Below, in pieces: positions 1 to 64,000 of a stretch of 64,000 nucleotides of DNA. Made by a program: the position numbers and the translations under genes. The stretch lies in the NCBI RefSeq assembly GCF_023074835.1, contig NZ_JALLGW010000002.1:310001-374000 (forward strand). The letters run 5' to 3'. Source of the DNA: Halomarina salina (lineage in GTDB: Archaea > Halobacteriota > Halobacteria > Halobacteriales > Haloarculaceae). Within the stretch, counting starts at the first letter, position 1, and the number at the start of each line of letters is the position of its first letter. The notes under the pieces were generated by a model. The model did no database searches and was not told the DNA's origin. It was given only the letters and a program-made list of their open reading frames with translations.

Positions 1-283
1 GCCCGAAGAGGTAGAACGTCGCACCGAACGGGACGCGCCCCCACTCGATACCGGCCTGCAGCGACGCGATGCTCGGGTCCGAGAGGGTGACGCCGACCGC
101 GACCATCGGGTCGAGGATACGGTCCATCTCGTCGCGCGTGGCGAAGTTCGGCGCGAGGTGCCAGAACCAGAACGCGCCGAGGACGAACGCGAGCAGGAGG
201 AGGTACTTCAGGTACGGGTCCTCGTCGAGGTCCGAGCGGACCCGCTGTCGAATCCGGGTCAGCGGGGCGGAGAGTCGCCGCAT
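1..283 (-). CDS. N-terminal part of a membrane protein, probably GT-C glycosyltransferase-like (partial)
   Basis: The gene runs off the left edge, so only about 94 residues are visible. A basic, cytoplasmic-looking start is followed by one clear membrane helix (about residues 28-46). An outside loop then carries Arg-Asp-Glu (TRDEMDR), the place where GT-C glycosyltransferases keep an acidic pair after their first helix. A TATA-like box at 309-317 lies about 30 nt before the ATG, which fits a leaderless transcript. The next gene on the same strand starts well upstream and is separately read. The GT-C assignment is inference from one helix, one acidic loop and the glycan context; another membrane family is possible. 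Confidence 0.55.
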   Translation of the reverse strand, partial: MRRLSAPLTRIRQRVRSDLDEDPYLKYLLLLAFVLGAFWFWHLAPNFATRDEMDRILDPMVAVGVTLSDPSIASLQAGIEWGRVPFGATFYLFG

Positions 284-308
284 GTAGCTACTCACTCAGC
301 CAACCGCG

Positions 309-317
309 GCAAAAGTC
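309..317 (-). promoter_or_regulatory. TATA-like box of the partial membrane gene
   Basis: On the minus strand the sequence reads GACTTTTGC, centred about 30 nt before the ATG at 283. This spacing is typical of haloarchaeal leaderless promoters. Confidence 0.4.
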
Positions 318-358
318 TCGTGATTCGGCGTCGGCGGTGTCGGGGACCGGCGGCCGCA

Positions 359-1903
359 TCACTCCATGTACCCGAGCTGTTTCAGCCGGTCGGCCACCTC
401 GTCGCCGTCGCCGACCCGCTCGCGCTGCTGGAACCGGATGGGGTCGCGCTCGGCCCAGTCCGGCTCCTCGTCGAAGATGGGCAGGACGCTGCCGCGCATG
501 TCGGTCGGCACGTCGCTGCCCATCCCGGCGAGGATGGTCGGCGCGATGTCGAGGATAGAGATGTCGTTGAGCTGGCCGACCGAGTCGACGTTCGGCCCCT
601 CGGCGGCGAAGATGCCGTGGGGCGTGTTCTCGGCGGCCCAGCGGTCGGGGGCGGTCGTGACGTTCCCGCCGCCGACGCCGTCGTTGACGTGGACGCCGGG
701 GCGCATGTCGACGACCACCTCCGGCCCGTCGTCGACGAACGGCCCGTGGTACACCTCGTCACCCGCGTAGACGGCCGTGAACAGCGGTCCCTCGGCGTCG
801 CTCACCTCGCGCAGGTCCGCGATGAGCTCCTTCCGGACCGCCTCCACGTCGAAGCGCGGGTTGATGTAGATCGGACCCTGCCCGCTGGCGACGGCCTTCG
901 TCCGGTCGAGGTCGATAGCTTCGAGCTTCCGGCCGCGCTTCAGCCCCGCCTGCTGGGGGACGAGTTGCTGGAGCGACTCGGGAACGACGCGGGCGAGCGT
1001 GTCGACGATGCCCGCGCGCTTGGCGACGGCGAGGGCGTTCTCGCGGGTCAGCCCGAGCGGTTTGAGGTAGTCCTCGACGGTCCGCGTGCGCTCCTGGTAG
1101 CCGTTCTCGGCGAGCCACTCGTTGACGTAGAACTCCGTCGTCGTGGGGGCCGCGCCGTGGTCGGACATCAGGACGAGCGTCGTGTCCTCCAGGTCGCGGA
1201 GTTCGCCCAGTCGCTCGTCGACGAGTTGCCACGCGCGGTAGACGGGTTCGTCGTCCCAGAAGAAGTGGTGCAGGACGTTGAGGTAGAACAGCGTGACGTG
1301 CATGAAGTCGAGTTCGTCGCGCTCGAAGAGGTCCAGCGCCACGTCGAACCGGGAGTCCATCACGTCGAGGATGGCGTCGACCTCCGCCCCGCGCTCCTCG
1401 TTCGAGGAGAGCAGCGGGTCGGGGTGGACCTCGTAGTCGAACTCGCGCTGGAGGTACGCGGCGAGGTCCGCGGGCGAGGTGTAGCCCGAGTCGATTGAGC
1501 GGTACTCCCCGGAGACGGCGTCGGGACCGCCACAGACGACGGGGCCGTCGATGTCGCGTGGCGGGTACATCGTCGGCATGTTGACGACGCCGGTCGTCAT
1601 GCCGCCGTCGTTGAGGTAGTCCCACAGCTCCACGGTCTGGAAGTCGCCGCCGTTGGCGACCGTTATCTCCTCTGCCTCCAGGTCGACGTGCTCGAACCAG
1701 AAGACGCCGAAGCCGCCGGGGTCCTTCCCGGAGGAGTAGCACTTCCAGTTCGGGAACGTCACCGGCGGGAGGCAGCTCCGGTGGGCCGCCCACGCGCCGG
1801 ACTCTCGGAGGGCGGCGAGGTTCGGGAGGTCACCTGCGTCGAGCCACGGGTCGAGCAGTCGCCAGCTCGCCCCGTCGAGGCCGACGACGAACGTCCGCGT
1901 CAT
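359..1903 (-). CDS. Alkaline-phosphatase-superfamily phosphodiesterase / nucleotide pyrophosphatase-like protein
   Basis: The 514-residue protein belongs to the type I phosphodiesterase/sulfatase-like fold. The metal Asp and nucleophile Ser sit at D10 and S13 (VGLDGAS). Further metal-site motifs are MSDHG in the middle and PHGIF near the C-terminus. The catalytic residues seen are those of hydrolases or phosphotransferases acting on phosphate esters. There is no signal peptide, so it probably works in the cytoplasm. It sits in a run of minus-strand glycan genes (flippase, deacetylase, GT2), so a role in cutting or transferring a phospho-substituent of a glycolipid is plausible but inferred. 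The substrate is unknown. Confidence 0.85.
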   Translation of the reverse strand: MTRTFVVGLDGASWRLLDPWLDAGDLPNLAALRESGAWAAHRSCLPPVTFPNWKCYSSGKDPGGFGVFWFEHVDLEAEEITVANGGDFQTVELWDYLNDGGMTTGVVNMPTMYPPRDIDGPVVCGGPDAVSGEYRSIDSGYTSPADLAAYLQREFDYEVHPDPLLSSNEERGAEVDAILDVMDSRFDVALDLFERDELDFMHVTLFYLNVLHHFFWDDEPVYRAWQLVDERLGELRDLEDTTLVLMSDHGAAPTTTEFYVNEWLAENGYQERTRTVEDYLKPLGLTRENALAVAKRAGIVDTLARVVPESLQQLVPQQAGLKRGRKLEAIDLDRTKAVASGQGPIYINPRFDVEAVRKELIADLREVSDAEGPLFTAVYAGDEVYHGPFVDDGPEVVVDMRPGVHVNDGVGGGNVTTAPDRWAAENTPHGIFAAEGPNVDSVGQLNDISILDIAPTILAGMGSDVPTDMRGSVLPIFDEEPDWAERDPIRFQQRERVGDGDEVADRLKQLGYME

Positions 1904-1942
1904 GTGTCGTCCAACCCGAGGTCGGCGGATATACTTTCCCTT

Positions 1943-2974
1943 CTACTCGGCGACGAGTCCCGAGAGGTCGAGCCGGAGCGACGGGTACCAGCCCGCGAGC
2001 GCCGGCAGGTAGACGCTCACGAACCGGTCGATGAACACCACCGGGACGATGGTCTCGGCGGGGACGCCGAGGGCGACGAACACCGCCGTCGCCGTCGCCT
2101 CCGTGACGCCGATGCCGCCCGGCGTCAGCGGGAGCAGCGTGACGCTGTACGCGGTGAGCAGGTAGAACGGCAACAGGAGCGCCGGCTCGAACCCGGTCCC
2201 GAGCCCGTCGAGCAGGAGCCAGACGCGCAGGCCGGGCGCGGCGACCATCGCCGCGAGCCAGCCGACAGTGTACAGACCGACGCTCCGCGGGTCGGTCGTC
2301 AGCGTCCGGAACGAGTCGGCCGACGACGCGGCGAAGTCGGGGAGCGACCGGACGAGTCCGGCGAGTCGCCCGCCGACGCGCGGCACGCGCCCGAGCAGTC
2401 GGGCGAAGCCCTCCACGAACCGGTCGGCCAGCGTCAGGTTCGCCCCGAGGAGCAACACGGCCGCCCCCGCGACGAAGTACAGCAGGGTCGACAGCGCGAG
2501 CAGGAGCAGCAGCCCCGGCGAGAACTGTCCGACGCCGAGGACGACCCCGAGCGTGGCGACCAGCCCGTAGAGGGCGGCGTACAGTCCCGTGTGGACGCCA
2601 GCGACGGCGACGCTGTCCCCGCCGGCCATCCCGGTCTCGCTGCGGACGACGACGGGTGCGGCCGCCCGCCCCGACAGCCGCGAGGGGAGGATCTGGTTGA
2701 CGAAGTTCACGACGAGGTCCGTGCTGGCAGCGGCGCGGAACGTCGCGCTATCGAGGCGGTTCATCAGGACGTGCCACGTGTAGAACCGTCCGAGGAGGCC
2801 GACGACGGTGACGACCAGTAGTGCCGCGACGGACGCGGGTGGCACGTCGCCGAGGACCGCCGCGACGCGGTCGAACTCGACCTGGTCCAGCAGCCACGCG
2901 ACTGCCAGCAGGCCGATGCCGTAGCGGAGGACGAACCCCAGTACGCGGCGGGCGCGAGAGGACGAATCGGCCAC
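1943..2974 (-). CDS. Lysylphosphatidylglycerol synthase TM-region / UPF0104 flippase-like protein
   Basis: This is an integral membrane protein of 343 residues with about eight hydrophobic segments. It matches the LPG synthase transmembrane domain family, which includes archaeal AglD-like and putative lipid-flippase proteins. The conserved Pro-Gly-Gly-Ile-Gly-Val-Thr-Glu stretch near residue 280 supports the family. The start is GTG at 2974, only 1 nt after the stop of the deacetylase gene, so the two are translated from one message. It probably moves or anchors a polyprenyl- or archaeol-linked sugar across the membrane; the exact substrate cannot be read from sequence. Confidence 0.85.
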   Translation of the reverse strand: MADSSSRARRVLGFVLRYGIGLLAVAWLLDQVEFDRVAAVLGDVPPASVAALLVVTVVGLLGRFYTWHVLMNRLDSATFRAAASTDLVVNFVNQILPSRLSGRAAAPVVVRSETGMAGGDSVAVAGVHTGLYAALYGLVATLGVVLGVGQFSPGLLLLLALSTLLYFVAGAAVLLLGANLTLADRFVEGFARLLGRVPRVGGRLAGLVRSLPDFAASSADSFRTLTTDPRSVGLYTVGWLAAMVAAPGLRVWLLLDGLGTGFEPALLLPFYLLTAYSVTLLPLTPGGIGVTEATATAVFVALGVPAETIVPVVFIDRFVSVYLPALAGWYPSLRLDLSGLVAE

Positions 2975-2975
2975 G

Positions 2976-3887
2976 CTACTCCGCCCCGCCCGCGCCGGGA
3001 GCGGGTGCGTCGAGCGGTGGCGTCCCCGCCGCGTCGGCGACGACCGACCGCGCGGTGACGAACTCGAACGGTTCGGCCAGGATGCGCTCGACGGCCCGGC
3101 GCATCCACGCGCCGGTGCGGACGTACACCCGCTTCGGGACGCCCTCGACGTCGGGCAGGTCCGCGAGTTCCCACGGGTGGACGTAGAGCACGGGCGTGAT
3201 GCCCCGTCGCGCGAGCATGTGCATCCCGGCGATGGTGTAGCGCACGCCGAAGAACCGGAGCCACGTCCCCGTCAGGGGGAGGCGCAGGCCGGGCATCACC
3301 GCGATTGGCAGTTCGGCGAGCGTGTCGGGCGCGTCTGCCTGCACGTCCACCGCGGAGCAGGGTCGAACCGCGTCGTCCTCGCCGCCGTACCAGCCCGGAA
3401 TCTTGCGGCAGGCGGCGACGCTGGAGTCGTAGCGGTAGCCCGCGTCGGCGAGGGCCGCGAGCGTCCCTTCGGGTACGTCGAACGCGGGCGCGCGGAACCC
3501 CTCGACCGTCGCGCCGGTGACCGACTCCAGTACGTCTCGGGAGTGGACGAGTTCCTCCCGACGTTCGTCGGGGTCCAGGTCCGACAGCAGCCGGTGGCTG
3601 TGGGTGTGGGAGGCTATCTCGTGGCCCGCGTCCGCGATGGCGCGGACCTCGTCGGGGTGGTCCTCGGCGACCGACGAGACGGTGAAGAACGTCGCCTCGG
3701 CGTCGTGGTCCGCGAGCGTCTCGCGGAGGAACTGGCCCATCTCCAGGCCAGCGGTCGCCTCGTCTGCGGGGGCGGTGCCCCCGGCGCTCCGGTACGCCGG
3801 CGTCTGCGAGAACAGTTCGAAGTCGACCGAGAGGACGGCCGTGGGGGTCCCGTCGTCGTCCACCGTCGTCGCCCGGTCGCTAGTCAT
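2976..3887 (-). CDS. Polysaccharide deacetylase (NodB domain, XrtA/DUF3473-like)
   Basis: A 303-residue carbohydrate esterase 4 protein. The N-terminal SVDFE motif supplies the catalytic and metal Asp, HTHSH gives the paired metal His residues, and GFRAPAF is the family arginine motif. The C-terminal end with YVHPWEL resembles the DUF3473 tail of deacetylases linked to exopolysaccharide export. The family removes acetyl groups from N-acetyl sugars. No signal peptide is present, so it probably acts on the cytoplasmic, lipid-linked glycan. It overlaps the DUF2304 gene by 8 nt and is followed after 1 nt by the flippase gene, so an operon is clear. Confidence 0.88.
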   Translation of the reverse strand: MTSDRATTVDDDGTPTAVLSVDFELFSQTPAYRSAGGTAPADEATAGLEMGQFLRETLADHDAEATFFTVSSVAEDHPDEVRAIADAGHEIASHTHSHRLLSDLDPDERREELVHSRDVLESVTGATVEGFRAPAFDVPEGTLAALADAGYRYDSSVAACRKIPGWYGGEDDAVRPCSAVDVQADAPDTLAELPIAVMPGLRLPLTGTWLRFFGVRYTIAGMHMLARRGITPVLYVHPWELADLPDVEGVPKRVYVRTGAWMRRAVERILAEPFEFVTARSVVADAAGTPPLDAPAPGAGGAE

Positions 3888-4236
3888 CTCGTTGCTCTTC
3901 GAGGTCGTTCTTCAGCAGGCTCAACTCCTCGTTGAGGCGGGACTGCTGGTCGTACAGTTTCCCGATACGGTTGAACAGGTAGGTGACCACGACGAACAGC
4001 ACGAGGTTCGAGATGACGAGAATCGCGCGGGCCTGCCACTCCAGACCGAGGAGGGTGGCGATACCCTGGAACGCGTTGGGGACGAGCGCCACGAACACCA
4101 GACCGAGGCCGACGATGGCCGAGAGGACGAACAGCGCGATGTCCTCGCGGCCCCGGCGGACGATGTAGTAGCCGTTGAACAGCAGGCCGAGACCGACGAC
4201 GAACGTCATCAGGTTGACGAGGGTGTACTCTGCCAT
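3880..4236 (-). CDS. DUF2304 membrane protein
   Basis: A 118-residue protein with three membrane helices (about residues 8-25, 33-55 and 70-90) and a C-terminal charged coiled coil. This is the DUF2304 pattern. DUF2304 genes regularly sit beside GT2 dolichyl-phosphate-sugar synthases, and here the two genes share one nucleotide (stop TAA and start ATG joined as TAATG). The likely role is a membrane partner of that glycosyltransferase, which itself has no transmembrane tail. This is inferred from neighbourhood; no catalytic residues are visible. Confidence 0.85.
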   Translation of the reverse strand: MAEYTLVNLMTFVVGLGLLFNGYYIVRRGREDIALFVLSAIVGLGLVFVALVPNAFQGIATLLGLEWQARAILVISNLVLFVVVTYLFNRIGKLYDQQSRLNEELSLLKNDLEEQRDD

Positions 4237-4910
4237 TATCGGAAGATGAGGACGCGGAGGATGACGTCGGCCATCCGGGCCGGGTAGAGGACGAACGTGT
4301 CGAACGTGAACTGCGAGTCGCCCTCGTCGCGGACGGGCATCTTCACCGACACCTCGGTGATGCGGTGGCCCGACCGCGCCGCGTCGAGCGTCTGTTCGAC
4401 CGCCCAGTGCCTGTCGGAGTGGTGGAGGATGGTCTCCAGCTTCGAGACGCGGTACACCCGGAACCCGCTGGTCACGTCGGTGATGTCGATACCGCCCAGC
4501 CGGTTCACGACCGCCGTGAAGAACCGGATGCCGGTGTTTCTGACCTGCGAGTACTCCTCGTGGCTGTCGTTGAGATATCGGCTGGCGATGACCATGTCGT
4601 GGTCCTCGGCCTCCTCGAGGAGGGTCGGGATGTACGCGGGGTCGTGTTGGCCGTCGGCGTCGATCTGGACGACGAAGTCGTAGTCGTTGCGGATGGCGTA
4701 GCGGTAACCCGTCCGGACCGCCCCGCCGACGCCGGTGTTGATGACGTGTTCGACCACGCTCGCGCCGTGGCCGCGCGCGACGCGAGCGGTGTCGTCGCTC
4801 GACCCGTCGTCGACGACGACCACGTGGTCGACGTGGGCCATCGCGCCGTCGACGACCGACCCGATGGTGGCGGCCTCGTTGTACGCGGGGATGACAGCGA
4901 CGGTACGCAC
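4236..4910 (-). CDS. GT2 glycosyltransferase, dolichyl-phosphate sugar synthase type
   Basis: A 224-residue family-2 glycosyltransferase. It shows the N-terminal nucleotide-binding VIPAYNEAATI, the VVDDGSSDDT motif, and IDADGQHDP, whose DAD/DGQHD acidic residues bind the metal-nucleotide sugar. It is as short as soluble DPM1-like enzymes and lacks C-terminal helices; the adjoining DUF2304 protein could anchor it. The expected reaction is transfer of a hexose from a nucleotide sugar to dolichyl phosphate. Which sugar is used cannot be told. The stop codon overlaps the DUF2304 start by one base. Confidence 0.9.
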   Translation of the reverse strand: MRTVAVIPAYNEAATIGSVVDGAMAHVDHVVVVDDGSSDDTARVARGHGASVVEHVINTGVGGAVRTGYRYAIRNDYDFVVQIDADGQHDPAYIPTLLEEAEDHDMVIASRYLNDSHEEYSQVRNTGIRFFTAVVNRLGGIDITDVTSGFRVYRVSKLETILHHSDRHWAVEQTLDAARSGHRITEVSVKMPVRDEGDSQFTFDTFVLYPARMADVILRVLIFR

Positions 4911-4936
4911 GACTCTCAGAACGGCCTCGCCGTCAC

Positions 4937-5683
4937 TTAGACGTGTCGTTGTTTCCGCGGTTCACGCCGCTCTTCGCCGTCCTCTGCCGGCACCACGCGC
5001 GACACGGCCACGGGTTCCGGCGTCGGCGTCGCCACCGCCAGCGACCACCACCTGACGAACTGGGTCCGCTCGTACAGCGGCGCGGCGCGGGCGCTCCAGG
5101 ACCGCTTCGAGATGCTGAGAGGCATCAGCGGCGACCCGAGCCGACGCAGTTCGACGGTGTCGAACCCGTTCTCGTCGAGGAGCGTCTGCATCTCCCCCAC
5201 CGAGAGGTGGCCGTACTCGTCCGTGTCCTCGCCGAGCGCGCCGAGTCGGAACGCGAGGTGCTTCGCGAACCGCCGGTAGAGCCCCGGTGTCCCCTCCAGC
5301 AGTATGAGTCGTCCGCCGGGTGCGAGAACGCGGCGAGCCTCGGCGATTATCCGCCCACGCTCGCCCTCGGGAACGTGGTGGAGGAACCGTCGGCCGATGA
5401 CTGTGTCGAACGAGTCGTCGGCGAACGGGAGCGCTCGCGCGTCGGCCGTCGTCGCCTCGACGCCCGTCGCGTCGACTGAGTTCTGGTGGAACACCTCGAC
5501 CCCCACGTCCGCGTCGGGGTGAGAGTGCCGACCGAACGCGAGTTCGAGCGACCGCCCGTCGGGGTGGGCGTGGCGCTGTATCAACGCGTCGTGACGGTCG
5601 TAGATGGCGGCGAGCAAGGGATGCTCGCTGACCTCCCGCGGTCGTTCGGCGATGGCCCCGCCGAGAATCTCGCTCTCACCCAT
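4937..5683 (-). CDS. SAM-dependent class I methyltransferase
   Basis: A 248-residue methyltransferase from the ATG at 5683. The frame stays open to 5947, but that extension contains a tRNA fragment and is not protein-like. A TATA-like sequence at 5710-5717 lies about 30 nt before 5683; the ATG at 5704 is too close to it. Post-motif I acidic loop (DARALPFADDSFD) and motif PGGRLILLEG are clear, while motif I is unusual (LELAFGRHSHP in place of a Gly-rich loop). It is of the ubiquinone/menaquinone or sugar methyltransferase superfamily. It ends 26 nt before the GT2 gene, so it may modify the same glycan. Substrate unknown. Confidence 0.75.
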   Translation of the reverse strand: MGESEILGGAIAERPREVSEHPLLAAIYDRHDALIQRHAHPDGRSLELAFGRHSHPDADVGVEVFHQNSVDATGVEATTADARALPFADDSFDTVIGRRFLHHVPEGERGRIIAEARRVLAPGGRLILLEGTPGLYRRFAKHLAFRLGALGEDTDEYGHLSVGEMQTLLDENGFDTVELRRLGSPLMPLSISKRSWSARAAPLYERTQFVRWWSLAVATPTPEPVAVSRVVPAEDGEERREPRKQRHV

Positions 5684-5857
5684 GACCGTCCGGAACTTCA
5701 CCATACAAGGTATGCATTGTGGCCGTTCCGGGGACAGTACCCGAACGAGCACAGACAGCGTTGGTGAACAGTCCACAAGTCGGGCCAAACCGTTGGCGGC
5801 GGGACTTCGCCCACAGGACGCATCGCGTCGCTCCTCGTCGTTGTTCGCAGTAGAAGT

Positions 5858-5983
5858 AGCGGGAGGTAGATTCGAACCTCGGTCGCTCGCGACGCTCGCT
5901 CCCTGCTTCCAATCTACTCCGGGCGATTTCGACGGCACACGGCTCACGACTCGCTCCGCTCGTCGTTCACGTTGTGTGCCGTC
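5858..5983 (-). repeat. tRNA-linked hairpin element with copy of the initiator tRNA 3' end
   Basis: Downstream of the initiator tRNA (minus strand) are two hairpins. The first has perfect 10-bp arms at 5974-5983 and 5931-5940. The second has arms at 5907-5917 and 5866-5876 (one mismatch) around a 30-nt core (5877-5906). Its far arm continues to 5858 as a copy of the last 19 nt of the tRNA with one difference. The core differs at only 2 of 30 positions from one found behind tRNA-Arg (61862-61891), although the arms differ and match each local tRNA. Confidence 0.85.
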
Positions 5984-5990
5984 AGAACAT

Positions 5991-6064
5991 AGCGGGAGGT
6001 AGATTTGAACTACCGATCTCCGGGTTATGAGCCCGGCGGAATCTCCTGGCTATCCCATCCCGCT
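5991..6064 (-). tRNA. Initiator tRNA-Met (CAT)
   Basis: The 74-nt minus-strand sequence folds as a cloverleaf. Its acceptor stem starts AGCGGGA and ends TCCCGCT, so the first pair is A-T, as in archaeal initiators. The anticodon loop is CTCATAA, giving CAT. Three G-C pairs (GGG/CCC) stack on the anticodon loop, which is the initiator hallmark. The T-loop reads TTCAAAT. No CCA is encoded. A 3'-end copy lies downstream. Confidence 0.95.
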
Positions 6065-6150
6065 GTCTTCTGATACCCGAGGCTGCTTAGTAAGGGTTGT
6101 GATTCGATGACCGCCACGTCATGCGATACCGCGGGAGAGCGAGCGGTCGT

Positions 6151-6603
6151 TCAGGCCTCCGCGGTGACCCGCCACGTGACCAGGCTCTCCAGCACGTAGT
6201 TGAGCAGCATCGAGAGTCCGATGGCGAGCGGGGGCGGCACGAACGTCCAGAGGTCGACGCCGAAGACGGGTATCGAGATGGGGAGCCGCGAGAGCGACCA
6301 GACGACGAGGAACTGGACGGCGACGCCGCCGCTCCGCACCAGATTCGACCTGAGCAGGCGGCCGAGCGTCGGGAGGACGCCGTCCTCGCCCTCGGTGGCG
6401 AACGTCCAGTGTTCGTTGATGAAGAACATGATGACGATGGCTACCTCCGCGCCGATCACCTTCGCCACCTCGTCGGCGACGCCGAACTGGAGCGTGAGGA
6501 GGAACGTCACCGAGAGGTCGAAGACCGCACCGACGGCACCGACGGAGACGAACTTGCTGAACCGGACCCCCGAGAGCAGCGCCGACAGCGTGTCGCGGTT
6601 CAT
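6151..6603 (-). CDS. GtrA family membrane protein
   Basis: A 150-residue protein with four membrane helices in the GtrA pattern: an N-terminal KFVSVGAVGAVFDL helix start, and a conserved FFINEHWTF segment with the Asn and Trp typical of the family. GtrA-like proteins are thought to help move or use polyprenyl-phosphate-linked sugars. The ATG overlaps the stop of the upstream GT2 gene by 4 nt (ATGA), so the two are translationally coupled and very probably act together. Longer upstream starts would overlap the GT2 gene fully and are rejected. Confidence 0.88.
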   Translation of the reverse strand: MNRDTLSALLSGVRFSKFVSVGAVGAVFDLSVTFLLTLQFGVADEVAKVIGAEVAIVIMFFINEHWTFATEGEDGVLPTLGRLLRSNLVRSGGVAVQFLVVWSLSRLPISIPVFGVDLWTFVPPPLAIGLSMLLNYVLESLVTWRVTAEA

Positions 6604-7367
6604 CTGGAGTCCCGGTCGACGAGCGCCGTCGTGGTCTCGGGGAACGCCCGGTGGAAGCGGTGGTCCTGCAGTCGGAGCGCGCGGTGGCGCGCGACGAACA
6701 GCGCACGAGCCATCTCCGTCGCCGTGCGGACCGGTGCGACCGTCGAGTTCGGCTGGTCGTGCCACGTCACGGGCACCTCGACGAGCGGGTAGCCGAGCGC
6801 GCCGCCCATCGCGATGAACTCGACGTCCCAGGCGAATCCGGGTTCGTAGAGGTGTTTTCGAACCTCGCCCCACGCCTCGGCGGTGATGGCCTTCGCACCG
6901 CACTGGAAGTCGTAGAGGTCGACGTCGAGCAGTCCGCGGGCCAGCCACGCGAACGCGTCGCCCATCCGTCGGCGAGCGTGCGTCTGGTGGCTCACGACCG
7001 TCGCGTCGGGGTGGCGCCGCGACCCGACCGCGATGTCGGCCGTGCCGTCGAGCAACGGCGCGACGACGGCCTCGACGCTCGCTGCGGGGGTCGCGCCGTC
7101 GGCGTCGGCGAACGCGAGGACGTCGGTGTCGAGGTGCTCGAAACCGCTGGTGATGGCCGCGCCCTTCCCGCGCCGGTACGGGACGGCGTTGACCGTCGCG
7201 GGCAGCGAGTCGAGGGCGTCGAGCGCGTGGAGGGTCGCCTCGGAGGGGTCGTCGAGTTCGATACGGATCGCCGCCGGCGAGAGTCGCTCGTCCAGCGCCT
7301 CGACGTAGGCCGAGAGCTGCTCGACGGTTGGTCTGAAGGCGGGGACGACGAGACCGACGGACGACAT
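6600..7367 (-). CDS. GT2 glycosyltransferase coupled to GtrA
   Basis: A 255-residue family-2 glycosyltransferase. The start VGLVVPAFRP, the central LAFADADGATP (DAD acidic motif) and a following VGSRRHPDA segment match dolichyl-phosphate-glucose synthase relatives. No membrane helices are seen; the coupled GtrA protein is the likely membrane partner. The expected product is a polyprenyl-phosphate-linked sugar used by GT-C enzymes such as the partial one at the left edge. The sugar cannot be specified. The gene is divergent from the DUF2298 gene. Confidence 0.87.
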   Translation of the reverse strand: MSSVGLVVPAFRPTVEQLSAYVEALDERLSPAAIRIELDDPSEATLHALDALDSLPATVNAVPYRRGKGAAITSGFEHLDTDVLAFADADGATPAASVEAVVAPLLDGTADIAVGSRRHPDATVVSHQTHARRRMGDAFAWLARGLLDVDLYDFQCGAKAITAEAWGEVRKHLYEPGFAWDVEFIAMGGALGYPLVEVPVTWHDQPNSTVAPVRTATEMARALFVARHRALRLQDHRFHRAFPETTTALVDRDSR

Positions 7368-7439
7368 ACGCAGTCGGAATCGGTCAGCGGGTAAAAACAG
7401 TTTGGAACGGCTCGTCGCCGCTACGAGGAGTACACAAGA

Positions 7440-7446
7440 GGTTTAG
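7440..7446 (+). promoter_or_regulatory. TATA-like box of the DUF2298 gene
   Basis: GGTTTAG lies 27 nt before the ATG at 7470, consistent with a leaderless transcript. Confidence 0.4.
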
Positions 7447-7469
7447 CCCCGCCCACCCGTCGCTGGAAC

Positions 7470-9848
7470 ATGGAAGTCGGCCTCGTTCTCCTGTGGCTCG
7501 CGGCGTACCTCGCCCTCTTCGCCGTCGGCCTCCCGCTGGTCGCCGCGCTCTGCCCGACACTGGCCGACCGCGGCGCGGGCGTCGCCATCCCGGCCGCGCT
7601 GCTCCTCGTCGGGTTCGTCGGCTGGGTCGTCGGCTACGTCGCCTTCGGGTGGCCCGCCATCCTCGCCGGCCTCGCCGTCCTGCTCGGTGCGTCCGCGCTG
7701 GCGGTCCGCTCGGGCGCTCGCCCCGACACCCGCGTCGCAGTCGAGACGGCGCTCGTCTTCGCGCTCGCGTTCCTCTTCCTCGTCGCCGTCCGGGCCGTCG
7801 ACCCGGCCGTCCACCCGACCGCCGGCGAGAAGTTCCTCGACTTCTCGCTGCTGAAGGCGCTCCTCCGCGCCGACCGCCTGCCGCCGCTCGACCCGTGGTT
7901 CGCGGGCGAACGTGTCCAGTACTACTACGGCGGGCACATGCTCGCCGCGATGCTGACGAAGGCGACGTTCACCGCGCCGCGCTACGCCTACAACCTCGCG
8001 CTCGCTGGGTTCTACGCCATGCTCGTCACCGCGGCGTACGGGCTGGCGGGCGCGCTCGCCGACGACCTGCCCGCCTCGCGGACCACCGCGTCGGCGTTCG
8101 GTGCGTTCTTCGTCGCCGTCGCCAGCAACCTCGCCACGCCGGTCCGCGCGCTGTTCGACGTGCTCCCGAACTCCGTCGTCGCCTCGCTCGCGGGCCTCGT
8201 CGGTGCGTCCCCCGAGAACTGGGGCGGTAGCCTCACCGCGCCGCTCTCGGAGTTCACCTACTGGGGCGCGAGCCGCGTCATCCCCGGCACCATCAACGAG
8301 TTCCCGCTGTTCGCGTTCCTCAACGGCGACCTGCACGCCCACATGATGAGCACGCCGTTCATGCTCCTCGGGGCGACGCTCGCGCTCTCCTACTACCGGA
8401 CGCCCGACGCGAACCGGTGGCGACGACGCGGCCTCCTGGCGCTCGTCGCACTCGACGCGGCGCTGCTGGCCGTCGTCAACACGTGGTCGTTCCCGACGGT
8501 CCTCGGCGTGGCGTGGCTCGCCGTCGCCTTCGCCCCGAGCGACCCGCTCACGCTCCTCTCGGCGCGGTTCGGCGGCCGCGAACCGTCGCCGCTCTCGCAG
8601 GGACGACTCCAGCGCGTCCGCCGGTCGCTCCCCGCGTGGACGCGGACCGAACTCCGGTGGACGGGCGGTGCGCTCGTCGTCACGGCCGTCCTCGGCCTCC
8701 TCGCGGTCGTCGCCTCGATCTCCTTCTGGTCGGGCGCGGCGAGCGGGCGGTCGGTCGAACTCGTCGAGAACCGGAGTTCGCTGTGGGGCCTGCTCGTCGT
8801 CCACGGCGCGTTCCTCCTCGTGTTCGTCCCGTACCTCGTCGGCCGGGCACGCGGGGTGCTGGACCTCGGGACGGGTCGCGTCGCCGCGCTCCTCGTCGCG
8901 TGGCTGGGCGTGTGCCTCGTCGCCTGGCTGCTGGGCGCGGCGGTGCTGGGCCTGTTCGTCCCACTCGCGCTCGCCGCGTGGCTCCTCTTGCGCGCGCGTC
9001 GCAGCTCCGGGCTGGAGACGAGTTTCGCCACCGTGCTCGTCCTCGCGGCGACGGGCGTCGTCGTCCTCGTCGACCTGGTGTACCTGCAGGAGGAGGCCGG
9101 GCCGGGCCGGATGAACACGGTGTTCAAGACGTACATGCAGGTCTGGGTACTCTGGGCACCGGCGGCGGGCGCTGCACTGGCGACCCTCGTCGCCCGGACG
9201 ACGCCCGCCCCGTCGCTCGCGGACTTCGCCAGCGCGGACCGCGCCTCGTTCGAGCACGTTCGACCGGGGACGGTGCTCGCGGTCCTCGTCGTCCTCTCGA
9301 CGTCGCTGTACGGCGGCCTCGCCATGACCGACCACTTCACCGCCGAACCGGGCTACTACGACGCCGACTCACAGGAGCTGTACGTCCCAGAGGACCCGAC
9401 GCTCGACGCGACGCAGTTCGTCGCGAACTACCACGCAGACGAGGCCGCCGCCATCGACTGGCTCGACGAGAAGCCGGGGCAGGTCACCATCGCCGCCGCC
9501 CCCGGCTGGGGCCTCTACCGCTGGACGAACCCCGAATCCAGCCTCACCGGCCACATGTCGGTCGCCGGGTGGGCGCACGAGATCGGCTACCGCGGGGAGG
9601 AGACCTACCGCGCCCGCGCCGCAGACGCCGACGCGATATTCCAGGCTGGCCCTGAACGCCGCGCCGCACTGCTCGCGGAGTACGAGGTGGACTACGTCTA
9701 CGTCGGCCCGACCGAGCGTGACCGCTACGGCGACGACGTCACCTTCGAGACCGTTCCGGGGGTGACCGTCGCCGAACAGTTCGAGGGCGTCACCGTCTAC
9801 GAGGTGAATCAGTCGCAGTTGCAGGCCGGGAACGCCAGCGGGTCGTAG
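7470..9848 (+). CDS. DUF2298 (Chlor_Arch_YYY) multi-pass membrane protein
   Basis: A 792-residue protein of the DUF2298 family. The signature VQYYYGGHML is present near residue 150, just after the acidic DFSLLKALLR loop. About fifteen hydrophobic segments fill the first 620 residues, followed by a C-terminal outside domain of about 170 residues with PGWGLYRWTN and SVAGWAHE. The fold resembles GT-C glycosyltransferases, but the family's substrate is not established. Its place beside GT2/GtrA genes supports a role in transferring polyprenyl-linked sugars on the outer face. It is transcribed alone and ends at a good terminator hairpin. Confidence 0.88.
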   Translation: MEVGLVLLWLAAYLALFAVGLPLVAALCPTLADRGAGVAIPAALLLVGFVGWVVGYVAFGWPAILAGLAVLLGASALAVRSGARPDTRVAVETALVFALAFLFLVAVRAVDPAVHPTAGEKFLDFSLLKALLRADRLPPLDPWFAGERVQYYYGGHMLAAMLTKATFTAPRYAYNLALAGFYAMLVTAAYGLAGALADDLPASRTTASAFGAFFVAVASNLATPVRALFDVLPNSVVASLAGLVGASPENWGGSLTAPLSEFTYWGASRVIPGTINEFPLFAFLNGDLHAHMMSTPFMLLGATLALSYYRTPDANRWRRRGLLALVALDAALLAVVNTWSFPTVLGVAWLAVAFAPSDPLTLLSARFGGREPSPLSQGRLQRVRRSLPAWTRTELRWTGGALVVTAVLGLLAVVASISFWSGAASGRSVELVENRSSLWGLLVVHGAFLLVFVPYLVGRARGVLDLGTGRVAALLVAWLGVCLVAWLLGAAVLGLFVPLALAAWLLLRARRSSGLETSFATVLVLAATGVVVLVDLVYLQEEAGPGRMNTVFKTYMQVWVLWAPAAGAALATLVARTTPAPSLADFASADRASFEHVRPGTVLAVLVVLSTSLYGGLAMTDHFTAEPGYYDADSQELYVPEDPTLDATQFVANYHADEAAAIDWLDEKPGQVTIAAAPGWGLYRWTNPESSLTGHMSVAGWAHEIGYRGEETYRARAADADAIFQAGPERRAALLAEYEVDYVYVGPTERDRYGDDVTFETVPGVTVAEQFEGVTVYEVNQSQLQAGNASGS

Positions 9849-9907
9849 AGACGCATCGAGAGGCAGCGAACACAGCGTCCGCGCGAGCAATGCGAGCGCG
9901 GTTCACC

Positions 9908-9942
9908 GAGTTCGAGCGCGTCGCGCTCGAACTCGACTTTTT
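9908..9942 (+). terminator. Palindrome with T-run after the DUF2298 gene
   Basis: A perfect inverted repeat with 13-bp arms (9908-9920 and 9922-9934) and a single central base is followed by a run of T. It fits a transcription stop for the plus-strand DUF2298 gene. Confidence 0.6.
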
Positions 9943-9950
9943 CAGTGCAG

Positions 9951-10019
9951 GTTTTTCGAGGAGTGGTGTGCGAGCGAACGAGCGAAGCGAGTGAGCGAGC
10001 GCACCCGACGAAGAAAAAC
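9951..10019. repeat. Purine-rich GAGCG-type intergenic repeat with GTTTTTC/GAAAAAC ends
   Basis: Between convergent genes a run of GAGCG/GCGAG words is bracketed by GTTTTTC and GAAAAAC. The brackets provide T-runs in both directions, so the segment may stop transcription from both sides. The same GAGCG words occur in the tRNA-linked repeats. Confidence 0.45.
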
Positions 10020-10022
10020 GTG

Positions 10023-11072
10023 CTAGAGCGTGTAGTCTTCCTCGCCCGTCTCGCTCTCCAGCACCGCCGTCAGCAGGTCGATGGCGGCGGCGATGTCGTC
10101 GACGTGCGCGCTCTCGGTGACGGTGTGGAGGTAGCGCGTCGGGATGGAGATGGCCCCGACGGGTTTCGCGCCGAAGGAGTTCTGGAAGCCGGCGGTGTCG
10201 GTGCCGCCCGCGGGGAGGACCTCTAGCTGGTACGGGACGTCGGCCTCGTCGGCGACCGCGCGCATCCGGCGGTTGACCTTCGGGTTCGTGACGACCGAGG
10301 AGTCCTTCAGTTTGATAGCAGCACCCTCGCCGAGTTCGGTCACCTCGTCGCCCGCCTCGTAGTCGGGGACGTCGTTGGCGACGGTGACGTCGAGCGCGAT
10401 GGCGAGGTCAGGGTCGACGTCGACGCCCAGCGCCTCCGCACCGCGCAGACCGATCTCCTCCTGGACGGTCGCACAGAAGTGGATAGTGACGGCGGGGTCC
10501 TGGATTCGGCGGGCGGCTTCGAGCAGCTGGAGGACGCAGACGCGGTCGTCGAGCGACTTCCCCGTGACGAGGTCGCCGACGCGCTCGGTCGTCTGGTCCA
10601 TCGTCACGAGGTCGCCGACGCTGACGCGCTCGGTCACCGCGTCCGCGTCCATTCCCATGTCGACGTAGATATCCGAGACCTCGGGGTCGCTCTCCTCGCC
10701 GTCGCCGGTGTGGGGCGGCGTCGACCCGATGATGCCCGTCAGGTCGCCGCCCTCAGTGTGGACGGTGACGCGCTGGGCGCGCAGCACGCGGGGGTCCCAG
10801 CCGCCGAGGGCGTCGAGCTGGAGGAAGCCGTCCTCCTGGACGTTGCGGACCATGAACCCGATCTCGTCCATGTGGGCGGCGACGGCGACCGAGTAGTCGC
10901 TGTCGCCGTCCAGCGTCCCGACGACGTTGCCCATCGCGTCGGTGCGGACGCGGTCGGTCGTCTCGGTCAGTTCGCGGCGAACGATGTCGCGGACGCGGTC
11001 CTCGTAGCCGGGGACGCCGCGCTCCTCGGTCAGTTCACGCAGGAGGTCGAAGTCGAACTCGGTCGCAGCCAT
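10023..11072 (-). CDS. M42 family metallopeptidase
   Basis: A 349-residue TET-type aminopeptidase. Metal and catalytic residues are visible in order: AAHMDEIGF (His and catalytic Asp), SLDDRV (bridging Asp), VQEEIGLRGA (catalytic Glu and metal Glu), ALDVT (Asp), and YLHTVTESAH (last His). Family members form large dodecameric shells that trim peptides in the cytoplasm, and the length is normal. No signal is present. It is transcribed towards the DUF2298 gene and ends beside the repeat. The cleaved residue cannot be predicted. Confidence 0.92.
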   Translation of the reverse strand: MAATEFDFDLLRELTEERGVPGYEDRVRDIVRRELTETTDRVRTDAMGNVVGTLDGDSDYSVAVAAHMDEIGFMVRNVQEDGFLQLDALGGWDPRVLRAQRVTVHTEGGDLTGIIGSTPPHTGDGEESDPEVSDIYVDMGMDADAVTERVSVGDLVTMDQTTERVGDLVTGKSLDDRVCVLQLLEAARRIQDPAVTIHFCATVQEEIGLRGAEALGVDVDPDLAIALDVTVANDVPDYEAGDEVTELGEGAAIKLKDSSVVTNPKVNRRMRAVADEADVPYQLEVLPAGGTDTAGFQNSFGAKPVGAISIPTRYLHTVTESAHVDDIAAAIDLLTAVLESETGEEDYTL

Positions 11073-11150
11073 ACCCGGTCGTCGGTCGTCGCCCCTATGA
11101 GTCGTGCGTCTCCGGCGGCCCGCGGGGGTCTCCGGACTCGAACCGGCGAC

Positions 11151-12215
11151 TCAGACCTCCCGCTCGACGACGAACCGGGCGAAGTTCGCCAACTGGTCGG
11201 CGGGTTCCGGTCGCAGGTCGACCGACGAGAGGTGGTCGAGCGCGCTGTCGGAGAGCGACCGCGCCTGCCGACGGGCGTAGTCGACGCTCCCCGTCTCGGT
11301 GAGGATGTCGACGACCTCCGCTATCTCGGCGGGCGTGTTGTCGTCGGCCCACAGCAGTTCCTCCATGCGGGCGACCTGCTCGGCCGAGGCGTGCTCGGCG
11401 GCGTGGATGGTCGCCAGCGTCTTCTTCCCCTCCAGGATGTCGTTGCCCGCGGCCTTGCCGAAGTCGCCGCCCGCCTCCATGCTGGTCTCGATGTCGAGCA
11501 CGTCGTCGGCTATCTGGAAGGCGACGCTCATCTTCTCGGCGTAGTTGGCGACGGCGAGTTCGGTCTCCTCGTCCTGGCCCGTGACGATGGCGGCGAGACG
11601 GGCGACGATGCGCCCGAGACAGCCGGTCTTGCACGCGCACATCTCCAGGTACTGCGTCTCGCCGACGGTGATGCGCTCGTGGTTGTGCCAGCAGATGTCC
11701 ATCCCCTGGCCGAGATGCGTCCGGTTGAGTTCGTACATCAGCATCTCGTAGGCCGCCAGCCGCGTCTCGGCGTCGAGGTCGCCGGGGTTGCGCGTGATGA
11801 TCTTCAGCGGCAGGAAGTACATCGCGTTCCCGGCGTTGAGTGCGACGTCGACGCCGTGGTCGAGGTGGAGCGCGCGGCCCCCGCGCCGCATCTCCGCGCC
11901 GTCCTCAACGTCGTCGACGATGATGGTACCGTTGTGGAGAATCTCGGGGATGCAGGCGTACGGCAGGAGTTCTTCGGGGTCCTCGCCGAAGGCGTCGACG
12001 AACAGGAGGAACAGGACCGCCCGCCACCGCTTCCCGCCGCGTTCGAGCAGGTCCCAGATGGGGTCGGCCAGCGCCTCCTGGATGGCCGCCGGGTCGTACT
12101 CGTAGGTAGGGTCGCCGAAGAAGTCGGAGAGATACGGCTCGTCGACCTCGGGAGGGAGGAGACGTGCTATCTCCTCGTCGACCACAGGTCGCCACTCGTC
12201 GAGTACGTCCCGCAT
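11151..12215 (-). CDS. Polyprenyl (geranylgeranyl-type) diphosphate synthase
   Basis: A 354-residue trans-prenyltransferase. The first aspartate-rich motif DDVED is at residues 101-105 and the second is DDVLD (in QIADDVLDIE) near residue 226, with GGKRWR (residues 60-65) for the diphosphate. It condenses isopentenyl diphosphate with an allylic diphosphate to give archaeal lipid or quinone precursors; the chain length is not certain. The start at 12215 is chosen because a TATA-like box at 12241-12248 lies about 29 nt upstream. Longer in-frame starts would lie beyond the promoter. It ends about 80 nt before the M42 gene. Confidence 0.88.
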   Translation of the reverse strand: MRDVLDEWRPVVDEEIARLLPPEVDEPYLSDFFGDPTYEYDPAAIQEALADPIWDLLERGGKRWRAVLFLLFVDAFGEDPEELLPYACIPEILHNGTIIVDDVEDGAEMRRGGRALHLDHGVDVALNAGNAMYFLPLKIITRNPGDLDAETRLAAYEMLMYELNRTHLGQGMDICWHNHERITVGETQYLEMCACKTGCLGRIVARLAAIVTGQDEETELAVANYAEKMSVAFQIADDVLDIETSMEAGGDFGKAAGNDILEGKKTLATIHAAEHASAEQVARMEELLWADDNTPAEIAEVVDILTETGSVDYARRQARSLSDSALDHLSSVDLRPEPADQLANFARFVVEREV

Positions 12216-12240
12216 ACTGTCCCACACTGTCGGGCGCGTA

Positions 12241-12248
12241 GCAAAAAG
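12241..12248 (-). promoter_or_regulatory. TATA-like box of the prenyl diphosphate synthase gene
   Basis: On the minus strand it reads CTTTTTGC, about 29 nt before the ATG at 12215. It decides the start choice. Confidence 0.45.
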
Positions 12249-12324
12249 TCTCGCCATTCGACGAGGTGTGCGCCGAGCGACCACAGGACACAACGGTTAG
12301 GTGCGGTCCTGACGGACTCCGGCC

Positions 12325-13650
12325 ATGACCGACGATAGCTGGATCGGCGCGACGTTCACGAGTCGGCGCGGGTGGGACCACCTGGAGACGCTCGTCGACA
12401 TCGGCGACCGGATGGCCGGGAGCGACGGCGAGCGGCGGGCGGCCGAGGCCACCCGCGACGCCCTCGACGCAGCGGGGGCACGCGACGCACACCTCGACGA
12501 GTTCGAGATTCAGGGCTGGACGCGCGGGACGAGCAGTATCGCGGCGGGAGACGAGACGGTCGCCCCCGAACGGACGTGGGACTGTCTCGCGCTGCCGCGG
12601 TCGCCCGCGGGCGAGGCGACGGGCGAACTCGTCGACCTCGGCTACGGCCTGCCGGAGGACTTCGACGCGGACCTCGACGGGAGGATAGTCGTCTGCTCCT
12701 CGACGGTCCCGGACCACTACGAGCGGTTCATCCACCGTCGCGAGAAGTACTACCGCGCGGCCCAGGCGGGGGCGGCGGCGTTCGTGTTCCGGAACCACGT
12801 CGAGGGCTGTCTCGCGCCGACCGGCAGCGTCGGGACGGCCGACGCACCCATCGGCGAGGTCCCCGCCATCGGCGTCTCCAGCGAACTCGGCGCGCGACTG
12901 CTCCGCCGGTTCGAGGGCGAGTCCGTCACGGTGAGCGTCGACTGCGAGTACGAGACGGCGACGAGCCAGAACGTCCACGCGACCCTCGGCCCCGACACCG
13001 AGGAGGAGGTGCTCGTGACCAGCCACGTCGACGCTCACGACATCGCGGAGGGCGCGATGGACAACGGAGCGGGGACGGCGATGGTCGTCGAACTCGCGAA
13101 CGCGCTTGCGATGCGCGAATCCGAACTCGATACGAGGGTCAGGTTCGTCGCGTTCGGAGCCGAGGAGGTCGGTCTCGTCGGGTCGGAGTACGACGCCGAG
13201 CAGTCGGACCTCGACGCGGTGAAGGCCATCGTCAACTGCGACGGCGTGCTCCAGGGACGGACGCTCACCGCCCACACCCACGGGTTCGACGACCTGGAGA
13301 CGGTGCTCGGAGAGACCGCCGAGCACTTCGACCACCCCATCGAGACCAACCCCCAGCAGGGACCCCACAGCGACCACTGGCCGTACGTCGTCGCGGGCGG
13401 GGTCCCGGCCTACCACGTCGCCAGCGAGAGCGGCGAGCGCGGCCGCGGCTGGGGCCACACGCGCGCCGACACGCTCGACAAACTGGAGCAGCGGACCCTC
13501 CGCGAGCAGGCCATCCTGCTGACCGACCTGACGGTCCGACTGGCCGACGCTGAGACCACCGTCGCTCGCCAGTCGCGCGACGACATCGTCGACGCCCTGG
13601 AACGCGAGGACAAGGCCGAGGGGATGCGAATCACCGGGGATTTACCGTAG
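12325..13650 (+). CDS. M28 family zinc peptidase with PA-like insert
   Basis: A 441-residue M28 aminopeptidase-like protein. An N-terminal helical segment is followed by a PA-like insert (about residues 75-200) and the catalytic domain. Zinc residues are seen in SHVDAHD (His/Asp), MDNGAG (Asp), FGAEEVG (Glu pair), NCDGV (Asp) and the late HSDHWPY (His). No signal peptide is present, which is unusual for the family and suggests a cytoplasmic peptidase. It is divergent from the prenyl synthase, and the next gene starts 32 nt after its stop. Confidence 0.9.
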   Translation: MTDDSWIGATFTSRRGWDHLETLVDIGDRMAGSDGERRAAEATRDALDAAGARDAHLDEFEIQGWTRGTSSIAAGDETVAPERTWDCLALPRSPAGEATGELVDLGYGLPEDFDADLDGRIVVCSSTVPDHYERFIHRREKYYRAAQAGAAAFVFRNHVEGCLAPTGSVGTADAPIGEVPAIGVSSELGARLLRRFEGESVTVSVDCEYETATSQNVHATLGPDTEEEVLVTSHVDAHDIAEGAMDNGAGTAMVVELANALAMRESELDTRVRFVAFGAEEVGLVGSEYDAEQSDLDAVKAIVNCDGVLQGRTLTAHTHGFDDLETVLGETAEHFDHPIETNPQQGPHSDHWPYVVAGGVPAYHVASESGERGRGWGHTRADTLDKLEQRTLREQAILLTDLTVRLADAETTVARQSRDDIVDALEREDKAEGMRITGDLP

Positions 13651-13681
13651 GCTTTTGCCGACCCCACCCGACGACTACGAC

Positions 13682-14440
13682 ATGAACGACGAGGGGACGG
13701 AGGTCCGCCCGAGCGGCGAGGCTCGCTTCGCCGTCGTCGGCGACGAGGCTACCCCCGACGGTCGCTCGTCCGCGGACGGGAGCGACGTCCCGTCGCTCTC
13801 GGCAGCCGTCGACGACGCCGGCGCGCTCGTCGACACCCCGGACGCCGACGTGGTCGTCGCCGTCGGCGAGGCGGCGCTCTCACGCGTCGCTCCCGTCACC
13901 GACGCACCCATCCTCGCCGTCGACGTCGGTGGACCGCACTCCGTCCCACGCTCGGTCGCCCTCGACCTCGTTAGCGCGCTGACGCCGGGCGAGTTCTCGA
14001 CGACGACACAGCCGCTCGTCACCGTCGAGTGCGGCGCGGAGCGGACGCGGGCGCTGTTCGACGTGACGCTCGTCACCGCCGACCCCGCCCGCATCTCGGA
14101 GTACTCGGTCCACAGCGGCGGCGAGGAGGTAGACCGCTTCCGTGCCGACGGGGTGGTACTGGCGACGGCGATGGGGAGTCACGGCTACGCCCACGCCGCG
14201 GGCGGCCCGGTGCTCACGGCCGACGCCGACTCGCTGGTCGCCGTCCCCATCGCCCCGTTCGCCATCGGAGCCGACCACTGGGTCCTCCCCAGCACGGAGA
14301 CGACGCTCCGCGTCGAACGCGAGGACGCCCCCGTCGACTGCTTCGCCGACACCGACCGCGTCGGGGCGGTGACGCCGGGCGAACCGGTCCGCGTCCGGCC
14401 GGACGGCGTCGTGCGCTTCGTCCGTCCCGAGTGGCGCTGA
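13682..14440 (+). CDS. Divergent NAD-kinase-like protein, catalytic GGDG motif missing
   Basis: A 252-residue protein whose C-terminal half is like NAD kinase: RADGVVLATAMGSHGY, AGGPVLTADAD and VAVPIAPF match the kinase's second domain. In the N-terminal half, the place of the catalytic Gly-Gly-Asp-Gly holds VVAVGEAALS instead. The phosphate-transfer site is therefore probably lost, and the protein may bind nucleotides or act as a regulator. The start is taken at 13682; an earlier TTG frame is unlikely. It follows the M28 gene closely. A second, intact NAD-kinase-like gene lies at 48822. Confidence 0.72.
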   Translation: MNDEGTEVRPSGEARFAVVGDEATPDGRSSADGSDVPSLSAAVDDAGALVDTPDADVVVAVGEAALSRVAPVTDAPILAVDVGGPHSVPRSVALDLVSALTPGEFSTTTQPLVTVECGAERTRALFDVTLVTADPARISEYSVHSGGEEVDRFRADGVVLATAMGSHGYAHAAGGPVLTADADSLVAVPIAPFAIGADHWVLPSTETTLRVEREDAPVDCFADTDRVGAVTPGEPVRVRPDGVVRFVRPEWR

Positions 14441-14481
14441 TTTTGGAAAGGCTCTAATGGGTGTGTCACGGGGTGTAGAGT

Positions 14482-14922
14482 ATGGAAGGGTTCGCTTCGC
14501 TGTTCGGCGTGGTCGACGCGGTCCTCCGACCGTACGTCGCACTCCTCATCCTCGTGCTGGTGCTCGTCAACATGGTGGCCAGAGCGCTCGAGTACCGCTC
14601 CATCGTCAGTGACGCACGCGACGGTGGAATCGACTCCGTCTCGCGGAGCGGTCTCCGCGTCGCGACGAACTTCCTCCTCGTGGTGCTGTCGTTCTACTAC
14701 GCGACGGTCCACTTCCACGCGGGGACGGTGCTCTCCATCCTCGTCGTCGGGATGGTCATCACGGACCTGTTCGAGTTCGAGTCGCGACTGGTCGAGATTC
14801 GCCAGGAGTTCAGTATCGACCGACCGAACGCCGCCATCGCCGCGTCGGTGCTCGTGCTCATGTACATCAGCTACCTCACGCTGTTCCAGTTCGTCAAGCC
14901 GTTCTGGTCGCAGGTCGTCTGA
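14482..14922 (+). CDS. Small four-helix membrane protein near the cytochrome b operon
   Basis: A 146-residue protein with four hydrophobic helices (about residues 17-35, 62-75, 80-100 and 115-135), separated by a charged loop ARDGGIDSVSRS. I recall such proteins (DUF7313 type, not checked) near haloarchaeal bc-complex genes. It starts 41 nt after the NAD-kinase-like gene and converges with the respiratory operon. No catalytic motif is visible, and a structural or assembly role is only a guess from its position. Confidence 0.75.
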   Translation: MEGFASLFGVVDAVLRPYVALLILVLVLVNMVARALEYRSIVSDARDGGIDSVSRSGLRVATNFLLVVLSFYYATVHFHAGTVLSILVVGMVITDLFEFESRLVEIRQEFSIDRPNAAIAASVLVLMYISYLTLFQFVKPFWSQVV

Positions 14923-15339
14923 CCGCGCGCGCCGCGACCCAGTCGACCGCGGCCGACCACCGCCCTCCACGGTTTCTCTGCGCGTCACGCTCCCGGAGCC
15001 ACCGGCGCATCGGCACGCTCTGTCGGAGCCGTCCACACCCTCAGCCCGGAGCGCCATCGACGGACGAACGGCCTCGCGCCGCGGTGCCGACGACTGCTCG
15101 GGTCCGGTTCTACGCCGCACTCGCCGCCAACACTACCTCGCACTCGCCGTCACCACGACGTAGCACTCACTGCCGCTACTACGCAGCACTCGCCAGCTAC
15201 GCAGAGACAGCTATGCAGAGGCCGACCACGTGGGAGAAGTCGACGGCCAGAGGTTCGATCCCGTGCGCCGACCCCGGTCACCGCACCGCGACGACAGCCG
15301 TCGCTCGACGAGCGAGCGAGACGAGTGAGGAGAGTGTGG
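14923..15339. other. Gene-free stretch with degenerate GCACTCGCC repeats
   Basis: No protein-like frame is seen in these 417 nt. The words CTACGCMGCACTCGCC recur: copies at 15110-15128 and 15179-15197 match at 17 of 19 positions, and shorter forms lie between. A T-arm-like GGTTCGATCCC near 15255 has no matching tRNA body. Confidence 0.5.
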
Positions 15340-15597
15340 TCAGTTGTTGACGCGGCCGCGCATCGCCCGACCGAGCGGGATGAACAGCCAGAACGTGAGC
15401 GGGCCGATGATAGCGGCCCACATGAAGCCGTCGCGGAGGATGTAACCGATCTGGTCGTAGACCGAGCCGGAGCCGGTCGTAGCGGCCGTCAGCTGGGTCG
15501 CCTCGAACCCCGCCGTGTTGTACCACCCGGCCAGCACCATCCACAGGAGGCCGCAGACGATGAACAGCGTGAACCCCTTGATGAACTCGTCAGCCAT
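15340..15597 (-). CDS. Small membrane protein of the cytochrome b operon (last gene)
   Basis: An 85-residue protein with two helices (about residues 9-26 and 55-75) and a conserved-looking AGWYNTAGFEATQ loop between them. It overlaps the previous gene by 8 nt, so it belongs to the cytochrome b/Rieske operon. I recall it as a DUF7314-type protein (unchecked). It may be a small accessory subunit of the complex; no cofactor ligands are visible. Confidence 0.78.
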   Translation of the reverse strand: MADEFIKGFTLFIVCGLLWMVLAGWYNTAGFEATQLTAATTGSGSVYDQIGYILRDGFMWAAIIGPLTFWLFIPLGRAMRGRVNN

Positions 15598-16150
15598 TGT
15601 CGGACCGTTGGTCAGCGTCGTCTTTAGGGTTTCCCATTCCCTCTGTGCGGAACCGCGTCCCGAGGATGTAGACGCCCGCACCGACGCCGATGAGTGCGAG
15701 TCCCGCGACGCCGAACAGCGCCTGGAACTGGACGTCCGACAGCGACGCCGCGGCGAGGGCCTCCCGAATCAGGACGGGAACGCCGGGAACGAGCGTCGGG
15801 ACGCCCGCAGCCACGAGGTAGAACAGCACCGCACCGACGAGCAGTCGTTCGAGGGTCCGCGCGCCGGAGCGGACGCTCATGTAACCGAGGTAGCAGGCGG
15901 CGAAGACGGCGAGGCCGACCACCCAGCCGAGCAGCGAGACCCGTCGAACGGCGCCGGTCGCCGCGTCGAGGAAGAGGAACCCGAGGACGACGAACGTGAC
16001 GGCGATGAGCGTCGAGAACACCGTGACGACCTTGTAGAGGTCGACCGGGACGACGACGTCCCCATCGGCGGCTCGCGTGGGCTGGCCGCCGGCCGAGTCA
16101 CCGTCGGCGCTGTCGGTGTCTCGACGTGGCTGTTCGGGGTCGGAAGGCAT
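15590..16150 (-). CDS. Membrane protein of the cytochrome b operon
   Basis: A 186-residue protein. The first 30 residues are acidic and polar, then four helices follow (about 35-62, 72-92, 103-125 and 142-165). It starts 25 nt after the C-terminal cytochrome b gene and overlaps the last operon gene by 8 nt. I recall it as DUF7315 type (unchecked). It has no heme or metal motif, so an accessory or assembly role is inferred from position. Confidence 0.78.
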   Translation of the reverse strand: MPSDPEQPRRDTDSADGDSAGGQPTRAADGDVVVPVDLYKVVTVFSTLIAVTFVVLGFLFLDAATGAVRRVSLLGWVVGLAVFAACYLGYMSVRSGARTLERLLVGAVLFYLVAAGVPTLVPGVPVLIREALAAASLSDVQFQALFGVAGLALIGVGAGVYILGTRFRTEGMGNPKDDADQRSDNG

Positions 16151-16175
16151 GGAGGAGGGAGGAGTCGCGGTTACT

Positions 16176-16940
16176 TCACTTCGGCGGACGCAGGCGGTAG
16201 TACCGCCGGTTGAGTTCGAACATGTAGCCCTCGCGCATCGTCCGGAGGGCGGCGTAGGCGATGAACCCCGCGACCGGCGGGAGCAGGAACGTCAGGTCGA
16301 ACAGCAGGTGCGGGTCCATCGGGGCGAGGTTCTTCACCGACAGCGCCGCGACGGTGAACGAGAACACGACACCCGTGACGCCGACGGCCGCCCAGAACGG
16401 CTGCTCGACGGGACGGCGAGCGCTCCCCTTGTTGAGGAACGGGACGATGGAGATGAAGCCGACGACGACGAGGTTCGCCAGCACACCGTACGTCCGGTCG
16501 GCCATCAGCTTCTGCCCGCCGAGGATGGCGAGGTCCGGGTTGAGCGGGCCGAGCTTGAGCAGGCCGAACGACCAGTAGAGATACCAGTCGGGCAGGATGA
16601 CTGCGGGCGTCTGGCTCGGGTTCGCGGGCGGCCCGATGTGGGGCGGGAGCGTCGCCGCGAGGAAGATCATCATCCCGGTGAAGAAGGAGGTGATGGCGAG
16701 ATTCCGGATCATCTCGTGGGGCCACGTGGGGAAGCCGAGGACGTCGCGCTCGACGTAGCTCGACTCCGTGCGAAGGTCCTGGTCCTCTCGACGGGAACGT
16801 TCGAAGTACTCGTAGGTCAGACGAGACAACCCCTGGGAGCGAGCCTTCCGGTCGCTCCACGTCGGAGTTTCGTCGTCCGGTGGGACGATACCGGTCCCGT
16901 CCGCCCGGACTTCCTCGTCCGTCTCGTCACTCGGCGCCAT
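16176..16940 (-). CDS. Cytochrome b C-terminal subunit (PetD-like)
   Basis: A 254-residue protein equal to the C-terminal part of cytochrome b. It shows about four helices, the quinol-site motif PDWYLYW (the PEWY motif with Asp for Glu) at about residue 130, and a long charged N-terminal extension of about 75 residues. It lacks heme His pairs, as expected, because these are in the separate N-terminal subunit. Together they form the quinol-oxidising core of a bc/b6f-type complex in the membrane. It is 282 nt after the N-terminal subunit gene, an unusually large gap for the operon. Confidence 0.9.
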   Translation of the reverse strand: MAPSDETDEEVRADGTGIVPPDDETPTWSDRKARSQGLSRLTYEYFERSRREDQDLRTESSYVERDVLGFPTWPHEMIRNLAITSFFTGMMIFLAATLPPHIGPPANPSQTPAVILPDWYLYWSFGLLKLGPLNPDLAILGGQKLMADRTYGVLANLVVVGFISIVPFLNKGSARRPVEQPFWAAVGVTGVVFSFTVAALSVKNLAPMDPHLLFDLTFLLPPVAGFIAYAALRTMREGYMFELNRRYYRLRPPK

Positions 16941-17222
16941 TACTACGAAACGCTAGCCACCGACCGGGTATCAAGGTTGTGTTAGCCGCCCCACGAGTCG
17001 ACCGCTCTCGTCGGGTTCCGACCGGACCGCGCCGTCGTGGCGGCACGAACGCGTCTTCGGTGTCGAACCGGAATGACGGCCGGACCGACGATTCGGGCGA
17101 GCGGAGCGTACACTCCGGAGTAGTGAGTCGAGAGCAGTGGGCCGAAGTGAACGTGGTGGACGCGAGACGGGAGTGAAACGAACCGGCAGCACCGAGTAGC
17201 CCGGACGCAGTGGGCGACCGAA
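16941..17222. other. 282-nt gap between the two cytochrome b genes
   Basis: No convincing protein frame is seen. A TTGATACC-like box near 16963 on the minus strand, about 28 nt before the downstream start, could be an internal promoter for the C-terminal cytochrome b gene. Confidence 0.45.
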
Positions 17223-18032
17223 TCAGTGCGGTTCGGCGATGCCCTGCATCCAGACGATGCCGATGTGGACGGCGATGAGCGCCGTCGCGATGAACGGGAG
17301 CAGGAAGACGTGGATGATGTACATCCGCTGGAGCGTCGACTGGCTCAGCGAGAACCCGCCGAACAGCAACTGGGCGACCCACTCGCCCGCCAGCGGTATC
17401 GAGAGCGCCATCTCGACGCCGATCTGCCCGGCCCAGAACGCGAGCTGGTCCCACGGCAGCAGGTAGCCCGTGTACCCGAACACCATCGTCAGCGAGATGA
17501 GGACGATGCCGAGGATCCAGTTCAGTTCGCGCGGTTCCTTGTACGCGCCGGTGAAGTACACCCGCAGCATGTGCAGGAACACCGCGGCGACCATCACCTG
17601 CGCCGACCATCTGTGGAGCGACCGGAGGAAGAACCCGAAGTTCAACTCCGTCATGATGAGGGTGATGGACTGGTAGGCAACCGTCACCGACCCTTCCGAC
17701 CCGGCGGCTGCCGTCGACGGCGAGTAGTAGAAACCCAGTAAGGCCCCGCTTATCGCCGCGACGACGTACGCGAGGGTACTGAACGACCCGAGCGCGTACA
17801 GCGGGTACCAGTACCAGAACTTGTTGTCGAGGTTGTACTGTTCGGTGTGGCTCTTCGGCATCTGGAGGTTCGCCTTGTAGTAGAGGTCCTCCAGAATCTC
17901 GAGGTAGTCGACGATACGAAGCCGCCTGTCGAGCCAGATGAGCATCGTGAGATACCCCCGCTCGACGGGCGAGAGGTCGCGGCCTTTCATCCAGCCGCCG
18001 TGGTCGTGGTCGTCCTTGCGTTCCAGGCTCAT
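17223..18032 (-). CDS. Cytochrome b N-terminal subunit (PetB-like, di-heme)
   Basis: A 269-residue four-helix subunit. The four heme ligands are H140 and H154 in the second helix (14 apart) and H241 and H256 in the fourth (15 apart). A 15-residue spacing in the fourth helix is the cytochrome b6 pattern rather than the 14 of bc1. GYLLPWDQ lies in the quinol-site region. It carries electrons across the membrane from quinol oxidation. It lies 29 nt after the Rieske gene and is split from its C-terminal partner, as in b6f complexes. Confidence 0.93.
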   Translation of the reverse strand: MSLERKDDHDHGGWMKGRDLSPVERGYLTMLIWLDRRLRIVDYLEILEDLYYKANLQMPKSHTEQYNLDNKFWYWYPLYALGSFSTLAYVVAAISGALLGFYYSPSTAAAGSEGSVTVAYQSITLIMTELNFGFFLRSLHRWSAQVMVAAVFLHMLRVYFTGAYKEPRELNWILGIVLISLTMVFGYTGYLLPWDQLAFWAGQIGVEMALSIPLAGEWVAQLLFGGFSLSQSTLQRMYIIHVFLLPFIATALIAVHIGIVWMQGIAEPH

Positions 18033-18061
18033 TGTGTGTTGCTAGTGTGGGAGTGGTTTGA

Positions 18062-18904
18062 TTATTCCGGACGGGGCAGCGCCACGAACGACTTCTCGAC
18101 GATCTCGAACGGGTCGTACACCGACTGGTGGCACTGGCAGTAGACGTAGTTCTCGGCACCGAAGTTGGCCGACTGCGCGTACCCCTTGTAGGCGGGGACA
18201 CAGCAGAAGTGGGTGCACTTGTCGAGCCACGCCATCACGCCCTGCGACGTCGCGGCCTCCATGAACGGGTCGTTCGCGGCCAGTTCCTCGACCTGTGGCG
18301 CACGCAGCACCTGCACCGGGATGGTGTTCTCCGTCCCGTCGGAGCGCCAGGTCGCCATCGCGGGCTTGCCGAGGCCGCCCGCACCGACGCTGTTGGCGTA
18401 GGACTCGTAGTCCGAGAAGTCCTCGATGTTGAGCGGGTCGCCGCCCTCGTACACCTCGGTCTGCCACTCGTAGGCGGGCGGCGGCGACCCGGACGCCTTG
18501 AACGTGTTGTCCTGGTCGGCCCCCGGCTCGATGCCGGCGTAGGTCTGGACGCCGCAGTACTGGAACCACTCCGTGGAGTACGTCACCCCACCCATCTCCA
18601 TCTGGGCGACCTCGATGGTCTGACCACCCTCTTCGACCTCCTTCACCTCCGGCCAGACACCGCTGATAGTGCCGTCGTCGGCGATGTCGACCGGGATGAT
18701 GGGCATCCCGCGCGGTGCGGGGCCATCGGTGTTGGCGATTCCTTTGAACGTCGTGATACCACCGCCGGACCCGGAGCGGTTCGTGGCGGACCCGAGGGCC
18801 GCCGCCGCACCAGTCCCGACGCCTGCGAGCGCTCCGGCACCGACGACGCCCTTGACGAAGCGTCGGCGGCCGGTCTGACTCGGATACTTGTCGTCGTCTG
18901 CCAT
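18062..18904 (-). CDS. Rieske iron-sulfur protein
   Basis: A 280-residue protein with a twin-arginine signal (GRRRFVKG, then a hydrophobic stretch to about residue 38), so it is exported folded and probably stays anchored by this helix. The 2Fe-2S ligands are in CTHFCC and CQCHQS in the last third. A large insert (about residues 60-180), including YSTEWFQYCGVQTY, precedes the cluster domain. It takes electrons from quinol bound to cytochrome b. It lies 2 nt after the small upstream membrane gene in the operon. Confidence 0.93.
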   Translation of the reverse strand: MADDDKYPSQTGRRRFVKGVVGAGALAGVGTGAAAALGSATNRSGSGGGITTFKGIANTDGPAPRGMPIIPVDIADDGTISGVWPEVKEVEEGGQTIEVAQMEMGGVTYSTEWFQYCGVQTYAGIEPGADQDNTFKASGSPPPAYEWQTEVYEGGDPLNIEDFSDYESYANSVGAGGLGKPAMATWRSDGTENTIPVQVLRAPQVEELAANDPFMEAATSQGVMAWLDKCTHFCCVPAYKGYAQSANFGAENYVYCQCHQSVYDPFEIVEKSFVALPRPE

Positions 18905-18906
18905 TG

Positions 18907-19293
18907 TTATCGTTTGTAGTAGGGGTAGACCGCTCGTTTCACGCTATCCCACGCGTTGCCGCCCATCTGTCGACCCTCCATGTCCTCCTCGCGGATGTAG
19001 AGGTCCTCCCACTTGCGCCGACGCTTCTTGACGATCATCACGTCGGGGAGGAACTCCTTCCGGTACAGCAGGAGGACGAACGCGAGGTCGACGAAGATGA
19101 CCGCGAGGATGCTCCCGAGGAACATGTTCCCGAACTCGTCGAACCCCCACCCGGTCGCCAGTCCGTAGCTGAACATCCCGACGAAGACGATCTCGATGAG
19201 CGTCAGCAGGACGATGGCGATGGCCGCGGCGGTCGACTCGCGCGGCGGTTCGTACCGGTGGATGTCCCCGTAGCTCTTGCTGCTCGAACTCAT
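18907..19293 (-). CDS. Two-helix membrane protein upstream of the Rieske gene
   Basis: A 128-residue protein with helices at about 22-45 and 52-75, a basic KKRRRKWEDLY stretch and a C-terminal half with YYKR at the very end. I recall it as DUF7318 type (unchecked). It overlaps the preceding small Tat-signal gene by 4 nt (ATGA) and ends 2 nt before the Rieske start. Its position between secreted components suggests a small subunit or assembly factor of the complex; this is inference. Confidence 0.8.
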   Translation of the reverse strand: MSSSSKSYGDIHRYEPPRESTAAAIAIVLLTLIEIVFVGMFSYGLATGWGFDEFGNMFLGSILAVIFVDLAFVLLLYRKEFLPDVMIVKKRRRKWEDLYIREEDMEGRQMGGNAWDSVKRAVYPYYKR

Positions 19294-19502
19294 CGGAGAC
19301 CACCCGCGGCGAGGGTCGGACCGGTCTGGTCCGTCGCGTTCGACAGGCGGTCGCCGACGAGGCCGGCCCCATCGCCCCGGCCGCTGGCGTCTCCGCCACT
19401 GGCGATACCACCGGCGTCGTCACCCGCCCGGGCGACGGCGAACCAGGTGGCAGCGACGGCCCCAGCGCCGCCGCCCACCAGAAGAGATTCCCGTCTAGTC
19501 AT
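19290..19502 (-). CDS. Small protein with twin-arginine-like signal in the cytochrome b operon
   Basis: A 70-residue protein from the ATG at 19502 (a second ATG at 19508 adds Met-Cys). TRRESLL followed by a Gly/Ala-rich hydrophobic stretch gives a twin-arginine-like signal or a single membrane anchor. The rest is polar and glycine-rich with no metal ligand. Its stop overlaps the next start (ATGA), which makes the gene credible despite its size. Function unknown; possibly a small exported subunit. Confidence 0.65.
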   Translation of the reverse strand: MTRRESLLVGGGAGAVAATWFAVARAGDDAGGIASGGDASGRGDGAGLVGDRLSNATDQTGPTLAAGGLR

Positions 19503-19569
19503 GCACATCTGAATTCCGGTCCGGGTTCGTATAAACCCACCGAACACGTCTACAGGGTCGCTACCGGCC

Positions 19570-20463
19570 TCAAGCGGCGTCTTCAGTGGAATCGTCTTCG
19601 GCGTTCGCGAGTCGGCCCTCGGCCTCCAGCTCGTCGAGAAACGCGGGGCGCTCGTCGGAGTCGAGACCGATTGCCCGCAGGCGGTTCCGGTACTCCTCCG
19701 CACGGAACTTGTCGGAGAGTCTCGCGTTGGCGACGACGAAGAACAGCAGGACGCCGATGACGACGAACCCCAGCCCGGCGACGAGGGCGACCAGCCACGA
19801 CTGACCCAGGTCGACGACCAGCGGCGAGAAGACGAGGCCGACGCCCATCAGGAGCTGTACCGCCGCGACGACCTGCAGCACCTGGTGGCCCAGGTCACCG
19901 CCGCCCTCGGGCACCTCCAGCGGCGTGGGCAGCACCTCGCCGTCGGGCATCTCCGCCACCTCGTACTCCTCCATCGACGCGAGCGCTACCGAGGGCTTCA
20001 CGTCCCGGAGGACGGTTCCCATCCCCTCGACGGTGCCGTCTCCGTAGACCACCGCGTAGCCCTCGTCGGAGTACGCGACGAGGCGCTCGGGGTCCTCGAA
20101 CCGCTCGATACGGGCGAAGACGTCCCGGTCGAGCACCCGGTTCTTCAGGTCGGCTTCGAGGCGGTCGAGCAGTTCCGTCCCGGTGATCCACGACTCCGGG
20201 TCGAAGACGGCGTCCCACTCGCGGGCGGTCATCTGCTCCATGTCCTGCGGGCCGAAGTTGTCGAAGTCGTACTTCTCCTCGACCTGCGCCCGGAGTTCCT
20301 CCACCGAGAGGTCGTCCTCGTCGCGTTGCGGGTCGTCTGCGGCGTTCTCCGCGCTGTCGGCGGGACGCTCCTCGCGTCCGGCCTCGCCGTCACCGGCGGT
20401 GCCCGTCGAGTCGACGGCGTCGCTCTCGTCGTCGGAACGGGCGGCAGACGGCCCATCAGCCAT
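19570..20463 (-). CDS. First gene of the cytochrome b operon, acidic protein with C-terminal membrane anchor
   Basis: A 297-residue protein. The first 70 residues are very acidic and disordered. A folded middle follows, with YDFDNFGPQDMEQM and SWITGTELLDRLEADL. Two helices lie at about 185-205 and 210-235, with a charged tail. I recall it as DUF7319 type (unchecked). A TATA-like box at 20486-20494 lies 27 nt upstream, marking it as the operon's first gene. The cytoplasmic domain could assist assembly of cytochrome b; no enzyme motif is visible. Confidence 0.8.
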   Translation of the reverse strand: MADGPSAARSDDESDAVDSTGTAGDGEAGREERPADSAENAADDPQRDEDDLSVEELRAQVEEKYDFDNFGPQDMEQMTAREWDAVFDPESWITGTELLDRLEADLKNRVLDRDVFARIERFEDPERLVAYSDEGYAVVYGDGTVEGMGTVLRDVKPSVALASMEEYEVAEMPDGEVLPTPLEVPEGGGDLGHQVLQVVAAVQLLMGVGLVFSPLVVDLGQSWLVALVAGLGFVVIGVLLFFVVANARLSDKFRAEEYRNRLRAIGLDSDERPAFLDELEAEGRLANAEDDSTEDAA

Positions 20464-20485
20464 ACGCGCGAGTAGGGTCGGCCGG

Positions 20486-20494
20486 CCTAAAGAC
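20486..20494 (-). promoter_or_regulatory. TATA-like box of the cytochrome b/Rieske operon
   Basis: On the minus strand it reads GTCTTTAGG, 27 nt before the ATG at 20463, and is the only good promoter candidate ahead of the operon. Confidence 0.5.
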
Positions 20495-20624
20495 GTTGCG
20501 ACGCCGCCCGCAGCGGGTTTCCGGACCCTGTTCGTCACCCTCGGCGTGCTCCCCGTCGGCTGGACCGTGACGAGCCACACGGGGAATCCGGCACGCTGAA
20601 GCGCCCGCCAGTCGAATCCCGTGT

Positions 20625-21119
20625 ATGTTCGGCCTCAGCGAGGTCCAGACCGCGACGCTCGTCGCGTGCTCCGTCTCGCTCAGCTTCCCCCTCCTGCTCT
20701 ACGGCGCGTGGATAATGATAGAGGCCGAGGCGGTGACGTGGGACGTGCTGACCTACCACCTGAAGTTCATCGTCACCGGACTCGCGCTCACGACGGTACC
20801 GCTGGTCACCTGGATGCTGCCCCGTCTGGCCAGTCAGTTCGGGGACGGCCTCGCCGTCGTCCACGCCTTCCTCGGCCTGCAGGCGTACGCGATGCTCGCG
20901 TTCGGCGGGACCGGAATCGTCCGCATCTTCCGGGCGAAGTACGAACACGACCTCTACCACGACTACGACGAGGAAGTGCTGCTCGACGAGATCGGCGACG
21001 AGAACATGCGGTTCTGGCGACGACGCCTCCGCGTCGGCGTCTTCGGCTACGTCCTCTTCTGGCTCCTCGCCTACATCGTCGGCATCGGACGATTCCTCCT
21101 CCAGTACGATATTCTCTGA
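20625..21119 (+). CDS. Four-helix membrane protein divergent from the cytochrome b operon
   Basis: A 164-residue protein with about four helices (10-32, 42-65, 75-100 and 135-160) and an acidic loop HDYDEEVLLDEIGDE. Several His and Trp residues lie in or near helices. I recall it as DUF7321 type (unchecked). It shares the divergent promoter region with the operon, so joint control is likely. A link to the respiratory complex is inferred from position only. Confidence 0.78.
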   Translation: MFGLSEVQTATLVACSVSLSFPLLLYGAWIMIEAEAVTWDVLTYHLKFIVTGLALTTVPLVTWMLPRLASQFGDGLAVVHAFLGLQAYAMLAFGGTGIVRIFRAKYEHDLYHDYDEEVLLDEIGDENMRFWRRRLRVGVFGYVLFWLLAYIVGIGRFLLQYDIL

Positions 21120-21175
21120 GCAGAGGGTCGAAAAGTCGCCGTCCGTCCGTCACCGGTCCTCAGTCACCGAGCGAC

Positions 21176-21859
21176 TCACCACTGCTCGCCGCTGGCGAGG
21201 TCTACCTCCGAATCGAGCTTCGACGACGGGCAGATGTCCGCCAGCACGCACGCCGAGCAGTCCGGGTTCCGAGCGTCGCAGACCGCTCGCCCGTGGTCGA
21301 TGAGCAGGTGGGTGAACTGCTGCCAGTGCGCCTCGGGGACGACCGGCAGCAGGTCCGTCTCGATGTGCTCGGGCGACTCCTCCTCGGTCAGGCCGAGTCG
21401 CCGCGAGAGCCGCTGGACGTGCGTGTCGACGACGATTCCCTCGACGACGTCGTGGCCGTGCTGGAGGACGACGTTCGCCGTCTTCCGCCCCACACCGGGG
21501 AGGTCCGTCAGCGCCGACATGGTGTCCGGCACCTCGCCGTCGTGGTCCTCGACGATGCGCTCGCCGATGCCCTGCAGGTAGCTCCCCTTGTTGTTGTGGA
21601 ACGTGATGCCGTAGATGGCGTCGGCGAGTTCCTCCTCGGTCGCGTTCGCGTAGTCCTCCGGCGTTCGGTAGGTCTCGAAGAGGTCCGCGGTGACCTCGTT
21701 GACGCGTTCGTCGGTACACTGCGCGGAGAGGACGACCGCTATCAGCAGTTCGAGTCGGTTCGAGTACCGGAGCGAGATGGTCGAGTCGGGGTACTCCTCC
21801 TGCAACCGGTCGACGACTGCTTCGGCCTGTTCCTCCCGCGAGTCGAGGGGGACGCCCAT
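21176..21859 (-). CDS. nth: Endonuclease III (DNA glycosylase/AP lyase)
   Basis: A 227-residue base-excision repair enzyme. The helix-hairpin-helix LPGVGRKTA holds the catalytic Lys at K126, and the catalytic Asp is D145 (VVDTHV). The 4Fe-4S cluster Cys residues are C194, C201, C204 and C210, with the exact spacing C-x6-C-x2-C-x5-C. It removes oxidised pyrimidines and cuts the resulting abasic site. Length is normal for the family. It is followed upstream by the EMC3-like gene on the same strand about 106 nt away. Confidence 0.96.
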   Translation of the reverse strand: MGVPLDSREEQAEAVVDRLQEEYPDSTISLRYSNRLELLIAVVLSAQCTDERVNEVTADLFETYRTPEDYANATEEELADAIYGITFHNNKGSYLQGIGERIVEDHDGEVPDTMSALTDLPGVGRKTANVVLQHGHDVVEGIVVDTHVQRLSRRLGLTEEESPEHIETDLLPVVPEAHWQQFTHLLIDHGRAVCDARNPDCSACVLADICPSSKLDSEVDLASGEQW

Positions 21860-21965
21860 ACCGAGACGGGGGAGCGACGGGACTTCGGTGTTGTCGTTCG
21901 CGCGGGCACCGAACCAGGTCGACGGCCGACTCGGTTCGGGCCGGCTCGGTTCGGGCCGGTCCGGC

Positions 21966-22775
21966 TCAGGCCGCCACGCGGTCGACCGTCCGGCGGAGCG
22001 TCGTCCCGGCGACGACGGAGCAGACGAAGTACCACGCCATCCACGCCTGTATCGGTCCGAGGACTCGCGCCGTCCAGACGACGCGCCCGACGAGGGGGTA
22101 CATCGGAGCGACCGGCGTCACCGCCGCCGCGGGCGACGCGACCAGCCACGACAGCCAGAGGAAGACGGGAACCGTGACGAGCATCGTCCAGACGAGCGGC
22201 CGGAACTGGGCCTTGAGCGCGGCGAACTGCTCGCGGGCGAGCGCCTTCTTCCGCGCTTCGAGTCGCTCGACGACGGCGTCGTCGCCACGTTCCCGGGCGG
22301 CGTCGAGGCGCTCGTCCAGGTCGCGAAGTCGCTCGCGGTCCGGTGGCGAGACGTCACCGCCCATCCGACGACGGACGGCCGTGGATACGCCGGCCGTCGC
22401 GACCGCGAGGCCGAGGACGACCACCGCGAACGGGAGGGCGGCCTGCACGGGGCCGAGGGCGACGTTCAGCGTCGACCCGACGAACGACCCCAGGGGGCCG
22501 ACCTGGTAGCCCGCGAGGAGACAGAGCGCGCCGATTCCCGCCGCCTTGTCCGCGCTGGACCAGCCCCGGTCGGCTGCCTCGTCGGCGAGTACGAACCCCT
22601 CGCCGTCGGGGACGAGCGTCCCGTCGGCGAGGAGGCGACCCCACTGCTCGGCCTCGACGGCGTCGCGCACGTCGTCGTACTGCAGGGGACCGTCGTGTTC
22701 GGCGGCGCGTTCGCGGACGACTCGGTCGGCCGCGGGCTCGTCGCGGTTCGCGGCGTCGGCTGGAGGGCCTGACAT
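21966..22775 (-). CDS. EMC3/TMCO1 family (DUF106) membrane insertase homologue
   Basis: A 269-residue protein of the Oxa1 superfamily, archaeal branch. After a soluble N-terminal 75 residues come a helix pair (about 80-130), a charged coiled coil rich in Arg/Glu (DERLDAARERGDDA, about 148-175), then the KALAREQFAALKAQFRPL stretch and three further helices. This arrangement of helices and cytoplasmic coiled coil is the Oxa1/EMC3 pattern. It probably helps insert membrane proteins. The start ATG at 22775 is used, because longer frames run into the divergent acetyltransferase. Confidence 0.85.
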   Translation of the reverse strand: MSGPPADAANRDEPAADRVVRERAAEHDGPLQYDDVRDAVEAEQWGRLLADGTLVPDGEGFVLADEAADRGWSSADKAAGIGALCLLAGYQVGPLGSFVGSTLNVALGPVQAALPFAVVVLGLAVATAGVSTAVRRRMGGDVSPPDRERLRDLDERLDAARERGDDAVVERLEARKKALAREQFAALKAQFRPLVWTMLVTVPVFLWLSWLVASPAAAVTPVAPMYPLVGRVVWTARVLGPIQAWMAWYFVCSVVAGTTLRRTVDRVAA

Positions 22776-22931
22776 ACCTCCCCGTGGAGCGCGCGGCCGT
22801 ATCAATCTACTGTCGAGTGAGCGGTCGACTGCCGCCCACGCCAGGGCGCGGCGAGCGCGTCCGTCGCCCGACCCGACAGCCCGAACTGTCGGATGGACCC
22901 GCCTAAGTCGCCGGCAGCGCTCGTCTCCGTC

Positions 22932-23459
22932 ATGTCCGGAGCGACGTTCCTCGGCGGCGACCGCGTCGAACTCAGAACCGTCGAGGCGGACGACCTCGAC
23001 TTCCTCCGCGAGACGACGAACCACCCCGACGTCCGGCGGAACCTCGGTTCCTCCACGCCCACGAACGGCCACGCCGAACGCGAGTGGTTCGAGCGGATGA
23101 GCGCCGACGACGACGCACAGTTCCTCGTCTGGGCGGACGACGAGCGCGTCGGAACCGTCGGCCTCCACGACTTCCGTCCGGGGTGGGGGCTGGCCGAGAC
23201 GGGCTACTTCTTCCACCCCGACCACTGGGGGAACGGCTACGCCACCGAGGCGCTCGAACTCGTCTGTGGGTACGGCTTCCGCGAGCGACGATTGAACAAG
23301 GTCGCCGCCCGCACGTTCGCCTTCAACGAGGCCTCGGGCCGGGTGCTGGAGAAGGTCGGGTTCAGCCAGGAGGGGACCCACCGCAACGAGGCGTTCGAAC
23401 GCGGGGAACACGTCGACCTGCTGTACTGGGGGCTGCTCGTCGACGAGTTCGACGACTGA
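22932..23459 (+). CDS. GNAT family N-acetyltransferase (RimJ/RimL type)
   Basis: A 175-residue acetyltransferase from the ATG at 22932; an in-frame ATG at 22893 would add 13 residues. The features are RTVEADDLDFLRE at the start, the acetyl-CoA loop ETGYFFHPDHWGNGYATEA (Gly-Asn-Gly in the pyrophosphate site), and NEASGRVLEKVGF near the end, as in RimJ-type enzymes. Members acetylate protein N-termini or small molecules. The target is unknown. It stands alone, divergent from the EMC3-like gene and convergent with glutamate dehydrogenase. Confidence 0.88.
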   Translation: MSGATFLGGDRVELRTVEADDLDFLRETTNHPDVRRNLGSSTPTNGHAEREWFERMSADDDAQFLVWADDERVGTVGLHDFRPGWGLAETGYFFHPDHWGNGYATEALELVCGYGFRERRLNKVAARTFAFNEASGRVLEKVGFSQEGTHRNEAFERGEHVDLLYWGLLVDEFDD

Positions 23460-23496
23460 GACGTGCGGACCGCGGGGAGAGGGGACGCCTGCCCGG

Positions 23497-24756
23497 TCAG
23501 ACGCCCCGGTAGCCGATGGCGTCGGCGATGCGGCCGACGGCGACGACGTGCGCCGCCTCGCGCAGGGTGACGTCGTGGCTCTCGCTCGCCGCGACCAGTT
23601 CCGCCCACGCGTCGAGCAGTTTCGACTCCAGTTCCCCGTGGACCTCCGGGAGCGACCAGCGACGGCGCGACCGGTCCTGGAGCCACTCGAAGTACGAGAC
23701 GGTGACGCCGCCCGCGTTGGCGAAGACGTCGGGGACGACCGGGACGCCGTTCGCCGCGAGGACGCGGTCCGCGGCGGGCGTCGTCGGCCCGTTCGCTCCC
23801 TCGACGACGAGCGACGCTCTGACGTCCGGCGCGTTCGCCTCGGTCAGCACCCCGCCGACGGCGGCGGGAATCAGCACGTCGACGTCGAGCGCGAGCAACT
23901 CGTCGTTCGTGAGCATCCGCGTGCGGTGGCCGGCGGTGTTGACGCGGCCGGACGAGGCGTCCTCGCAGAGCCCTGGTACGTCGAGACCGGTCGGGTCGTA
24001 GCAGCCACCGTCGACGTCGGAGACGGCGACGACGTCAGCGCCCCACTCGTGGAGGGTCCGGGCGGCGTGCTGTCCGACGGCTCCGAACCCCTGGACGGCG
24101 ACGGTGGCTCCCTCCAGGCCGACGTCGTAGTAGTCACACGCCTCTCGCGTCGCGATGGCGACGCTCCGACCGGGAGCCGCCGCGCGACCACGCGACCCGC
24201 CGACTGCGGGGGGCTTCCCGGTGACGACGCCGGGTCGTGGCTCGCCGGCCTGCGTCGAGTAGGCGTCCATGAACCACGCCATCGTCCGCTCGGACGTGCC
24301 CATGTCCGGAGCCGGGATGTCCGTGTTCGGCCCGATGACCTTCCGGAGTTCCTCGGCGAACCGGCGCGTGAGCCGTTCGTGCTCGGCGTCGCTCAGGTCG
24401 TCGGGGTCGACCGCGACGCCGCCCTTCGCGCCGCCGAACGGGAGGTCCAGCAGCGAGCACTTCAGCGTCATCAGGACGGCGAGCGCCGAGCACTCGTCCT
24501 CGTCGACGTCGAGGCTGTACCGCAGGCCGCCCTTGTACGGGCCGAGGACGTCGTTGTGCTGGACGCGGTAGCCGGTCACCACCTCGACGCGCCCGTCGTC
24601 GCGCCGGAACGGGACGCTCACCTTGTGGACCTGGTCGACGCTCTGGAGCAGGCACCGAACGTCGGGGTCGACGTCCAGGGAGACCGTCGCTACGTCGATC
24701 TGGTCGAGCGTGTCGTCGAGCAGGGATACGTCGGAGAGGAGTCGTGTGGAGCTCAT
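23497..24756 (-). CDS. Glutamate dehydrogenase (Glu/Leu/Phe/Val family)
   Basis: A 419-residue enzyme. The substrate-binding YKGGLRYSLDV and the catalytic Lys in LPFGGAKGGV are present, followed by DIPAPDMGT and the dinucleotide fold VQGFGAVGQH. It interconverts glutamate and 2-oxoglutarate with ammonia; coenzyme preference is not clear from what I can see. It is a hexameric cytoplasmic enzyme of normal length. An insertion-like segment VGGSRGRAAAPGRSVAI follows the TGKP motif. A TATA-like TTTATG box lies about 45 nt upstream, so this gene probably has a short leader. Confidence 0.93.
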   Translation of the reverse strand: MSSTRLLSDVSLLDDTLDQIDVATVSLDVDPDVRCLLQSVDQVHKVSVPFRRDDGRVEVVTGYRVQHNDVLGPYKGGLRYSLDVDEDECSALAVLMTLKCSLLDLPFGGAKGGVAVDPDDLSDAEHERLTRRFAEELRKVIGPNTDIPAPDMGTSERTMAWFMDAYSTQAGEPRPGVVTGKPPAVGGSRGRAAAPGRSVAIATREACDYYDVGLEGATVAVQGFGAVGQHAARTLHEWGADVVAVSDVDGGCYDPTGLDVPGLCEDASSGRVNTAGHRTRMLTNDELLALDVDVLIPAAVGGVLTEANAPDVRASLVVEGANGPTTPAADRVLAANGVPVVPDVFANAGGVTVSYFEWLQDRSRRRWSLPEVHGELESKLLDAWAELVAASESHDVTLREAAHVVAVGRIADAIGYRGV

Positions 24757-24915
24757 GATGAGAGGACGAACGTGTACGGCGACCCGCTACCACCAAGACA
24801 TACATAAACCTATAGCACGGTTAGGCGTGACAGGACGGTGGTAGCAACTCACTTACCGTCAAATCCCACAGAAATGTCCGAGAGAGTCGGACGTTCGTAG
24901 ACTGCGAGGGTGGCG

Positions 24916-26058
24916 TTACAGCCCGAGCTGTCGGCCGATGATCATCCGCTGAATCTCGCTCGTCCCCTCGCCGATCTCCATCAGCTTCGCGTCGCGGTAG
25001 AAGCGCTGGGGCGCGAAGTCGGTGGTGTAGCCGTAGCCGCCGAGCACCTGGACCGCGTCCTCCGCGACCTCGCGGGCCGTCTCGCTGGCGTCGTACTTCG
25101 CCAGCGCTGAGCTGTGGGTGACGTCCTCGCCGTCGTCGTACTGCGTCGCGGACTTGTGGGTGAGCAGGCGCGAGCGCTCCACCTTCCGGTCCATCTCGAC
25201 GACCATGTCGCGGACGGCGTCGAACTTCGAGATGGGTTTCCCGAACTGTTCGCGCTCTGTAGCGTAGTCGCGGGCCGCCTCGAACGCGCCCTGTCCGAGG
25301 CCCACGGAGAGCGCCGCGATGGAGATGCGTCCGCCGTTGAGCGTCTTCATCGTCTGCTTCCAGCCCTCGCCCTCCTCGCCGAGCAGTCGGTCCTCGGGGA
25401 CGCGGCAGTTCGTGAACTTGATTTCACACGTGGGCGAGGCGTTCAGCCCCATCTTCTCCCACTCGGTGACGACCTCGAACCCGTCGTCCTCGCGCGGGTC
25501 GACGATGAACGTCGAGATGCCGTCGTAGCCCGCCTCGGAGTCGGTGACCGCCTTGACGAGGATGGACCCGGCGACGGAGGCGTTCGTGATGAACTGCTTG
25601 GTGCCGTCGATGACGTACTCGTCGCCCTCCTTGCGTGCGGTCGTGTCCATGTCGCTCGCGTCCGAGCCGGAGCTCGGTTCGGTGAGCGCCCACGCGCCGA
25701 CGTACTCGCCGGTCGCGAGCGGTTCGAGCCACCGCTCCTTCTGGGCCTCGGTGCCGAACAGCTCGATTGGCTTCGTGGCGAGGCTGGTGTGGGCGGCGTA
25801 GGAGAGACCGATAGAGCCGGAGACTCGCCCGAGTTCCTCGGTGACGAGCGCGTACATCAACTGGTCGCCGCCGAGGCCGCCGTACTCCTCGGAGATGGGG
25901 ACGCCCATCATGTCGAGGTCGGCGAGTTCGTCGAACACCTCCTCCGGGAAGCGTCGCTCCTCCTCGATGTCCCAGGCGATAGGTTCGATCTCCTCGTCGC
26001 AGAACTCCCGGACGGTGTCCCGAATCATCCGGTGTTCGGACGGTAGGTCGAAGTCCAT
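24916..26058 (-). CDS. Acyl-CoA dehydrogenase
   Basis: A 380-residue flavoprotein. WALTEPSSGSDASDM is the FAD/substrate-binding signature, and the C-terminal IGEGTSEIQRMI contains the Glu in the position of the short/medium-chain catalytic base. Members oxidise acyl-CoA to enoyl-CoA in fatty-acid or branched-chain amino-acid breakdown; the chain preference cannot be told. It stands as a single gene, with a TATA-like box at 26082-26088 about 27 nt before the ATG, so it is probably leaderless. The neighbouring glutamate dehydrogenase would fit an amino-acid catabolism context. Confidence 0.94.
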   Translation of the reverse strand: MDFDLPSEHRMIRDTVREFCDEEIEPIAWDIEEERRFPEEVFDELADLDMMGVPISEEYGGLGGDQLMYALVTEELGRVSGSIGLSYAAHTSLATKPIELFGTEAQKERWLEPLATGEYVGAWALTEPSSGSDASDMDTTARKEGDEYVIDGTKQFITNASVAGSILVKAVTDSEAGYDGISTFIVDPREDDGFEVVTEWEKMGLNASPTCEIKFTNCRVPEDRLLGEEGEGWKQTMKTLNGGRISIAALSVGLGQGAFEAARDYATEREQFGKPISKFDAVRDMVVEMDRKVERSRLLTHKSATQYDDGEDVTHSSALAKYDASETAREVAEDAVQVLGGYGYTTDFAPQRFYRDAKLMEIGEGTSEIQRMIIGRQLGL

Positions 26059-26081
26059 GGCAAAATTGGCCGGGCGACGGT

Positions 26082-26088
26082 CATAAAC
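26082..26088 (-). promoter_or_regulatory. TATA-like box of the acyl-CoA dehydrogenase gene
   Basis: On the minus strand it reads GTTTATG, about 27 nt before the ATG at 26058. Confidence 0.5.
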
Positions 26089-26159
26089 ACTCCGACAGCC
26101 CGTCGGTCGACGATGCTAACCGGTCCGTATTCGGCGGGACGGGCCCTCGACCGACGACG

Positions 26160-27503
26160 TCACTCGCGACCGGAGACCGACCCTCGGGACCGCTCGTCGG
26201 ACTCCCCCTCCTCGTCGAGGTCGAGGTCGAACCGGTTGCCGTGGGTCAGCGTCGTCCACCCGAGCAGTCGCTCGTCGCGGACGGGCCGGCCCTTCGCGTC
26301 GATGGCGTCCTGGTGCTGCTCGACGTAGGTCGGTTCGTTCGTAATCTCGCTGCCGTCGGACTCGACGACGTCCAGATACCGGTCGTCGCCCCAGTAGGAG
26401 TACGCCAGTTCGTACGCCGAGGTGCCCTCCTCTCGCTCGCGCGCGGCGAACCCGCCGGACTCGCCGAACCGCTCGTCGAACGACTCGGGGTCGAAGAAGA
26501 ACGGCGCGTGGGCGTCGAACATGAGCTTCAACGCGCTCCCGCCGAACCGCTCGTGGTCGTAGAACGACTCGCCGTAGTGGCGGCCGAGTTCGGCGGCCGT
26601 GACGAACGCCTTCAGCGCGTACAGCGAGTACGACAGCCCCTCGCTGCGGTCGAGTTCCTCCTCCAGCAACCCGTCGTCGTCGAGCTGGACGAACGCGGCG
26701 TCGCGGAGGCGGTCGAAACAGGCCGTCAGCTCCTCCTCGTCGCCGAGGTACGCCGCGCCGGCCGCGTGGGCCGTCTCGCGCCAGACGAAGATGTTCTGCA
26801 CCCAGTCGGGGACGTCCGTCCCGACCGTCTCGAAGTACGTGCGTATCCAGTCGGCGAGTCCCTCCTGGGAGCCCTCGACGTCGTCCCAGGCCGGGTGGTC
26901 GCGGACGAGTTCCGCGCCGTACCACATCTTCGGGAGCGTGATGTACAGTTCGATGGTGTCGGTCTCCTCCGGCGTCATGCGCGTGTCGCCGAAGTACCAG
27001 TGGTCGACGAACTCGACCGCACGCTCGGCGTACGCGTCGTCGCCCGTGAACTCGTAGGCGAGTCCGAGGTCACGGATGCGGTCGCCCATCTCGATGGCCC
27101 GCACGTAGTCGCCCCGGGTGTCGTCGTCGGGGTCGCTCGACTCGAACAGGTTGCTCCCGTCGCCGTCGGTGACGCTCTTCGGCGTCGCGTCGAGCGACTC
27201 GTCGGCGTCCGCGATGAACGACTCGTAGGCGCTCGCCCACGGCTCGTCGCCGGCGTCGACGCGGCGCTTGACCGCCGCCAGTTCCCCGCGGTCGGCGAAC
27301 AGCGCCGGGTCGCTCCCGCCCTCGCTGTCGCCGCCGGTCTGTCCCTCGGCGTTCGTCGCGATGCAGCCGGCGGCCGCCCCGGCGGCGAGGGCTCCCGTCG
27401 CGCCGAGCACCCGCCGCCGCGACCACCGGCGGCCGCGACCACGGCCGTCGTCGTTCTCGCGGGCTCCGTCGACACTGCCGTTACCGCCATCCTCCGGGTA
27501 CAT
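26160..27503 (-). CDS. Alginate-lyase-family-like Tat lipoprotein
   Basis: A 447-residue exported protein. The signal has a twin arginine (WSRRRVLGAT), a hydrophobic run and a lipobox ending AAGC at about residue 47, so it is likely a lipid-anchored Tat substrate. The rest looks like the alpha-toroid alginate lyase family (PF05426): LYITLPKMWYGAELV, a VWRETAHAAGAAYLG segment and repeated helical pairs. It would degrade uronate-type polysaccharide outside the cell. I cannot confirm the catalytic Tyr/His/Asn set by eye, so the substrate is open. It stands alone, divergent from the kinase gene. Confidence 0.75.
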   Translation of the reverse strand: MYPEDGGNGSVDGARENDDGRGRGRRWSRRRVLGATGALAAGAAAGCIATNAEGQTGGDSEGGSDPALFADRGELAAVKRRVDAGDEPWASAYESFIADADESLDATPKSVTDGDGSNLFESSDPDDDTRGDYVRAIEMGDRIRDLGLAYEFTGDDAYAERAVEFVDHWYFGDTRMTPEETDTIELYITLPKMWYGAELVRDHPAWDDVEGSQEGLADWIRTYFETVGTDVPDWVQNIFVWRETAHAAGAAYLGDEEELTACFDRLRDAAFVQLDDDGLLEEELDRSEGLSYSLYALKAFVTAAELGRHYGESFYDHERFGGSALKLMFDAHAPFFFDPESFDERFGESGGFAAREREEGTSAYELAYSYWGDDRYLDVVESDGSEITNEPTYVEQHQDAIDAKGRPVRDERLLGWTTLTHGNRFDLDLDEEGESDERSRGSVSGRE

Positions 27504-27607
27504 TCGGTGCCCGGTGGAAGTCGTCGGGCACTGGTAACCCTTCTGGCCGGACCGTCAGCGCGCCGTGGGCAACACACTCATACCGACGGGTGAAGTGGTG
27601 TACGACG

Positions 27608-28423
27608 ATGGCCTTCCGGCGGTTCCTGCGGGGACAGGTCGAGTGGGACCAGATCGAGGGCGTGATGCTCGAAGTGGCCCGCCGCTACGACCAGGACCAC
27701 CTCCGCGTCGAGTTCCTCGACGCCGACAACTGGCTCTCGACGCCCTGCGTCGTCGACGACCGCTGGTTCGTGAAGATAATCTCGCCCCAGCACTCGCTGC
27801 TCCACGCCGTCCTCACGACCGGCCGGAACCTCGGCGCGTTCTCCAGCGGGCAGGAGGGGTTCTTCGAACACGTCGCCGACCCGGCCGAGATGGCCGACCG
27901 GGAACTGGAGGCGACCCGCCGGATGCGCGACATCGGCATCGACGTCCCCGAACCGGTCGAGGCGTTCGAGCACGACGGACTCGGCGTGCTGGTCGTCGAG
28001 TACCTGCCGGAGTTCGTGACGCTCGACGACCTGCCGCGGAGCGAGGTCGTCCGGTTCGCTCCCGACCTGTTCCGGGCGCTGGCCCGGATGCACGCCGTCG
28101 GCCTCGCCCACGGCGACCTGCGGGCCGAGAACGTCCTCGTCGCCCGCGACCGCCTCTACCTCATCGACGCGACGAGCGTCCGCGAGGGAGCCATCGAGCA
28201 GGCGCGGGCGTACGACCTCGCGTGTGCGCTCGCGGCCCTCGAACCGCTCGTCGGCCCGCGGACCGTCCTCGACGCCGCGCGCGAACACTACCCGACGGCG
28301 GACCTGCTGGCGGCCGAGGACTTCCTCGACTTCGTCAACATGCGCCCGGACCACGACTTCGACGCCGCGAGCGTGAAAGGCGAGATAGAGAAGCAGGCGA
28401 CGGCCGAGGGCGTCGAAGGCTGA
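27608..28423 (+). CDS. RIO-like / lipopolysaccharide-kinase-type protein kinase
   Basis: A 271-residue kinase-like protein. The Lys of the N-lobe is in WFVKIIS. The hinge is VVEYLPEFVTL. The catalytic loop reads HGDLRAENVLV (Asp and Asn present), and the metal Asp follows in LIDATSV. The usual Asp-Phe-Gly is replaced by Asp-Ala-Thr, as in some RIO and WaaP-like kinases. The start at 27608 is favoured over an upstream in-frame ATG. Substrate unknown. The gene converges with the DUF4112 gene. Confidence 0.82.
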   Translation: MAFRRFLRGQVEWDQIEGVMLEVARRYDQDHLRVEFLDADNWLSTPCVVDDRWFVKIISPQHSLLHAVLTTGRNLGAFSSGQEGFFEHVADPAEMADRELEATRRMRDIGIDVPEPVEAFEHDGLGVLVVEYLPEFVTLDDLPRSEVVRFAPDLFRALARMHAVGLAHGDLRAENVLVARDRLYLIDATSVREGAIEQARAYDLACALAALEPLVGPRTVLDAAREHYPTADLLAAEDFLDFVNMRPDHDFDAASVKGEIEKQATAEGVEG

Positions 28424-28473
28424 GGGCGGTCACGACCGTCGCTCCCGCGGACGCGACGGCAGTGCGACGGCGC

Positions 28474-29013
28474 TCAGTCCGTGACTTCGATGCGGATGGG
28501 ACAGTCGTCCTCGTCGTCGGTGGTCTTGCCCTGCCGACCCGCTCGGCCCGGACTGAACGCCCGGCGCTCGCGGTCGCTCCGGCGCTCCCCTTCGAGGAAC
28601 TCCTCGACCAGGTCGACGTTCCACGCGTTGGTCTTCCAGAACGTGTCGAAGATGGGCCCGACGACCGGAATCGACCCCGTCGCCACGTCGACGGTGACGT
28701 TCCCGAGCATCCGGACGACGGTGGTGAACGGGACGCCGAGGTTCGCCGCTTCGAGGACGATGTACAGCGAGACGCCCGCCGAGAGCGCCGGGCCGACGAC
28801 GGGAATCGCGCTCACGATGGGGTCGAGACCGACCTTCACGTCGGTGCCGGGGATGGTGACCGCCTCGTCGAGCAGGTCCGCGACGGCCCGCATCCGGTCG
28901 AGGGCGGCCTCGTCGACGGAGTCGGGGACGTCGAAGTCGTCGTTCCCGATGTCGTTGAGCACGTCGCCGTCGTCGGTGGGGTCGTCGGGTGCGTCGGTGG
29001 ATGAGTCGTCCAT
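28474..29013 (-). CDS. DUF4112 membrane protein
   Basis: A 179-residue protein with a very acidic N-terminal 45 residues. Then come two hydrophobic hairpins rich in Gly/Pro: LDPIVSAIPVVGPALSAG and the related TGSIPVVGPIFDTFWKTN. This duplicated IPVVGP pattern is typical of DUF4112. The C-terminus is basic then acidic. The family has no assigned function. The ATG at 29013 is divergent from the aldehyde dehydrogenase start with about 127 nt between. Confidence 0.85.
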   Translation of the reverse strand: MDDSSTDAPDDPTDDGDVLNDIGNDDFDVPDSVDEAALDRMRAVADLLDEAVTIPGTDVKVGLDPIVSAIPVVGPALSAGVSLYIVLEAANLGVPFTTVVRMLGNVTVDVATGSIPVVGPIFDTFWKTNAWNVDLVEEFLEGERRSDRERRAFSPGRAGRQGKTTDDEDDCPIRIEVTD

Positions 29014-29106
29014 GTGGTGTCGTCTCGGGGCGACCCCAAAGCGATGGCGGTGGTCGGGGTGACGGACCGTCACCGTCGCCGAGAAGTTCTGCCTCGAAAG
29101 ACAGGG

Positions 29107-29114
29107 CTTTATAC
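29107..29114 (+). promoter_or_regulatory. TATA box of the aldehyde dehydrogenase gene
   Basis: CTTTATAC lies about 29 nt before the ATG at 29141, a textbook leaderless haloarchaeal promoter. Confidence 0.6.
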
Positions 29115-29140
29115 TGCGTCTGGGCAAACCTCCGGCCGTT

Positions 29141-30685
29141 ATGAGCCAACAGGTCACCGAGACGCACGACCACTACATCGCCGGCGGGTTCGACGAGGGC
29201 GACGGCGACGACACGTTCGACTCCGTCAACCCCGCGACCGGCGAGACCATCGGGACGTTCCGACGCGGCACCGAGAGCGACGTCGAGCGCGCGGTCGCGT
29301 CGGCGAACGACGCCTTCGAGGAGTGGCGCTCGCTGTCGCACATCGACCGCGCGGAGTACCTCTGGGACATCTACCACGAACTGAAGGAGCGCCACGAGGA
29401 ACTCGGCGAAATCGTCACCAAGGAGTGCGGGAAGGAGATTTCGGAGGGGAAGGCCGACGTCACCGAGGCCTGGCACATGGTCGAGTGGGCCGCCGGCGAC
29501 GCCCGCCACCCGAAGGGCGACGTGGTCCCGAGCGAGATTCCCGCGAAGGACGCCTACATGCGCCGCAAGCCGCGGGGCGTCGTCGGCTGTATCACGCCGT
29601 GGAACTTCCCGGTCGCCATCCCGTTCTGGCACATGGCCGTCGCGCTGGTCGAGGGCAACACGGTCGTCTGGAAGCCCGCCGAGCAGACCCCGATGTGCGG
29701 CCAGATCATCGCCGAGATGTTCGAGGAGAGCGGCATCCCCGAAGGCGTGTTCAACATGGTCCAGGGGTTCGGTGACGCAGGGTCGCGCATCGTCGACCAC
29801 GAGGACGTCAACGCCGTGCTGTTCACCGGCAGCGCCGAGGTCGGCCACGAGGTCGCCCAGAAGGTCGCCGAACAGCCCGGCACGATGGCGGCCTGCGAGA
29901 TGGGCGGGAAGAACGGCATCGTCGTCACGGAGAAGGCGGACCTCGACGTCGCCGTCCACTCCGCCGTCATGTCCTCGTTCAAGACGACCGGCCAGCGCTG
30001 TGTCTCCTCCGAGCGCCTCGTCGTCCACGAGGACGTCTACGACGAGTTCAAGGAACGGTTCGTCGAGGTGGCGAAGGAGGTCTCCGTCGGCGACCCGCTC
30101 GACGAGGGGACCTTCATGGGTCCGGCCATCGAACCCGAGCACGTCGAGAAGATACGGAAGTACAACGACCTCGCCCGCGAGGAGGCCACCGAGGTGCTCG
30201 TCGACCGCACCGACCTCGACGACAGCGAGATTCCCGAGGGCCACGAGGACGGCAACTGGGTCGGCCCGTTCGTCTACGAGGTCGAGTACGACGACGAGGG
30301 CGAGCAGCGCTCCATCCGCGAGGAGGTGTTCGGCCCGCACGTCGCCCTGATGAGCTACAGCGGCGACATCGAGCGCGCCGTCGACGTCCACAACGACACG
30401 CCGTACGGCCTCGCCGGAGCCATCATCAGCGAGGACTACCGCCAGATCAACTACTTCCGCGACCGGGCGGAGATCGGTCTCGCCTACGGCAACCTGCCGT
30501 GCATCGGCGCGGAGGTCCACCTGCCGTTCGGCGGCGTCAAGAAGTCCGGGAACGGCTACCCGAGCGCCCGCGAGGTCATCGAGGCCGTCACCGAGCGCAC
30601 CGCCTGGACGCTCAACAACTCGAAGGACATCCAGATGGCGCAGGGTCTCTCTGCCGACATCAAGACGTCGTCCGACGACGACTGA
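29141..30685 (+). CDS. NAD(P)-dependent aldehyde dehydrogenase
   Basis: A 514-residue ALDH-superfamily enzyme. The catalytic Glu is in CEMGGKNG and the catalytic Cys in GQRCVSSERL. The NAD-binding ITPWNFPVAIP and KPAEQTP motifs and the late EEVFGPHV motif are all present. Haloarchaeal relatives include the 2-oxoglutarate semialdehyde dehydrogenase of pentose breakdown, but substrate specificity cannot be settled here. It is a single gene with its own strong TATA box. The length is in the normal range. Confidence 0.93.
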   Translation: MSQQVTETHDHYIAGGFDEGDGDDTFDSVNPATGETIGTFRRGTESDVERAVASANDAFEEWRSLSHIDRAEYLWDIYHELKERHEELGEIVTKECGKEISEGKADVTEAWHMVEWAAGDARHPKGDVVPSEIPAKDAYMRRKPRGVVGCITPWNFPVAIPFWHMAVALVEGNTVVWKPAEQTPMCGQIIAEMFEESGIPEGVFNMVQGFGDAGSRIVDHEDVNAVLFTGSAEVGHEVAQKVAEQPGTMAACEMGGKNGIVVTEKADLDVAVHSAVMSSFKTTGQRCVSSERLVVHEDVYDEFKERFVEVAKEVSVGDPLDEGTFMGPAIEPEHVEKIRKYNDLAREEATEVLVDRTDLDDSEIPEGHEDGNWVGPFVYEVEYDDEGEQRSIREEVFGPHVALMSYSGDIERAVDVHNDTPYGLAGAIISEDYRQINYFRDRAEIGLAYGNLPCIGAEVHLPFGGVKKSGNGYPSAREVIEAVTERTAWTLNNSKDIQMAQGLSADIKTSSDDD

Positions 30686-30893
30686 AGAGGAGTTGCCCAC
30701 CATCGTGCGACCATTTTTCTGTGATTACGCGACCAGCGCTCGCCATGTACTGACGACCCGTCACGGACGGTTCTGGGGCCGAGACCCACACCGCGCGACA
30801 CACCCGTCCGGGGACCGGAGCAGGTGTCGCCTGTTCGCTACCACCCGACAGTCGGACCGCCAGATTAAGCCCTCGGCGGACGAACACTGGGAC

Positions 30894-31040
30894 ATGAGCG
30901 AATCCGACGACGCGGCGCGCGAGTTCCTGCGGAAGGCGGACGGCGTGTTCCACGAGTACGAACAGGGCTACATGGACGCGGACGCGGCGATGGACGCGAT
31001 GGAACTGTACGTCGGCGAACTGCGCGAGCAGGTGGAGTAA
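30894..31040 (+). CDS. Small acidic helical protein
   Basis: A 48-residue protein, mostly helical and acidic: a Ser-Asp-Asp start, then EFLRKADGVFHEYEQGYM and a final ELREQVE. A TATA-like AGATTAAG about 30 nt before the ATG supports a leaderless gene. It lies between the dehydrogenase and the aminotransferase on the same strand. No function is known to me; such short acidic helical proteins are common in haloarchaea. Confidence 0.6.
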   Translation: MSESDDAAREFLRKADGVFHEYEQGYMDADAAMDAMELYVGELREQVE

Positions 31041-31118
31041 CCAGTCGGACCCGCCGTCGACTACGCGTCGCCGGCGCGGTCCTCAACCGTTATGTCGCGG
31101 GCCGACTCGCCTACTGGT

Positions 31119-32240
31119 ATGACGGCATTCTCCGGACGGGTCGAACAGGTCTCCATCAGCGGCATCAGGAAGGTGTTCGAGGCGGCGGGCGAGGACGCCA
31201 TCAACCTCGGGCTGGGCCAACCCGACTTCCCGACGCCCGAACACGCCCGCGACGCGGCCGTCGAGGCCATCCAGTCCGGGGCGGCCGACGCCTACACCTC
31301 CAACAAGGGGACCCGCGAGTTGCGTGAGGCCATCGCCGCGAAACACGACCGGGACAACGGCTTCTCCGTCCACCCGCGGGACGTCATCGCCACCGCCGGC
31401 GGGAGCGAAGCGCTCCACATCGCGCTGGAGGCCCACGTCGACCCCGGAGAGGAGGTCATCTTCCCGGACCCCGGCTTCGTCTCCTACGACGCGCTGACGC
31501 GCATCGCGGGGGGCACGCCGAAACCGGTCGAACTTCGCGAGGACCTGACGATGGCCCCCGAGGCCGTCGAGGAGGCCATCACCGACGACACGGCCGTCTT
31601 CGTCGTCAACTCGCCGTCGAACCCGACCGGCGCGGTCCAGTCGGAAGCGGACATGCGCGAATTCGCCCGCATCGCCGACGAACACGACGTGCTCTGTCTC
31701 ACCGACGAGGTGTACGAGCGACTGGTGTTCGAGGGCGAACACCACTCGCCGATGGCGTTCGCCGAGACGGACAACGTCGTCGTCGTCAACGCCTGCTCGA
31801 AGACGTACTCGATGACCGGGTGGCGACTCGGCTGGGTCACCGCCAGCGAGCGCCGCATCGAGCGGATGCTCCGGGTCCACCAGTACGTCCAGGCCTGCGC
31901 CTCCGCCCCGGCGCAGTACGCCGCCGAAGCCGCACTCTCGGGACCGCAGGGCGTCGTCGACGAGATGCGCGAGGCGTTCGAGGAGCGCCGGAACGTCCTC
32001 CGAGACGGCCTCAACGACATGGGCCTCGACACGCCGACCCCCGCCGGGGCGTTCTACGCGATGCCGCGCGTCCCCGACGGCTGGTGCGAGGCGGTCATCG
32101 ACCGCGGCGTCGTCGTCGTCCCCGGCGACGCGTTCGGCGCTGGCGGTGCTGGCCACGCCCGCATCTCCTACGCGGTCAACGTCGAGACGCTGAAGGAGGC
32201 GCTGGAGATCATGCACGACGCGACAGAGAGCGTTCGATAG
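31119..32240 (+). CDS. PLP-dependent aminotransferase, class I/II (aspartate aminotransferase type)
   Basis: A 373-residue fold-type I enzyme. K228 in SKTYSMTGWRLG is the Schiff-base Lys. N168 in PSNPTGA and Asp196/Tyr199 in TDEVYE hold the cofactor ring, and NLGLGQPDFPTP begins the substrate region. It moves amino groups between an amino acid and a 2-oxo acid; aspartate, aromatic or alanine use cannot be separated by eye. The start at 31119 is preferred to an in-frame GTT/ATG region at 31092, which holds the TATA-like sequence. Confidence 0.92.
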   Translation: MTAFSGRVEQVSISGIRKVFEAAGEDAINLGLGQPDFPTPEHARDAAVEAIQSGAADAYTSNKGTRELREAIAAKHDRDNGFSVHPRDVIATAGGSEALHIALEAHVDPGEEVIFPDPGFVSYDALTRIAGGTPKPVELREDLTMAPEAVEEAITDDTAVFVVNSPSNPTGAVQSEADMREFARIADEHDVLCLTDEVYERLVFEGEHHSPMAFAETDNVVVVNACSKTYSMTGWRLGWVTASERRIERMLRVHQYVQACASAPAQYAAEAALSGPQGVVDEMREAFEERRNVLRDGLNDMGLDTPTPAGAFYAMPRVPDGWCEAVIDRGVVVVPGDAFGAGGAGHARISYAVNVETLKEALEIMHDATESVR

Positions 32241-32330
32241 CGACCGCGCACCGAACGCCTCGGCTCGACTCGACGCCGCCCCTGCGCACACACGCGACGA
32301 ACCCAAGCCCACTGACCGCTAGTCGGTACT

Positions 32331-32711
32331 GTGGACTCACTCGCCCCGTCGAACGTCCCGCTGTACGCCACAGACGAGGAGCGAGAGCGCATCTGGACCC
32401 GGTGTGCCGAACGTGGCCTCCCCGTCGTCGCCGTGCGGGTCGGCGAGCGCGGGTTCGTCGTCCGCTACGACCTCGCTCCCGTCGATAGCCGACTCACGGA
32501 CTCGGCCCTCCAGCGCCTGCGCAGGCAGGTGCTCGCCTTCCGCAGGCGGTCGCCGGGCGTCGACCGAGACTCGCAGGTCGAGCGCCTCGGCGGCGAGACC
32601 GGTCCGATAGCCGGTGAACTCCACGACGAGACCGAGCGGTCGGCCCGACGCCTCGCCTCGCACGTCGCCGAGACGGTCCTCGACTCGTCGAACTGGTACC
32701 GCGGGACGTAG
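32331..32711 (+). CDS. Hypothetical protein, about 126 residues
   Basis: From a GTG start, the frame codes an Arg/Glu-rich soluble protein. The N-terminal half (PLYATDEERERIW, VVAVRVGERGFVVRY) looks like a small alpha/beta domain. The C-terminal half is helical and charged. I do not recognise it. The opposite strand is open too, but its codon use and residue mix are poorer. It follows the aminotransferase by about 90 nt and may or may not be co-transcribed. Confidence 0.55.
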   Translation: MDSLAPSNVPLYATDEERERIWTRCAERGLPVVAVRVGERGFVVRYDLAPVDSRLTDSALQRLRRQVLAFRRRSPGVDRDSQVERLGGETGPIAGELHDETERSARRLASHVAETVLDSSNWYRGT

Positions 32712-32972
32712 CCCTTTGCACTCGTCGCTCACCTCGTCGGACGTGTGTCGAGTGTGTCGTTCTCACCCGTGGGAGCCGACCTCACAGCTCCCTGAAACTT
32801 TTTGCACCCCGCTGGCCTGGGTGTAGACGACGATGGATCACTTCGAAATCCCGTAACTGGTCCCGCACTGCGCCTCCACGCGTCCGTGCCGGGACTCCCG
32901 ACCCGCTCTCGGCACGACCACACCGTCCTGCCGAGCCTCGTATCGCTGTCGAACGCCCACCACGACCGACAG

Positions 32973-33272
32973 ATGTCACGACAGCATCACTCCCCGGCTC
33001 GCACAGACTACAGACCGCCCCCGCACTCGCACTCGCTGGTGGCGACGGCCGTCTTCGCGCTGCTCCCGCCACTGGTCGTGCTCGCCCTGAGCTACCCGCT
33101 GGCCGCTTCCCTCACCGTGGCCCTCCTCGTTCCGACGGTGCTGCTCGCCCGTCGGGGCGCTCCGCGGGTCGCCGCCCTGGTCGAGGGCCGCCGGACGAGC
33201 CTCCCGCTCCCCGGTCTCGGCCTCCGACTCGAACTCGGCCTCGCAGACGAGGACACCTCGTCCGCGAGGTAG
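32973..33272 (+). CDS. Possible small two-helix membrane protein
   Basis: A 99-residue frame with a polar, His-rich start, two hydrophobic segments (about residues 22-45 and 46-62, joined as ALSYPLAASLTVALLV) and a short amphipathic tail. The composition fits a membrane protein, but no family is recognised and no ribosome site is clear, so it could be spurious. It precedes the UbiA homologue on the same strand by 74 nt. Confidence 0.4.
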   Translation: MSRQHHSPARTDYRPPPHSHSLVATAVFALLPPLVVLALSYPLAASLTVALLVPTVLLARRGAPRVAALVEGRRTSLPLPGLGLRLELGLADEDTSSAR

Positions 33273-33346
33273 TTCTCGGCGACGACTCACTCTCCACGTT
33301 CTGCAGCTCTACTGACGCTTATTGTGTCCCCCGACCAGACAGTCGT

Positions 33347-34201
33347 ATGAGCATCGCACGACACGGGAGCGGTGCATCGGCCGACCTCCGGGCACTCCTC
33401 TCGCAGGTCCACCCGGTGTTCATGCTCCCGCCGGTCGCCGCCAGCGCGTTCGGTGCCGTGCTCGCTCGCTCGTTCGACCCCGGCGTGGCGATCCTGTACG
33501 CCGTCGTCGTGTTCAGTGCGCTGTTCGTCGCCCACGTCAAGGACGGCTACGTGGACTTCCACGTCCGCGGCGAGGACGACGACCACCCGCTGACCGCTCG
33601 GGGCTGTCGCCTCGCCATCGCGGGTGCGTCGACGGTGTTCTTCACGGGACTGGTGGCCGTCTTCGCGCTCGTGGGGCCGATCGCCGCCGCGCTCACTCTG
33701 CCGGGGTGGCTCATCGGCTACCACCACGCTCCGCAGCTCGACACGAACCCCGTCACGGCGACGACGGGCTACCCCGCCGGTATCGGGTTCGCGCTCCTCG
33801 GGGGCTACTACGTCCAGGCGGAGGCGCTGACGGCGACCGTCGTCGCGTTCGCCGCCGTGTTCGTCGTCGTCCTCTCGGGCATCAAGGTCATCGACGACGC
33901 GAAGGACTACGAGTACGACCGCTCCATCTCGAAGCGAACCGTCGCGGTCGTCCTCGGGCGGGAACGAGCCCGAACGGCCGCCTTCGCGCTGATGGCGACG
34001 GGACTGCTCGCCGTCACCGCGCTGGCCGTCCTCACGCCGGTGTTCCCGACCAGCAGCGTCCTCGCCGTCGGCGTGTTCGCCGCGGTGGCGTCGCTGACCC
34101 GACGGATGGACTCGGCGACGACGACGGCCGTACTGATTCGCGGGTCGTACCTGTTCCTCGCGGCGCTCGTCGTCGCGGTGTGGTTCCGGCCGCTCGGCTG
34201 A
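33347..34201 (+). CDS. UbiA-superfamily prenyltransferase
   Basis: A 284-residue membrane protein with about eight helices. Two Asp-rich loops are present: HVKDGYVDFHVRGEDDDHP after helix two and KVIDDAKDYEYDRSISKR after helix five. They bind Mg-diphosphate in UbiA enzymes. The first loop lacks the usual leading Asn-Asp, so this is a distinct subgroup from the DGGGP synthase at 60514. It attaches or builds prenyl chains on a lipid or quinone; the acceptor is unknown. It is a single gene with no obvious pathway partner beside it. Confidence 0.85.
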   Translation: MSIARHGSGASADLRALLSQVHPVFMLPPVAASAFGAVLARSFDPGVAILYAVVVFSALFVAHVKDGYVDFHVRGEDDDHPLTARGCRLAIAGASTVFFTGLVAVFALVGPIAAALTLPGWLIGYHHAPQLDTNPVTATTGYPAGIGFALLGGYYVQAEALTATVVAFAAVFVVVLSGIKVIDDAKDYEYDRSISKRTVAVVLGRERARTAAFALMATGLLAVTALAVLTPVFPTSSVLAVGVFAAVASLTRRMDSATTTAVLIRGSYLFLAALVVAVWFRPLG

Positions 34202-34309
34202 GCGGTCGGGTCGTGTGTCGGAAAGTGAGCAGTCGGCGGTCACGGGAGGCGTGCTCGCATCCCCACATCGGCGAGTACGCTCGGAGCGAACCGGGACCCC
34301 GGTGAAGCG

Positions 34310-34516
34310 TCAGCGGTGTTCTGGAGGTGTTCGTGTGCCTGAGGAGCGGGAAGACTCACCGACGCTCGTGCTGTCTCGACGGCTCCGAAGCGCCGCTACG
34401 GGGAGGTCGGTCCGGTCGTGGAGGGACTCGGCGTCGTCGCTACCGGTTCTCTCGGACGCCTGCAGGTCTCCCACCATGGCGTGCAGCGAGCGTTCGGCGT
34501 CTGTCAGTTCCGACAT
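34310..34516 (-). CDS. Possible small acidic protein
   Basis: A 68-residue frame: MSELTDAERSLHAMVGDL is a plausible helical start, while the tail is Arg/Ser-rich. A GGAG sequence lies 8 nt before the ATG, and a perfect palindrome (34529-34547) lies just upstream, which could regulate it. No family is recognised. The call rests on the ribosome site and the acidic N-terminus. Confidence 0.4.
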   Translation of the reverse strand: MSELTDAERSLHAMVGDLQASERTGSDDAESLHDRTDLPVAALRSRRDSTSVGESSRSSGTRTPPEHR

Positions 34517-34528
34517 CGGTGAGGCTCC

Positions 34529-34547
34529 GTGTGCAACGGGTGCACAC
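34529..34547. promoter_or_regulatory. Perfect 7-bp-arm palindrome, possible operator
   Basis: GTGTGCA and TGCACAC are separated by 5 nt. It lies 13 nt upstream of the small minus-strand gene and in the gap before YchF's 3' end. The dyad is the size of a dimeric repressor site. Confidence 0.4.
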
Positions 34548-34659
34548 GTATGGAGAAAGCGCGAGAGCAGTCAAAAGCGTATTTCCAACTCTCCCCCAAC
34601 GCTCACCCGAATTGGGTTCGTCCGGCCCGAGTGTCACCCGCCCGTGTGAGCCGTGACGG

Positions 34660-35841
34660 CTACGACGCCGTCGAGACGATCTTCACCACGTCGCCCTCCT
34701 CCAGTTCGTGGTCCTCGCCGATGCGACGGTTCTCGCGGGCGTCGACGGCGTGGAGGTAGCCGTCACCGATGTCGGTGTGGACGGCGAACGCGAGGTCCGT
34801 CGGCGTCGACCCGCGCGGGAGGAGGAAGGCGTCCGGGAGGACGTTGCCCTGTCCGTCGGTCCACTTCGACTCGTTCTGGACGGGATAGGCGGTGAAGTGG
34901 TCGAGGAAGTCGTAGACGGCGGTGTCGAGGGCGGTCTGAACGCCCGTGCCGCCCCACTCTGTCATCACCTCGCGGATCTGTTCGAGGCCGCGCTCCTGCT
35001 GGGCGGAGAGGTCGCCCGTGATGGCGAAGTCCTCGTCGCCGGGGTCGTAGTCGACGAGACCGGACTTGCCAGCCTGCCGGAGGGCCAGTTCGCCCTCGGC
35101 GGTGGCGGGGACGACGACGTCGGCGGCCTCCCGGAGTCGGGCGAGGTTCTCCGCGGGTGCGACGTCGGCCTTGTTGGCGACGACGATGATGGGCTTCGAG
35201 CGCTGGCGCAGGTCGCGGGCGAGGCGTTCGCGGTCCGCGTCGTCCCACTGGATGGGGTCGTCGGGGTACTCGACCGTCCGGAGGGTGGCGGCGACGTCGC
35301 CCTCGCTCGCGCCGATGCCCGTCAGCAGGTCGGTGAGCGCGTCCTCCAGCGAGAACTCCGGCGAACGGGACTGGCGTTCGACGGACTCCCAGTTGCGCGA
35401 GACGATGCCCGCCAGCCAGAGGTCCATCTCCTCCTCGACGAAGTCGACGTCCTCGACGGGGTCGTAGCTCCCCACCTCGACCGGTTCGCCCTCGGCGTTC
35501 GTCCCCCCGGAGGCGTCGACGACGTTGAGGATGACGTCGGCGTTCGACAGGGCGTCGAGGAACTGGTTGCCCAGGCCGCGCCCCTCGTGTGCGCCGGGGA
35601 CGAGACCCGCCACGTCGAGCAACTCGATGGGGACGTAGCGTTTCCCGTCGTGGCAGTGTTCGTTGCCACAGCGCTCGTCGAGGGCGAGACAGGGGCAGTC
35701 CGTCCGGACGTAGCTGACCCCCCGGTTCGGGTCGATGGTCGTGAACGGGTAGTTGCCCACGTCGACGTCCGCGAGCGTCGCCGCCCGGTAGAACGTGGAC
35801 TTGCCGGCGTTGGGCTTGCCCGCCAGCGCGACAGAGAGCAT
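34660..35841 (-). CDS. ychF: Redox-regulated P-loop ATPase/GTPase YchF (OLA1 family)
   Basis: A 393-residue Obg-family P-loop protein. The Walker A is [10 protein letters not shown] near residue 8, switch II is [14 protein letters not shown], and the nucleotide base motif is NKAD. The C-terminal TGS-like domain is seen in [21 protein letters not shown] Cys-rich insert ([15 protein letters not shown]) follows the Walker A region; archaeal YchF members have such a stretch. YchF binds ribosomes and prefers ATP. The ATG at 35841 is used, because the upstream frame is not conserved-looking. Confidence 0.94.
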
Positions 35842-36004
35842 ATACCATCCACCACCGCTACCGCGGCCCCTGTGCCTTTCGGTCACTCGGTCGGGAACCC
35901 GACCAGTTCGTCTCGCCGACCTCTTCGCGACGCGGACCGACTGGCACGCCGTCACGTCTTATTCTCGATATAGAACTAATTTAATTATCTTGCTGTGAAC
36001 CCTA

Positions 36005-36013
36005 GATTTACTA
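36005..36013 (+). promoter_or_regulatory. TATA-like box of the subtilase gene in an AT-rich segment
   Basis: GATTTACTA lies about 32 nt before the ATG at 36042. It closes an unusually AT-rich stretch (about 35958-36000), which suggests a strong or regulated promoter. Confidence 0.5.
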
Positions 36014-36041
36014 ACGTGTGGGAGTTGGAACAGGACGTTCC

Positions 36042-37232
36042 ATGTCGAGAGAACACACGACACGGCGGACGGTGCTCAAGACCATCGGTGCCGGTGCGGC
36101 AGGGACAGGACTCCTCGGAACGGCCAGTGCCGAGGCGGCCGACCGCGGGAACTTCGTGGTCGGCGTGACGGAGGGGAAGAACCTCGGGTTCGTCCGTGAC
36201 CAGGCGAACAGCGTGAAGCGCGAGCTACACTTCGGCCGCCAGGGGAAGGCGGTCGCGGGGAACTTCGCGCAAGCGGCTATCAACGGGCTCCTGAACAACC
36301 CGCACGTCCGGTACATCGAACCGGACGGACAGATGCACGCAATCGCTCAGTCGACGCCGTGGGGCATCGACCGGGTGGACGCGGACGTGGCCCACGACAA
36401 CGGGTCGACCGGCGAGGGCGCGGACGTCGCCATCGTCGACACGGGCATCGACTCGGACCACCCCGACCTGCAGGCGAACCTCGGCGAGGGCGTCGCCGTC
36501 ACCGGCTGTGGCGACGGCGGGTTCACCTGCTTCTTCTCCGGCAACGACAACACCTGTAACGAGGCGTGGGACGACGACAACGACCACGGCACGCACTGCG
36601 CGGGCATCGCCAACGCGGTGAACAACTCGGAGGGCGTCGTCGGCGTGTCGACGCAGGCGACGCTCCACGCGGTCAAGGTGCTCGACTGTGCGGGGTCCGG
36701 CGCGTTCTCGGACATCGCGGCCGGTATCGAAGCCGTCGCCGACAACGGCTGGGACGTCGCCAGCATGAGCCTCGGCGCGGACTCCGGCTCCCAGACGGTG
36801 AAGGACGCCTGCCAGTACGCCGCCGACGAGGGCGTGTTCCTCGTCGCCGCGGCGGGCAACTCCGGGCCGTGTTCGGACTGCGTCGGCTACCCCGCGGCCT
36901 ACGACACCGTGATGGCCGTCTCGTCGACGAACGAGAGCGACGGCCTCTCGGAGTTCTCCTCGACCGGTCCAGAAGTCGAGATAGCGGCCCCGGGGAGCAA
37001 CATTAACTCGACCGTCCCCGGCGGCTACGCGGAGTTCTCCGGCACCTCGATGGCCTGTCCGCACGTCGCCGGCGCGGCGGGACAGCTCATCGCCGACGGG
37101 TCCAGCGCGAGTGGAACGCGCACGCAACTGAAGGACACCGCCGAGGACGTCGGCCTCGCCGAGAACGAGAGCGGGTCGGGACTGCTCGACGTCGCCGCCT
37201 CGCTCGGCTACGACTCCTCCGACAGTACGTAA
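36042..37232 (+). CDS. Tat-exported subtilisin-like serine protease (S8, halolysin-like)
   Basis: A 396-residue exported protease. The Tat signal is TTRRTVLKTIGAG (residues 6-18), cut after about residue 33. An I9-type propeptide (about 35-100) ends before the mature domain at about 103. The catalytic triad is D133 (VDTGID), H182 (HGTH) and S336 (GTSMACP), with oxyanion N273. Several Cys pairs in the mature domain may form disulfides. Unlike classical halolysins it has no C-terminal extension. It stands alone behind an AT-rich promoter. Confidence 0.94.
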   Translation: MSREHTTRRTVLKTIGAGAAGTGLLGTASAEAADRGNFVVGVTEGKNLGFVRDQANSVKRELHFGRQGKAVAGNFAQAAINGLLNNPHVRYIEPDGQMHAIAQSTPWGIDRVDADVAHDNGSTGEGADVAIVDTGIDSDHPDLQANLGEGVAVTGCGDGGFTCFFSGNDNTCNEAWDDDNDHGTHCAGIANAVNNSEGVVGVSTQATLHAVKVLDCAGSGAFSDIAAGIEAVADNGWDVASMSLGADSGSQTVKDACQYAADEGVFLVAAAGNSGPCSDCVGYPAAYDTVMAVSSTNESDGLSEFSSTGPEVEIAAPGSNINSTVPGGYAEFSGTSMACPHVAGAAGQLIADGSSASGTRTQLKDTAEDVGLAENESGSGLLDVAASLGYDSSDST

Positions 37233-37751
37233 TCGCTCGCCGCCGCATCGCTGGTCCCCCGTCCGCTACTCTGTGCGCGCCACGTTGGCTGTCGATGGTA
37301 CCGGCGAACGGCCACTCTGCACCGCGTACTACGAGAGCACGCTCGGTACTGTGCCGACCCGATGACCTCGTACCGCGAACCTTTCACGCTGGGATACAGG
37401 AACACGAGAACAACAGCGTCTATTTGATATCTGGTCCGGCATGGTATGCCATGAACAGCGGATATAGCCACCGCAGGAGTGGTTGCGGTTGGACTCGCTC
37501 ACCCAGACCGCTCGGAACTGTGTGGGGACGACAGTGAAGGTGGAAGCGGTTCCCGGCACGCGCCGGGCGAGTGAGTCCGGCTACGCGACAGCCATCGCGT
37601 GCCTCTGACAGCCCAGACGTGCTGTCGCGTAGCCCTCAACTCATCGAGGCGAGAACGGCATCTCAGCCGTGTATCGGTAGCGGTGCATCGATCCGGTGCA
37701 ACGCTAACGCGCCGAATCGATAGACCTGGCCGAACGAGAGCCGCGCGTGTC
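37233..37751. other. Gene-free stretch after the subtilase
   Basis: The open frames here overlap one another and look random. The only structure I see is an inverted repeat at 37579-37634. Confidence 0.5.
37579..37634. repeat. Perfect 14-bp inverted repeat, 28-nt loop
   Basis: Arms are at 37579-37592 and 37621-37634 (GGCTACGCGACAGC and its reverse complement). No T-run follows, so it is not an obvious terminator. Confidence 0.7.
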
Positions 37752-37928
37752 TCAGTCTCGAGTCGGCTCGACGTCGGTTATCACGACGTCGTACCGTCTC
37801 CTGTCGGTCGTTTCGATGTCGTAGCCACCCCGGACGTCGACGGTGGTCGATTCTGCGGTGTCTATCAGTCGGGTCAGTGCCTCGGCGAACGCCTCGTCGC
37901 TGTCGATGGTCTTCGTTGAGTCGAACAT
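37752..37928 (-). CDS. Tiny HalOD1-like protein, relative of the gene at 38225
   Basis: A 58-residue protein from the ATG at 37928. Its core, FAEALTRLIDTAESTTVDV then GGYDI and YDVVITDV, has one amphipathic helix followed by two strands, the size and layout of HalOD1-like output domains. It shares the pattern helix - V(D/S)V - (G) - W/Y - Y(D/E)VVI with the divergent gene at 38225, so the two are probably distant paralogues. An AGAGGCG sequence precedes the start. Function unknown. Confidence 0.6.
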   Translation of the reverse strand: MFDSTKTIDSDEAFAEALTRLIDTAESTTVDVRGGYDIETTDRRRYDVVITDVEPTRD

Positions 37929-38224
37929 TGGACGCCTCTGAACGAGCAATCCGCGATTCAGGGGCAGTTCACAGCAGAGTCGGTCTCCAAGGGGAATGCC
38001 ACGGTCGCCAGGAACCGTGAGTCAATCGTCCACTTCGAAGTGGAAGGTGAACGTACATAAGTTCGCGGCATGGTGTGTAATTGCATGCCACTTCAGGCGG
38101 TGAGTACTCACGCAATCAGACGACCCCCGATGAGAGGCGTGGGTGGCGATAGAATGTCAGGATCCCTTCGAGATCAATGCCAAGAGTACATGAACCCCGG
38201 CGAGAAACAGCGTTGTGAGAGGAC

Positions 38225-38482
38225 ATGACGGGGAACGACGACGACGCTGCGAGTTCAGTCGAGGAACAGCGGGTGGGGACAGCAGATACGACGACTCGAC
38301 GTCCGTCGGTAGGCGATAGGGCCACGTTCGCGAGTCGGTTGAGCGCGCTCGTTCGTGCTGCTAGGGCCAGCGGCGTGAGTGTCGACGGTCGATGGACCAT
38401 CTCGTCCTACGAGGTCGTCATCAGTGGTCAGCAGGTGACCATCCTCGACGCCGAGGAGTCGGCGGGCAGCGACGCCAACTGA
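38225..38482 (+). CDS. Tiny HalOD1-like protein, relative of the gene at 37752
   Basis: An 85-residue protein with a polar, disordered first 30 residues. It then has SRLSALVRAARASGVSVDG, WTISSYEVVI and QQVTILD: a helix followed by three short strands, as in its divergent neighbour. A GAGAGGA ribosome site lies just before the ATG. These small domains are usually found as separate proteins or at the end of haloarchaeal signalling proteins. No partner is adjacent here apart from the paralogue. Confidence 0.62.
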   Translation: MTGNDDDAASSVEEQRVGTADTTTRRPSVGDRATFASRLSALVRAARASGVSVDGRWTISSYEVVISGQQVTILDAEESAGSDAN

Positions 38483-38569
38483 ACGGCTCACCGATACACG
38501 CACGCTCTCAGTCTAGCAGTTGGTCTCCTCGGACGCAGTTCGAAGCTGCCGTGTCGCAGAACCAGCCCG

Positions 38570-39523
38570 TCACTCTATCTCGCGAGCGAACTCGCGGACG
38601 ATGGACATCTCGCCGCGGGCGCGAATCGCGCCGTCGACGGCGGCGTCGTCGTGCAGCGAGAGGTCCTCGCAGGCGACGTCGCCCAGCACCTCCGCGCCGG
38701 GGGCGATGCGGACCGTCCCGCGACGCGTCGTGAGGTCGCCGTGGATGCGCGTCCCCTCGCCGACGGTGATGTCCCCCTTCGCGCGGAGACTGCCGAACAC
38801 GTTGTTGTCCTCGCCGAGTTCGAGCGACTCGGCGCGCAGGTTGCCGTGGATGCGACAGTCGTCGCCGACGACGGCGGGCGTCGAGACCCGCCACGCGTCG
38901 TCCGAGACGCTCGCTCCCCGCGGGATGACGAGCGGTCGAACCACGTCGTCGGCGTCGTCTGTATCGTCCGCCACGTCGCCGGTAGCCTCGCCATCCTCGT
39001 CGTTCTCGGCGTCACCGGCGTCGCTCTCCTCGCCCGACCCCTCTTCGGGGTCGTCGGGGAGCAGTTCGTTGGCGGCGTCCTGGGCGGCCTCCTCCTCGCC
39101 GATGCGCAGGAGGTGCGAGAGGTAGACGAAGAAGAACGTGATGGTCGGCATCGGGTTGCGGATGACGATCCAGCCGTTGGCCTCGAAGCCCCGGTCGATG
39201 TCGACGTCGTCGCCGATGTCGAGGTCGCCCGAGACCATCAACTGCCCGCCGATGTGGGTTCGCTCGCCGATGTAGGCGTCCTCGCCGACGAGGACGTTCC
39301 CGGCGACCTCACACCACATGTCGAGACGGCAGTCGGCCTCGGCCTCGATGTCGCCGCCGAAGGTGACGCGTTCGCCAGCGACGACGCCTCGCCCGCGGAC
39401 CCCGAACTCGACGGTGGACTGTCCCCCGACGACGACGTCTCCCGCCGTCACCAGGTCGCGTTCCTCGACGGTCGTCCCGTCGGGGATGGCGAGTCGGTCG
39501 AGCGGGTCCGAACGGAGCGGCAC
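38570..39523 (-). CDS. Bactofilin-like polymer-forming protein
   Basis: A 317-residue protein made of beta-helix-like short repeats: GDVVVGGQSTVEFGV, EVAGNVLVGEDAYIGE and later GSLRAKGDITVGEG, each a six-residue turn with small residues at corners. A single hydrophobic patch (TITFFFVYLSHLL, about 124-136) and a long acidic linker (about 148-190) split two helix blocks. Bactofilins polymerise without nucleotide and shape cells; haloarchaeal relatives affect cell shape. A membrane-binding role for the patch is inferred. Confidence 0.82.
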   Translation of the reverse strand: MPLRSDPLDRLAIPDGTTVEERDLVTAGDVVVGGQSTVEFGVRGRGVVAGERVTFGGDIEAEADCRLDMWCEVAGNVLVGEDAYIGERTHIGGQLMVSGDLDIGDDVDIDRGFEANGWIVIRNPMPTITFFFVYLSHLLRIGEEEAAQDAANELLPDDPEEGSGEESDAGDAENDEDGEATGDVADDTDDADDVVRPLVIPRGASVSDDAWRVSTPAVVGDDCRIHGNLRAESLELGEDNNVFGSLRAKGDITVGEGTRIHGDLTTRRGTVRIAPGAEVLGDVACEDLSLHDDAAVDGAIRARGEMSIVREFAREIE

Positions 39524-39644
39524 GGCTACCCGTTACCCTGCCCCGTAATAAATTCACGGCGAACGTCTGACGCACGTCTGACGGCGCGAGCAGCGAAGTC
39601 ACTGGAGCGGTGAAGCTTTGGCGTCCGGGCGCTCAGGAGGTGAC

Positions 39645-39842
39645 ATGACCGTTCTGTCGTTCGACGACTCGGGCGTCGACGTGGTCTACGAGGGGACCGA
39701 GTTCCGACTGGAGAAGACGCTCGTCGAGGACGCCATCGGAAAGGACTACCCCGACGTCACCGACCACGAGGTGCTGAACATCGTCGAGGAGGACCCGAAC
39801 CCGACCGGCGAACCGCGACGCATCGCCGACATCGTGAACTGA
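39645..39842 (+). CDS. Small DUF5800-type protein
   Basis: A 65-residue acidic protein beginning MTVLSFDDSGVDVVYEG. Its middle is FRLEKTLVEDAIGKDYPDV, and it ends RIADIVN. It resembles the DUF5800 family of haloarchaea (recalled, unchecked). An AGGAGGTGA ribosome site directly precedes the ATG, an unusually complete Shine-Dalgarno match among mostly leaderless neighbours. Function unknown; it is divergent from the bactofilin. Confidence 0.78.
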   Translation: MTVLSFDDSGVDVVYEGTEFRLEKTLVEDAIGKDYPDVTDHEVLNIVEEDPNPTGEPRRIADIVN

Positions 39843-39921
39843 GTCGGCGGTACTCGTCGTCCACACGAATCGAACCGTCGACAGCGATAGACCTTTGCGA
39901 CCGACGCGCACACGAGTTCGC

Positions 39922-40068
39922 ATGGAACTTCCCGAGCGGTTCGCCGCCTACGAGCACCCGACGTGGCTCACCGCCGTCGCCACCGCGCTCAGTTACGGCC
40001 TCATCCTCGCGGCGATGACCGTCGTCCTGTTCGTGGTGCCCTACATCGTCTTCATGCAACTGGGCTGA
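39922..40068 (+). CDS. Small one-helix membrane protein (48 residues)
   Basis: From the ATG at 39922, a 48-residue protein with a polar 14-residue head (ELPERFAAYEHPTW) and a long hydrophobic segment YGLILAAMTVVLFVVPYIVF that spans the membrane once. A TATA-like GATAGACC lies about 40 nt upstream. Similar tiny membrane proteins recur near haloarchaeal oxidase genes (recalled as DUF7550 type). It may be a small oxidase-associated subunit; this is position-based. Confidence 0.65.
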   Translation: MELPERFAAYEHPTWLTAVATALSYGLILAAMTVVLFVVPYIVFMQLG

Positions 40069-40128
40069 CTGTCGACGACCGACCCACGACCGACGGCTGA
40101 CCACGACCGAGGGTCGGCCGGGCGTCGC

Positions 40129-40413
40129 TCAGAACGCGAGGTTGACGACGGCCCAGAGCAGCAGGAACCCGAAGTAGACGACCACCAGCGCCAGCAGCGC
40201 CTTCAGCCGGAACTTCCGCAGTTCCGCGTCCTCCTCCTCGAGCGCCGCCGCGTACGCGGCGCGCTGCTCGTCGTCAATCGACTCGGGGTGGTCCACGCCG
40301 TAGTGGAGCGCGAGGAACTGCTCGCGGGCGAACGGTCGGCCGCAGTACTCGCAGTCGAACGTCTCCGTGTCCGTGACCACCGTCTCCCACGGCTCGGCCG
40401 TGTCGGCGCTCAC
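40129..40413 (-). CDS. C2H2-type zinc-finger protein with C-terminal membrane helix
   Basis: A 94-residue protein with a GTG start at 40413. The zinc finger is CEYCGRPF then LALHYGVDH (Cys-x2-Cys, His-x4-His). A charged helix follows, and the last 25 residues form a membrane anchor (LLALVVVYFGFLLLWAVVNL). The start overlaps the end of the upstream membrane gene as GTGA, so they are coupled. I recall it as DUF7410-type. A role in oxidase assembly is only a guess from the location. Confidence 0.8.
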   Translation of the reverse strand: MSADTAEPWETVVTDTETFDCEYCGRPFAREQFLALHYGVDHPESIDDEQRAAYAAALEEEDAELRKFRLKALLALVVVYFGFLLLWAVVNLAF

Positions 40414-41816
40414 AGGAACGGCACCTCGATGGACGGCTGGGAGACGATGAGCAGGCTGGTCATCGTGTAGGCTATCATCACCGCCGTGAGCGGGTACTGG
40501 CTTCGAATCGCCTGCAGGCGACCCGGGAACAGGTCGAACGCCGTCGCGTGTGCGACCCAGATGGCCAGCACGTGTCCGAGCAGGACGAACGCCAGGCCCA
40601 CGCCGCCGAACCACGTCGGGAGGACGGCGACCAGCGGCTGTGGCGGGGACAGCGGGTTCGTCAGCGCGCCGACGAGCGACGGCGACAGCGAGAGGAAGTA
40701 GCCGAGGTAGTGGGCGACGTGGTAGCCGGCGGCGATGGCGAGCAGCGACGGTGCGAACTGTCGCGCGAGTTCGTCGGTGGTGAGCAACGAGTCCGCGTAC
40801 CGCCTGCCGTAGCGCGCGGCGAGTCGGTAGGCACCGTAGAACAGGCCGAACCCGACGACGAGCGCGAGCGGGTAGAGCAGGTGTGCCGGGACGCCCGCGT
40901 CGTACAGCGGGGTGGCGAGGGTGCGCCACGCGGGCGTCGCGACGAACCCGTCGTAGGTGGTCACCCAGAGCAGTGCGACGACGAACGCGACGTCGCCGCG
41001 GTGGATGAGCCAGTCGGCGTCGGAGAGCGCCGCGCCCGGCCACCGGGCGCGGATGCGACCGGCCTCCGAGGAGAGCGGGGCGACCTGCCCGTACGCCGCG
41101 AACACCCGCGAGATGGGGTCGACCGTCTCGAACCACGTCTCTGCGCCGAACACGACCGCACCGACGAGCGTGCCGACGGTGTAGACGAGGACGACGTCCG
41201 CGAGCAGCGTCGGGTCGTCGGCCAGCGGACTGACCACCTCGACCCAGACGAACACGAGCAGGAAGCCGACGCTCGGCCACGCACCCAGTCGCTCGGGGTA
41301 CGGCCGGTCGAGCGACGGCAGGACGCTCGCTATCGTGCGCCACGGGTTGACGACGGGCCACGTGTTCCCGACGAGGTACGTCGTCATCGTGTAGCCCGCC
41401 CACCAGCCGGCCCAGACCAGCACCACGCCGAGGTTCGCCAGCGGGTCGCGGGGGCCGACGTAGCCGACGGCGAGGACGGCGAGCAACCCGAGCACCCCGA
41501 CGACACGCCCGGCGAGGACGAGCGCGCGCGTCGGCGAGCCGAGTCCCCGGCGCTCGTCGTGGATCGCCCGGATGAGGTCGCGGTCGGTGACGAAACTCGC
41601 CAGTAGGAACGACGCGCCGACGGCACCACCGCCGGTGAGGAGGACGAGCCACCGCGGGACCGAGAGGTTCTGTCGCGTCCCGCCGAGCGAGCCACCGTGG
41701 GCGAGGGCCGTCCCGACGAGGGCGACCAGCGCGGTGAGGGCGGCGAGGGCGGCGAGGGCGACCCGGCGCGTCCGGACCGCGCGGCTGAGACGTCCCGGCG
41801 GGGCGGGTCCGTTCAT
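40410..41816 (-). CDS. Twelve-helix-like integral membrane protein
   Basis: A 468-residue protein with about eleven to twelve hydrophobic helices. Helices contain VGPRDPLANLGVVLVWAGWWAG, NTWPVVNPWRTIAS and ADWLIHRGDVAFVV. Many conserved-looking Trp and His residues line the helices, but no known cofactor motif is seen. The ATG at 41816 is used; an in-frame start at 41867 would add 17 residues. It is coupled to the zinc-finger gene and is divergent from oxidase subunit III. The function is unknown; the setting suggests a respiratory or metal-handling role. Confidence 0.78.
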   Translation of the reverse strand: MNGPAPPGRLSRAVRTRRVALAALAALTALVALVGTALAHGGSLGGTRQNLSVPRWLVLLTGGGAVGASFLLASFVTDRDLIRAIHDERRGLGSPTRALVLAGRVVGVLGLLAVLAVGYVGPRDPLANLGVVLVWAGWWAGYTMTTYLVGNTWPVVNPWRTIASVLPSLDRPYPERLGAWPSVGFLLVFVWVEVVSPLADDPTLLADVVLVYTVGTLVGAVVFGAETWFETVDPISRVFAAYGQVAPLSSEAGRIRARWPGAALSDADWLIHRGDVAFVVALLWVTTYDGFVATPAWRTLATPLYDAGVPAHLLYPLALVVGFGLFYGAYRLAARYGRRYADSLLTTDELARQFAPSLLAIAAGYHVAHYLGYFLSLSPSLVGALTNPLSPPQPLVAVLPTWFGGVGLAFVLLGHVLAIWVAHATAFDLFPGRLQAIRSQYPLTAVMIAYTMTSLLIVSQPSIEVPFL

Positions 41817-41871
41817 GGGTTCGGGTAGGGTCAGCCCCGTGGAGTCGTTTTCGTCTCGCGCCGCCACCGTT

Positions 41872-41907
41872 TTGGGAGGGCTTTTGTCCCTCCGCTTGGT
41901 ACCGAGT
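41872..41907. promoter_or_regulatory. Divergent control region with GGAGGG/CCCTCC hairpin
   Basis: GGGAGGG and its reverse complement flank a CTTTTGT loop in the gap between the divergent subunit III and membrane-protein genes. It overlaps the TATA-like CTTTTG and may be a regulatory site. Confidence 0.4.
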
Positions 41908-41910
41908 CCT

Positions 41911-42777
41911 ATGGCGACTGAAGAATCGGACGACCACGGCGGACACGGTCACCACCTGCCCGCCGTCGAGGACTGGCCTCGCGGCTTCGGCGAGGCGAGC
42001 TGGTGGCCGTTCGTCACGGCCATCGGAGCAGCGGGGTTCTACATCGGTGCTGCGCTGTTCCTCCTCGGCACCGGCGACCAACCCATGATCGGCTCGATGG
42101 TCGGGCCGATCGTGTTCATCGCCGCGACGGTCGTCTTCCTCGTCGGGTTGTACGGCTGGCTCTACCACGCGTTCATCGTGAGCTTCTGGGAGGGAGAGGC
42201 GACAGAACACGGCAGTAGCGGTCTCAGGTTGGCGATGATACTGTTCCTCGGGACCGAGGTGGCGACGTTCGGGGCCGGGTTCGTCTACTACTTCTTCATC
42301 CGCGCGGGCACCTGGCCCCCGACGGGTGCGGAACTCCCCCACCTGCTGGGGTCGCTCGTGCTCATCAACACGGCGCTCCTGGTCGCGAGTTCGTTCACGC
42401 TCCACTACGCGCACGTGGCGCTGCTCAACGACAACCGCTCGCGGTTCATCGGCCTCCTCGTCGCGACGCTCGTGCTCGGCGTCGTCTTCATCGGCGGGCA
42501 GGTGTACGAGTACTACGAGTTTATCGTCCACGAGAACTTCACCCTCACGGAGGGCATCTACGGGTCGGCGTTCTACGGTCTGACCGGTCTGCACGGCCTC
42601 CACGTCACGCTCGGCGCGGTGCTCATCACCATCGTCCTCGTTCGGGCGCTGTTCGGTCAGTACTCCGACGACCGTCACACCTCCGTCTCGACCGTCTCGA
42701 TGTACTGGCACTTCGTCGACGTTGTCTGGATCTTCCTCGTCGTCGTGCTGTACGTCGGCGCGGAACTCACGCTGTAG
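41911..42777 (+). CDS. coxC: Heme-copper oxidase subunit III
   Basis: A 288-residue, seven-helix protein. Typical subunit III features are EASWWPFVTAIG at the start of helix one, FWEGEATEHG, the buried Glu in LFLGTEVATFGAGF, GSLVLINTALLVASSF, TGLHGLHVTLG and SMYWHFVDVVWIFLF-like end with WHF(V)DV. A His-rich polar N-terminus precedes helix one. It supports the oxygen-reducing core. Neither subunit I nor II adjoins it directly; subunit II lies about 0.9 kb away on the opposite strand. Confidence 0.93.
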   Translation: MATEESDDHGGHGHHLPAVEDWPRGFGEASWWPFVTAIGAAGFYIGAALFLLGTGDQPMIGSMVGPIVFIAATVVFLVGLYGWLYHAFIVSFWEGEATEHGSSGLRLAMILFLGTEVATFGAGFVYYFFIRAGTWPPTGAELPHLLGSLVLINTALLVASSFTLHYAHVALLNDNRSRFIGLLVATLVLGVVFIGGQVYEYYEFIVHENFTLTEGIYGSAFYGLTGLHGLHVTLGAVLITIVLVRALFGQYSDDRHTSVSTVSMYWHFVDVVWIFLVVVLYVGAELTL

Positions 42778-43658
42778 GGCGACACTCTTCCTCACTTCTC
42801 TCCGGCTGCGAGCGACAGCGACCCGTGATTCGAGACACGTCTCCGACGGACCGTGCGACCACGAGGGTGGTCGGCGGACCGAACGACCGACCGAACGACC
42901 GGACCGTCGAGCGTGTCGTGTGGCGTCGCTCAGTCGCGACGTTCACACTCGCCACCCACTACCGACGGGCCGACGCGACGCCACCGACAGACCGGCAGCA
43001 CCTCACCGATAGGCCGACAGCCGCTGCATTCGGCCACCGACGCCTCGCGTGAAGCCAGCGATTCCGCCGAGGTCGCTCGGGAGGCGGCGACGCAGCGTCC
43101 GTCTGTCGCGGAGCGGTGACCGTCGAGTCAGTTCGTTCGGTTCGCAGGACAGTGCCGTGACTCGTCAGTCAGCGGTCGTCAGTGGTCGATGCGCCCGTCG
43201 TCCGGCGTTCGTTCTCCCCAGAGTCGCTCGCCGTCACGGACCCGTGTACCGCGTTGCGTGGCACCGCCGAGGGGTGGGCGCGAAGGACCCCTCGACGGGC
43301 GGGCGGGCGTCGCGGGCGACGACGCACGCACCGGCCACGCGACGTTCAGACGGAGGGTGCCGGTGCCAGCGACACCGACTCCGCGTGAAGCGGTACGGGT
43401 GTACGGGTGGTGTCGCCCTCGGCCGGGTTGTGTCGACGAGAAGACTCGACCTAAGTCCGTCGAGCCGACCGAGCTAGCGTTCCACCGTACCGTGAGAAAT
43501 ACACACAAGGATAAAAGTGTTGCGCCGGTGAATGTTTTCGCGCTCGTCGTGACGCCGAGCCGACGCTCGGTGGGTCGCGAGCGACCGCAGACGGGGAGCC
43601 GACTGCGACTGCTGGTCGGGAGTGAGTGACGGCTGGTGAAGACGAGCGAGAACGCGCA
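42778..43658. other. About 880 nt with no supported gene
   Basis: Frames here are short and Arg/Thr-rich in all directions, so none is supported. A CGACCGAACGAC word repeats near 42885-42902. A TATA-like GGATAAAAG occurs at 43509-43517 with no good frame on either side. This may be a decayed gene region between the two oxidase genes. Confidence 0.45.
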
Positions 43659-43690
43659 GAGAAGAGGGAGCGACGAGAAGAGGGAGCGAC
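43659..43690. repeat. Two perfect 16-bp direct repeats at the 3' end of coxB
   Basis: The unit GAGAAGAGGGAGCGAC occurs at 43659-43674 and 43675-43690, just past the stop of subunit II. Confidence 0.8.
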
Positions 43691-43699
43691 GAGAACCGT

Positions 43700-44554
43700 T
43701 CAGGCGGCGACGAGCGAGGCGTTGCCGGAGGCGTTACCGCTCGCGTTGCCCGAACTGTTACCGCCCGAGCTGTTGCCACCCGAACCGCTGTTCTCCTGGA
43801 GGTACTGCTGGTACTCCTCCTGACTGACGACCTCCACCGTACCGAGCATGTTGGAGTGGCCGACGCCACAGTACTCCGCACAGTAGAGCTGGTAGGACCC
43901 ACGTTCGGTGGCCTTCGTCACGATGGTGTTGTACTGTCCGGGGAACGCGTCCTGCTTGAGCCCCAGCCCGGGCACGTGGACGGCGTGGAGCCAGTCCTGC
44001 GACGTGACGTGCAGGTAGACGGTCCTCCCCTCCGGTATCACCAGGGTTCCGGTCTCACCGACGTTCTGCCCACCGGGGTTCTGGTGGTTGAACTGCCACT
44101 GGTACTTCATCGCGTCCACCTCGACCTGGACCGCCTCGTCGGGGTCCGCCGGCCCCTTCGCACCGGGGTAGTCGTAGGAGAGTTCCATCAGGTTCGCCTG
44201 CGAGCCGTCGCCCGCCGTCGCCGTCGCTCCACCGATGAACGGACTCCCGAGCACCTGGTAGGAGGCGAGGCCGACGAACAGGAGGATGATGGCCGTCGCG
44301 ACGGTCCACGTGATCTCGAGTCGGCGGTTCTCCTGGGTCGGTTTCGGGTCGTCGTTGTCCCGGAACCGATAGACGGTGTAGATGAGGATGCCCTCGACGA
44401 GCACGGTGATCGGCACTGCGACGTACAGCAGTTTCCGGTTGAGCCCGAAGATGAGTTCCTCGTTCACTGACGACTGGGCGGCGACCGGGTCCGCGAGGAT
44501 GACCAGCGCGAAAAGCCCGGTCAGAACCCCCAGCAATCTCCGCGCCTGTTTCAT
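43700..44554 (-). CDS. coxB: Heme-copper oxidase subunit II (CuA)
   Basis: A 284-residue exported subunit. A signal or first helix (to about residue 27) and two helices (45-62 and 84-103) precede the cupredoxin domain. CuA ligands are H190 (WLHAVH), C225, C229, H233 and M236 (CAEYCGVGHSNM). The tail is a Gly/Ser/Asn repeat with several Asn-x-Ser/Thr glycosylation sequons (GNSSG, GNASG repeats). A TATA-like box at 44578-44586 lies 28 nt upstream, so it is leaderless. It passes electrons to subunit I, which is not in the window. Confidence 0.95.
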   Translation of the reverse strand: MKQARRLLGVLTGLFALVILADPVAAQSSVNEELIFGLNRKLLYVAVPITVLVEGILIYTVYRFRDNDDPKPTQENRRLEITWTVATAIILLFVGLASYQVLGSPFIGGATATAGDGSQANLMELSYDYPGAKGPADPDEAVQVEVDAMKYQWQFNHQNPGGQNVGETGTLVIPEGRTVYLHVTSQDWLHAVHVPGLGLKQDAFPGQYNTIVTKATERGSYQLYCAEYCGVGHSNMLGTVEVVSQEEYQQYLQENSGSGGNSSGGNSSGNASGNASGNASLVAA

Positions 44555-44577
44555 GAAAACCGATTCGCCGCATCGAC

Positions 44578-44586
44578 GTAAATACC
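44578..44586 (-). promoter_or_regulatory. TATA-like box of coxB
   Basis: On the minus strand it reads GGTATTTAC, 28 nt before the ATG at 44554. Confidence 0.5.
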
Positions 44587-44654
44587 TGCTGACTGCGACC
44601 CGGTGGCGGAAAGCGCGGGGTCTAAGTGCGGACGCGTCCGACGTTTCCCCAACC

Positions 44655-46067
44655 GTGACTCGTCCTCGGTTCACCACCCTGCTCGCGGCGACCCTCGTCG
44701 GCGTCTACCTGCTGGTAGTGGTCGGTGCGACCGCCTCGCTGGCCGACGCCGTCGCCGCGTGTGGGACGTGGCCGACCTGCTCCGGTCCGGTCTCCGACCC
44801 GCAGGTCGCCGTCGCGGTCGGCCACCGCATCGCCGCCGTCGTCGTCGGCCTCCTCGGTCTCGCGACGACGGTCGTCGGCTGGTCGGTCGCTACCGCGCGC
44901 GTCCGCGTCGCCCTCCTCGTCGCCGGTGTCGGCTACCCGCTGCAGGCGGGCGTCGGCGCGTTCGTCGCGCTCGAAGGCGCGCCCAGCACGCTGACCGGGA
45001 CGCACCTCGTCGCCGGGACGGCCATCTTCACCACCCTCGCGCTCGCACTCGCGTGGCAACTCGAAGCCGAGACGGGCGACCCGACCGACGCGCCGACCGG
45101 GCAGACGGACCGCGCGACGGAACCGACGCCAGACCACGACGCGGACGACGGGCCAGTCGCACCGACCGCGTCGGTCCAGCCGACGGGGCCGCTCGCTCGT
45201 GTGAAGCGCGTGGTCTGGGCGTACTTCCAGTTGATGAAGCCCCGGCTGATGTGGCTGCTCTGTCTCGTCGCCTCCGCCGGGATGGCTCTCGCCGCGGGAC
45301 CGGACCTGCGCGTCGACACCATCGTCCTCACGCTGCTCGGCGGCGTGCTCTCCATCGGCGCGAGCGGCACGTTCAACCACGTCCTCGAACGCGACATCGA
45401 CCGGAAGATGGAACGGACGAGCGACCGCCCCCTGGCGAAACACGAGGTACCCGTCCGCAACGCCCTCGCGTTCGCGGCGGTGCTCACCGTCGCGAGCGTC
45501 GCGCTGTTCTGGCAGGTCAACGCGCTGGCGGCCGCGCTCGGGTTCGTCGCCATCGTGTTCTACAGCGTCGTCTACACGCTCATCCTGAAACCGAACACCG
45601 TCCAGAACACCGTCATCGGCGGCGCGGCCGGCGCGCTCCCGGCGCTCATCGGCTGGGTCGCCGTCACGGGCACGACGGACGGCGCCCTGCCGGGGCTCGC
45701 GCTCGCCGCCGTCATCTTCCTCTGGACCCCGGCGCACTTCTACAACCTCGCGCTAGCCTACAAGGACGACTACGCCCGCGGCGGCTTCCCGATGATGCCG
45801 GTCGTCCGCGGCGAGACAGTGACGCGGAAACACATCGTCTGGTACCTCGCGGCGACGCTCGTCGCAGCGACGCTGCTGACCGCGCTGACAGGCCTGGGAT
45901 GGCTCTACGCCACCGCCACCGTCGTCTTCGGCGGGGTGTTCCTCTGGGCCGTCGTCCTGCTCCACCGCGAACGCACCGAGTCGGCGGCGTTCCGCGCGTT
46001 CCACGCCTCGAACGCCTACCTCGGCGCGCTCCTCGTCGCCGTCGTCCTCGACGCCGTCGTCGTCTGA
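44655..46067 (+). CDS. ctaB: Heme O synthase CtaB with N-terminal CtaA-like domain
   Basis: A 470-residue protein from a GTG start. Residues 1-140 hold four helices with CGTWPTCSG, GHRIAAVVVG and GTHLVAGTA, resembling half of the heme A synthase (CtaA/COX15) fold with its His residues. After an acidic linker (about 140-180) comes the UbiA-type heme O synthase: NHVLERDIDRKMERTSDRPL (N-x3-D-x3-D) and YKDDYARGGFPMMPV. It farnesylates heme B. The fused CtaA-like part may shuttle or oxidise heme. The gene is divergent from coxB and runs into two accessory genes. Confidence 0.9.
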   Translation: MTRPRFTTLLAATLVGVYLLVVVGATASLADAVAACGTWPTCSGPVSDPQVAVAVGHRIAAVVVGLLGLATTVVGWSVATARVRVALLVAGVGYPLQAGVGAFVALEGAPSTLTGTHLVAGTAIFTTLALALAWQLEAETGDPTDAPTGQTDRATEPTPDHDADDGPVAPTASVQPTGPLARVKRVVWAYFQLMKPRLMWLLCLVASAGMALAAGPDLRVDTIVLTLLGGVLSIGASGTFNHVLERDIDRKMERTSDRPLAKHEVPVRNALAFAAVLTVASVALFWQVNALAAALGFVAIVFYSVVYTLILKPNTVQNTVIGGAAGALPALIGWVAVTGTTDGALPGLALAAVIFLWTPAHFYNLALAYKDDYARGGFPMMPVVRGETVTRKHIVWYLAATLVAATLLTALTGLGWLYATATVVFGGVFLWAVVLLHRERTESAAFRAFHASNAYLGALLVAVVLDAVVV

Positions 46068-46097
46068 GACGGCGACCTACGACCCCAGACTGTCCGC

Positions 46098-46811
46098 ATG
46101 AGTACTGCACCCACCCTCGAACGGTTCCTGCCCCGACGGAGCACGGTACGAGGCGCGACGATACTCGTCGCCGCGGAACTGCTGTTGCTCGCCGCCTACT
46201 TCGACACGACGGGCATCACCCCGACCGGCGAGCGGACGGGGCTGTACCTCTACCCGTTCGTCTGGGTGAACGTCGCCGTCTGGGGCGTCCTGCGGGCGCG
46301 CGTCCCGTCGGCTCCCACGAGCAAGCGGGCGATGGCCGCGCTCGTCGCGGGGGGGTACCTCCTCCTGCTGGGCTACGTCGGCGGCCTCTACGCCGTCGGA
46401 CCGACGCAGTTCACGACGGGTATCGACGTCCGCTTCTGGTCGCTCCCGCCCGGGTGGTCGCCCGCCGTCCTCTACACCGGGTCGTGGCTCACGCTCGCGC
46501 TGATTCCGTACAAGCTGGTCGGCTACGCCGCCCTCGCGTACCTCGTCTACGGCCTCGTCCTCGACGCCGCTGGTGGCGGTGGCGGCGCGATGGCCGGGGT
46601 GCTGGGACTGTTCTCCTGCGTCTCCTGTACGCTCCCGGTGATAGCGGGCGTCCTCGGCGGGTTCGTCGGCGGAACGTCGTTCCTCGTCTCGGCCGCGTAC
46701 GGCCAGAGCTACGGCCTGTCGACTGCCATCTTCGTCGTCACCGTCGTCCTCCTGGTGTGGCGACCGACGGCGGCAGACGTTTCACGGGCCCGGTCGTGGC
46801 TCGGACGATGA
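46098..46811 (+). CDS. Membrane protein with CVSC motif, oxidase-assembly neighbourhood
   Basis: A 237-residue protein with about six helices. The fifth is glycine-rich and carries a Cys-Val-Ser-Cys pair (LFSCVSCTLPVIAG). The pair could bind copper or a thiol partner in the membrane. I recall it as DUF7546 type (unchecked). It follows CtaB by 30 nt and overlaps the Rdx-like gene by 4 nt (ATGA), so these three form an operon. A role in copper or heme delivery is inferred from the CxxC pair and the operon. Confidence 0.75.
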   Translation: MSTAPTLERFLPRRSTVRGATILVAAELLLLAAYFDTTGITPTGERTGLYLYPFVWVNVAVWGVLRARVPSAPTSKRAMAALVAGGYLLLLGYVGGLYAVGPTQFTTGIDVRFWSLPPGWSPAVLYTGSWLTLALIPYKLVGYAALAYLVYGLVLDAAGGGGGAMAGVLGLFSCVSCTLPVIAGVLGGFVGGTSFLVSAAYGQSYGLSTAIFVVTVVLLVWRPTAADVSRARSWLGR

Positions 46812-47041
46812 CAGCCGTCGAAATCGAGTACTGCGTCCCGTGTGGCTTCCTCGAACGCGCCGAGAACGTTCAGCACGCCCTGCTGTCGAGCCTCGGAGAG
46901 CGGCTCGACCGCGTCGCGCTGGTCACCGGCGACCACGGCATCTTCGAGGTACGCGTCGACGGAACCATTGTCTTCGAGAAGGAGAGCGACGAGTTCGACG
47001 TGGACGCCATCGTCCGCGCGGTGCGCGACGAGACGTTCTGA
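46808..47041 (+). CDS. Rdx/SelT-SelW-like protein with CxxC
   Basis: A 77-residue thioredoxin-like fold protein. CVPCGF near residue 9 is the redox pair; LDRVALVTGDHGIFEV and VFEKESDEFDVDAI follow as in the SelW/SelT/Rdx family, where the first Cys may be selenocysteine in other organisms. It likely handles thiol or metal chemistry. Its start overlaps the CVSC membrane gene, so the two probably act together on Cys or copper. Confidence 0.82.
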   Translation: MTAVEIEYCVPCGFLERAENVQHALLSSLGERLDRVALVTGDHGIFEVRVDGTIVFEKESDEFDVDAIVRAVRDETF

Positions 47042-47079
47042 GGGGCCGAGCAGGTGAGCGGCCGAGCCGCTGTCGGCGG

Positions 47080-47688
47080 TCACTCGGCGCGTCGCGCGAG
47101 GAACATCGGGAAGTCACCGCCGCGTTCGTCGTCCGGGTCCCAGAAAGACTCGACCTCGAATCCGGCGTCGGCGAGCAGCCGCCGCGTCTCCTCGGGGTCG
47201 GGGTACGACCACTCCATCCGAGTGCCCGTCTCCAGCCAGTCGTCGTTCGCGCCTTCCCACTCGTGGTCGCCGGTGTTGAACAGGAGCCAGCCGCCGGGTC
47301 GGAGGACCCGCGCGAACTCCGAGAGGGCCGTCCCGTGGTCGTCGGTCGGCAGGTGGATGACGGCGAATAGCGACGCGACCGCGTCGAACGCGTCGTCGGC
47401 GAACGGGAGCCCCGTCATGTCGCCCGCGACGAGGGCGTCTCCCCGGCCCGCCTCGGCCGCGACGCGGAGCTGCTCGCCCGAGAAGTCCAGTCCGACCGTG
47501 CGGTGGTGCGGGTCGAGCCCGTCGAGACCGACCCGGCCGCCGCCACAGCCAGCGTCGAGGACCCGCGAGTCCGGGCCGAGGCGGTCGAGCAGTACCCGGA
47601 GGACGCCCGCGCCGTCCTCGCCGCGCTGGTCGTCGTAGTCGGCGGCGATGTCGTCGTAGGCGTCGCGGACGCGGCGGCGTTGACCCAT
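47080..47688 (-). CDS. SAM-dependent methyltransferase (class I)
   Basis: A 202-residue methyltransferase with a complete motif set: VLDAGCGGGRVGL (SAM loop), GLDFSGEQL (acidic post-I), GDMTGLPFADDAFD, and RVLRPGGWLLF. These are all typical of ubiquinone/menaquinone-type and small-molecule methyltransferases. The ATG at 47688 is used; the longer frame is composed of non-conserved residues. It stands alone, convergent with the Rdx-like gene. The substrate is unknown. Confidence 0.88.
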   Translation of the reverse strand: MGQRRRVRDAYDDIAADYDDQRGEDGAGVLRVLLDRLGPDSRVLDAGCGGGRVGLDGLDPHHRTVGLDFSGEQLRVAAEAGRGDALVAGDMTGLPFADDAFDAVASLFAVIHLPTDDHGTALSEFARVLRPGGWLLFNTGDHEWEGANDDWLETGTRMEWSYPDPEETRRLLADAGFEVESFWDPDDERGGDFPMFLARRAE

Positions 47689-47852
47689 GGCGGTTCTGTC
47701 GGGATGTACTGTCGATGGGTAGTAGCTCTTGGGTGCGAGTGAGAGCGGTTCGCACGCGATGGTGGCGACGGTGAGGTGTGACACGTCGACAGCTTCCCCC
47801 ACTCCAGACCGGTACCCACGGCGTTTTGGTCGCGCCACGCGAAGGCCAGGCC

Positions 47853-48584
47853 ATGCGAGTCGCGGTGGTGACCGTCGGTGACGAACTGCTCGCGGGAGAG
47901 ACGGTGAACACGAACGCGAGCTGGCTCGGCGAGCAGCTGACCGCTCGCGGTGCGACCGTCGAGCGAGTCGTCACGCTCCCCGACCGGGTGAGCGACATCG
48001 CCCGCGTCGTCAACGAGTACCGGGCGGAGTACGACGCCGTCGTCGTCACCGGTGGTCTCGGCCCGACCCACGACGACCTGACGATGGAGAGCGTCGCCGC
48101 CGCCTTCGGTCGCCCACTGGAGCGGAGCGAGGCGGTGCTAGAGTGGTTGGAGGCCGAAGGCGGCTACACCCGCGAGGACCTGACGGAGGGGACGGCCGAC
48201 CTCCCGAAAGGAGCGCGCCCGCTGCACAACGAGGTGGGCGTCGCTCCCGGCTGTGTCGTCGAGTCGGTGTACGTCCTGCCGGGCGTCCCGGCGGAGATGA
48301 AGGCGATGTTCGAGACGGTCCGCGAGGAGTTCGAGGGGACGCCCCTCCAGGTGGCGACGGTCACCGTCGCCGAACCGGAGAGCGCGCTCGTCGAGCGGTT
48401 CGAGCAGCTACGCGAACGGTTCGACGTGGCGCTCGGGAGCTACCCCGGCGAGAGCGTCCACGTCCGACTCCGCGGCGAGGACGGCGACGAGGTGGAGCGG
48501 GCGGCCGCGTGGCTGGCCGAGCGCGCCGAGACGGTCGAGGAGGGTGGTTCAGCGGGTGAGGTAGACGAACCAGACGACGAGTAA
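47853..48584 (+). CDS. CinA-type molybdopterin-binding domain protein
   Basis: A 243-residue protein equal to the N-terminal (MoaB/MogA-like) part of CinA: VGDELLAGETVNTN at the start, TGGLGPTHDDLT in the middle and PGVPAEMKAMF later. The C-terminal nicotinamide-nucleotide amidohydrolase part is absent, as in many archaea. Such proteins hydrolyse ADP-ribose-type nucleotides in some species. A tail region overlaps the small gene on the opposite strand by 36 nt. The function in this organism is not established. Confidence 0.88.
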   Translation: MRVAVVTVGDELLAGETVNTNASWLGEQLTARGATVERVVTLPDRVSDIARVVNEYRAEYDAVVVTGGLGPTHDDLTMESVAAAFGRPLERSEAVLEWLEAEGGYTREDLTEGTADLPKGARPLHNEVGVAPGCVVESVYVLPGVPAEMKAMFETVREEFEGTPLQVATVTVAEPESALVERFEQLRERFDVALGSYPGESVHVRLRGEDGDEVERAAAWLAERAETVEEGGSAGEVDEPDDE

Positions 48585-48665
48585 CACCAGTCCTCCGATA
48601 CCCAGCACCCAGCCCGAGGCGTCTATGAGACCGGTGTCGACGCTCTCCTGCAGCAGCACGTACAT
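48549..48665 (-). CDS. Small one-helix membrane protein (38 residues)
   Basis: A 38-residue protein with a short acidic head (LLQESVDTGLIDASG) and one membrane helix (WVLGIGGLVLLVVWFVYL). The ATG at 48665 is chosen because a good TATA box (CGCTTATA) at 48690-48697 lies about 29 nt upstream; the in-frame ATG at 48746 lies beyond it. It overlaps the 3' end of the CinA-type gene. Function unknown. Confidence 0.65.
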   Translation of the reverse strand: MYVLLQESVDTGLIDASGWVLGIGGLVLLVVWFVYLTR

Positions 48666-48689
48666 GTGGTCGAGTTCCGCTGGCGGTCG

Positions 48690-48697
48690 TATAAGCG
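48690..48697 (-). promoter_or_regulatory. TATA box of the 38-residue membrane protein gene
   Basis: On the minus strand it reads CGCTTATA, about 29 nt before the ATG at 48665, and decides the start. Confidence 0.6.
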
Positions 48698-48821
48698 TTG
48701 ATACCCGTCCCCGTGGCCCGTACCCCATCTCACGCATCCGGTTCACGGACGTGGTTCACACACCTCGGAGGCATCGCCACACACCGGCGACGCTTTGGGG
48801 GTTCCGACGGAACCGTCGTGC

Positions 48822-49958
48822 GTGAGACGCATCGGAGTCGTCGTCAACCCCGTCGCCGGGATGGGCGGGCGTGTCGGGTTGAAGGGGACGGACGGGATGG
48901 TCGGGGAGGCCCGCGCTCGCGGTGCCGAGCCGCGCGCACCCGACCGCGCCCGCGAGGCGCTCGACGCCCTCCGGACCGCGGCCGAGGGGTCGGGCGAGTC
49001 CGTCGAACTGCTGACGTGGGGCGGCGTGATGGGCGAGTCGGCGGCCGAGGCGGCCGGACTCGACCACGAGGTGCTCGGCTCGCCCTCGGGTGAAGCCGGG
49101 GAACGAGAGGGAGGTAGAAACGGGGACCCTCCAGAGACGAGCGCCGACGACACCCGCGCCGCCGTTCGAGCGATGGTCGACGCGGGCGTGGACCTCCTCC
49201 TGTTCGCCGGCGGTGACGGCACCGCCGTCGACGTGGCCGAGGTCGTCGCCGAGACGGAGAGCGAGACGCCGATACTGGGCGTTCCGGCGGGCGTGAAGAT
49301 ATACTCCTCCGTGTTCGGCGTCACGCCGCGGTCGGCGGGGCGTATCGCCGCGACGTTCGACCGGAGCGAGGAGCGCGAGGTCAACGACATCGACGAGGCC
49401 GCCTACCGGGAGGGCGAGGTCCGGTCCGAACTCCGGGCCATCGTCCGCGTCCCCGTCGCGAACGAGGTGCAGTCCTCGAAGCAACTCGGCGGCGGGAGCG
49501 TCGAGGCGCTGGCGGCGGGCGTCGCCGCGGACGTCGAACCGGGCGTCACCTACGTCCTCGGACCGGGGAGCACGGTCGGCGCTATCGAGCGCGAGCTCGG
49601 CGTCGAGGGGTCGCCGCTGGGCGTCGACGTCTGGCGGGCCGGGGAGGCCGACCAGGACGGCGAACTCCTCGTGCGCGACGGCAGCGAGCGCGAGATTCTC
49701 GACGCACTGGGCGAGGAGAACGTGATAGTCGTCTCGCCCATCGGCGGACAGGGGTTCGTGTTCGGGCGTGGCAACCAGCAACTCTCCCCAGCCGTGATTC
49801 GTCGATGCTCGGTCGTCGTCGTCGCCTCGCCGTCGAAACTCGATACCGTCGGCGAACTCCGCGTCGACACCGGCGACCCTGACCTCGACGAGAAGCTACG
49901 GGGCTGGCAGAAGGTCCGCGTCGGGCGGTTCGAGCACCGCCTGCTGAAGACGGTGTGA
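48822..49958 (+). CDS. ATP-NAD kinase (AcoX-like) family protein
   Basis: A 378-residue protein. It has GVVVNPVAGMGG at the start, the kinase motif FAGGDGTAVDVAE (GGDGT) at about 130, GVPAGVKIYSSVFGV, and VSPIGGQGFVFGRGN near residue 300. This is the longer AcoX-like branch of NAD kinases, not the canonical short form. The GTG start at 48822 is preferred (TATA-like CGCTTTGG 30 nt upstream). The phosphorylated substrate is probably NAD or a related molecule. It has an intact GGDG motif, unlike the paralogue at 13682. Confidence 0.88.
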   Translation: MRRIGVVVNPVAGMGGRVGLKGTDGMVGEARARGAEPRAPDRAREALDALRTAAEGSGESVELLTWGGVMGESAAEAAGLDHEVLGSPSGEAGEREGGRNGDPPETSADDTRAAVRAMVDAGVDLLLFAGGDGTAVDVAEVVAETESETPILGVPAGVKIYSSVFGVTPRSAGRIAATFDRSEEREVNDIDEAAYREGEVRSELRAIVRVPVANEVQSSKQLGGGSVEALAAGVAADVEPGVTYVLGPGSTVGAIERELGVEGSPLGVDVWRAGEADQDGELLVRDGSEREILDALGEENVIVVSPIGGQGFVFGRGNQQLSPAVIRRCSVVVVASPSKLDTVGELRVDTGDPDLDEKLRGWQKVRVGRFEHRLLKTV

Positions 49959-50030
49959 GTCGCCGCCCCCGAGAGCGTGTGAACGATTGTCCCTGATATT
50001 TGATGGGGGATTCTCGCGGTCTTGAGATAT

Positions 50031-50039
50031 CCTTAAGGC
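50031..50039 (+). promoter_or_regulatory. TATA-like box of the PhoU-type gene
   Basis: CCTTAAGGC lies 27 nt before the ATG at 50062. Confidence 0.45.
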
Positions 50040-50061
50040 CAATCGTGACGCTACCCAAGCC

Positions 50062-51096
50062 ATGGAAACACGGAAAGTCCAGCGCCTGGGTCCGTCGACG
50101 CTGGCGATGACGCTGCCCGCGGAGTGGGCGAAGGCGTACGACGTGGAGAAGGGTGACGAGGTGTCCATCCGCATCGGCGAGAAGGGGATGCTCACGGTGA
50201 TGCCCGAGTCCGTCCAGCAGGAGGAGTCGGTGGCGACGGTCCACGCCGCCAGCCTCGACGCCGACGCCATCGAACGCGCCATCGTCGCCCAGTACGTCCT
50301 CGGCCGCCGCGTCATCCACATCGAGGCCGCCGAGGGGGAGACGCTCGACAGCGCGACCATCAACGCCGTCTACAACGCCGAGACGCAGTTGATGGGGCTG
50401 GGCGTCATCGAGGAACGCCCCGAGAGCATCGCGATTCGGTGCTCGGTCGACCCCGAGGACTTCACGCTCGACAACCTGCTCGAACGCCTCGAATCGACCG
50501 GCAGCACGATGCGCAACGAGGCCATCCGGGCGCTCGCCCACAGCAACCCGGATCTCGCCGAACGGGCGCTCAACCGCGAGCGACAGGCGAACAAGATATT
50601 CGTCCTCCTGCTCCGTCTCATCTTCACTGCCTACCAGAACCCGAACCTCACGAGCGCGCTCGGACTGGACGACGGGTTCGCGCTCATCGGCTACCGCTCC
50701 ATCGCGAAGAACCTCGAACTCACCGCCGACAACGCCGAGGACATCGCCGAGATCGCGCTCTCGGCGGAGGGCCACACCCTCGACGTGGACGAGTCGACGA
50801 TGCGCAAGATACGGGAGTTCACCGACAGCGTCAACGAGATAACGGAGAAGGGCGTCCGCTCGGCGGTCGAACGCGACTACGACCTCGCCATCGAGGTCCG
50901 CCGCCTGTTCGCCCAGATCAACGACCGCGAACGCGAGATTCTCGACGACCTGCCCGAGATGTCCAACGAGGACCTGCTCGAAGTGCGAGAGGTGCTCGTC
51001 AGTCTCGCTCAGACCGCACAGTTCGCCGTCCGGAACGCCGAGATAGCGACGAACCTCGCGCTCAACGACGAGAGCGAACACGTCACCATCGAGTAA
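50062..51096 (+). CDS. AbrB-PhoU phosphate-uptake regulator
   Basis: A 344-residue protein. The N-terminal 45 residues are an AbrB/SpoVT DNA-binding domain (TRKVQRLGPSTLAMTLP, then KGDEVSI). Two PhoU helical bundles follow (about 110-215 and 225-340), with ERQANKIFVLLLRL and VERDYDLAIEVRRLF holding the acidic metal-binding type helices. The combination is common in archaea, where such proteins control phosphate transport. No transport genes are adjacent, so it may regulate at a distance. It is a single gene, probably leaderless. Confidence 0.9.
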   Translation: METRKVQRLGPSTLAMTLPAEWAKAYDVEKGDEVSIRIGEKGMLTVMPESVQQEESVATVHAASLDADAIERAIVAQYVLGRRVIHIEAAEGETLDSATINAVYNAETQLMGLGVIEERPESIAIRCSVDPEDFTLDNLLERLESTGSTMRNEAIRALAHSNPDLAERALNRERQANKIFVLLLRLIFTAYQNPNLTSALGLDDGFALIGYRSIAKNLELTADNAEDIAEIALSAEGHTLDVDESTMRKIREFTDSVNEITEKGVRSAVERDYDLAIEVRRLFAQINDREREILDDLPEMSNEDLLEVREVLVSLAQTAQFAVRNAEIATNLALNDESEHVTIE

Positions 51097-51182
51097 GACG
51101 TCGGCAGCGGACCGTCCTCCTCGACAGACACCGACGGCTGTCGGCCTGAAACGTTAACTGTTCTGACAGCAATCGAGTGCCT

Positions 51183-51338
51183 ATGTCACACGTACCGGAG
51201 CGACCACTGCTGTTCGCCTGCGCCGAGTGCTCCGTCGTCCACGTCGGCGTCCGCGAGAGCGAGGACCACTACCGGCCGCCCGACCACTGCTCGGTCTGTG
51301 ACTCGGAGACGTTCACCGAACTGCCGGACCACCCGTAG
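51183..51338 (+). CDS. Small zinc-ribbon-like protein (51 residues)
   Basis: A 51-residue protein with two Cys pairs: CAEC at about residue 13 and CSVC at about 36, with His residues between (VVHVG, EDHYRPPDHC). This is a compact zinc-ribbon layout, possibly a rubredoxin-like or RNA/protein-binding knuckle. A TATA-like CGTTAACT lies about 33 nt before the ATG. It follows the PhoU gene on the same strand. Function unknown. Confidence 0.7.
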   Translation: MSHVPERPLLFACAECSVVHVGVRESEDHYRPPDHCSVCDSETFTELPDHP

Positions 51339-51411
51339 TCCACTCGGTCTCTGGCACTCCCCGACCCGCCGGGCGTTCGTCGGGAGGAACGACGGCGCTC
51401 GTACAGCGGCC

Positions 51412-51855
51412 TCACTCCTCCGGTACGCCCTTCTCCGCACACAGCGGGTTCTCCGAGACCAGCACGCAGTCGAACTCCGGTGCCTCCGCGAAGAACCGGA
51501 CCAGCAGATGCCGCCGCGACCCCGAGACGCGGCCGACGTCGCTCGCCGCGAACCGGTCGGGCAACGCGTCGAACGTCGTCCGCAGGTCGTCGGAGGAGTC
51601 GAACACCACCTCGTTGCCGGCCGACTCGGCGCGTCGCCGGGCGACGACGACGCTCCCGTCGCTCCGTCGTTCGGAGCGGGTGTGGACGAACGCGCGGGAC
51701 TCGCGCAGGGCGTCGGCGATGCCGTCGGCCAGTTCGCGGGCGGCGACCGGGGAGAGGACGTACGTCTCGCCGTCGATGGTGACCGTTACGGAGGAGTCGT
51801 CACTGCCGGTGGAGAACGCGACCAGGAGTGTGAGGGCTCCGCGACATAGTGTACA
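51412..51855 (-). pseudogene. Conserved-looking ORF with no ATG/GTG/TTG start, in frame after the LEA14 stop
   Basis: The frame from 51855 to the stop at 51412 codes a well-formed protein: VTVTIDGETYVLSP, ELADGIADALRESRAFVHTR, DGSVVVARRRAE, then DDLRTTFDALPDRF and RRHLLVRFFAEAPEFDC. It matches what I recall of a haloarchaeal DUF7528-like family over its whole length. From the upstream TAG (51856-51858) to the GTG at 51609, however, there is no ATG, GTG or TTG. An ATG at 51845 in another frame stops within 16 codons. A lost start, a frameshift after that ATG, a rare start (CTG at 51825) or a sequencing error are all possible. Confidence 0.6.
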
Positions 51856-51858
51856 CTA
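51847..51858. repeat. 12-bp perfect palindrome at the LEA14 stop
   Basis: TAGTGTACACTA reads the same on both strands. It includes the TAG stop of the LEA14-like gene and adjoins the ATG of the out-of-frame start for the next ORF. Confidence 0.7.
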
Positions 51859-53196
51859 CGTGACGAGCGAGTTAAGCATGCCGTGAGATGCGGCCGCACG
51901 TACCGCACCGAGCAACCCGCCGTCGTCCGTCTCGGTGCCGTTGCCGCCGCCGTCGGTGCCACCGTTGCCACCGCTACCGTCGGTCGTCGTCGGGTCGCCG
52001 TCGGTGCCGGACCCCCCGCCGAGGAGCGTCTCCGTCGTCGTCGGAGTCGAGTCAGTCGCGGTGCGGTCGGTCGGTTCGGGGGTGGACGCGGTGTCGGTCG
52101 CGTCGGTGGAACCGTCACCGAGCAGTCCCCCGTCGTCGGTTGTCGTCGCCGTCGCCGTCGTCCCCGTGGTCGTGGCTCCAGAGGCAGGCGTCGCGGTCGA
52201 GTCGCTACCGGACCCGTTCGCCGCGCTCCCGGCCGCCGTACTCGCGTTCTTGGTCCCGAAGATGTCCGTCTCGATGGTGCGGGTGTAGGTCAGCGCGTCC
52301 AGCGGGACTCGGAGGGTGTCGCCGTTGGGCAACTCGACCTTCGCGTGGAACGTGATGCGCAGGTCCGTGCGCTGGTCGTTCTGCAGGTGGCTCACCCACC
52401 ACTCGTCGAGGCGGTCGTTCTCGATGGCCGTCGTCGCGTCGAGCGTCTTCTCGGTGCCGCCGGGGATGGTGTACACCTCGTCGGTCGTCCCGTTGCCGAC
52501 GCGCACGTCGTTCATCGTCACGTTGTAGCCGATCTCGGTGACGACGTAGGGGACGGTCTTCGGGTTGTAGACGGTCATCGACATGTCGATGGGCGTCCGG
52601 CGCTCGGTGACGTTCCCCCACCGGGCGTCCGTCTCCCGGACGACGAGGACCGGGTCAGAGATCAGGCGGTGGTTCGCGTTCACCTCGCGGTCCTCCGTCG
52701 AACGGAACTGCCCGATGAGGTTCGTCCGGATGGTCCGCTCCTGGGGCAGGTCGAACGAGCGGCCGAGCGTCGAGGAGTGAGCCGTGGCGTCGATGTTCAC
52801 GGTGGTCCGCTCGTCGTTGCGGATGTGGCTCACCCACCACGCCGGGATGCGTTCGTTGTCCATCTGCGTCGTGAACCCGATGGTCGAGTCGCCCCGCGGC
52901 AGGTCGAGGCCGTCACGGCCGCCCTCGGCCATCTCGACGTCGTTCATCCAGACGGTGTACGCCACCGACGCGCCGCCCAGCTGGACGCCGACGGGGTTCG
53001 GGTTCGACACCCCCAGGTCCGTGTGGATGGTGGTCTCGTTGTCGTCGACCGCGCCGAACCGGTTCTCGACGCCCGTCACCGCCGGCGTGCCGACGATGCC
53101 CAGCATGTACGCCCCCACGACGCTCGTGACGAGGACCAGCAGGACGGTCAGGACGACTCGCTTCTTCGTTCCGAACAGTGCCCGCCGAACTCCCAT
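51856..53196 (-). CDS. LEA14-like (WHy domain) surface protein with Ser/Thr-rich tail
   Basis: A 446-residue protein with an N-terminal membrane helix (about 14-35). Two WHy/LEA type 2 domains follow (about 45-165 and 175-310). Both contain VSHxxNDxRT-type loops: WWVSHIRNDERTT in the first and WWVSHLQNDQRTD in the second, a clear internal duplication. The last 120 residues are Thr/Ser/Gly-rich, with TDDGGLLG repeated twice, probably a glycosylated stalk. The domain is tied to stress protection or outer-surface binding. The TAG stop is followed in frame by another coding-like sequence. Confidence 0.85.
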   Translation of the reverse strand: MGVRRALFGTKKRVVLTVLLVLVTSVVGAYMLGIVGTPAVTGVENRFGAVDDNETTIHTDLGVSNPNPVGVQLGGASVAYTVWMNDVEMAEGGRDGLDLPRGDSTIGFTTQMDNERIPAWWVSHIRNDERTTVNIDATAHSSTLGRSFDLPQERTIRTNLIGQFRSTEDREVNANHRLISDPVLVVRETDARWGNVTERRTPIDMSMTVYNPKTVPYVVTEIGYNVTMNDVRVGNGTTDEVYTIPGGTEKTLDATTAIENDRLDEWWVSHLQNDQRTDLRITFHAKVELPNGDTLRVPLDALTYTRTIETDIFGTKNASTAAGSAANGSGSDSTATPASGATTTGTTATATTTDDGGLLGDGSTDATDTASTPEPTDRTATDSTPTTTETLLGGGSGTDGDPTTTDGSGGNGGTDGGGNGTETDDGGLLGAVRAAASHGMLNSLVT

Positions 53197-53265
53197 GCAC
53201 CGTCGTTAGTGGCATCGCTAAAAAGACATTCTCTCCACGATACTAGCCTCCCGCCGGCTGTCGTA

Positions 53266-54396
53266 TCAGTTGGGTGTCTCGACATCCGCGGTATACTCGT
53301 CGATGACCTCGGTGTACACCGTCTCCAGTCGGTCGACGGCGTGTTCGACGCTCATCTCGTCGCGGCGGGCGAGACAGGCGTCGTGGAGGCGGTCGCGGTC
53401 GTCGAGCGCTCGCTCGATGCCGTCGGCGAACGCGTCCATGTCGCCGAACGGGTAGTGAACGCCCGTCTCGCCGTCCCGGACGGTGTCGGCGAGCCCGCCC
53501 GCCTCGACGCCGACGACGGGCGTCCCGCACGCGTTCGCTTCGAGGGCGACCAGCCCCTCCGTCTCGACGGGACTCGGGTGGCCGAAGACGTCGAGCGCCG
53601 AGTAGAAGGCGGGCATCTCGTCGCGGTCGAGGAAGCCGAGGAACCGGACGTCGAGCGGCGACTCCTCGGCGCGGTCCTCCAGCGACGACCGGGCCGGGCC
53701 GTCGCCCGCGATGACGACGGTCACCTCGCGGTCGACGCGTTCGCACGCCTCGACGATGTCCGCCAGTCGCTTCTCGTAGCCGTGGCGACCGATGTAGCCG
53801 ACGAGCGTCCCCGAGAGACCGTGGCGCTCGCGGAACGCCTCGCCGTCGCTCGGCGAGAACCGCTCGACGTCGATGCCGTTCGGGACGACGGTGACGGGGA
53901 CCTCGATGCCCCGGTCGCGCAGGCGGCGGCGGGCGCTCGGCGACGGCGTCACGATGCGGTCGGCCTGCTGGAGGTAGACGTTCTCGTAGCGGTCGGCGAC
54001 CGAGGAGATGACCGTCGCGAGCGAGGAGTTCGACAGGTAGTTGGCGTACTCGGAGGTCGGCGTGTGGAACGAGGCGACGAACGGCAGGTCGTTCCGGCGC
54101 GCGTGCGCGAGGCCCGACAGCCCGAGACAGAACGGGGTGTGGGAGTGGACGAGGTCCACGTCGGCGACGCCCTCCGGGATCCACGGCGGGGCGATGCGGA
54201 AGCCGTCGTAGAACGGGAACGGGAGGCTCGCGACGGGGTACTCGAACGGGTCCGGGTCGTGGTCGCTGCCGGGGTAGACGACGCCCATGTACCCGCCGCG
54301 GCGGACCCAGCGGTCGCGCCACGTCTGGATGGTGTAGGTCACGCCGTTCACCGTCGGCAGGTACGTGTCGGTGAAGACGGCGACGTCGGGACGCAT
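53266..54396 (-). CDS. GT4-type glycosyltransferase (GT-B fold)
   Basis: A 376-residue glycosyltransferase. The N-terminal VFTDTYLPTVNGVTYT matches alpha-mannosyl/glucosyl-transferases of diacylglycerol-type acceptors. HSHTPFCLG follows, and the C-terminal domain has PVETEGLVALEANACGTPVVG with the catalytic-site Glu pair of the E-x7-E motif. This start motif is found in lipid glycosyltransferases, so an archaeol glycolipid acceptor is plausible, but the sugar is unknown. It lies 93 nt after the other GT4 gene on the same strand. Confidence 0.9.
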   Translation of the reverse strand: MRPDVAVFTDTYLPTVNGVTYTIQTWRDRWVRRGGYMGVVYPGSDHDPDPFEYPVASLPFPFYDGFRIAPPWIPEGVADVDLVHSHTPFCLGLSGLAHARRNDLPFVASFHTPTSEYANYLSNSSLATVISSVADRYENVYLQQADRIVTPSPSARRRLRDRGIEVPVTVVPNGIDVERFSPSDGEAFRERHGLSGTLVGYIGRHGYEKRLADIVEACERVDREVTVVIAGDGPARSSLEDRAEESPLDVRFLGFLDRDEMPAFYSALDVFGHPSPVETEGLVALEANACGTPVVGVEAGGLADTVRDGETGVHYPFGDMDAFADGIERALDDRDRLHDACLARRDEMSVEHAVDRLETVYTEVIDEYTADVETPN

Positions 54397-54489
54397 TTTC
54401 CCATCCTGTCGCGCCCGACGCCTAAGCCGTTGTGACTTCGCCGTCCGCTCGGTGGTGTCGACGAGTCGTTGCTCGCTCGCGCGTTTCGC

Positions 54490-55548
54490 TCACACTCGTC
54501 CCGCCAGCACGTCCTCGTAGGCCGCCTTGAGGCCCTCGCCGACCCGTTCGAGCGAGTGCTCGCGTGCGGTCTCCCGGGCGTTCTCCCCCAGCCGCTCGCG
54601 CAGGTCGGGGTCCTCCGCCAGTCGGTCCAGCGCCTCGCGGAACTCCGCCGCCGTCTCGCAGAGGAGGCAGTCCTCGCCGTCGGTGTAGAACTCGCGGAAC
54701 ACCGGGATGTCCCGGAGGACGACGGCCTTCCCGCAGGCCATCGCCTCCAGCACGACGATACCCTGGTTCTCGACCTTCGCGGGGAAGCAGAACACGTCGC
54801 CCGCCGCGAACGCGCCGCGTTTGTCGTCTATCCAGCCCGTGAACGTGACGTTCTCCGGCGGGTTCCCGGTCCAGCGCCTCACCGGCTCGCTGGCCTGTGG
54901 ACCGTCGTCGACGGTGCCGAACCAGGCGAAGTCGTACTCCGTCCCCTGGGCCACCTCGCAGAACGTCGTCAGGCCCTTGCGCTCGAACACGTTGCCGACG
55001 GCGAACACGACCATCCCGTCGAGGTCGTACTTCTCTCGGTACTCCTCGCGGAACTCTTCGTAGCCCGCCAGCGACTCGATGTCGACGCCGTTCGTGATGG
55101 GGCGGATGGGGGCGTCGACGGGGTAGGCGTCGAGGACGCCCTTCGTGTACTCGCTCGGGCAGAGCACGAGGTCTGCTTGCGAGTAGAACCACCGCAGGTA
55201 GCGTTCGAGGAACGGGCCGACCTGCTCGGAGCCGCGGAACGACTCGGCGAAGTCCTCGCGGGTGATGTGGGCGTGACAGACCAGCGGCCGGTCGTGGCGC
55301 TTGGCGTGTCGCGCGAGAGCGACCGACCCCGGCCCGATGGCGTTGGTGTGAGCGACGTCGTAGTCGACGAACGCGCCGTCGCCGGAGAGCGCGTGCCCGG
55401 CGGCGCTGGGGAGGGAGCCGCCGTACCACGGCGACGTGACGAGTTCGACGTCGGTGTCGGCGAGCGCCTTCCGCTGGGCGGCGACGGAGGTGGCCCACCC
55501 CGAGCGTCGGAGCGGCCCTTCGAGTTCGAGGTAGTTGCAGACCCGCAT
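54490..55548 (-). CDS. GT4-type glycosyltransferase (GT-B fold)
   Basis: A 352-residue glycosyltransferase. It has CNYLELEGPLRRSGWAT near the start, CHAHITREDF in the acceptor domain, GNVFERKGL in the donor domain and KVENQGIVVLEAMACGKAVV as the E-x7-E motif. Haloarchaeal homologues recur beside the second GT4 gene, and the pair may build a diglycosyl lipid head. It probably starts the two-gene transcript. The acceptor and sugar remain inferred. Confidence 0.9.
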   Translation of the reverse strand: MRVCNYLELEGPLRRSGWATSVAAQRKALADTDVELVTSPWYGGSLPSAAGHALSGDGAFVDYDVAHTNAIGPGSVALARHAKRHDRPLVCHAHITREDFAESFRGSEQVGPFLERYLRWFYSQADLVLCPSEYTKGVLDAYPVDAPIRPITNGVDIESLAGYEEFREEYREKYDLDGMVVFAVGNVFERKGLTTFCEVAQGTEYDFAWFGTVDDGPQASEPVRRWTGNPPENVTFTGWIDDKRGAFAAGDVFCFPAKVENQGIVVLEAMACGKAVVLRDIPVFREFYTDGEDCLLCETAAEFREALDRLAEDPDLRERLGENARETAREHSLERVGEGLKAAYEDVLAGRV

Positions 55549-55648
55549 TGAAGATATCCTGTCGAGTGTGGGTGTTAGGACTGCCGGATTTGGCTGTGTG
55601 GTGATTTTCGGTGGTTCGTACGTGTCGATGTGAACGTGGTTTCCGAAC

Positions 55649-55725
55649 GTCCTCTCTGGAGTGGTTCCAGCAACTACGATCTCGAAAGTCCTCTCTGGAT
55701 GGGTCCAGCAACTACGAACTCGAAA
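55649..55725. repeat. Two tandem direct repeats of 38-39 nt
   Basis: Copies at 55649-55687 and 55688-55725 share GTCCTCTCTGGA, CCAGCAACTACGA and CTCGAAA. A third partial copy starts the inverted element that follows. Confidence 0.8.
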
Positions 55726-56095
55726 GCCCTCTCGTGCTCCACTCGCGTGACCACGACTGCGCTCCTCGCTCGCTGACGCTCACTGCGGTGCTTATCGGGT
55801 CATGCTTCGTGGAGGACGCTCGCCCTCCCATTCCATCAGGTCCGCACCGCGCCTACCCGACTCCGTCGGCCGCGCACGAGCGCGCGGCCAGCCGTTGCGG
55901 TTGCGGTGGCCGGGAGTGCGTGCCCGAACCGCGTGAGGGCCGCTCGACTCGGGGGAGGGCAGGGCGGCCGGTTCCTGGTGGACTGAAAGGGCGAACCGGG
56001 AGGACGAAGCACGGCCCCACAAGCACCACAGCGAGTGACAGCGAGCGAGGAGCGCAGTGTGGGGCGCGCGAGTCGTCCCGGTGAGGGCTTTCGAG
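55719..56095. repeat. Non-coding inverted element with 122-nt arms
   Basis: The left arm (55719-55840) and the reverse complement of the right arm (55974-56095) align along their length. They begin with CTCGAAAGCCCTC, share a perfect 20-bp block (55756-55775 against 56039-56058), and end with CAGG. A 133-nt centre rich in GC palindromes lies between. No transposase is encoded. It looks like a non-autonomous, MITE-like element or a large structured RNA. Confidence 0.75.
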
Positions 56096-56222
56096 GTGTT
56101 CCCGTTTCCTGCTCCAACTCTGGCGAACAGCTTCGTAGCCTCTCGTCTCACCCTCTCTCCACATCCTAGAACGACAACCGCTATACGGCGCTGCCCGGAA
56201 CCCACACGCGAACGAAGTCCCC

Positions 56223-56510
56223 ATGCCCACCATCGCGGAGGAACGCATCGACCGACTCCACGCCCTCGCCCGGAGCGCCGTCGCCGAGGGCGACGAGGAG
56301 CGCTCGCGGGAGTACGTCCGCCTCGCGCGCCGTATCGCCGAGCGCAACCGGTGTGGCCTCCCGACCACGTTCAAGCGGTTCACCTGCGACCGCTGTGACG
56401 TCTACCTCCGCCCCGGACGGAACGCCCGCGTCCGGACCCAGGACGGCCACGTCGTCGTCTCCTGCGACTGCGGAGCGCACAAGCGCTACCCGTACCGCGA
56501 GGGCGGGTGA
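56223..56510 (+). CDS. rnp4: Ribonuclease P protein component 4 (Rpp21 homologue)
   Basis: A 95-residue protein, the archaeal Rpp21. Two N-terminal helices (AEERIDRLHALARS, SREYVRLARRIAERN) contact Rpp29. The zinc site is CDRCDVYLRPG and SCDCGAHKRYPY near the C-terminus, the archaeal signature. It helps the RNase P RNA trim tRNA 5' ends. Its neighbour YhbY is also an RNA-binding protein, and the two lie in the same order in other archaea as I recall. Confidence 0.93.
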   Translation: MPTIAEERIDRLHALARSAVAEGDEERSREYVRLARRIAERNRCGLPTTFKRFTCDRCDVYLRPGRNARVRTQDGHVVVSCDCGAHKRYPYREGG

Positions 56511-56528
56511 CCGTCACGCGGTCGGACG

Positions 56529-56596
56529 TTCGACGACGAACCGCTGACCACGCCGAGTGGAGTTCGACGGCGAACTGCTGACGCCCCCGAGTGGAA
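56529..56596 (+). repeat. Imperfect 34-nt tandem repeat between rnp4 and YhbY
   Basis: Two copies (56529-56561 and 56563-56596) share TTCGACGRCGAAC, GCTGAC and CCGAGTGGA. The second copy runs into the YhbY promoter area. Confidence 0.65.
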
Positions 56597-56630
56597 ACGT
56601 TGAACCGCGCCGCATCGCTAGTCGCGGCCA

Positions 56631-56876
56631 ATGGCAGACGACCTGAAGACGCTCGCACACGACGCGGAGGTCACCGTCTGGGTGGGCAAGAGCGGCATCG
56701 AGTCGGTGGCCGAGGAACTGAACGACCAGCTCCGTGACCGAACGGTGGTGAAGGTGAAGTTCCTGCGCGCGTCGCGCGGCGGCACGACCACCGACGACCT
56801 CGCCGAGGACCTCGCGGAGCGGGTGAACGCGGACGTGGTGGACGTCCGCGGGCACACCGCCGTCTATCATCGATGA
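56631..56876 (+). CDS. YhbY family RNA-binding (CRM domain) protein
   Basis: An 81-residue CRM-domain protein. WVGKSGIES is the conserved Gly-Lys-Gly-like loop, with NDQLRDRTVVKVKFLR and AERVNADVVDVRGHTAVYHR following, the whole family fold. CRM proteins bind ribosomal precursor RNA. It overlaps the MscS gene by 4 nt (ATGA) and follows rnp4, so the three likely share a transcript. The RNA target is inferred from the family. Confidence 0.92.
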   Translation: MADDLKTLAHDAEVTVWVGKSGIESVAEELNDQLRDRTVVKVKFLRASRGGTTTDDLAEDLAERVNADVVDVRGHTAVYHR

Positions 56877-57829
56877 GGTCGCTCCCCCTGTTGCAGTCGG
56901 GGAGCGACGCGGGTGACACGGGAGACGCGGCGGAGACGATGACCGGTGCGTCGGAGGCCGTCTCACAGTTCCTCCGGGAGATGGGCGTCCCCCAGGAACT
57001 GGCGGGGACGCTCGGCGGAGCCATCGTCTTCGTCCTCTCGTTCGTCCTGCTGTGGGCGGTGGGGCGCGCGTTCGTGCTCCCGCTGGTCCGCCGCCTGATG
57101 AACTCCCGCGACCTCGACGAGCACGCGAAGGCTCCCTTGCTCCGACTCGCGTCGCTCGGCCTGCTGTTCGTCGCCGTCTCGGTGGCGTTCGGGCTGGCGG
57201 GGTTCGGCAACTTCCTCACCTCGCTGGCCACCATCGCCGCGGCGGCGACGCTCGCCATCGGCCTGGCGATGCAGGACGTGCTCCAGAACTTCGTCGCGGG
57301 CGTGTTCATCTACACGGACAAGCCGTTCCGCATCGGCGACTGGATAGAGTGGGACGGTAACTCGGGCATCGTCGAGGACATCTCGCTGCGCGTCACGCGC
57401 GTCCGGACGTTCGACAACGAACTGCTGACCGTCCCCAACAGTCAGCTCACGGACGGCGTCATCAAGAACCCCGTCGCGAAGGACAAGCTTCGGCTGAAGT
57501 TCACCTTCGGCATCGACTACAGCGACGACATCCAGCAGGCGACCGACATCATCGTCGAGGAGGCCGAGGCCCACCCGGACATCATGGACGACCCGGCTCC
57601 CTCGGTGCGACTGACGGAACTCGCCGACTCGTCCGTCGGCCTCCAGTCGCGCATCTGGATCTCGAACCCATCGCGCGCCGACTTCATGCGCATCCGCGGC
57701 GACTACGTGACGAACGTGAAGGGGCGGTTCGACGAGGCGGGCATCTCCATCCCGTTCCCGCAGGTCGACCTCTCGGGCGGCATCGAACTCGCGAACGGGC
57801 AGGCAGTGGCGAACGAAGTCGGCGACTGA
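56873..57829 (+). CDS. Mechanosensitive ion channel (MscS family)
   Basis: A 318-residue channel. Three helices lie at about residues 43-65, 82-108 and 115-145; the third is Gly/Ala-rich (TIAAAATLAIGLAMQDVLQN), as in the MscS pore. The beta domain follows with FRIGDWIEWDG and VPNSQLTDGVIKN, then an alpha/beta C-terminal domain. It opens under membrane tension and releases solutes on osmotic downshock. Its coupling to YhbY by overlap is notable, though it may be only genome economy. Confidence 0.94.
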   Translation: MRSLPLLQSGSDAGDTGDAAETMTGASEAVSQFLREMGVPQELAGTLGGAIVFVLSFVLLWAVGRAFVLPLVRRLMNSRDLDEHAKAPLLRLASLGLLFVAVSVAFGLAGFGNFLTSLATIAAAATLAIGLAMQDVLQNFVAGVFIYTDKPFRIGDWIEWDGNSGIVEDISLRVTRVRTFDNELLTVPNSQLTDGVIKNPVAKDKLRLKFTFGIDYSDDIQQATDIIVEEAEAHPDIMDDPAPSVRLTELADSSVGLQSRIWISNPSRADFMRIRGDYVTNVKGRFDEAGISIPFPQVDLSGGIELANGQAVANEVGD

Positions 57830-57852
57830 GGTCGTTCGGCTCGCCGCCGCCG

Positions 57853-58347
57853 CTACGACTCTAACCCACCCGACGGCGTAGGAGTCCTGCAGTTCGCGTC
57901 GTCGTCCGACACGGTCGTCACCCCCCACCGTAGCGCTCCATCGTCCTCGACGAGGAGCGTCCGCCACGCGTTCGTTCGTACCTCGCACTCGTCAGGAGCT
58001 TCGAGCAGTCTCCGGTCCGTGTCGTCGAGTGCGGCGGTGATTCCGTACGACCCGGCGGTACAGCCGTCGAACGACGCTGCAGCGACCTCCGTCACAGCGG
58101 TCACGTCCCCTGGGCTGTTCGCTGGTAGGTCGAACGTCTCGTCGAGAACCAGTTCCTCGTCACGCTCGATTCGGAGCCCGAGCGCGTGGACCGCATCGTC
58201 TCGGTTGATGATGCTGATGCCGCCGATACGGTACGGTTCCGGCCCCGAGTCGCTCGCGTCGCCGAGCGCGGCACAGCCAGCGAGTGCCGTCGCGACACCA
58301 GCGCCGAGACCGGCGAGGAGCGACCGACGGTGGAGGGATTCGTCCAT
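57853..58347 (-). CDS. Small Tat lipoprotein, function unknown
   Basis: A 164-residue exported protein. The signal has HRRSLLAGLGAGVATALAG ending in a lipobox (LAGC, Cys at about 25). The mature part is a beta-rich domain with ISIINRDDAVHALGLRIER and several Cys residues, resembling small secreted haloarchaeal proteins. A TATA-like CCCTTATC lies 27 nt before the ATG. The domain is not recognised. It is convergent with MscS. Confidence 0.72.
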   Translation of the reverse strand: MDESLHRRSLLAGLGAGVATALAGCAALGDASDSGPEPYRIGGISIINRDDAVHALGLRIERDEELVLDETFDLPANSPGDVTAVTEVAAASFDGCTAGSYGITAALDDTDRRLLEAPDECEVRTNAWRTLLVEDDGALRWGVTTVSDDDANCRTPTPSGGLES

Positions 58348-58464
58348 GCGTTCGGTTGTGTAATCCGTACGATAAGGGTTCTGCCGGGCGGCGCGGGACC
58401 GTCGCACGAACGGCAGCGGTGTCGCGGACTCGCGAGTAGGCGGTGTACTGTGTAGTGAAAGGCG

Positions 58465-58768
58465 GACGGGCGGGGTTGCCCGGTCGTTCCGATACGGGGA
58501 ATCCTGCGCACCGTCTCCACCCCGCGACCCTTCGAGCGACGGATGTTCGCGGATTCGCTGCTCGCTTCCGCGCCTGGCGAACTGTCCACGACTAACCGGG
58601 TCGAGACGTCCCTGCAGACGTCACGACCCGGACCGCCGCCCCCGAAGGACGAGGCTTCTACGTTGGCTTGCAGGGCCCGCACCGGTCGGTCCGGACGCAC
58701 CCGTGTTTCGGCTCCCGCTGAAGACCATATCGCGGGAAGGGGCAGGGCCTAACTGCCCGACCTAGTCC
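58465..58768 (-). ncRNA. ffs: SRP 7S RNA
   Basis: On the minus strand the helix 8 signature is complete: CCAGG, then CGC-GGAA-GCG, then GCAGC (near 58545-58575), the site that binds SRP54. At the 5' end are two small hairpins, GGGCAG/CTGCCC (helix 3) and CCCGC/GCGGG (helix 4), and GGTCG/CGACC closes the 5' domain. A TATA-like box at 58791-58799 lies about 27 nt upstream. The ends are estimated. Total length near 300 nt is right for archaea. Confidence 0.85.
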
Positions 58769-58790
58769 ATCATCTGGGTAGTCCACTTGC

Positions 58791-58799
58791 ACGTAAACC
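58791..58799 (-). promoter_or_regulatory. TATA-like box of the SRP RNA gene
   Basis: On the minus strand it reads GGTTTACGT, about 27 nt before the predicted 5' end at 58768. Confidence 0.5.
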
Positions 58800-58927
58800 G
58801 CTTTCGGTCGCCCGGTTCCCGTGGGTCGGTTTCACGCCCGGCGGTTCCGCTCGTCCTCGCTCGTCGGTCCGCTGTCGCGACACGCTCGACTCGGGTCCGA
58901 GCGAACCGTCCCGCCAGGAGCACGGTC

Positions 58928-59374
58928 TCAGAAGAATCCGAGTTCGTGGGCGTACCACCCCGCGCTCGCCGGGACGACCAGCGAGACGACGAGGACGACG
59001 TACGGGTGGTACTGGAGGTTCTGGACGAACGCGGACTCGCCCGCCTGCGACCCCGGCGAGAGGTCGAGGTTGAGGATGACCGACCCGGGGTCGCCCGCCA
59101 GCCACAGCAGGCAGAACAGCGCGCCGAACAGTCCGAACACGAGCGCGGTGGCGGCGGCGACGGCGGGGTCCGTCCGGTCCTGTCGCCCGGCCGCGAACGC
59201 CAGCAGCGCGACCATCGCGAACAGTCCAGCGAACAGCGGGTTGATGGGTCCTGCGGCGTAGTACGTGCTCGCGATACCCGGCGTCTGGATGAGGACGTAC
59301 GGCACGACGAGCGCCACGAGGAGGACGAGGCAGGCGGCGATACCGACGGTGGGGGCGAGGCGCGTCCGCTCCAT
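58928..59374 (-). CDS. Four-helix membrane protein
   Basis: A 148-residue protein with four hydrophobic helices (about residues 8-28, 40-62, 75-95 and 122-142). The first loop has TPGIASTYYAAGPINPLF, and a short acidic/hydroxyl loop SPGSQAGESAF precedes the last helix. I recall it as DUF7548 type (unchecked). A TATA-like GGCTTAATG (59402-59410) lies about 30 nt before the ATG. It is unlike the neighbours in function and may be an accessory membrane protein. Confidence 0.75.
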   Translation of the reverse strand: MERTRLAPTVGIAACLVLLVALVVPYVLIQTPGIASTYYAAGPINPLFAGLFAMVALLAFAAGRQDRTDPAVAAATALVFGLFGALFCLLWLAGDPGSVILNLDLSPGSQAGESAFVQNLQYHPYVVLVVSLVVPASAGWYAHELGFF

Positions 59375-59520
59375 GTGTCTCGAACGAGTGAGCGGGCGGG
59401 GCATTAAGCCGCCGCTCTCGCGTCGTGGCTCTCCTCGTCGCCACGCCTCCCCATCGCCGCTCGTCTCCTCGTCGGGTGCAGAACGCAACGCACTCGTGGC
59501 TCCAGCGTCGTGACGTGTAC

Positions 59521-59925
59521 ATGGGATTCGGAGGAACCACGCAGAAGCTCCAGAAGGTCGCCAGCATGGCCGAGGACGTCTACGCGAAGCTCAACGAGCT
59601 CCGCGACCAGATCCAGGCGATGCGAGAGACGGTCGAGCGGGTCGACCGCCGCACCGCCGAGAACCGCGCGCTGCTCGAAGCCATCGCCGCCGAGGAGGAC
59701 GTCGACGTGGACAGCGTCCTCACCGAGACGGCCATCGAGGAGGCCGAGGACGTCGACTCGACGACCGAAGAGTCGTCGAACGGAGCCGAGTCTACAGACG
59801 ACACCACGAGCGAGACTACGACCGATACGTCCACGTCGACCACATCGGACGGGACCGATGCGACCGACCAGCCGTCGAGCGACCAGCACGCCGGCGACGA
59901 CACGACGACGAACCCGAGCGACTGA
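59521..59925 (+). CDS. Coiled-coil protein with Thr/Ser-rich acidic tail (DUF5798 type)
   Basis: A 134-residue protein. Residues 1-65 are a helical coiled coil with many Glu and Arg (KLQKVASMAEDVYAKLNELR, TVERVDRRTAENRALL). Residues 65-134 are acidic and Thr/Ser-rich and probably disordered. It resembles the DUF5798 family (recalled, unchecked). No signal is visible, so it is likely a cytoplasmic scaffold. It is divergent from the four-helix gene. Confidence 0.75.
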   Translation: MGFGGTTQKLQKVASMAEDVYAKLNELRDQIQAMRETVERVDRRTAENRALLEAIAAEEDVDVDSVLTETAIEEAEDVDSTTEESSNGAESTDDTTSETTTDTSTSTTSDGTDATDQPSSDQHAGDDTTTNPSD

Positions 59926-59985
59926 GTTCGGCTCCTCAGAGCATCGCGCCTTCCCCTGCGACGCCCACTTTCTGTCCCCCGCCGC

Positions 59986-60399
59986 TCAGGCGACGAGCTT
60001 GCCGTGCTCGACCTTCAGACACCGGTCCTGGACGAAGTTGCGGCCCGACTCCTCGACGCGCTCGCCGGCCTCGTCGTCGCGGATGCCGAGCTGGCACCAG
60101 ACGGTGTCGACGTCGTCGCGTTCGAGCACCCCGTCGACGATGCCCGACACCTCGTCGCTCGGCCGGAACACGTCGACCATGTCTATCTCCTCCTCGACGT
60201 CGGCCAGCGAGTCGTACGCCTCACGGCCGAGCACCTCGTCGGCGTAGGGGTTCACTGGAATCACCTCGTACCCGCGCTCCTGCATGTACTTCGGGATCTC
60301 GTGGGCCTCCTTGCCGGGCGTGGCGGAACAGCCGACGACGGCGATGGTGGTCGTCGACTCGAGTACCTCCCGGAGTTCGTCGTTCGACTGGATGGGCAT
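59986..60399 (-). CDS. CoA-binding domain protein
   Basis: A 137-residue single-domain protein: the Rossmann-like TTTIAVVGCSATPGKEAHEIP start, VIPVNPYADEVLG, and VDTVWCQLGIRDDEA with a Cys in the middle. This matches the CoA-binding family (PF13380) in length and order. The Cys could form a disulfide with CoA. It may sense CoA or nucleotides in the cell. It converges with the coiled-coil gene. Confidence 0.9.
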   Translation of the reverse strand: MPIQSNDELREVLESTTTIAVVGCSATPGKEAHEIPKYMQERGYEVIPVNPYADEVLGREAYDSLADVEEEIDMVDVFRPSDEVSGIVDGVLERDDVDTVWCQLGIRDDEAGERVEESGRNFVQDRCLKVEHGKLVA

Positions 60400-60513
60400 A
60401 CCCTACGTAGCGCCGCTGGCGAGAAAAGCGTCGTGGGGGTGTGCGCGCTCCGGGTCTCGGTGCTGGCGAGCGGAACCTGCTGGGGAGCGGGCGTCCGACC
60501 CCGAGCACTCCGT

Positions 60514-61377
60514 TCAGAGGCCGAGCGGGGCGACCCTGCCGACGACGAACGCGGCCGCCGCGAGGAACATCCCGTACTTCAGGTGCTCCTGGGCGGCTGT
60601 CGGGTCGGAGTAGCTCTCCGCGGCCGCACCGAGCATCACGAGGTCGGCCGGGACGACGACCAGCAGGTAGCCCAGGCCGAACGTCTCGCGAACGTACGGC
60701 ACGGGACTGGCGAGGACGGCGACGACGAGCGCCACGGTGCCGACGACGAGCGCCGACCGCTCGCCGATGGCGATGGGGAGCGTGTTCAACCCCTCCTCGC
60801 GGTCACCTGCGAGGTCCTCGACGTCCTTGACCACCTCGCGAGTGAACGTCGAGAGCGCCGCCAGCGCGGCGAGGACGCCCACCGTCGTCAGTCCCGCCTG
60901 GCCGCTGTGGACCGCCGCGCCGCCGAAGAGGAACGTGCTCCCGCCGAGGTAGGCGACGACGAGGTTGCCGACGCCCGGCAGTCCCTTGAACCACTCCGTG
61001 TAGACGACCAGCGCGACGAGGTTGAACGTCGCGATGGCGATGGCGAGCAGGGGGAGCGTCAGGGCGAGCGCGATTGCGGCGACGAACAGCGCGACGCTGA
61101 ACCAGAGCGCGCCACGGGCGGAGACGGCACCGCGCGGGATGGCCCGCTCGGGGGCGTTGATGGCGTCGATGTCCCGGTCGAAGTAGTCGTTGATGGCGTT
61201 GCCCGCGCCGACGGCGAAGACCGTGGCGAGCGTCGCGGCCGCTGCTTCGAGCGGGTACTCGGAGACGCCCCCGGCCTCGACGCCGGCGATGAAGGCTCCG
61301 ATGAGCGTGAGCGCACCCGCGGCCACGGCGTTGACCGGTCGGGTGAGGTCGAGCAGCCCCCGGAGCGTCTCGCGCAT
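60514..61377 (-). CDS. Geranylgeranylglyceryl-phosphate geranylgeranyltransferase (DGGGP synthase)
   Basis: A 287-residue UbiA-type enzyme. It has nine-helix architecture, the first Asp-rich loop NAINDYFDRDIDAINAPERAIP after helix two, and the second VVKDVEDLAGDREEGLNTLP. These are the archaeal DGGGP synthase pattern. It adds the second geranylgeranyl chain to make the archaeal membrane lipid core. It complements the prenyl diphosphate synthase at 11151. It stands alone and is divergent from tRNA-Arg. Confidence 0.94.
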   Translation of the reverse strand: MRETLRGLLDLTRPVNAVAAGALTLIGAFIAGVEAGGVSEYPLEAAAATLATVFAVGAGNAINDYFDRDIDAINAPERAIPRGAVSARGALWFSVALFVAAIALALTLPLLAIAIATFNLVALVVYTEWFKGLPGVGNLVVAYLGGSTFLFGGAAVHSGQAGLTTVGVLAALAALSTFTREVVKDVEDLAGDREEGLNTLPIAIGERSALVVGTVALVVAVLASPVPYVRETFGLGYLLVVVPADLVMLGAAAESYSDPTAAQEHLKYGMFLAAAAFVVGRVAPLGL

Positions 61378-61510
61378 ACGACGTTCCAGAGAGGGGCGGG
61401 CGATAAAGGACGCGAAACCGTGTTTGCGAGGGAGTTGCGTGGTAGTCTCTGTCGCCGAGTGCTGGAAGATGAATAGAGTTAAACCGCTCGTGGCGCTCGA
61501 TACGGATACA

Positions 61511-61585
61511 GGGCGCTTAGCTCAGCCTGGACAGAGTGACTGGCTTCGGACCAGTTTGTCGGGGGTTCGAATCCCTCAGCGCCCG
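61511..61585 (+). tRNA. tRNA-Arg (TCG)
   Basis: The 75-nt sequence folds as a cloverleaf: acceptor GGGCGCT/AGCGCCC, anticodon stem ACTGG/CCAGT with loop CTTCGGA (anticodon TCG, reading CGA), T-loop TTCGAAT and discriminator G. No CCA is encoded. Four further T-arm plus acceptor 3' pieces follow within 400 nt. Confidence 0.95.
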
Positions 61586-62022
61586 TTCTGCGTGTCGCGA
61601 ACGAACGTGAGCGACCGCAAACGCACCGTCGAGGGATTCGAAGCAGAGAGCGAACGCAGTGAGCGACCGTGGTTCGAATCCCTCAGCGCCCGTTTTCCCA
61701 CGAACGACGTGAGCAGTGAAAACGGTACCTGAGCGGTTCGAATAGCGAGGACGCGCGGAGCCAAGCGAGCACGTCCGAGTGGAGTTCGAATCCCTCAGCG
61801 CCCGTTCTGCGTGTCGCGAACGAACGTGAGCGACCGCAAACGCACCGTCGAGGGATTCGAAGCAGGGAGCGAGCATCGCGAGCGACCGTGGTTCGAATCC
61901 CGCAGCGCCCGTTTTCCTGCGAACTACGTGAGCAGTGGAAACGGTACCTTTGGATTCGAATCAGACGAGACGCACGCAGCGAAGCGAGTACGTCTCGGCG
62001 TAGTTCGAATCCAAAGGTACCG
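61586..62022 (+). repeat. A-B-A-B array of hairpin elements carrying tRNA-Arg 3' ends
   Basis: Two units alternate. A (from about 61577 and 61794, 107 nt) has the same first 74 nt in both copies and holds a hairpin with GAGGGATTCGAA/TTCGAATCCCTC arms (61631-61642 with 61673-61684, perfect). B (from about 61684 and 61901) has a CGTTTTC/GAAAACG-type hairpin and a CGAGACG/CGTCTCG inner stem. Copies of the tRNA's last about 20 nt end each unit. The last B has 19-bp perfect arms (61942-61960 with 62004-62022). Confidence 0.88.
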
Positions 62023-62149
62023 TTCGTCCTGCTGCGAATCGGACGAACCGTGATGGAAAGCCGGCTCTGGTCCCTCGTCACTTAGGGGTTCGTCCCGCTT
62101 CTGGGGTGTCCATCTCCGATACTCGACCGACACGGTTCGGATGGAAAGG

Positions 62150-62157
62150 TATATAAT
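62150..62157 (+). promoter_or_regulatory. Strong TATA box of the lipoprotein gene
   Basis: TATATAAT lies about 30 nt before the ATG at 62183, the clearest TATA box in the window. Confidence 0.6.
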
Positions 62158-62182
62158 CAGAATATTCACAAGAATCGGACAG

Positions 62183-63040
62183 ATGAGACGAACGATAGCG
62201 TCAGTTCTCGTACTCGTACTGCTGGTGACGACGGCCGGTTGTTCCAGCGTCACGGGGAGCGATTCGGCCGACGCCACTCAGACGGAGACCACCGACGGAG
62301 CGGAGGAACTCGCCGCCGACCAGACGGAGACGAGCGACGGAGACGACGAACGCACTGCGGCTCGGACGGAGACGACTGCTCGGGCGTATCCGGTCGGCTT
62401 CGACGAATCCGGTGCGGCGGAGGTCGACGCGGCGCTGGAGAACCACCTGGCGTCACTGACCGAGCAGGGGACGTTCACCGTCGTCCTCAGCGCGAACAGC
62501 TCCGTCGTGGTCGACGGCTCGGTCCAACAGGGGGGAGAGCGGGTCGCGACGCGACTCGTCGACGTGCACAACCAGCGGGCGCTGACCACCGAAGAGTGGT
62601 CCGGAGAGACGACCGAACAGTACGCCACTCGGAACGCGACGTTCGTGTACACGAACTCGTCCGACGAGCCCTACGACGTCCTGCGGGAGACGTTCAACGC
62701 CTCGAAGTCCGCCGCGAGCGACGAACTCGCGACGGTCGTCTCCAGTACCTCGTACGATGCAGTGACGACGCACGAGAACGGGTCGGTGACCTACTCGGAG
62801 GCGAGCGTGCGCCCGGGTAGTCCGCTGGCGGGGGACGACGAGATCGTCGTCGAGACGTTCTCCTCGACGATGCACGTGACGGAGTCGGGGCAGATCAGTT
62901 CGCTCAGCCTCCACATCGTGCGGGCGCTGGACGGCGGCGACTACGAGTCGGAGCTCTCGTTCGACATCACCTACCGAGACGTCGGCTCGACGACCGTCGA
63001 GGACCCCCACTGGATGGACGAACTCCGAGAGCGGCTCTGA
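62183..63040 (+). CDS. Secreted lipoprotein, function unknown (DUF7537 type)
   Basis: A 285-residue exported protein. A hydrophobic signal (residues 4-18) ends in a lipobox with Cys at about 19 (TTAGC). An acidic Thr-rich linker (about 25-75) follows, then a beta-rich domain with several Asn-x-Ser/Thr sequons (ANSSV, RNATF, TNSSD). The domain is like secreted lipoproteins that I recall as DUF7537. It may bind a ligand at the surface. It has the strongest TATA box in the window, so expression is probably high. Confidence 0.78.
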   Translation: MRRTIASVLVLVLLVTTAGCSSVTGSDSADATQTETTDGAEELAADQTETSDGDDERTAARTETTARAYPVGFDESGAAEVDAALENHLASLTEQGTFTVVLSANSSVVVDGSVQQGGERVATRLVDVHNQRALTTEEWSGETTEQYATRNATFVYTNSSDEPYDVLRETFNASKSAASDELATVVSSTSYDAVTTHENGSVTYSEASVRPGSPLAGDDEIVVETFSSTMHVTESGQISSLSLHIVRALDGGDYESELSFDITYRDVGSTTVEDPHWMDELRERL

Positions 63041-63147
63041 GGTTCGGACTCGCTGCCGGCGGTCCAGTCGACCGCTGCTCGGGTACCCAAGACGGAGTTT
63101 CGTAGGCCAGCCAACCATTCTTAACCTCAACGGTCGTCCATGAGGGT

Positions 63148-63405
63148 GTGACGAATTATCCGCTCCTCGACCTCGAACACAACGAGCCACTCATCAAAGA
63201 CCGGCTACTCTCGGTCTACGACGTCGTGAGCGTCATCGGTCGCCAGGACCTCGAACGCCAGTACGACCGGTGGCATCTGGAGCCTGCGGAGATCACACAG
63301 GCGCTCCGCTACTATCTCGACCAGGCGGGCAAGGAGGTGCAACGGCTCGACCACATCGACGCGAGCGAGGTCTCACGGACGATAGAACGCTACGAACGAG
63401 TCTGA
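63148..63405 (+). CDS. Small helical protein, function unknown
   Basis: An 85-residue protein from a GTG at 63148. It is all helical: LEHNEPLIKDRLLSVYDVV, DRWHLEPAEITQALRYYLD and ASEVSRTIERYERV. The YDVVSVIG segment suggests a small DNA/protein-binding domain, but no family is recognised. A TATA-like ATTCTTAACC lies about 27 nt upstream. It is a single gene in a region of small unknowns. Confidence 0.6.
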   Translation: MTNYPLLDLEHNEPLIKDRLLSVYDVVSVIGRQDLERQYDRWHLEPAEITQALRYYLDQAGKEVQRLDHIDASEVSRTIERYERV

Positions 63406-63473
63406 AGGAGCTGGCGAGCAGTAATCACGCGAATCGAACGGGTCCCGTGCAGCGATGGTCGCTCATGTGTGCG

Positions 63474-63483
63474 TTTAATATAA
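63474..63483 (+). promoter_or_regulatory. TATA box of the 79-residue gene
   Basis: TTTAATATAA lies about 24 nt before the GTG at 63503 and supports that start. Confidence 0.5.
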
Positions 63484-63502
63484 CGCCGTACTGCCCCGGT
63501 TC

Positions 63503-63742
63503 GTGGACAAGACAGACACGAAGACCATCGTCCGAATCAACGTCTCCGAGGGCACCGACGACTTCGTCGTCGACGAGATAGAGAGCTTCGGGGACTGGGT
63601 TCGCATCATCCCGGCGGGGCACATCGAGGTGCGGAACACCGACGAGAACTCGGAGAGCCACAAGGAGAGCGAAGAGGTGGTCTCGTTCCGCTTCCCCCGC
63701 GAGAAGGTGGACTCGATACGAGTGGTCAGAGACGAGTCGTAG
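63503..63742 (+). CDS. Small beta-rich protein, function unknown
   Basis: A 79-residue protein from a GTG start. Strands are seen in KTIVRINVSEG, WVRIIPAGHIEVRNT and VVSFRFPREKVDSIRVV, the pattern of a small antiparallel beta domain. The composition is acidic-basic balanced. I do not recognise the family. It has a strong TATA box and no adjacent partner; the next gene is on the opposite strand and partial. Confidence 0.6.
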   Translation: MDKTDTKTIVRINVSEGTDDFVVDEIESFGDWVRIIPAGHIEVRNTDENSESHKESEEVVSFRFPREKVDSIRVVRDES

Positions 63743-63788
63743 CGAGCCACCACCGACGTTCGCACGCGCCCATCGGCCGCCAGCGTCC

Positions 63789-64000
63789 CTACTCCACGAC
63801 CTCGCTCGTCTCCTCGTAGCGCTTCGCCAGTTCGACGTAGTGGTCCGCGGCGGCCGTCCACGGCGACTCGGGGACCTCCTTCACGACGCTGGCGGGCGTC
63901 CCGGCGACGAGCGTCTCCGGGGGGACGTCTGTCCCCTCGGTGACGACGCTCCCCGCGGCGACGAGCGCACGTTCGCCGACGGTCGAGTCGTCGAGGACGA
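63789..64000 (-). CDS. C-terminal part of a gamma-carbonic-anhydrase-like hexapeptide protein (partial)
   Basis: The right edge cuts this gene; about 69 C-terminal residues remain. They show the last turns of a left-handed beta helix ([26 protein letters not shown]) and an end helix ([17 protein letters not shown]), typical of gamma-carbonic anhydrase or hexapeptide transferase proteins. The metal-binding His residues lie in the missing part. The stop codon is at 63789-63791. Confidence 0.8.

Follow-up and report, generated by a model that had tools for sequence, protein, structure and literature searches.

The window analysed here, a 64,000-nt stretch of the Halomarina salina genome, contains hairpins behind an initiator tRNA-Met gene and behind a tRNA-Arg gene. 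The earlier note on this DNA claimed that these hairpins share a core, but take their arms from the tRNA that they follow. This raises the question of how an element can be common to different tRNAs at its centre and particular to each of them at its edges. The initiator tRNA (iMet) locus comprises the following features:

5990–6064, minus strand: initiator tRNA-Met (CAT) gene (ARAGORN; Rfam RF00005, 60.5 bits)
5990–6010, minus strand: D0, the iMet template GTTCAAATCTACCTCCCGCTA, tRNA positions 53–73, from the T-loop to the discriminator
5919–5989, minus strand: spacer hairpin hp1, with a perfect 10-bp stem
5907–5918, minus strand: left arm I, inverted copy of the 3' half of the T-arm (10/12 match)
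5878–5906, minus strand: palindromic core, 29 nt
5857–5877, minus strand: right arm D1, direct copy of iMet positions 53–73 (20/21 to 5990–6010)
5816–5856, minus strand: probable remnant of a second-unit spacer hairpin (by eye)

The core follows the pattern GG-[GA]-GC ... GC-[GA]-CC, with tandem G.A/A.G, and only 2 of its 29 positions differ from those of the third tRNA-Arg(tcg) core (61862–61890), so that the near-identity claimed for the two is borne out. The accompanying claim, that the arms are copied from iMet, is accurate for the right arm, which carries the full tRNA end; the left arm corresponds to the T-loop and inner T-stem only. By eye, 5816–5856 closely resembles the sequence that follows D1 at a locus of the same genus (L087). 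Both sides of the hp1 stem differ in sequence among related species. D is present at 17 of 28 iMet loci of relatives, and reads CTACC or CCACC to match the local tRNA, with few exceptions.

The tRNA-Arg(tcg) locus carries a longer array:

61511–61585, plus strand: tRNA-Arg (TCG) gene (ARAGORN), with D0 at 61565–61585
61586–61692, plus strand: unit 1, with hp1 61586–61630, I 61631–61642 (12/12), core 61643–61671 and D1 61672–61692 (21/21)
61693–61804, plus strand: unit 2, with hp1 61693–61730, I 61731–61742 (10/12), core 61743–61783 and D2 61784–61804 (21/21)
61805–61911, plus strand: unit 3, with hp1 61805–61849, I 61850–61861, core 61862–61890 and D3 61891–61911 (20/21)
61912–62033, plus strand: unit 4, with arms 61931–61960 and 62004–62033

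Unit 3 is a tandem duplicate of unit 1 at a distance of 219 bp. The arms of unit 4 are mutually complementary over 30 nt (87%), and their outer parts have lost the match to tRNA-Arg; such pairing, kept without the outer tRNA match, fits complementarity at the DNA level. The window also holds an archaeal SRP RNA gene on the minus strand (58460–58772; Rfam RF01857, 192 bits).

The same layout was found behind other tRNA genes of this genome, namely hp1, I (an inverted T-arm copy), a palindromic core, and D (tRNA positions 53–73). Within 400 nt downstream, D matches at 16/21 or better at 25 of the 43 distinct tRNA loci, at 19/21 or better at 18 and perfectly at 10, and no D was found upstream of the tRNA genes (0/43). 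Dinucleotide-shuffled flanks gave a mean of 0.05 D matches per genome, and with the D of another isotype as the query, matches of at least 19/21 arose in 0.06% of comparisons. The unit of tRNA-Arg(gcg) lies 14 kb from its gene, pushed away by an integrase-bearing island. By eye, the other tRNA loci have no clear unit, and several of the unit-free loci have an apparent coding region or rRNA close downstream. A separate, non-tRNA repeat family was also noticed in this genome (L076, L077, L078 and L079, G000:C1 near 1326621, 588125, 1417442 and 715534), in which several copies of CCGCGAGCGAACGCAGTGAGCGAGCGGG or close variants are followed by GGGAATCCTTTT and CAGCTTTT.

For a class-wide search I used the pattern GATTYGAANNAGRGA N6-36 CCGNGGTTCRAATC, which combines the core motif with the T-loop part common to most tRNAs and is independent of tRNA identity. 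It matched at least 120 stretches in 84,980 species genomes, and the 80 matches listed are all haloarchaeal by title, save one titled only Euryarchaeota. Among the 82 matches listed, one of which comes from a viral contig, 78 directly follow a same-strand tRNA, at a distance of 33–415 nt, and 49 carry a perfect 21-nt copy of the adjoining tRNA end; 27 tRNA identities are represented among these 78. Three of the remaining four are at the edge of their locus, and the fourth is behind a 3.1-kb insertion at tRNA-Val. This is not the scatter irrespective of tRNAs of REP/BIME-type repeats, nor were core and arms seen together far from tRNAs, which the earlier note had named as grounds for regarding the tRNA link as chance. 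In 116 haloarchaeal genomes, the pattern is present in 82, spanning 36 of 46 genera, and the reversed pattern is present in none. Beyond the class Halobacteria, the genomes examined from the same phylum had no D at iMet, two apparent matches proving to be second tRNA genes. Many tRNAs, and some haloarchaeal species, have no unit. A published account of these arrays was not found in the literature searched, which is weak evidence, subscription journals being poorly covered. Haloferax prahovense (L146) has a pair of tRNA-Phe genes no more than about 2 kb apart, each of which has a repeat unit of its own.

Agreement with the local tRNA was then mapped by position in 130 units, chosen by a D of at least 16/21, a choice that somewhat raises the absolute percentages but leaves the contrast with other tRNAs unaffected. 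D agrees with its own tRNA at 85–98% at positions 57 and 62–73 (null 22–66%), a result that also answers the concern that arms might not match the adjacent tRNA at other sites. Agreement is 57% against a null of 49% at position 74, stays near background beyond it, and shows no excess upstream of position 53. The boundaries of the duplication are therefore sharp and uniform, with the junction between 53 and 57 and the end at 73. I agrees with its tRNA at positions 57 (96%), 62 (88%), 63 (66%) and 64 (59%); at 65–73 its agreement is equal or close to background. Only D carries the whole tRNA end (53–73), and I is the T-loop and inner T-stem, about 54–64. D thus copies the tRNA through its last base, even though its acceptor part (65–73) is unpaired with I. 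Cores are common to different tRNAs and arms are local to each, across the genome and the class, as had been proposed from the window.

The core itself is better described as a structure than as a sequence. Across 96 distinct cores of type I, retention of the tandem G.A and A.G is 96–98%, and the pair next to the tandem GA is always paired. The second pair on is paired in 98% (CG 48, TA 28, GC 14), compared to 57% at that position when halves of different cores are combined. These paired changes are covariation. The core, which the earlier note had called conserved, is indeed shared between loci, but not quite as one fixed element: its structure is conserved and its sequence varies. A kink-turn was considered and rejected by inspection, as there is no three-base bulge beside the tandem GA. 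No Rfam family was above cut-off over the units of the window.

Arrays with more than one D reveal a polarity. Where at least two D copies of 16/21 or better are present, the tRNA-proximal one is the better match in 35 arrays and the worse in 3, with 21 ties (p 7e-8; 48:3 with a looser cut), although these counts are not independent events, the sequences being related. Perfect D copies make up 76% of the proximal ones and 34% of the distal ones. This polarity favours addition at the tRNA end as the source of the local arms, and I infer that the arrays grow outward from it; the D nearest the tRNA could, alternatively, simply be corrected more often. In 15 Haloferax species, the tRNA-Val(tac) arrays combine spacers alpha, beta, gamma and delta with cores a, b, c and d. 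The beta-b unit, found in five of these species, has no further recognised module after it in any of the five, and is preceded by nothing, by alpha-a, by delta-a or by delta-a/alpha-d. In this small sample, the terminal position of beta-b suggests addition at the tRNA end. Tandem duplication also occurs, at 219 bp in the window, as four units at a 111-bp period (G074) and as two identical units (L136). About 1.3 kb behind a tRNA-Leu(tag) (L068), a decayed second unit lies about 1.2 kb from the first, as if an insertion had entered inside the array.

Modules are also exchanged. Spacer alpha (39 nt) is present in 12 of 391 genomes, from five genera; every occurrence is in a tRNA-Val(tac) array, and the adjoining D copies have the local tRNA variant, GAATCC, GACTCC, GATTCC or CCGGGCCCA. 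When spacers resemble each other between genera, 42% of the pairs have the same anticodon (background 6%); for similar cores the figure is 8%. The two modules reassort separately: alpha is found with a, b-like or d, and beta with a, b or c. Simple insertion of intact units does not account for this. In addition, a near-identical alpha-a unit is shared by two species with tRNAs distinguished by a single base of the T-loop, and the D copies have the local base in each. Some conversion or exchange at D is therefore needed too; together with the separate reassortment, these D copies show that sequence is also exchanged or converted at D and I. Correction templated by the hairpin is suggested, too, by the I arm and by the extended palindrome at 61931–62033. 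At tRNA-Lys(ttt) and tRNA-Lys(ctt) (L024, L025), the spacer hairpin is the same and the cores differ.

The explanation towards which I lean, and hold to be somewhat probable, is that these are tRNA-anchored palindromic repeat arrays at the DNA level, which gain new units at the 3' end of the tRNA. Each addition would duplicate tRNA bases 53–73, and the older tRNA end would be displaced outward and become D. The tRNA end would stay exact because the tRNA must work, and distal D copies would decay. I would be kept complementary to the neighbouring D by hairpin-templated (quasi-palindrome) correction, and units and modules would be duplicated, lost and swapped between species at the same tRNA. 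Candidate catalysts are a trans-acting tyrosine recombinase, or slippage of replication together with template switching. The insertion event and the mechanism of correction are inferred; no insertion was caught as an empty/filled pair of strains. No cellular function would be needed for such an array, which may be self-maintaining and nearly neutral.

A narrower version of this explanation, which seems possible but rather unlikely, is that a dedicated site-specific recombinase moves the units as minimal non-autonomous cassettes. By analogy with the insertion of attC into attI, the folded I-core-D would be the recombination site and the T-loop of the tRNA the receptor. The sharp, uniform boundaries of the duplication (53–57 junction, end at 73), the growth polarity, the hairpin conserved through paired changes in a variable sequence (98% against 57% when swapped) and the enrichment of spacers at one tRNA identity across genera all point in this direction. 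However, no enzyme was identified, the units have no gene, and among 2.9 million viral contigs a single one has the pattern, as does no phage record. The integrase island of this genome at tRNA-Arg(gcg) moreover uses a different duplication. This 14-kb island (L262, G000:C1:435000-450000), with a Phage_integrase gene, is flanked by a 45-nt duplication that starts in the anticodon loop and reaches the tRNA end, compared to one of 21 nt, starting in the T-loop, for the units; there are ten Phage_integrase matches in the genome. The widest form of the idea, a previously unknown dedicated recombination system of haloarchaea, for which most tRNA 3' ends are receptors of tiny hairpin cassettes and whose outward-growing arrays record past tRNA 3' ends, is taken as a whole an equally tentative proposal.

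It is less likely still that the hairpins act in RNA, as a 3' trailer of the tRNA precursor with a role in termination, processing or turnover, and that selection keeps their pairing. Such a role would agree with the location of the units, on the tRNA strand and directly behind the gene, with their good RNA folding (z -4.0 and -8.4), and with the T-rich stretches that often follow the tRNA and D. The comparable E. coli repeat RtT is moreover filed as an RNA family, with a covariation-supported helix framing its tandem GA (PMC8250186). Against this, the spacer stems and I/D arms contain 48 G.T plus T.G mismatches and 58 A.C plus C.A, whereas the acceptor and T stems of the tRNAs at the same loci contain 86 and 13, respectively. 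Pairing kept in RNA should favour G.U, and the units show no such excess; from these mismatch counts, their complementarity looks to be maintained at the DNA level, via arm-to-arm correction or a DNA hairpin. D also tracks the acceptor part of the tRNA, which is unpaired with I, and the unit is absent at many tRNAs and in some species.

A reading of the copies as attachment sites left behind by integrated viruses or plasmids, or as decoys protecting the tRNA, is very improbable: tRNA 3' ends are frequent integration sites, and duplicated tRNA ends border integrated elements (PMC3119063, PMC9897764), but remnants of diverse elements would not have hp1-I-core-D in common, the units lie beside, yet distinct from, true islands at tRNA-Arg(gcg) and tRNA-Val (L155), viral contigs and phage records contain almost no instance of the pattern, and both islands (n = 2) entered at the tRNA itself despite the array, which disfavours a decoy role. 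A viral or plasmid origin of the units was also considered and set aside, on one viral contig match, no phage match and one 22-nt plasmid match. The insertion at L155, in Haloterrigena salina, measures 3.1 kb and lies between tRNA-Val(cac) and its repeat unit; by eye, its open reading frame 498–908 resembles part of an integrase.

If the preferred reading, growth of the arrays at tRNA 3' ends, is correct, a whole archaeal class carries tRNA-templated DNA arrays growing from many tRNA genes. The process would be testable in haloarchaea, with dozens of independent loci per genome and the genetics of Haloferax, and natural single-base tags in the tRNA ends reveal the source of each copy. The arrays would also bear on the evolution of tRNA 3' ends, since the functional end can be replaced by whatever inserts at the T-loop.

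Several known systems resemble these arrays in part. The attachment-site duplications of tyrosine integrases, for example of the SNJ2 type, are likewise direct duplications of the 3' part of a tRNA that end sharply at the tRNA end. Unlike these, the units are tandem, occur at many tRNAs, and include an inverted copy and a palindromic core; with listed spacers of 24–105 nt and cores mostly of 27–94 nt, they are too short for genes, and there is no room for an integrase or cargo between the copies. In integrons, attC cassettes enter at attI, arrays grow outward, and the hairpin structure is conserved while its sequence varies. Outward growth would be a shared trait by analogy, and a conserved hairpin of variable sequence was found in the haloarchaeal units; as far as the analogy goes, they differ in having no identified integrase, no genes, and arms that copy the tRNA. 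Methanopyrus kandleri, another archaeon, has palindromes about 10 bp behind about half of its tRNA genes, but with a fixed CGTTA N9 TAACG motif and no reported tRNA-end copy (PMC5217627).

The closest relative in architecture is the E. coli 178-bp repeat at tyrT/tyrV (RtT, RF00391; rttR/tpr), for which PMC8144298 lists Egan and Landy (1978). Downstream of tyrV in E. coli K-12, a 19-nt piece of the tRNA-Tyr end is present in three copies with a 178-bp period. Ahead of each copy stand GGGGAAGGAT, which is an inverted T-stem, and a palindromic core that contains a GAGCG..AGCGAG / tandem-GA motif. The Rfam RtT family has four units at the tyrT/tyrV locus, their outer stem formed by the inverted copy and the tRNA end. 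The haloarchaeal units have the same tandem arrangement behind a tRNA, the direct copy of the tRNA 3' end at the unit end, the inverted T-stem copy closing the hairpin, and the palindromic core with tandem GA (96–98% of type I cores). A family with a related layout had thus been named, contrary to the earlier note, which knew of none, although the units do not match its model. In covariance searches, the iMet unit matched no family at E<=10, RF00391 matched neither the Arg units nor any of 13 loci, and nothing was over cut-off in 59 haloarchaeal genomes; three weak RF00391 matches in haloarchaea had no tRNA nearby and were discarded. With the architecture of RtT but no match to its model, the haloarchaeal repeat is a related variant and not a member of the RtT family. 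The two also differ in that RtT was seen here at one E. coli tRNA locus, with a copy that includes the encoded CCA, while the haloarchaeal units occur at many tRNAs of many genera, with their own arms at each. If the preferred reading holds, an E. coli curiosity of one locus, known since 1978, would be one case of a general process.
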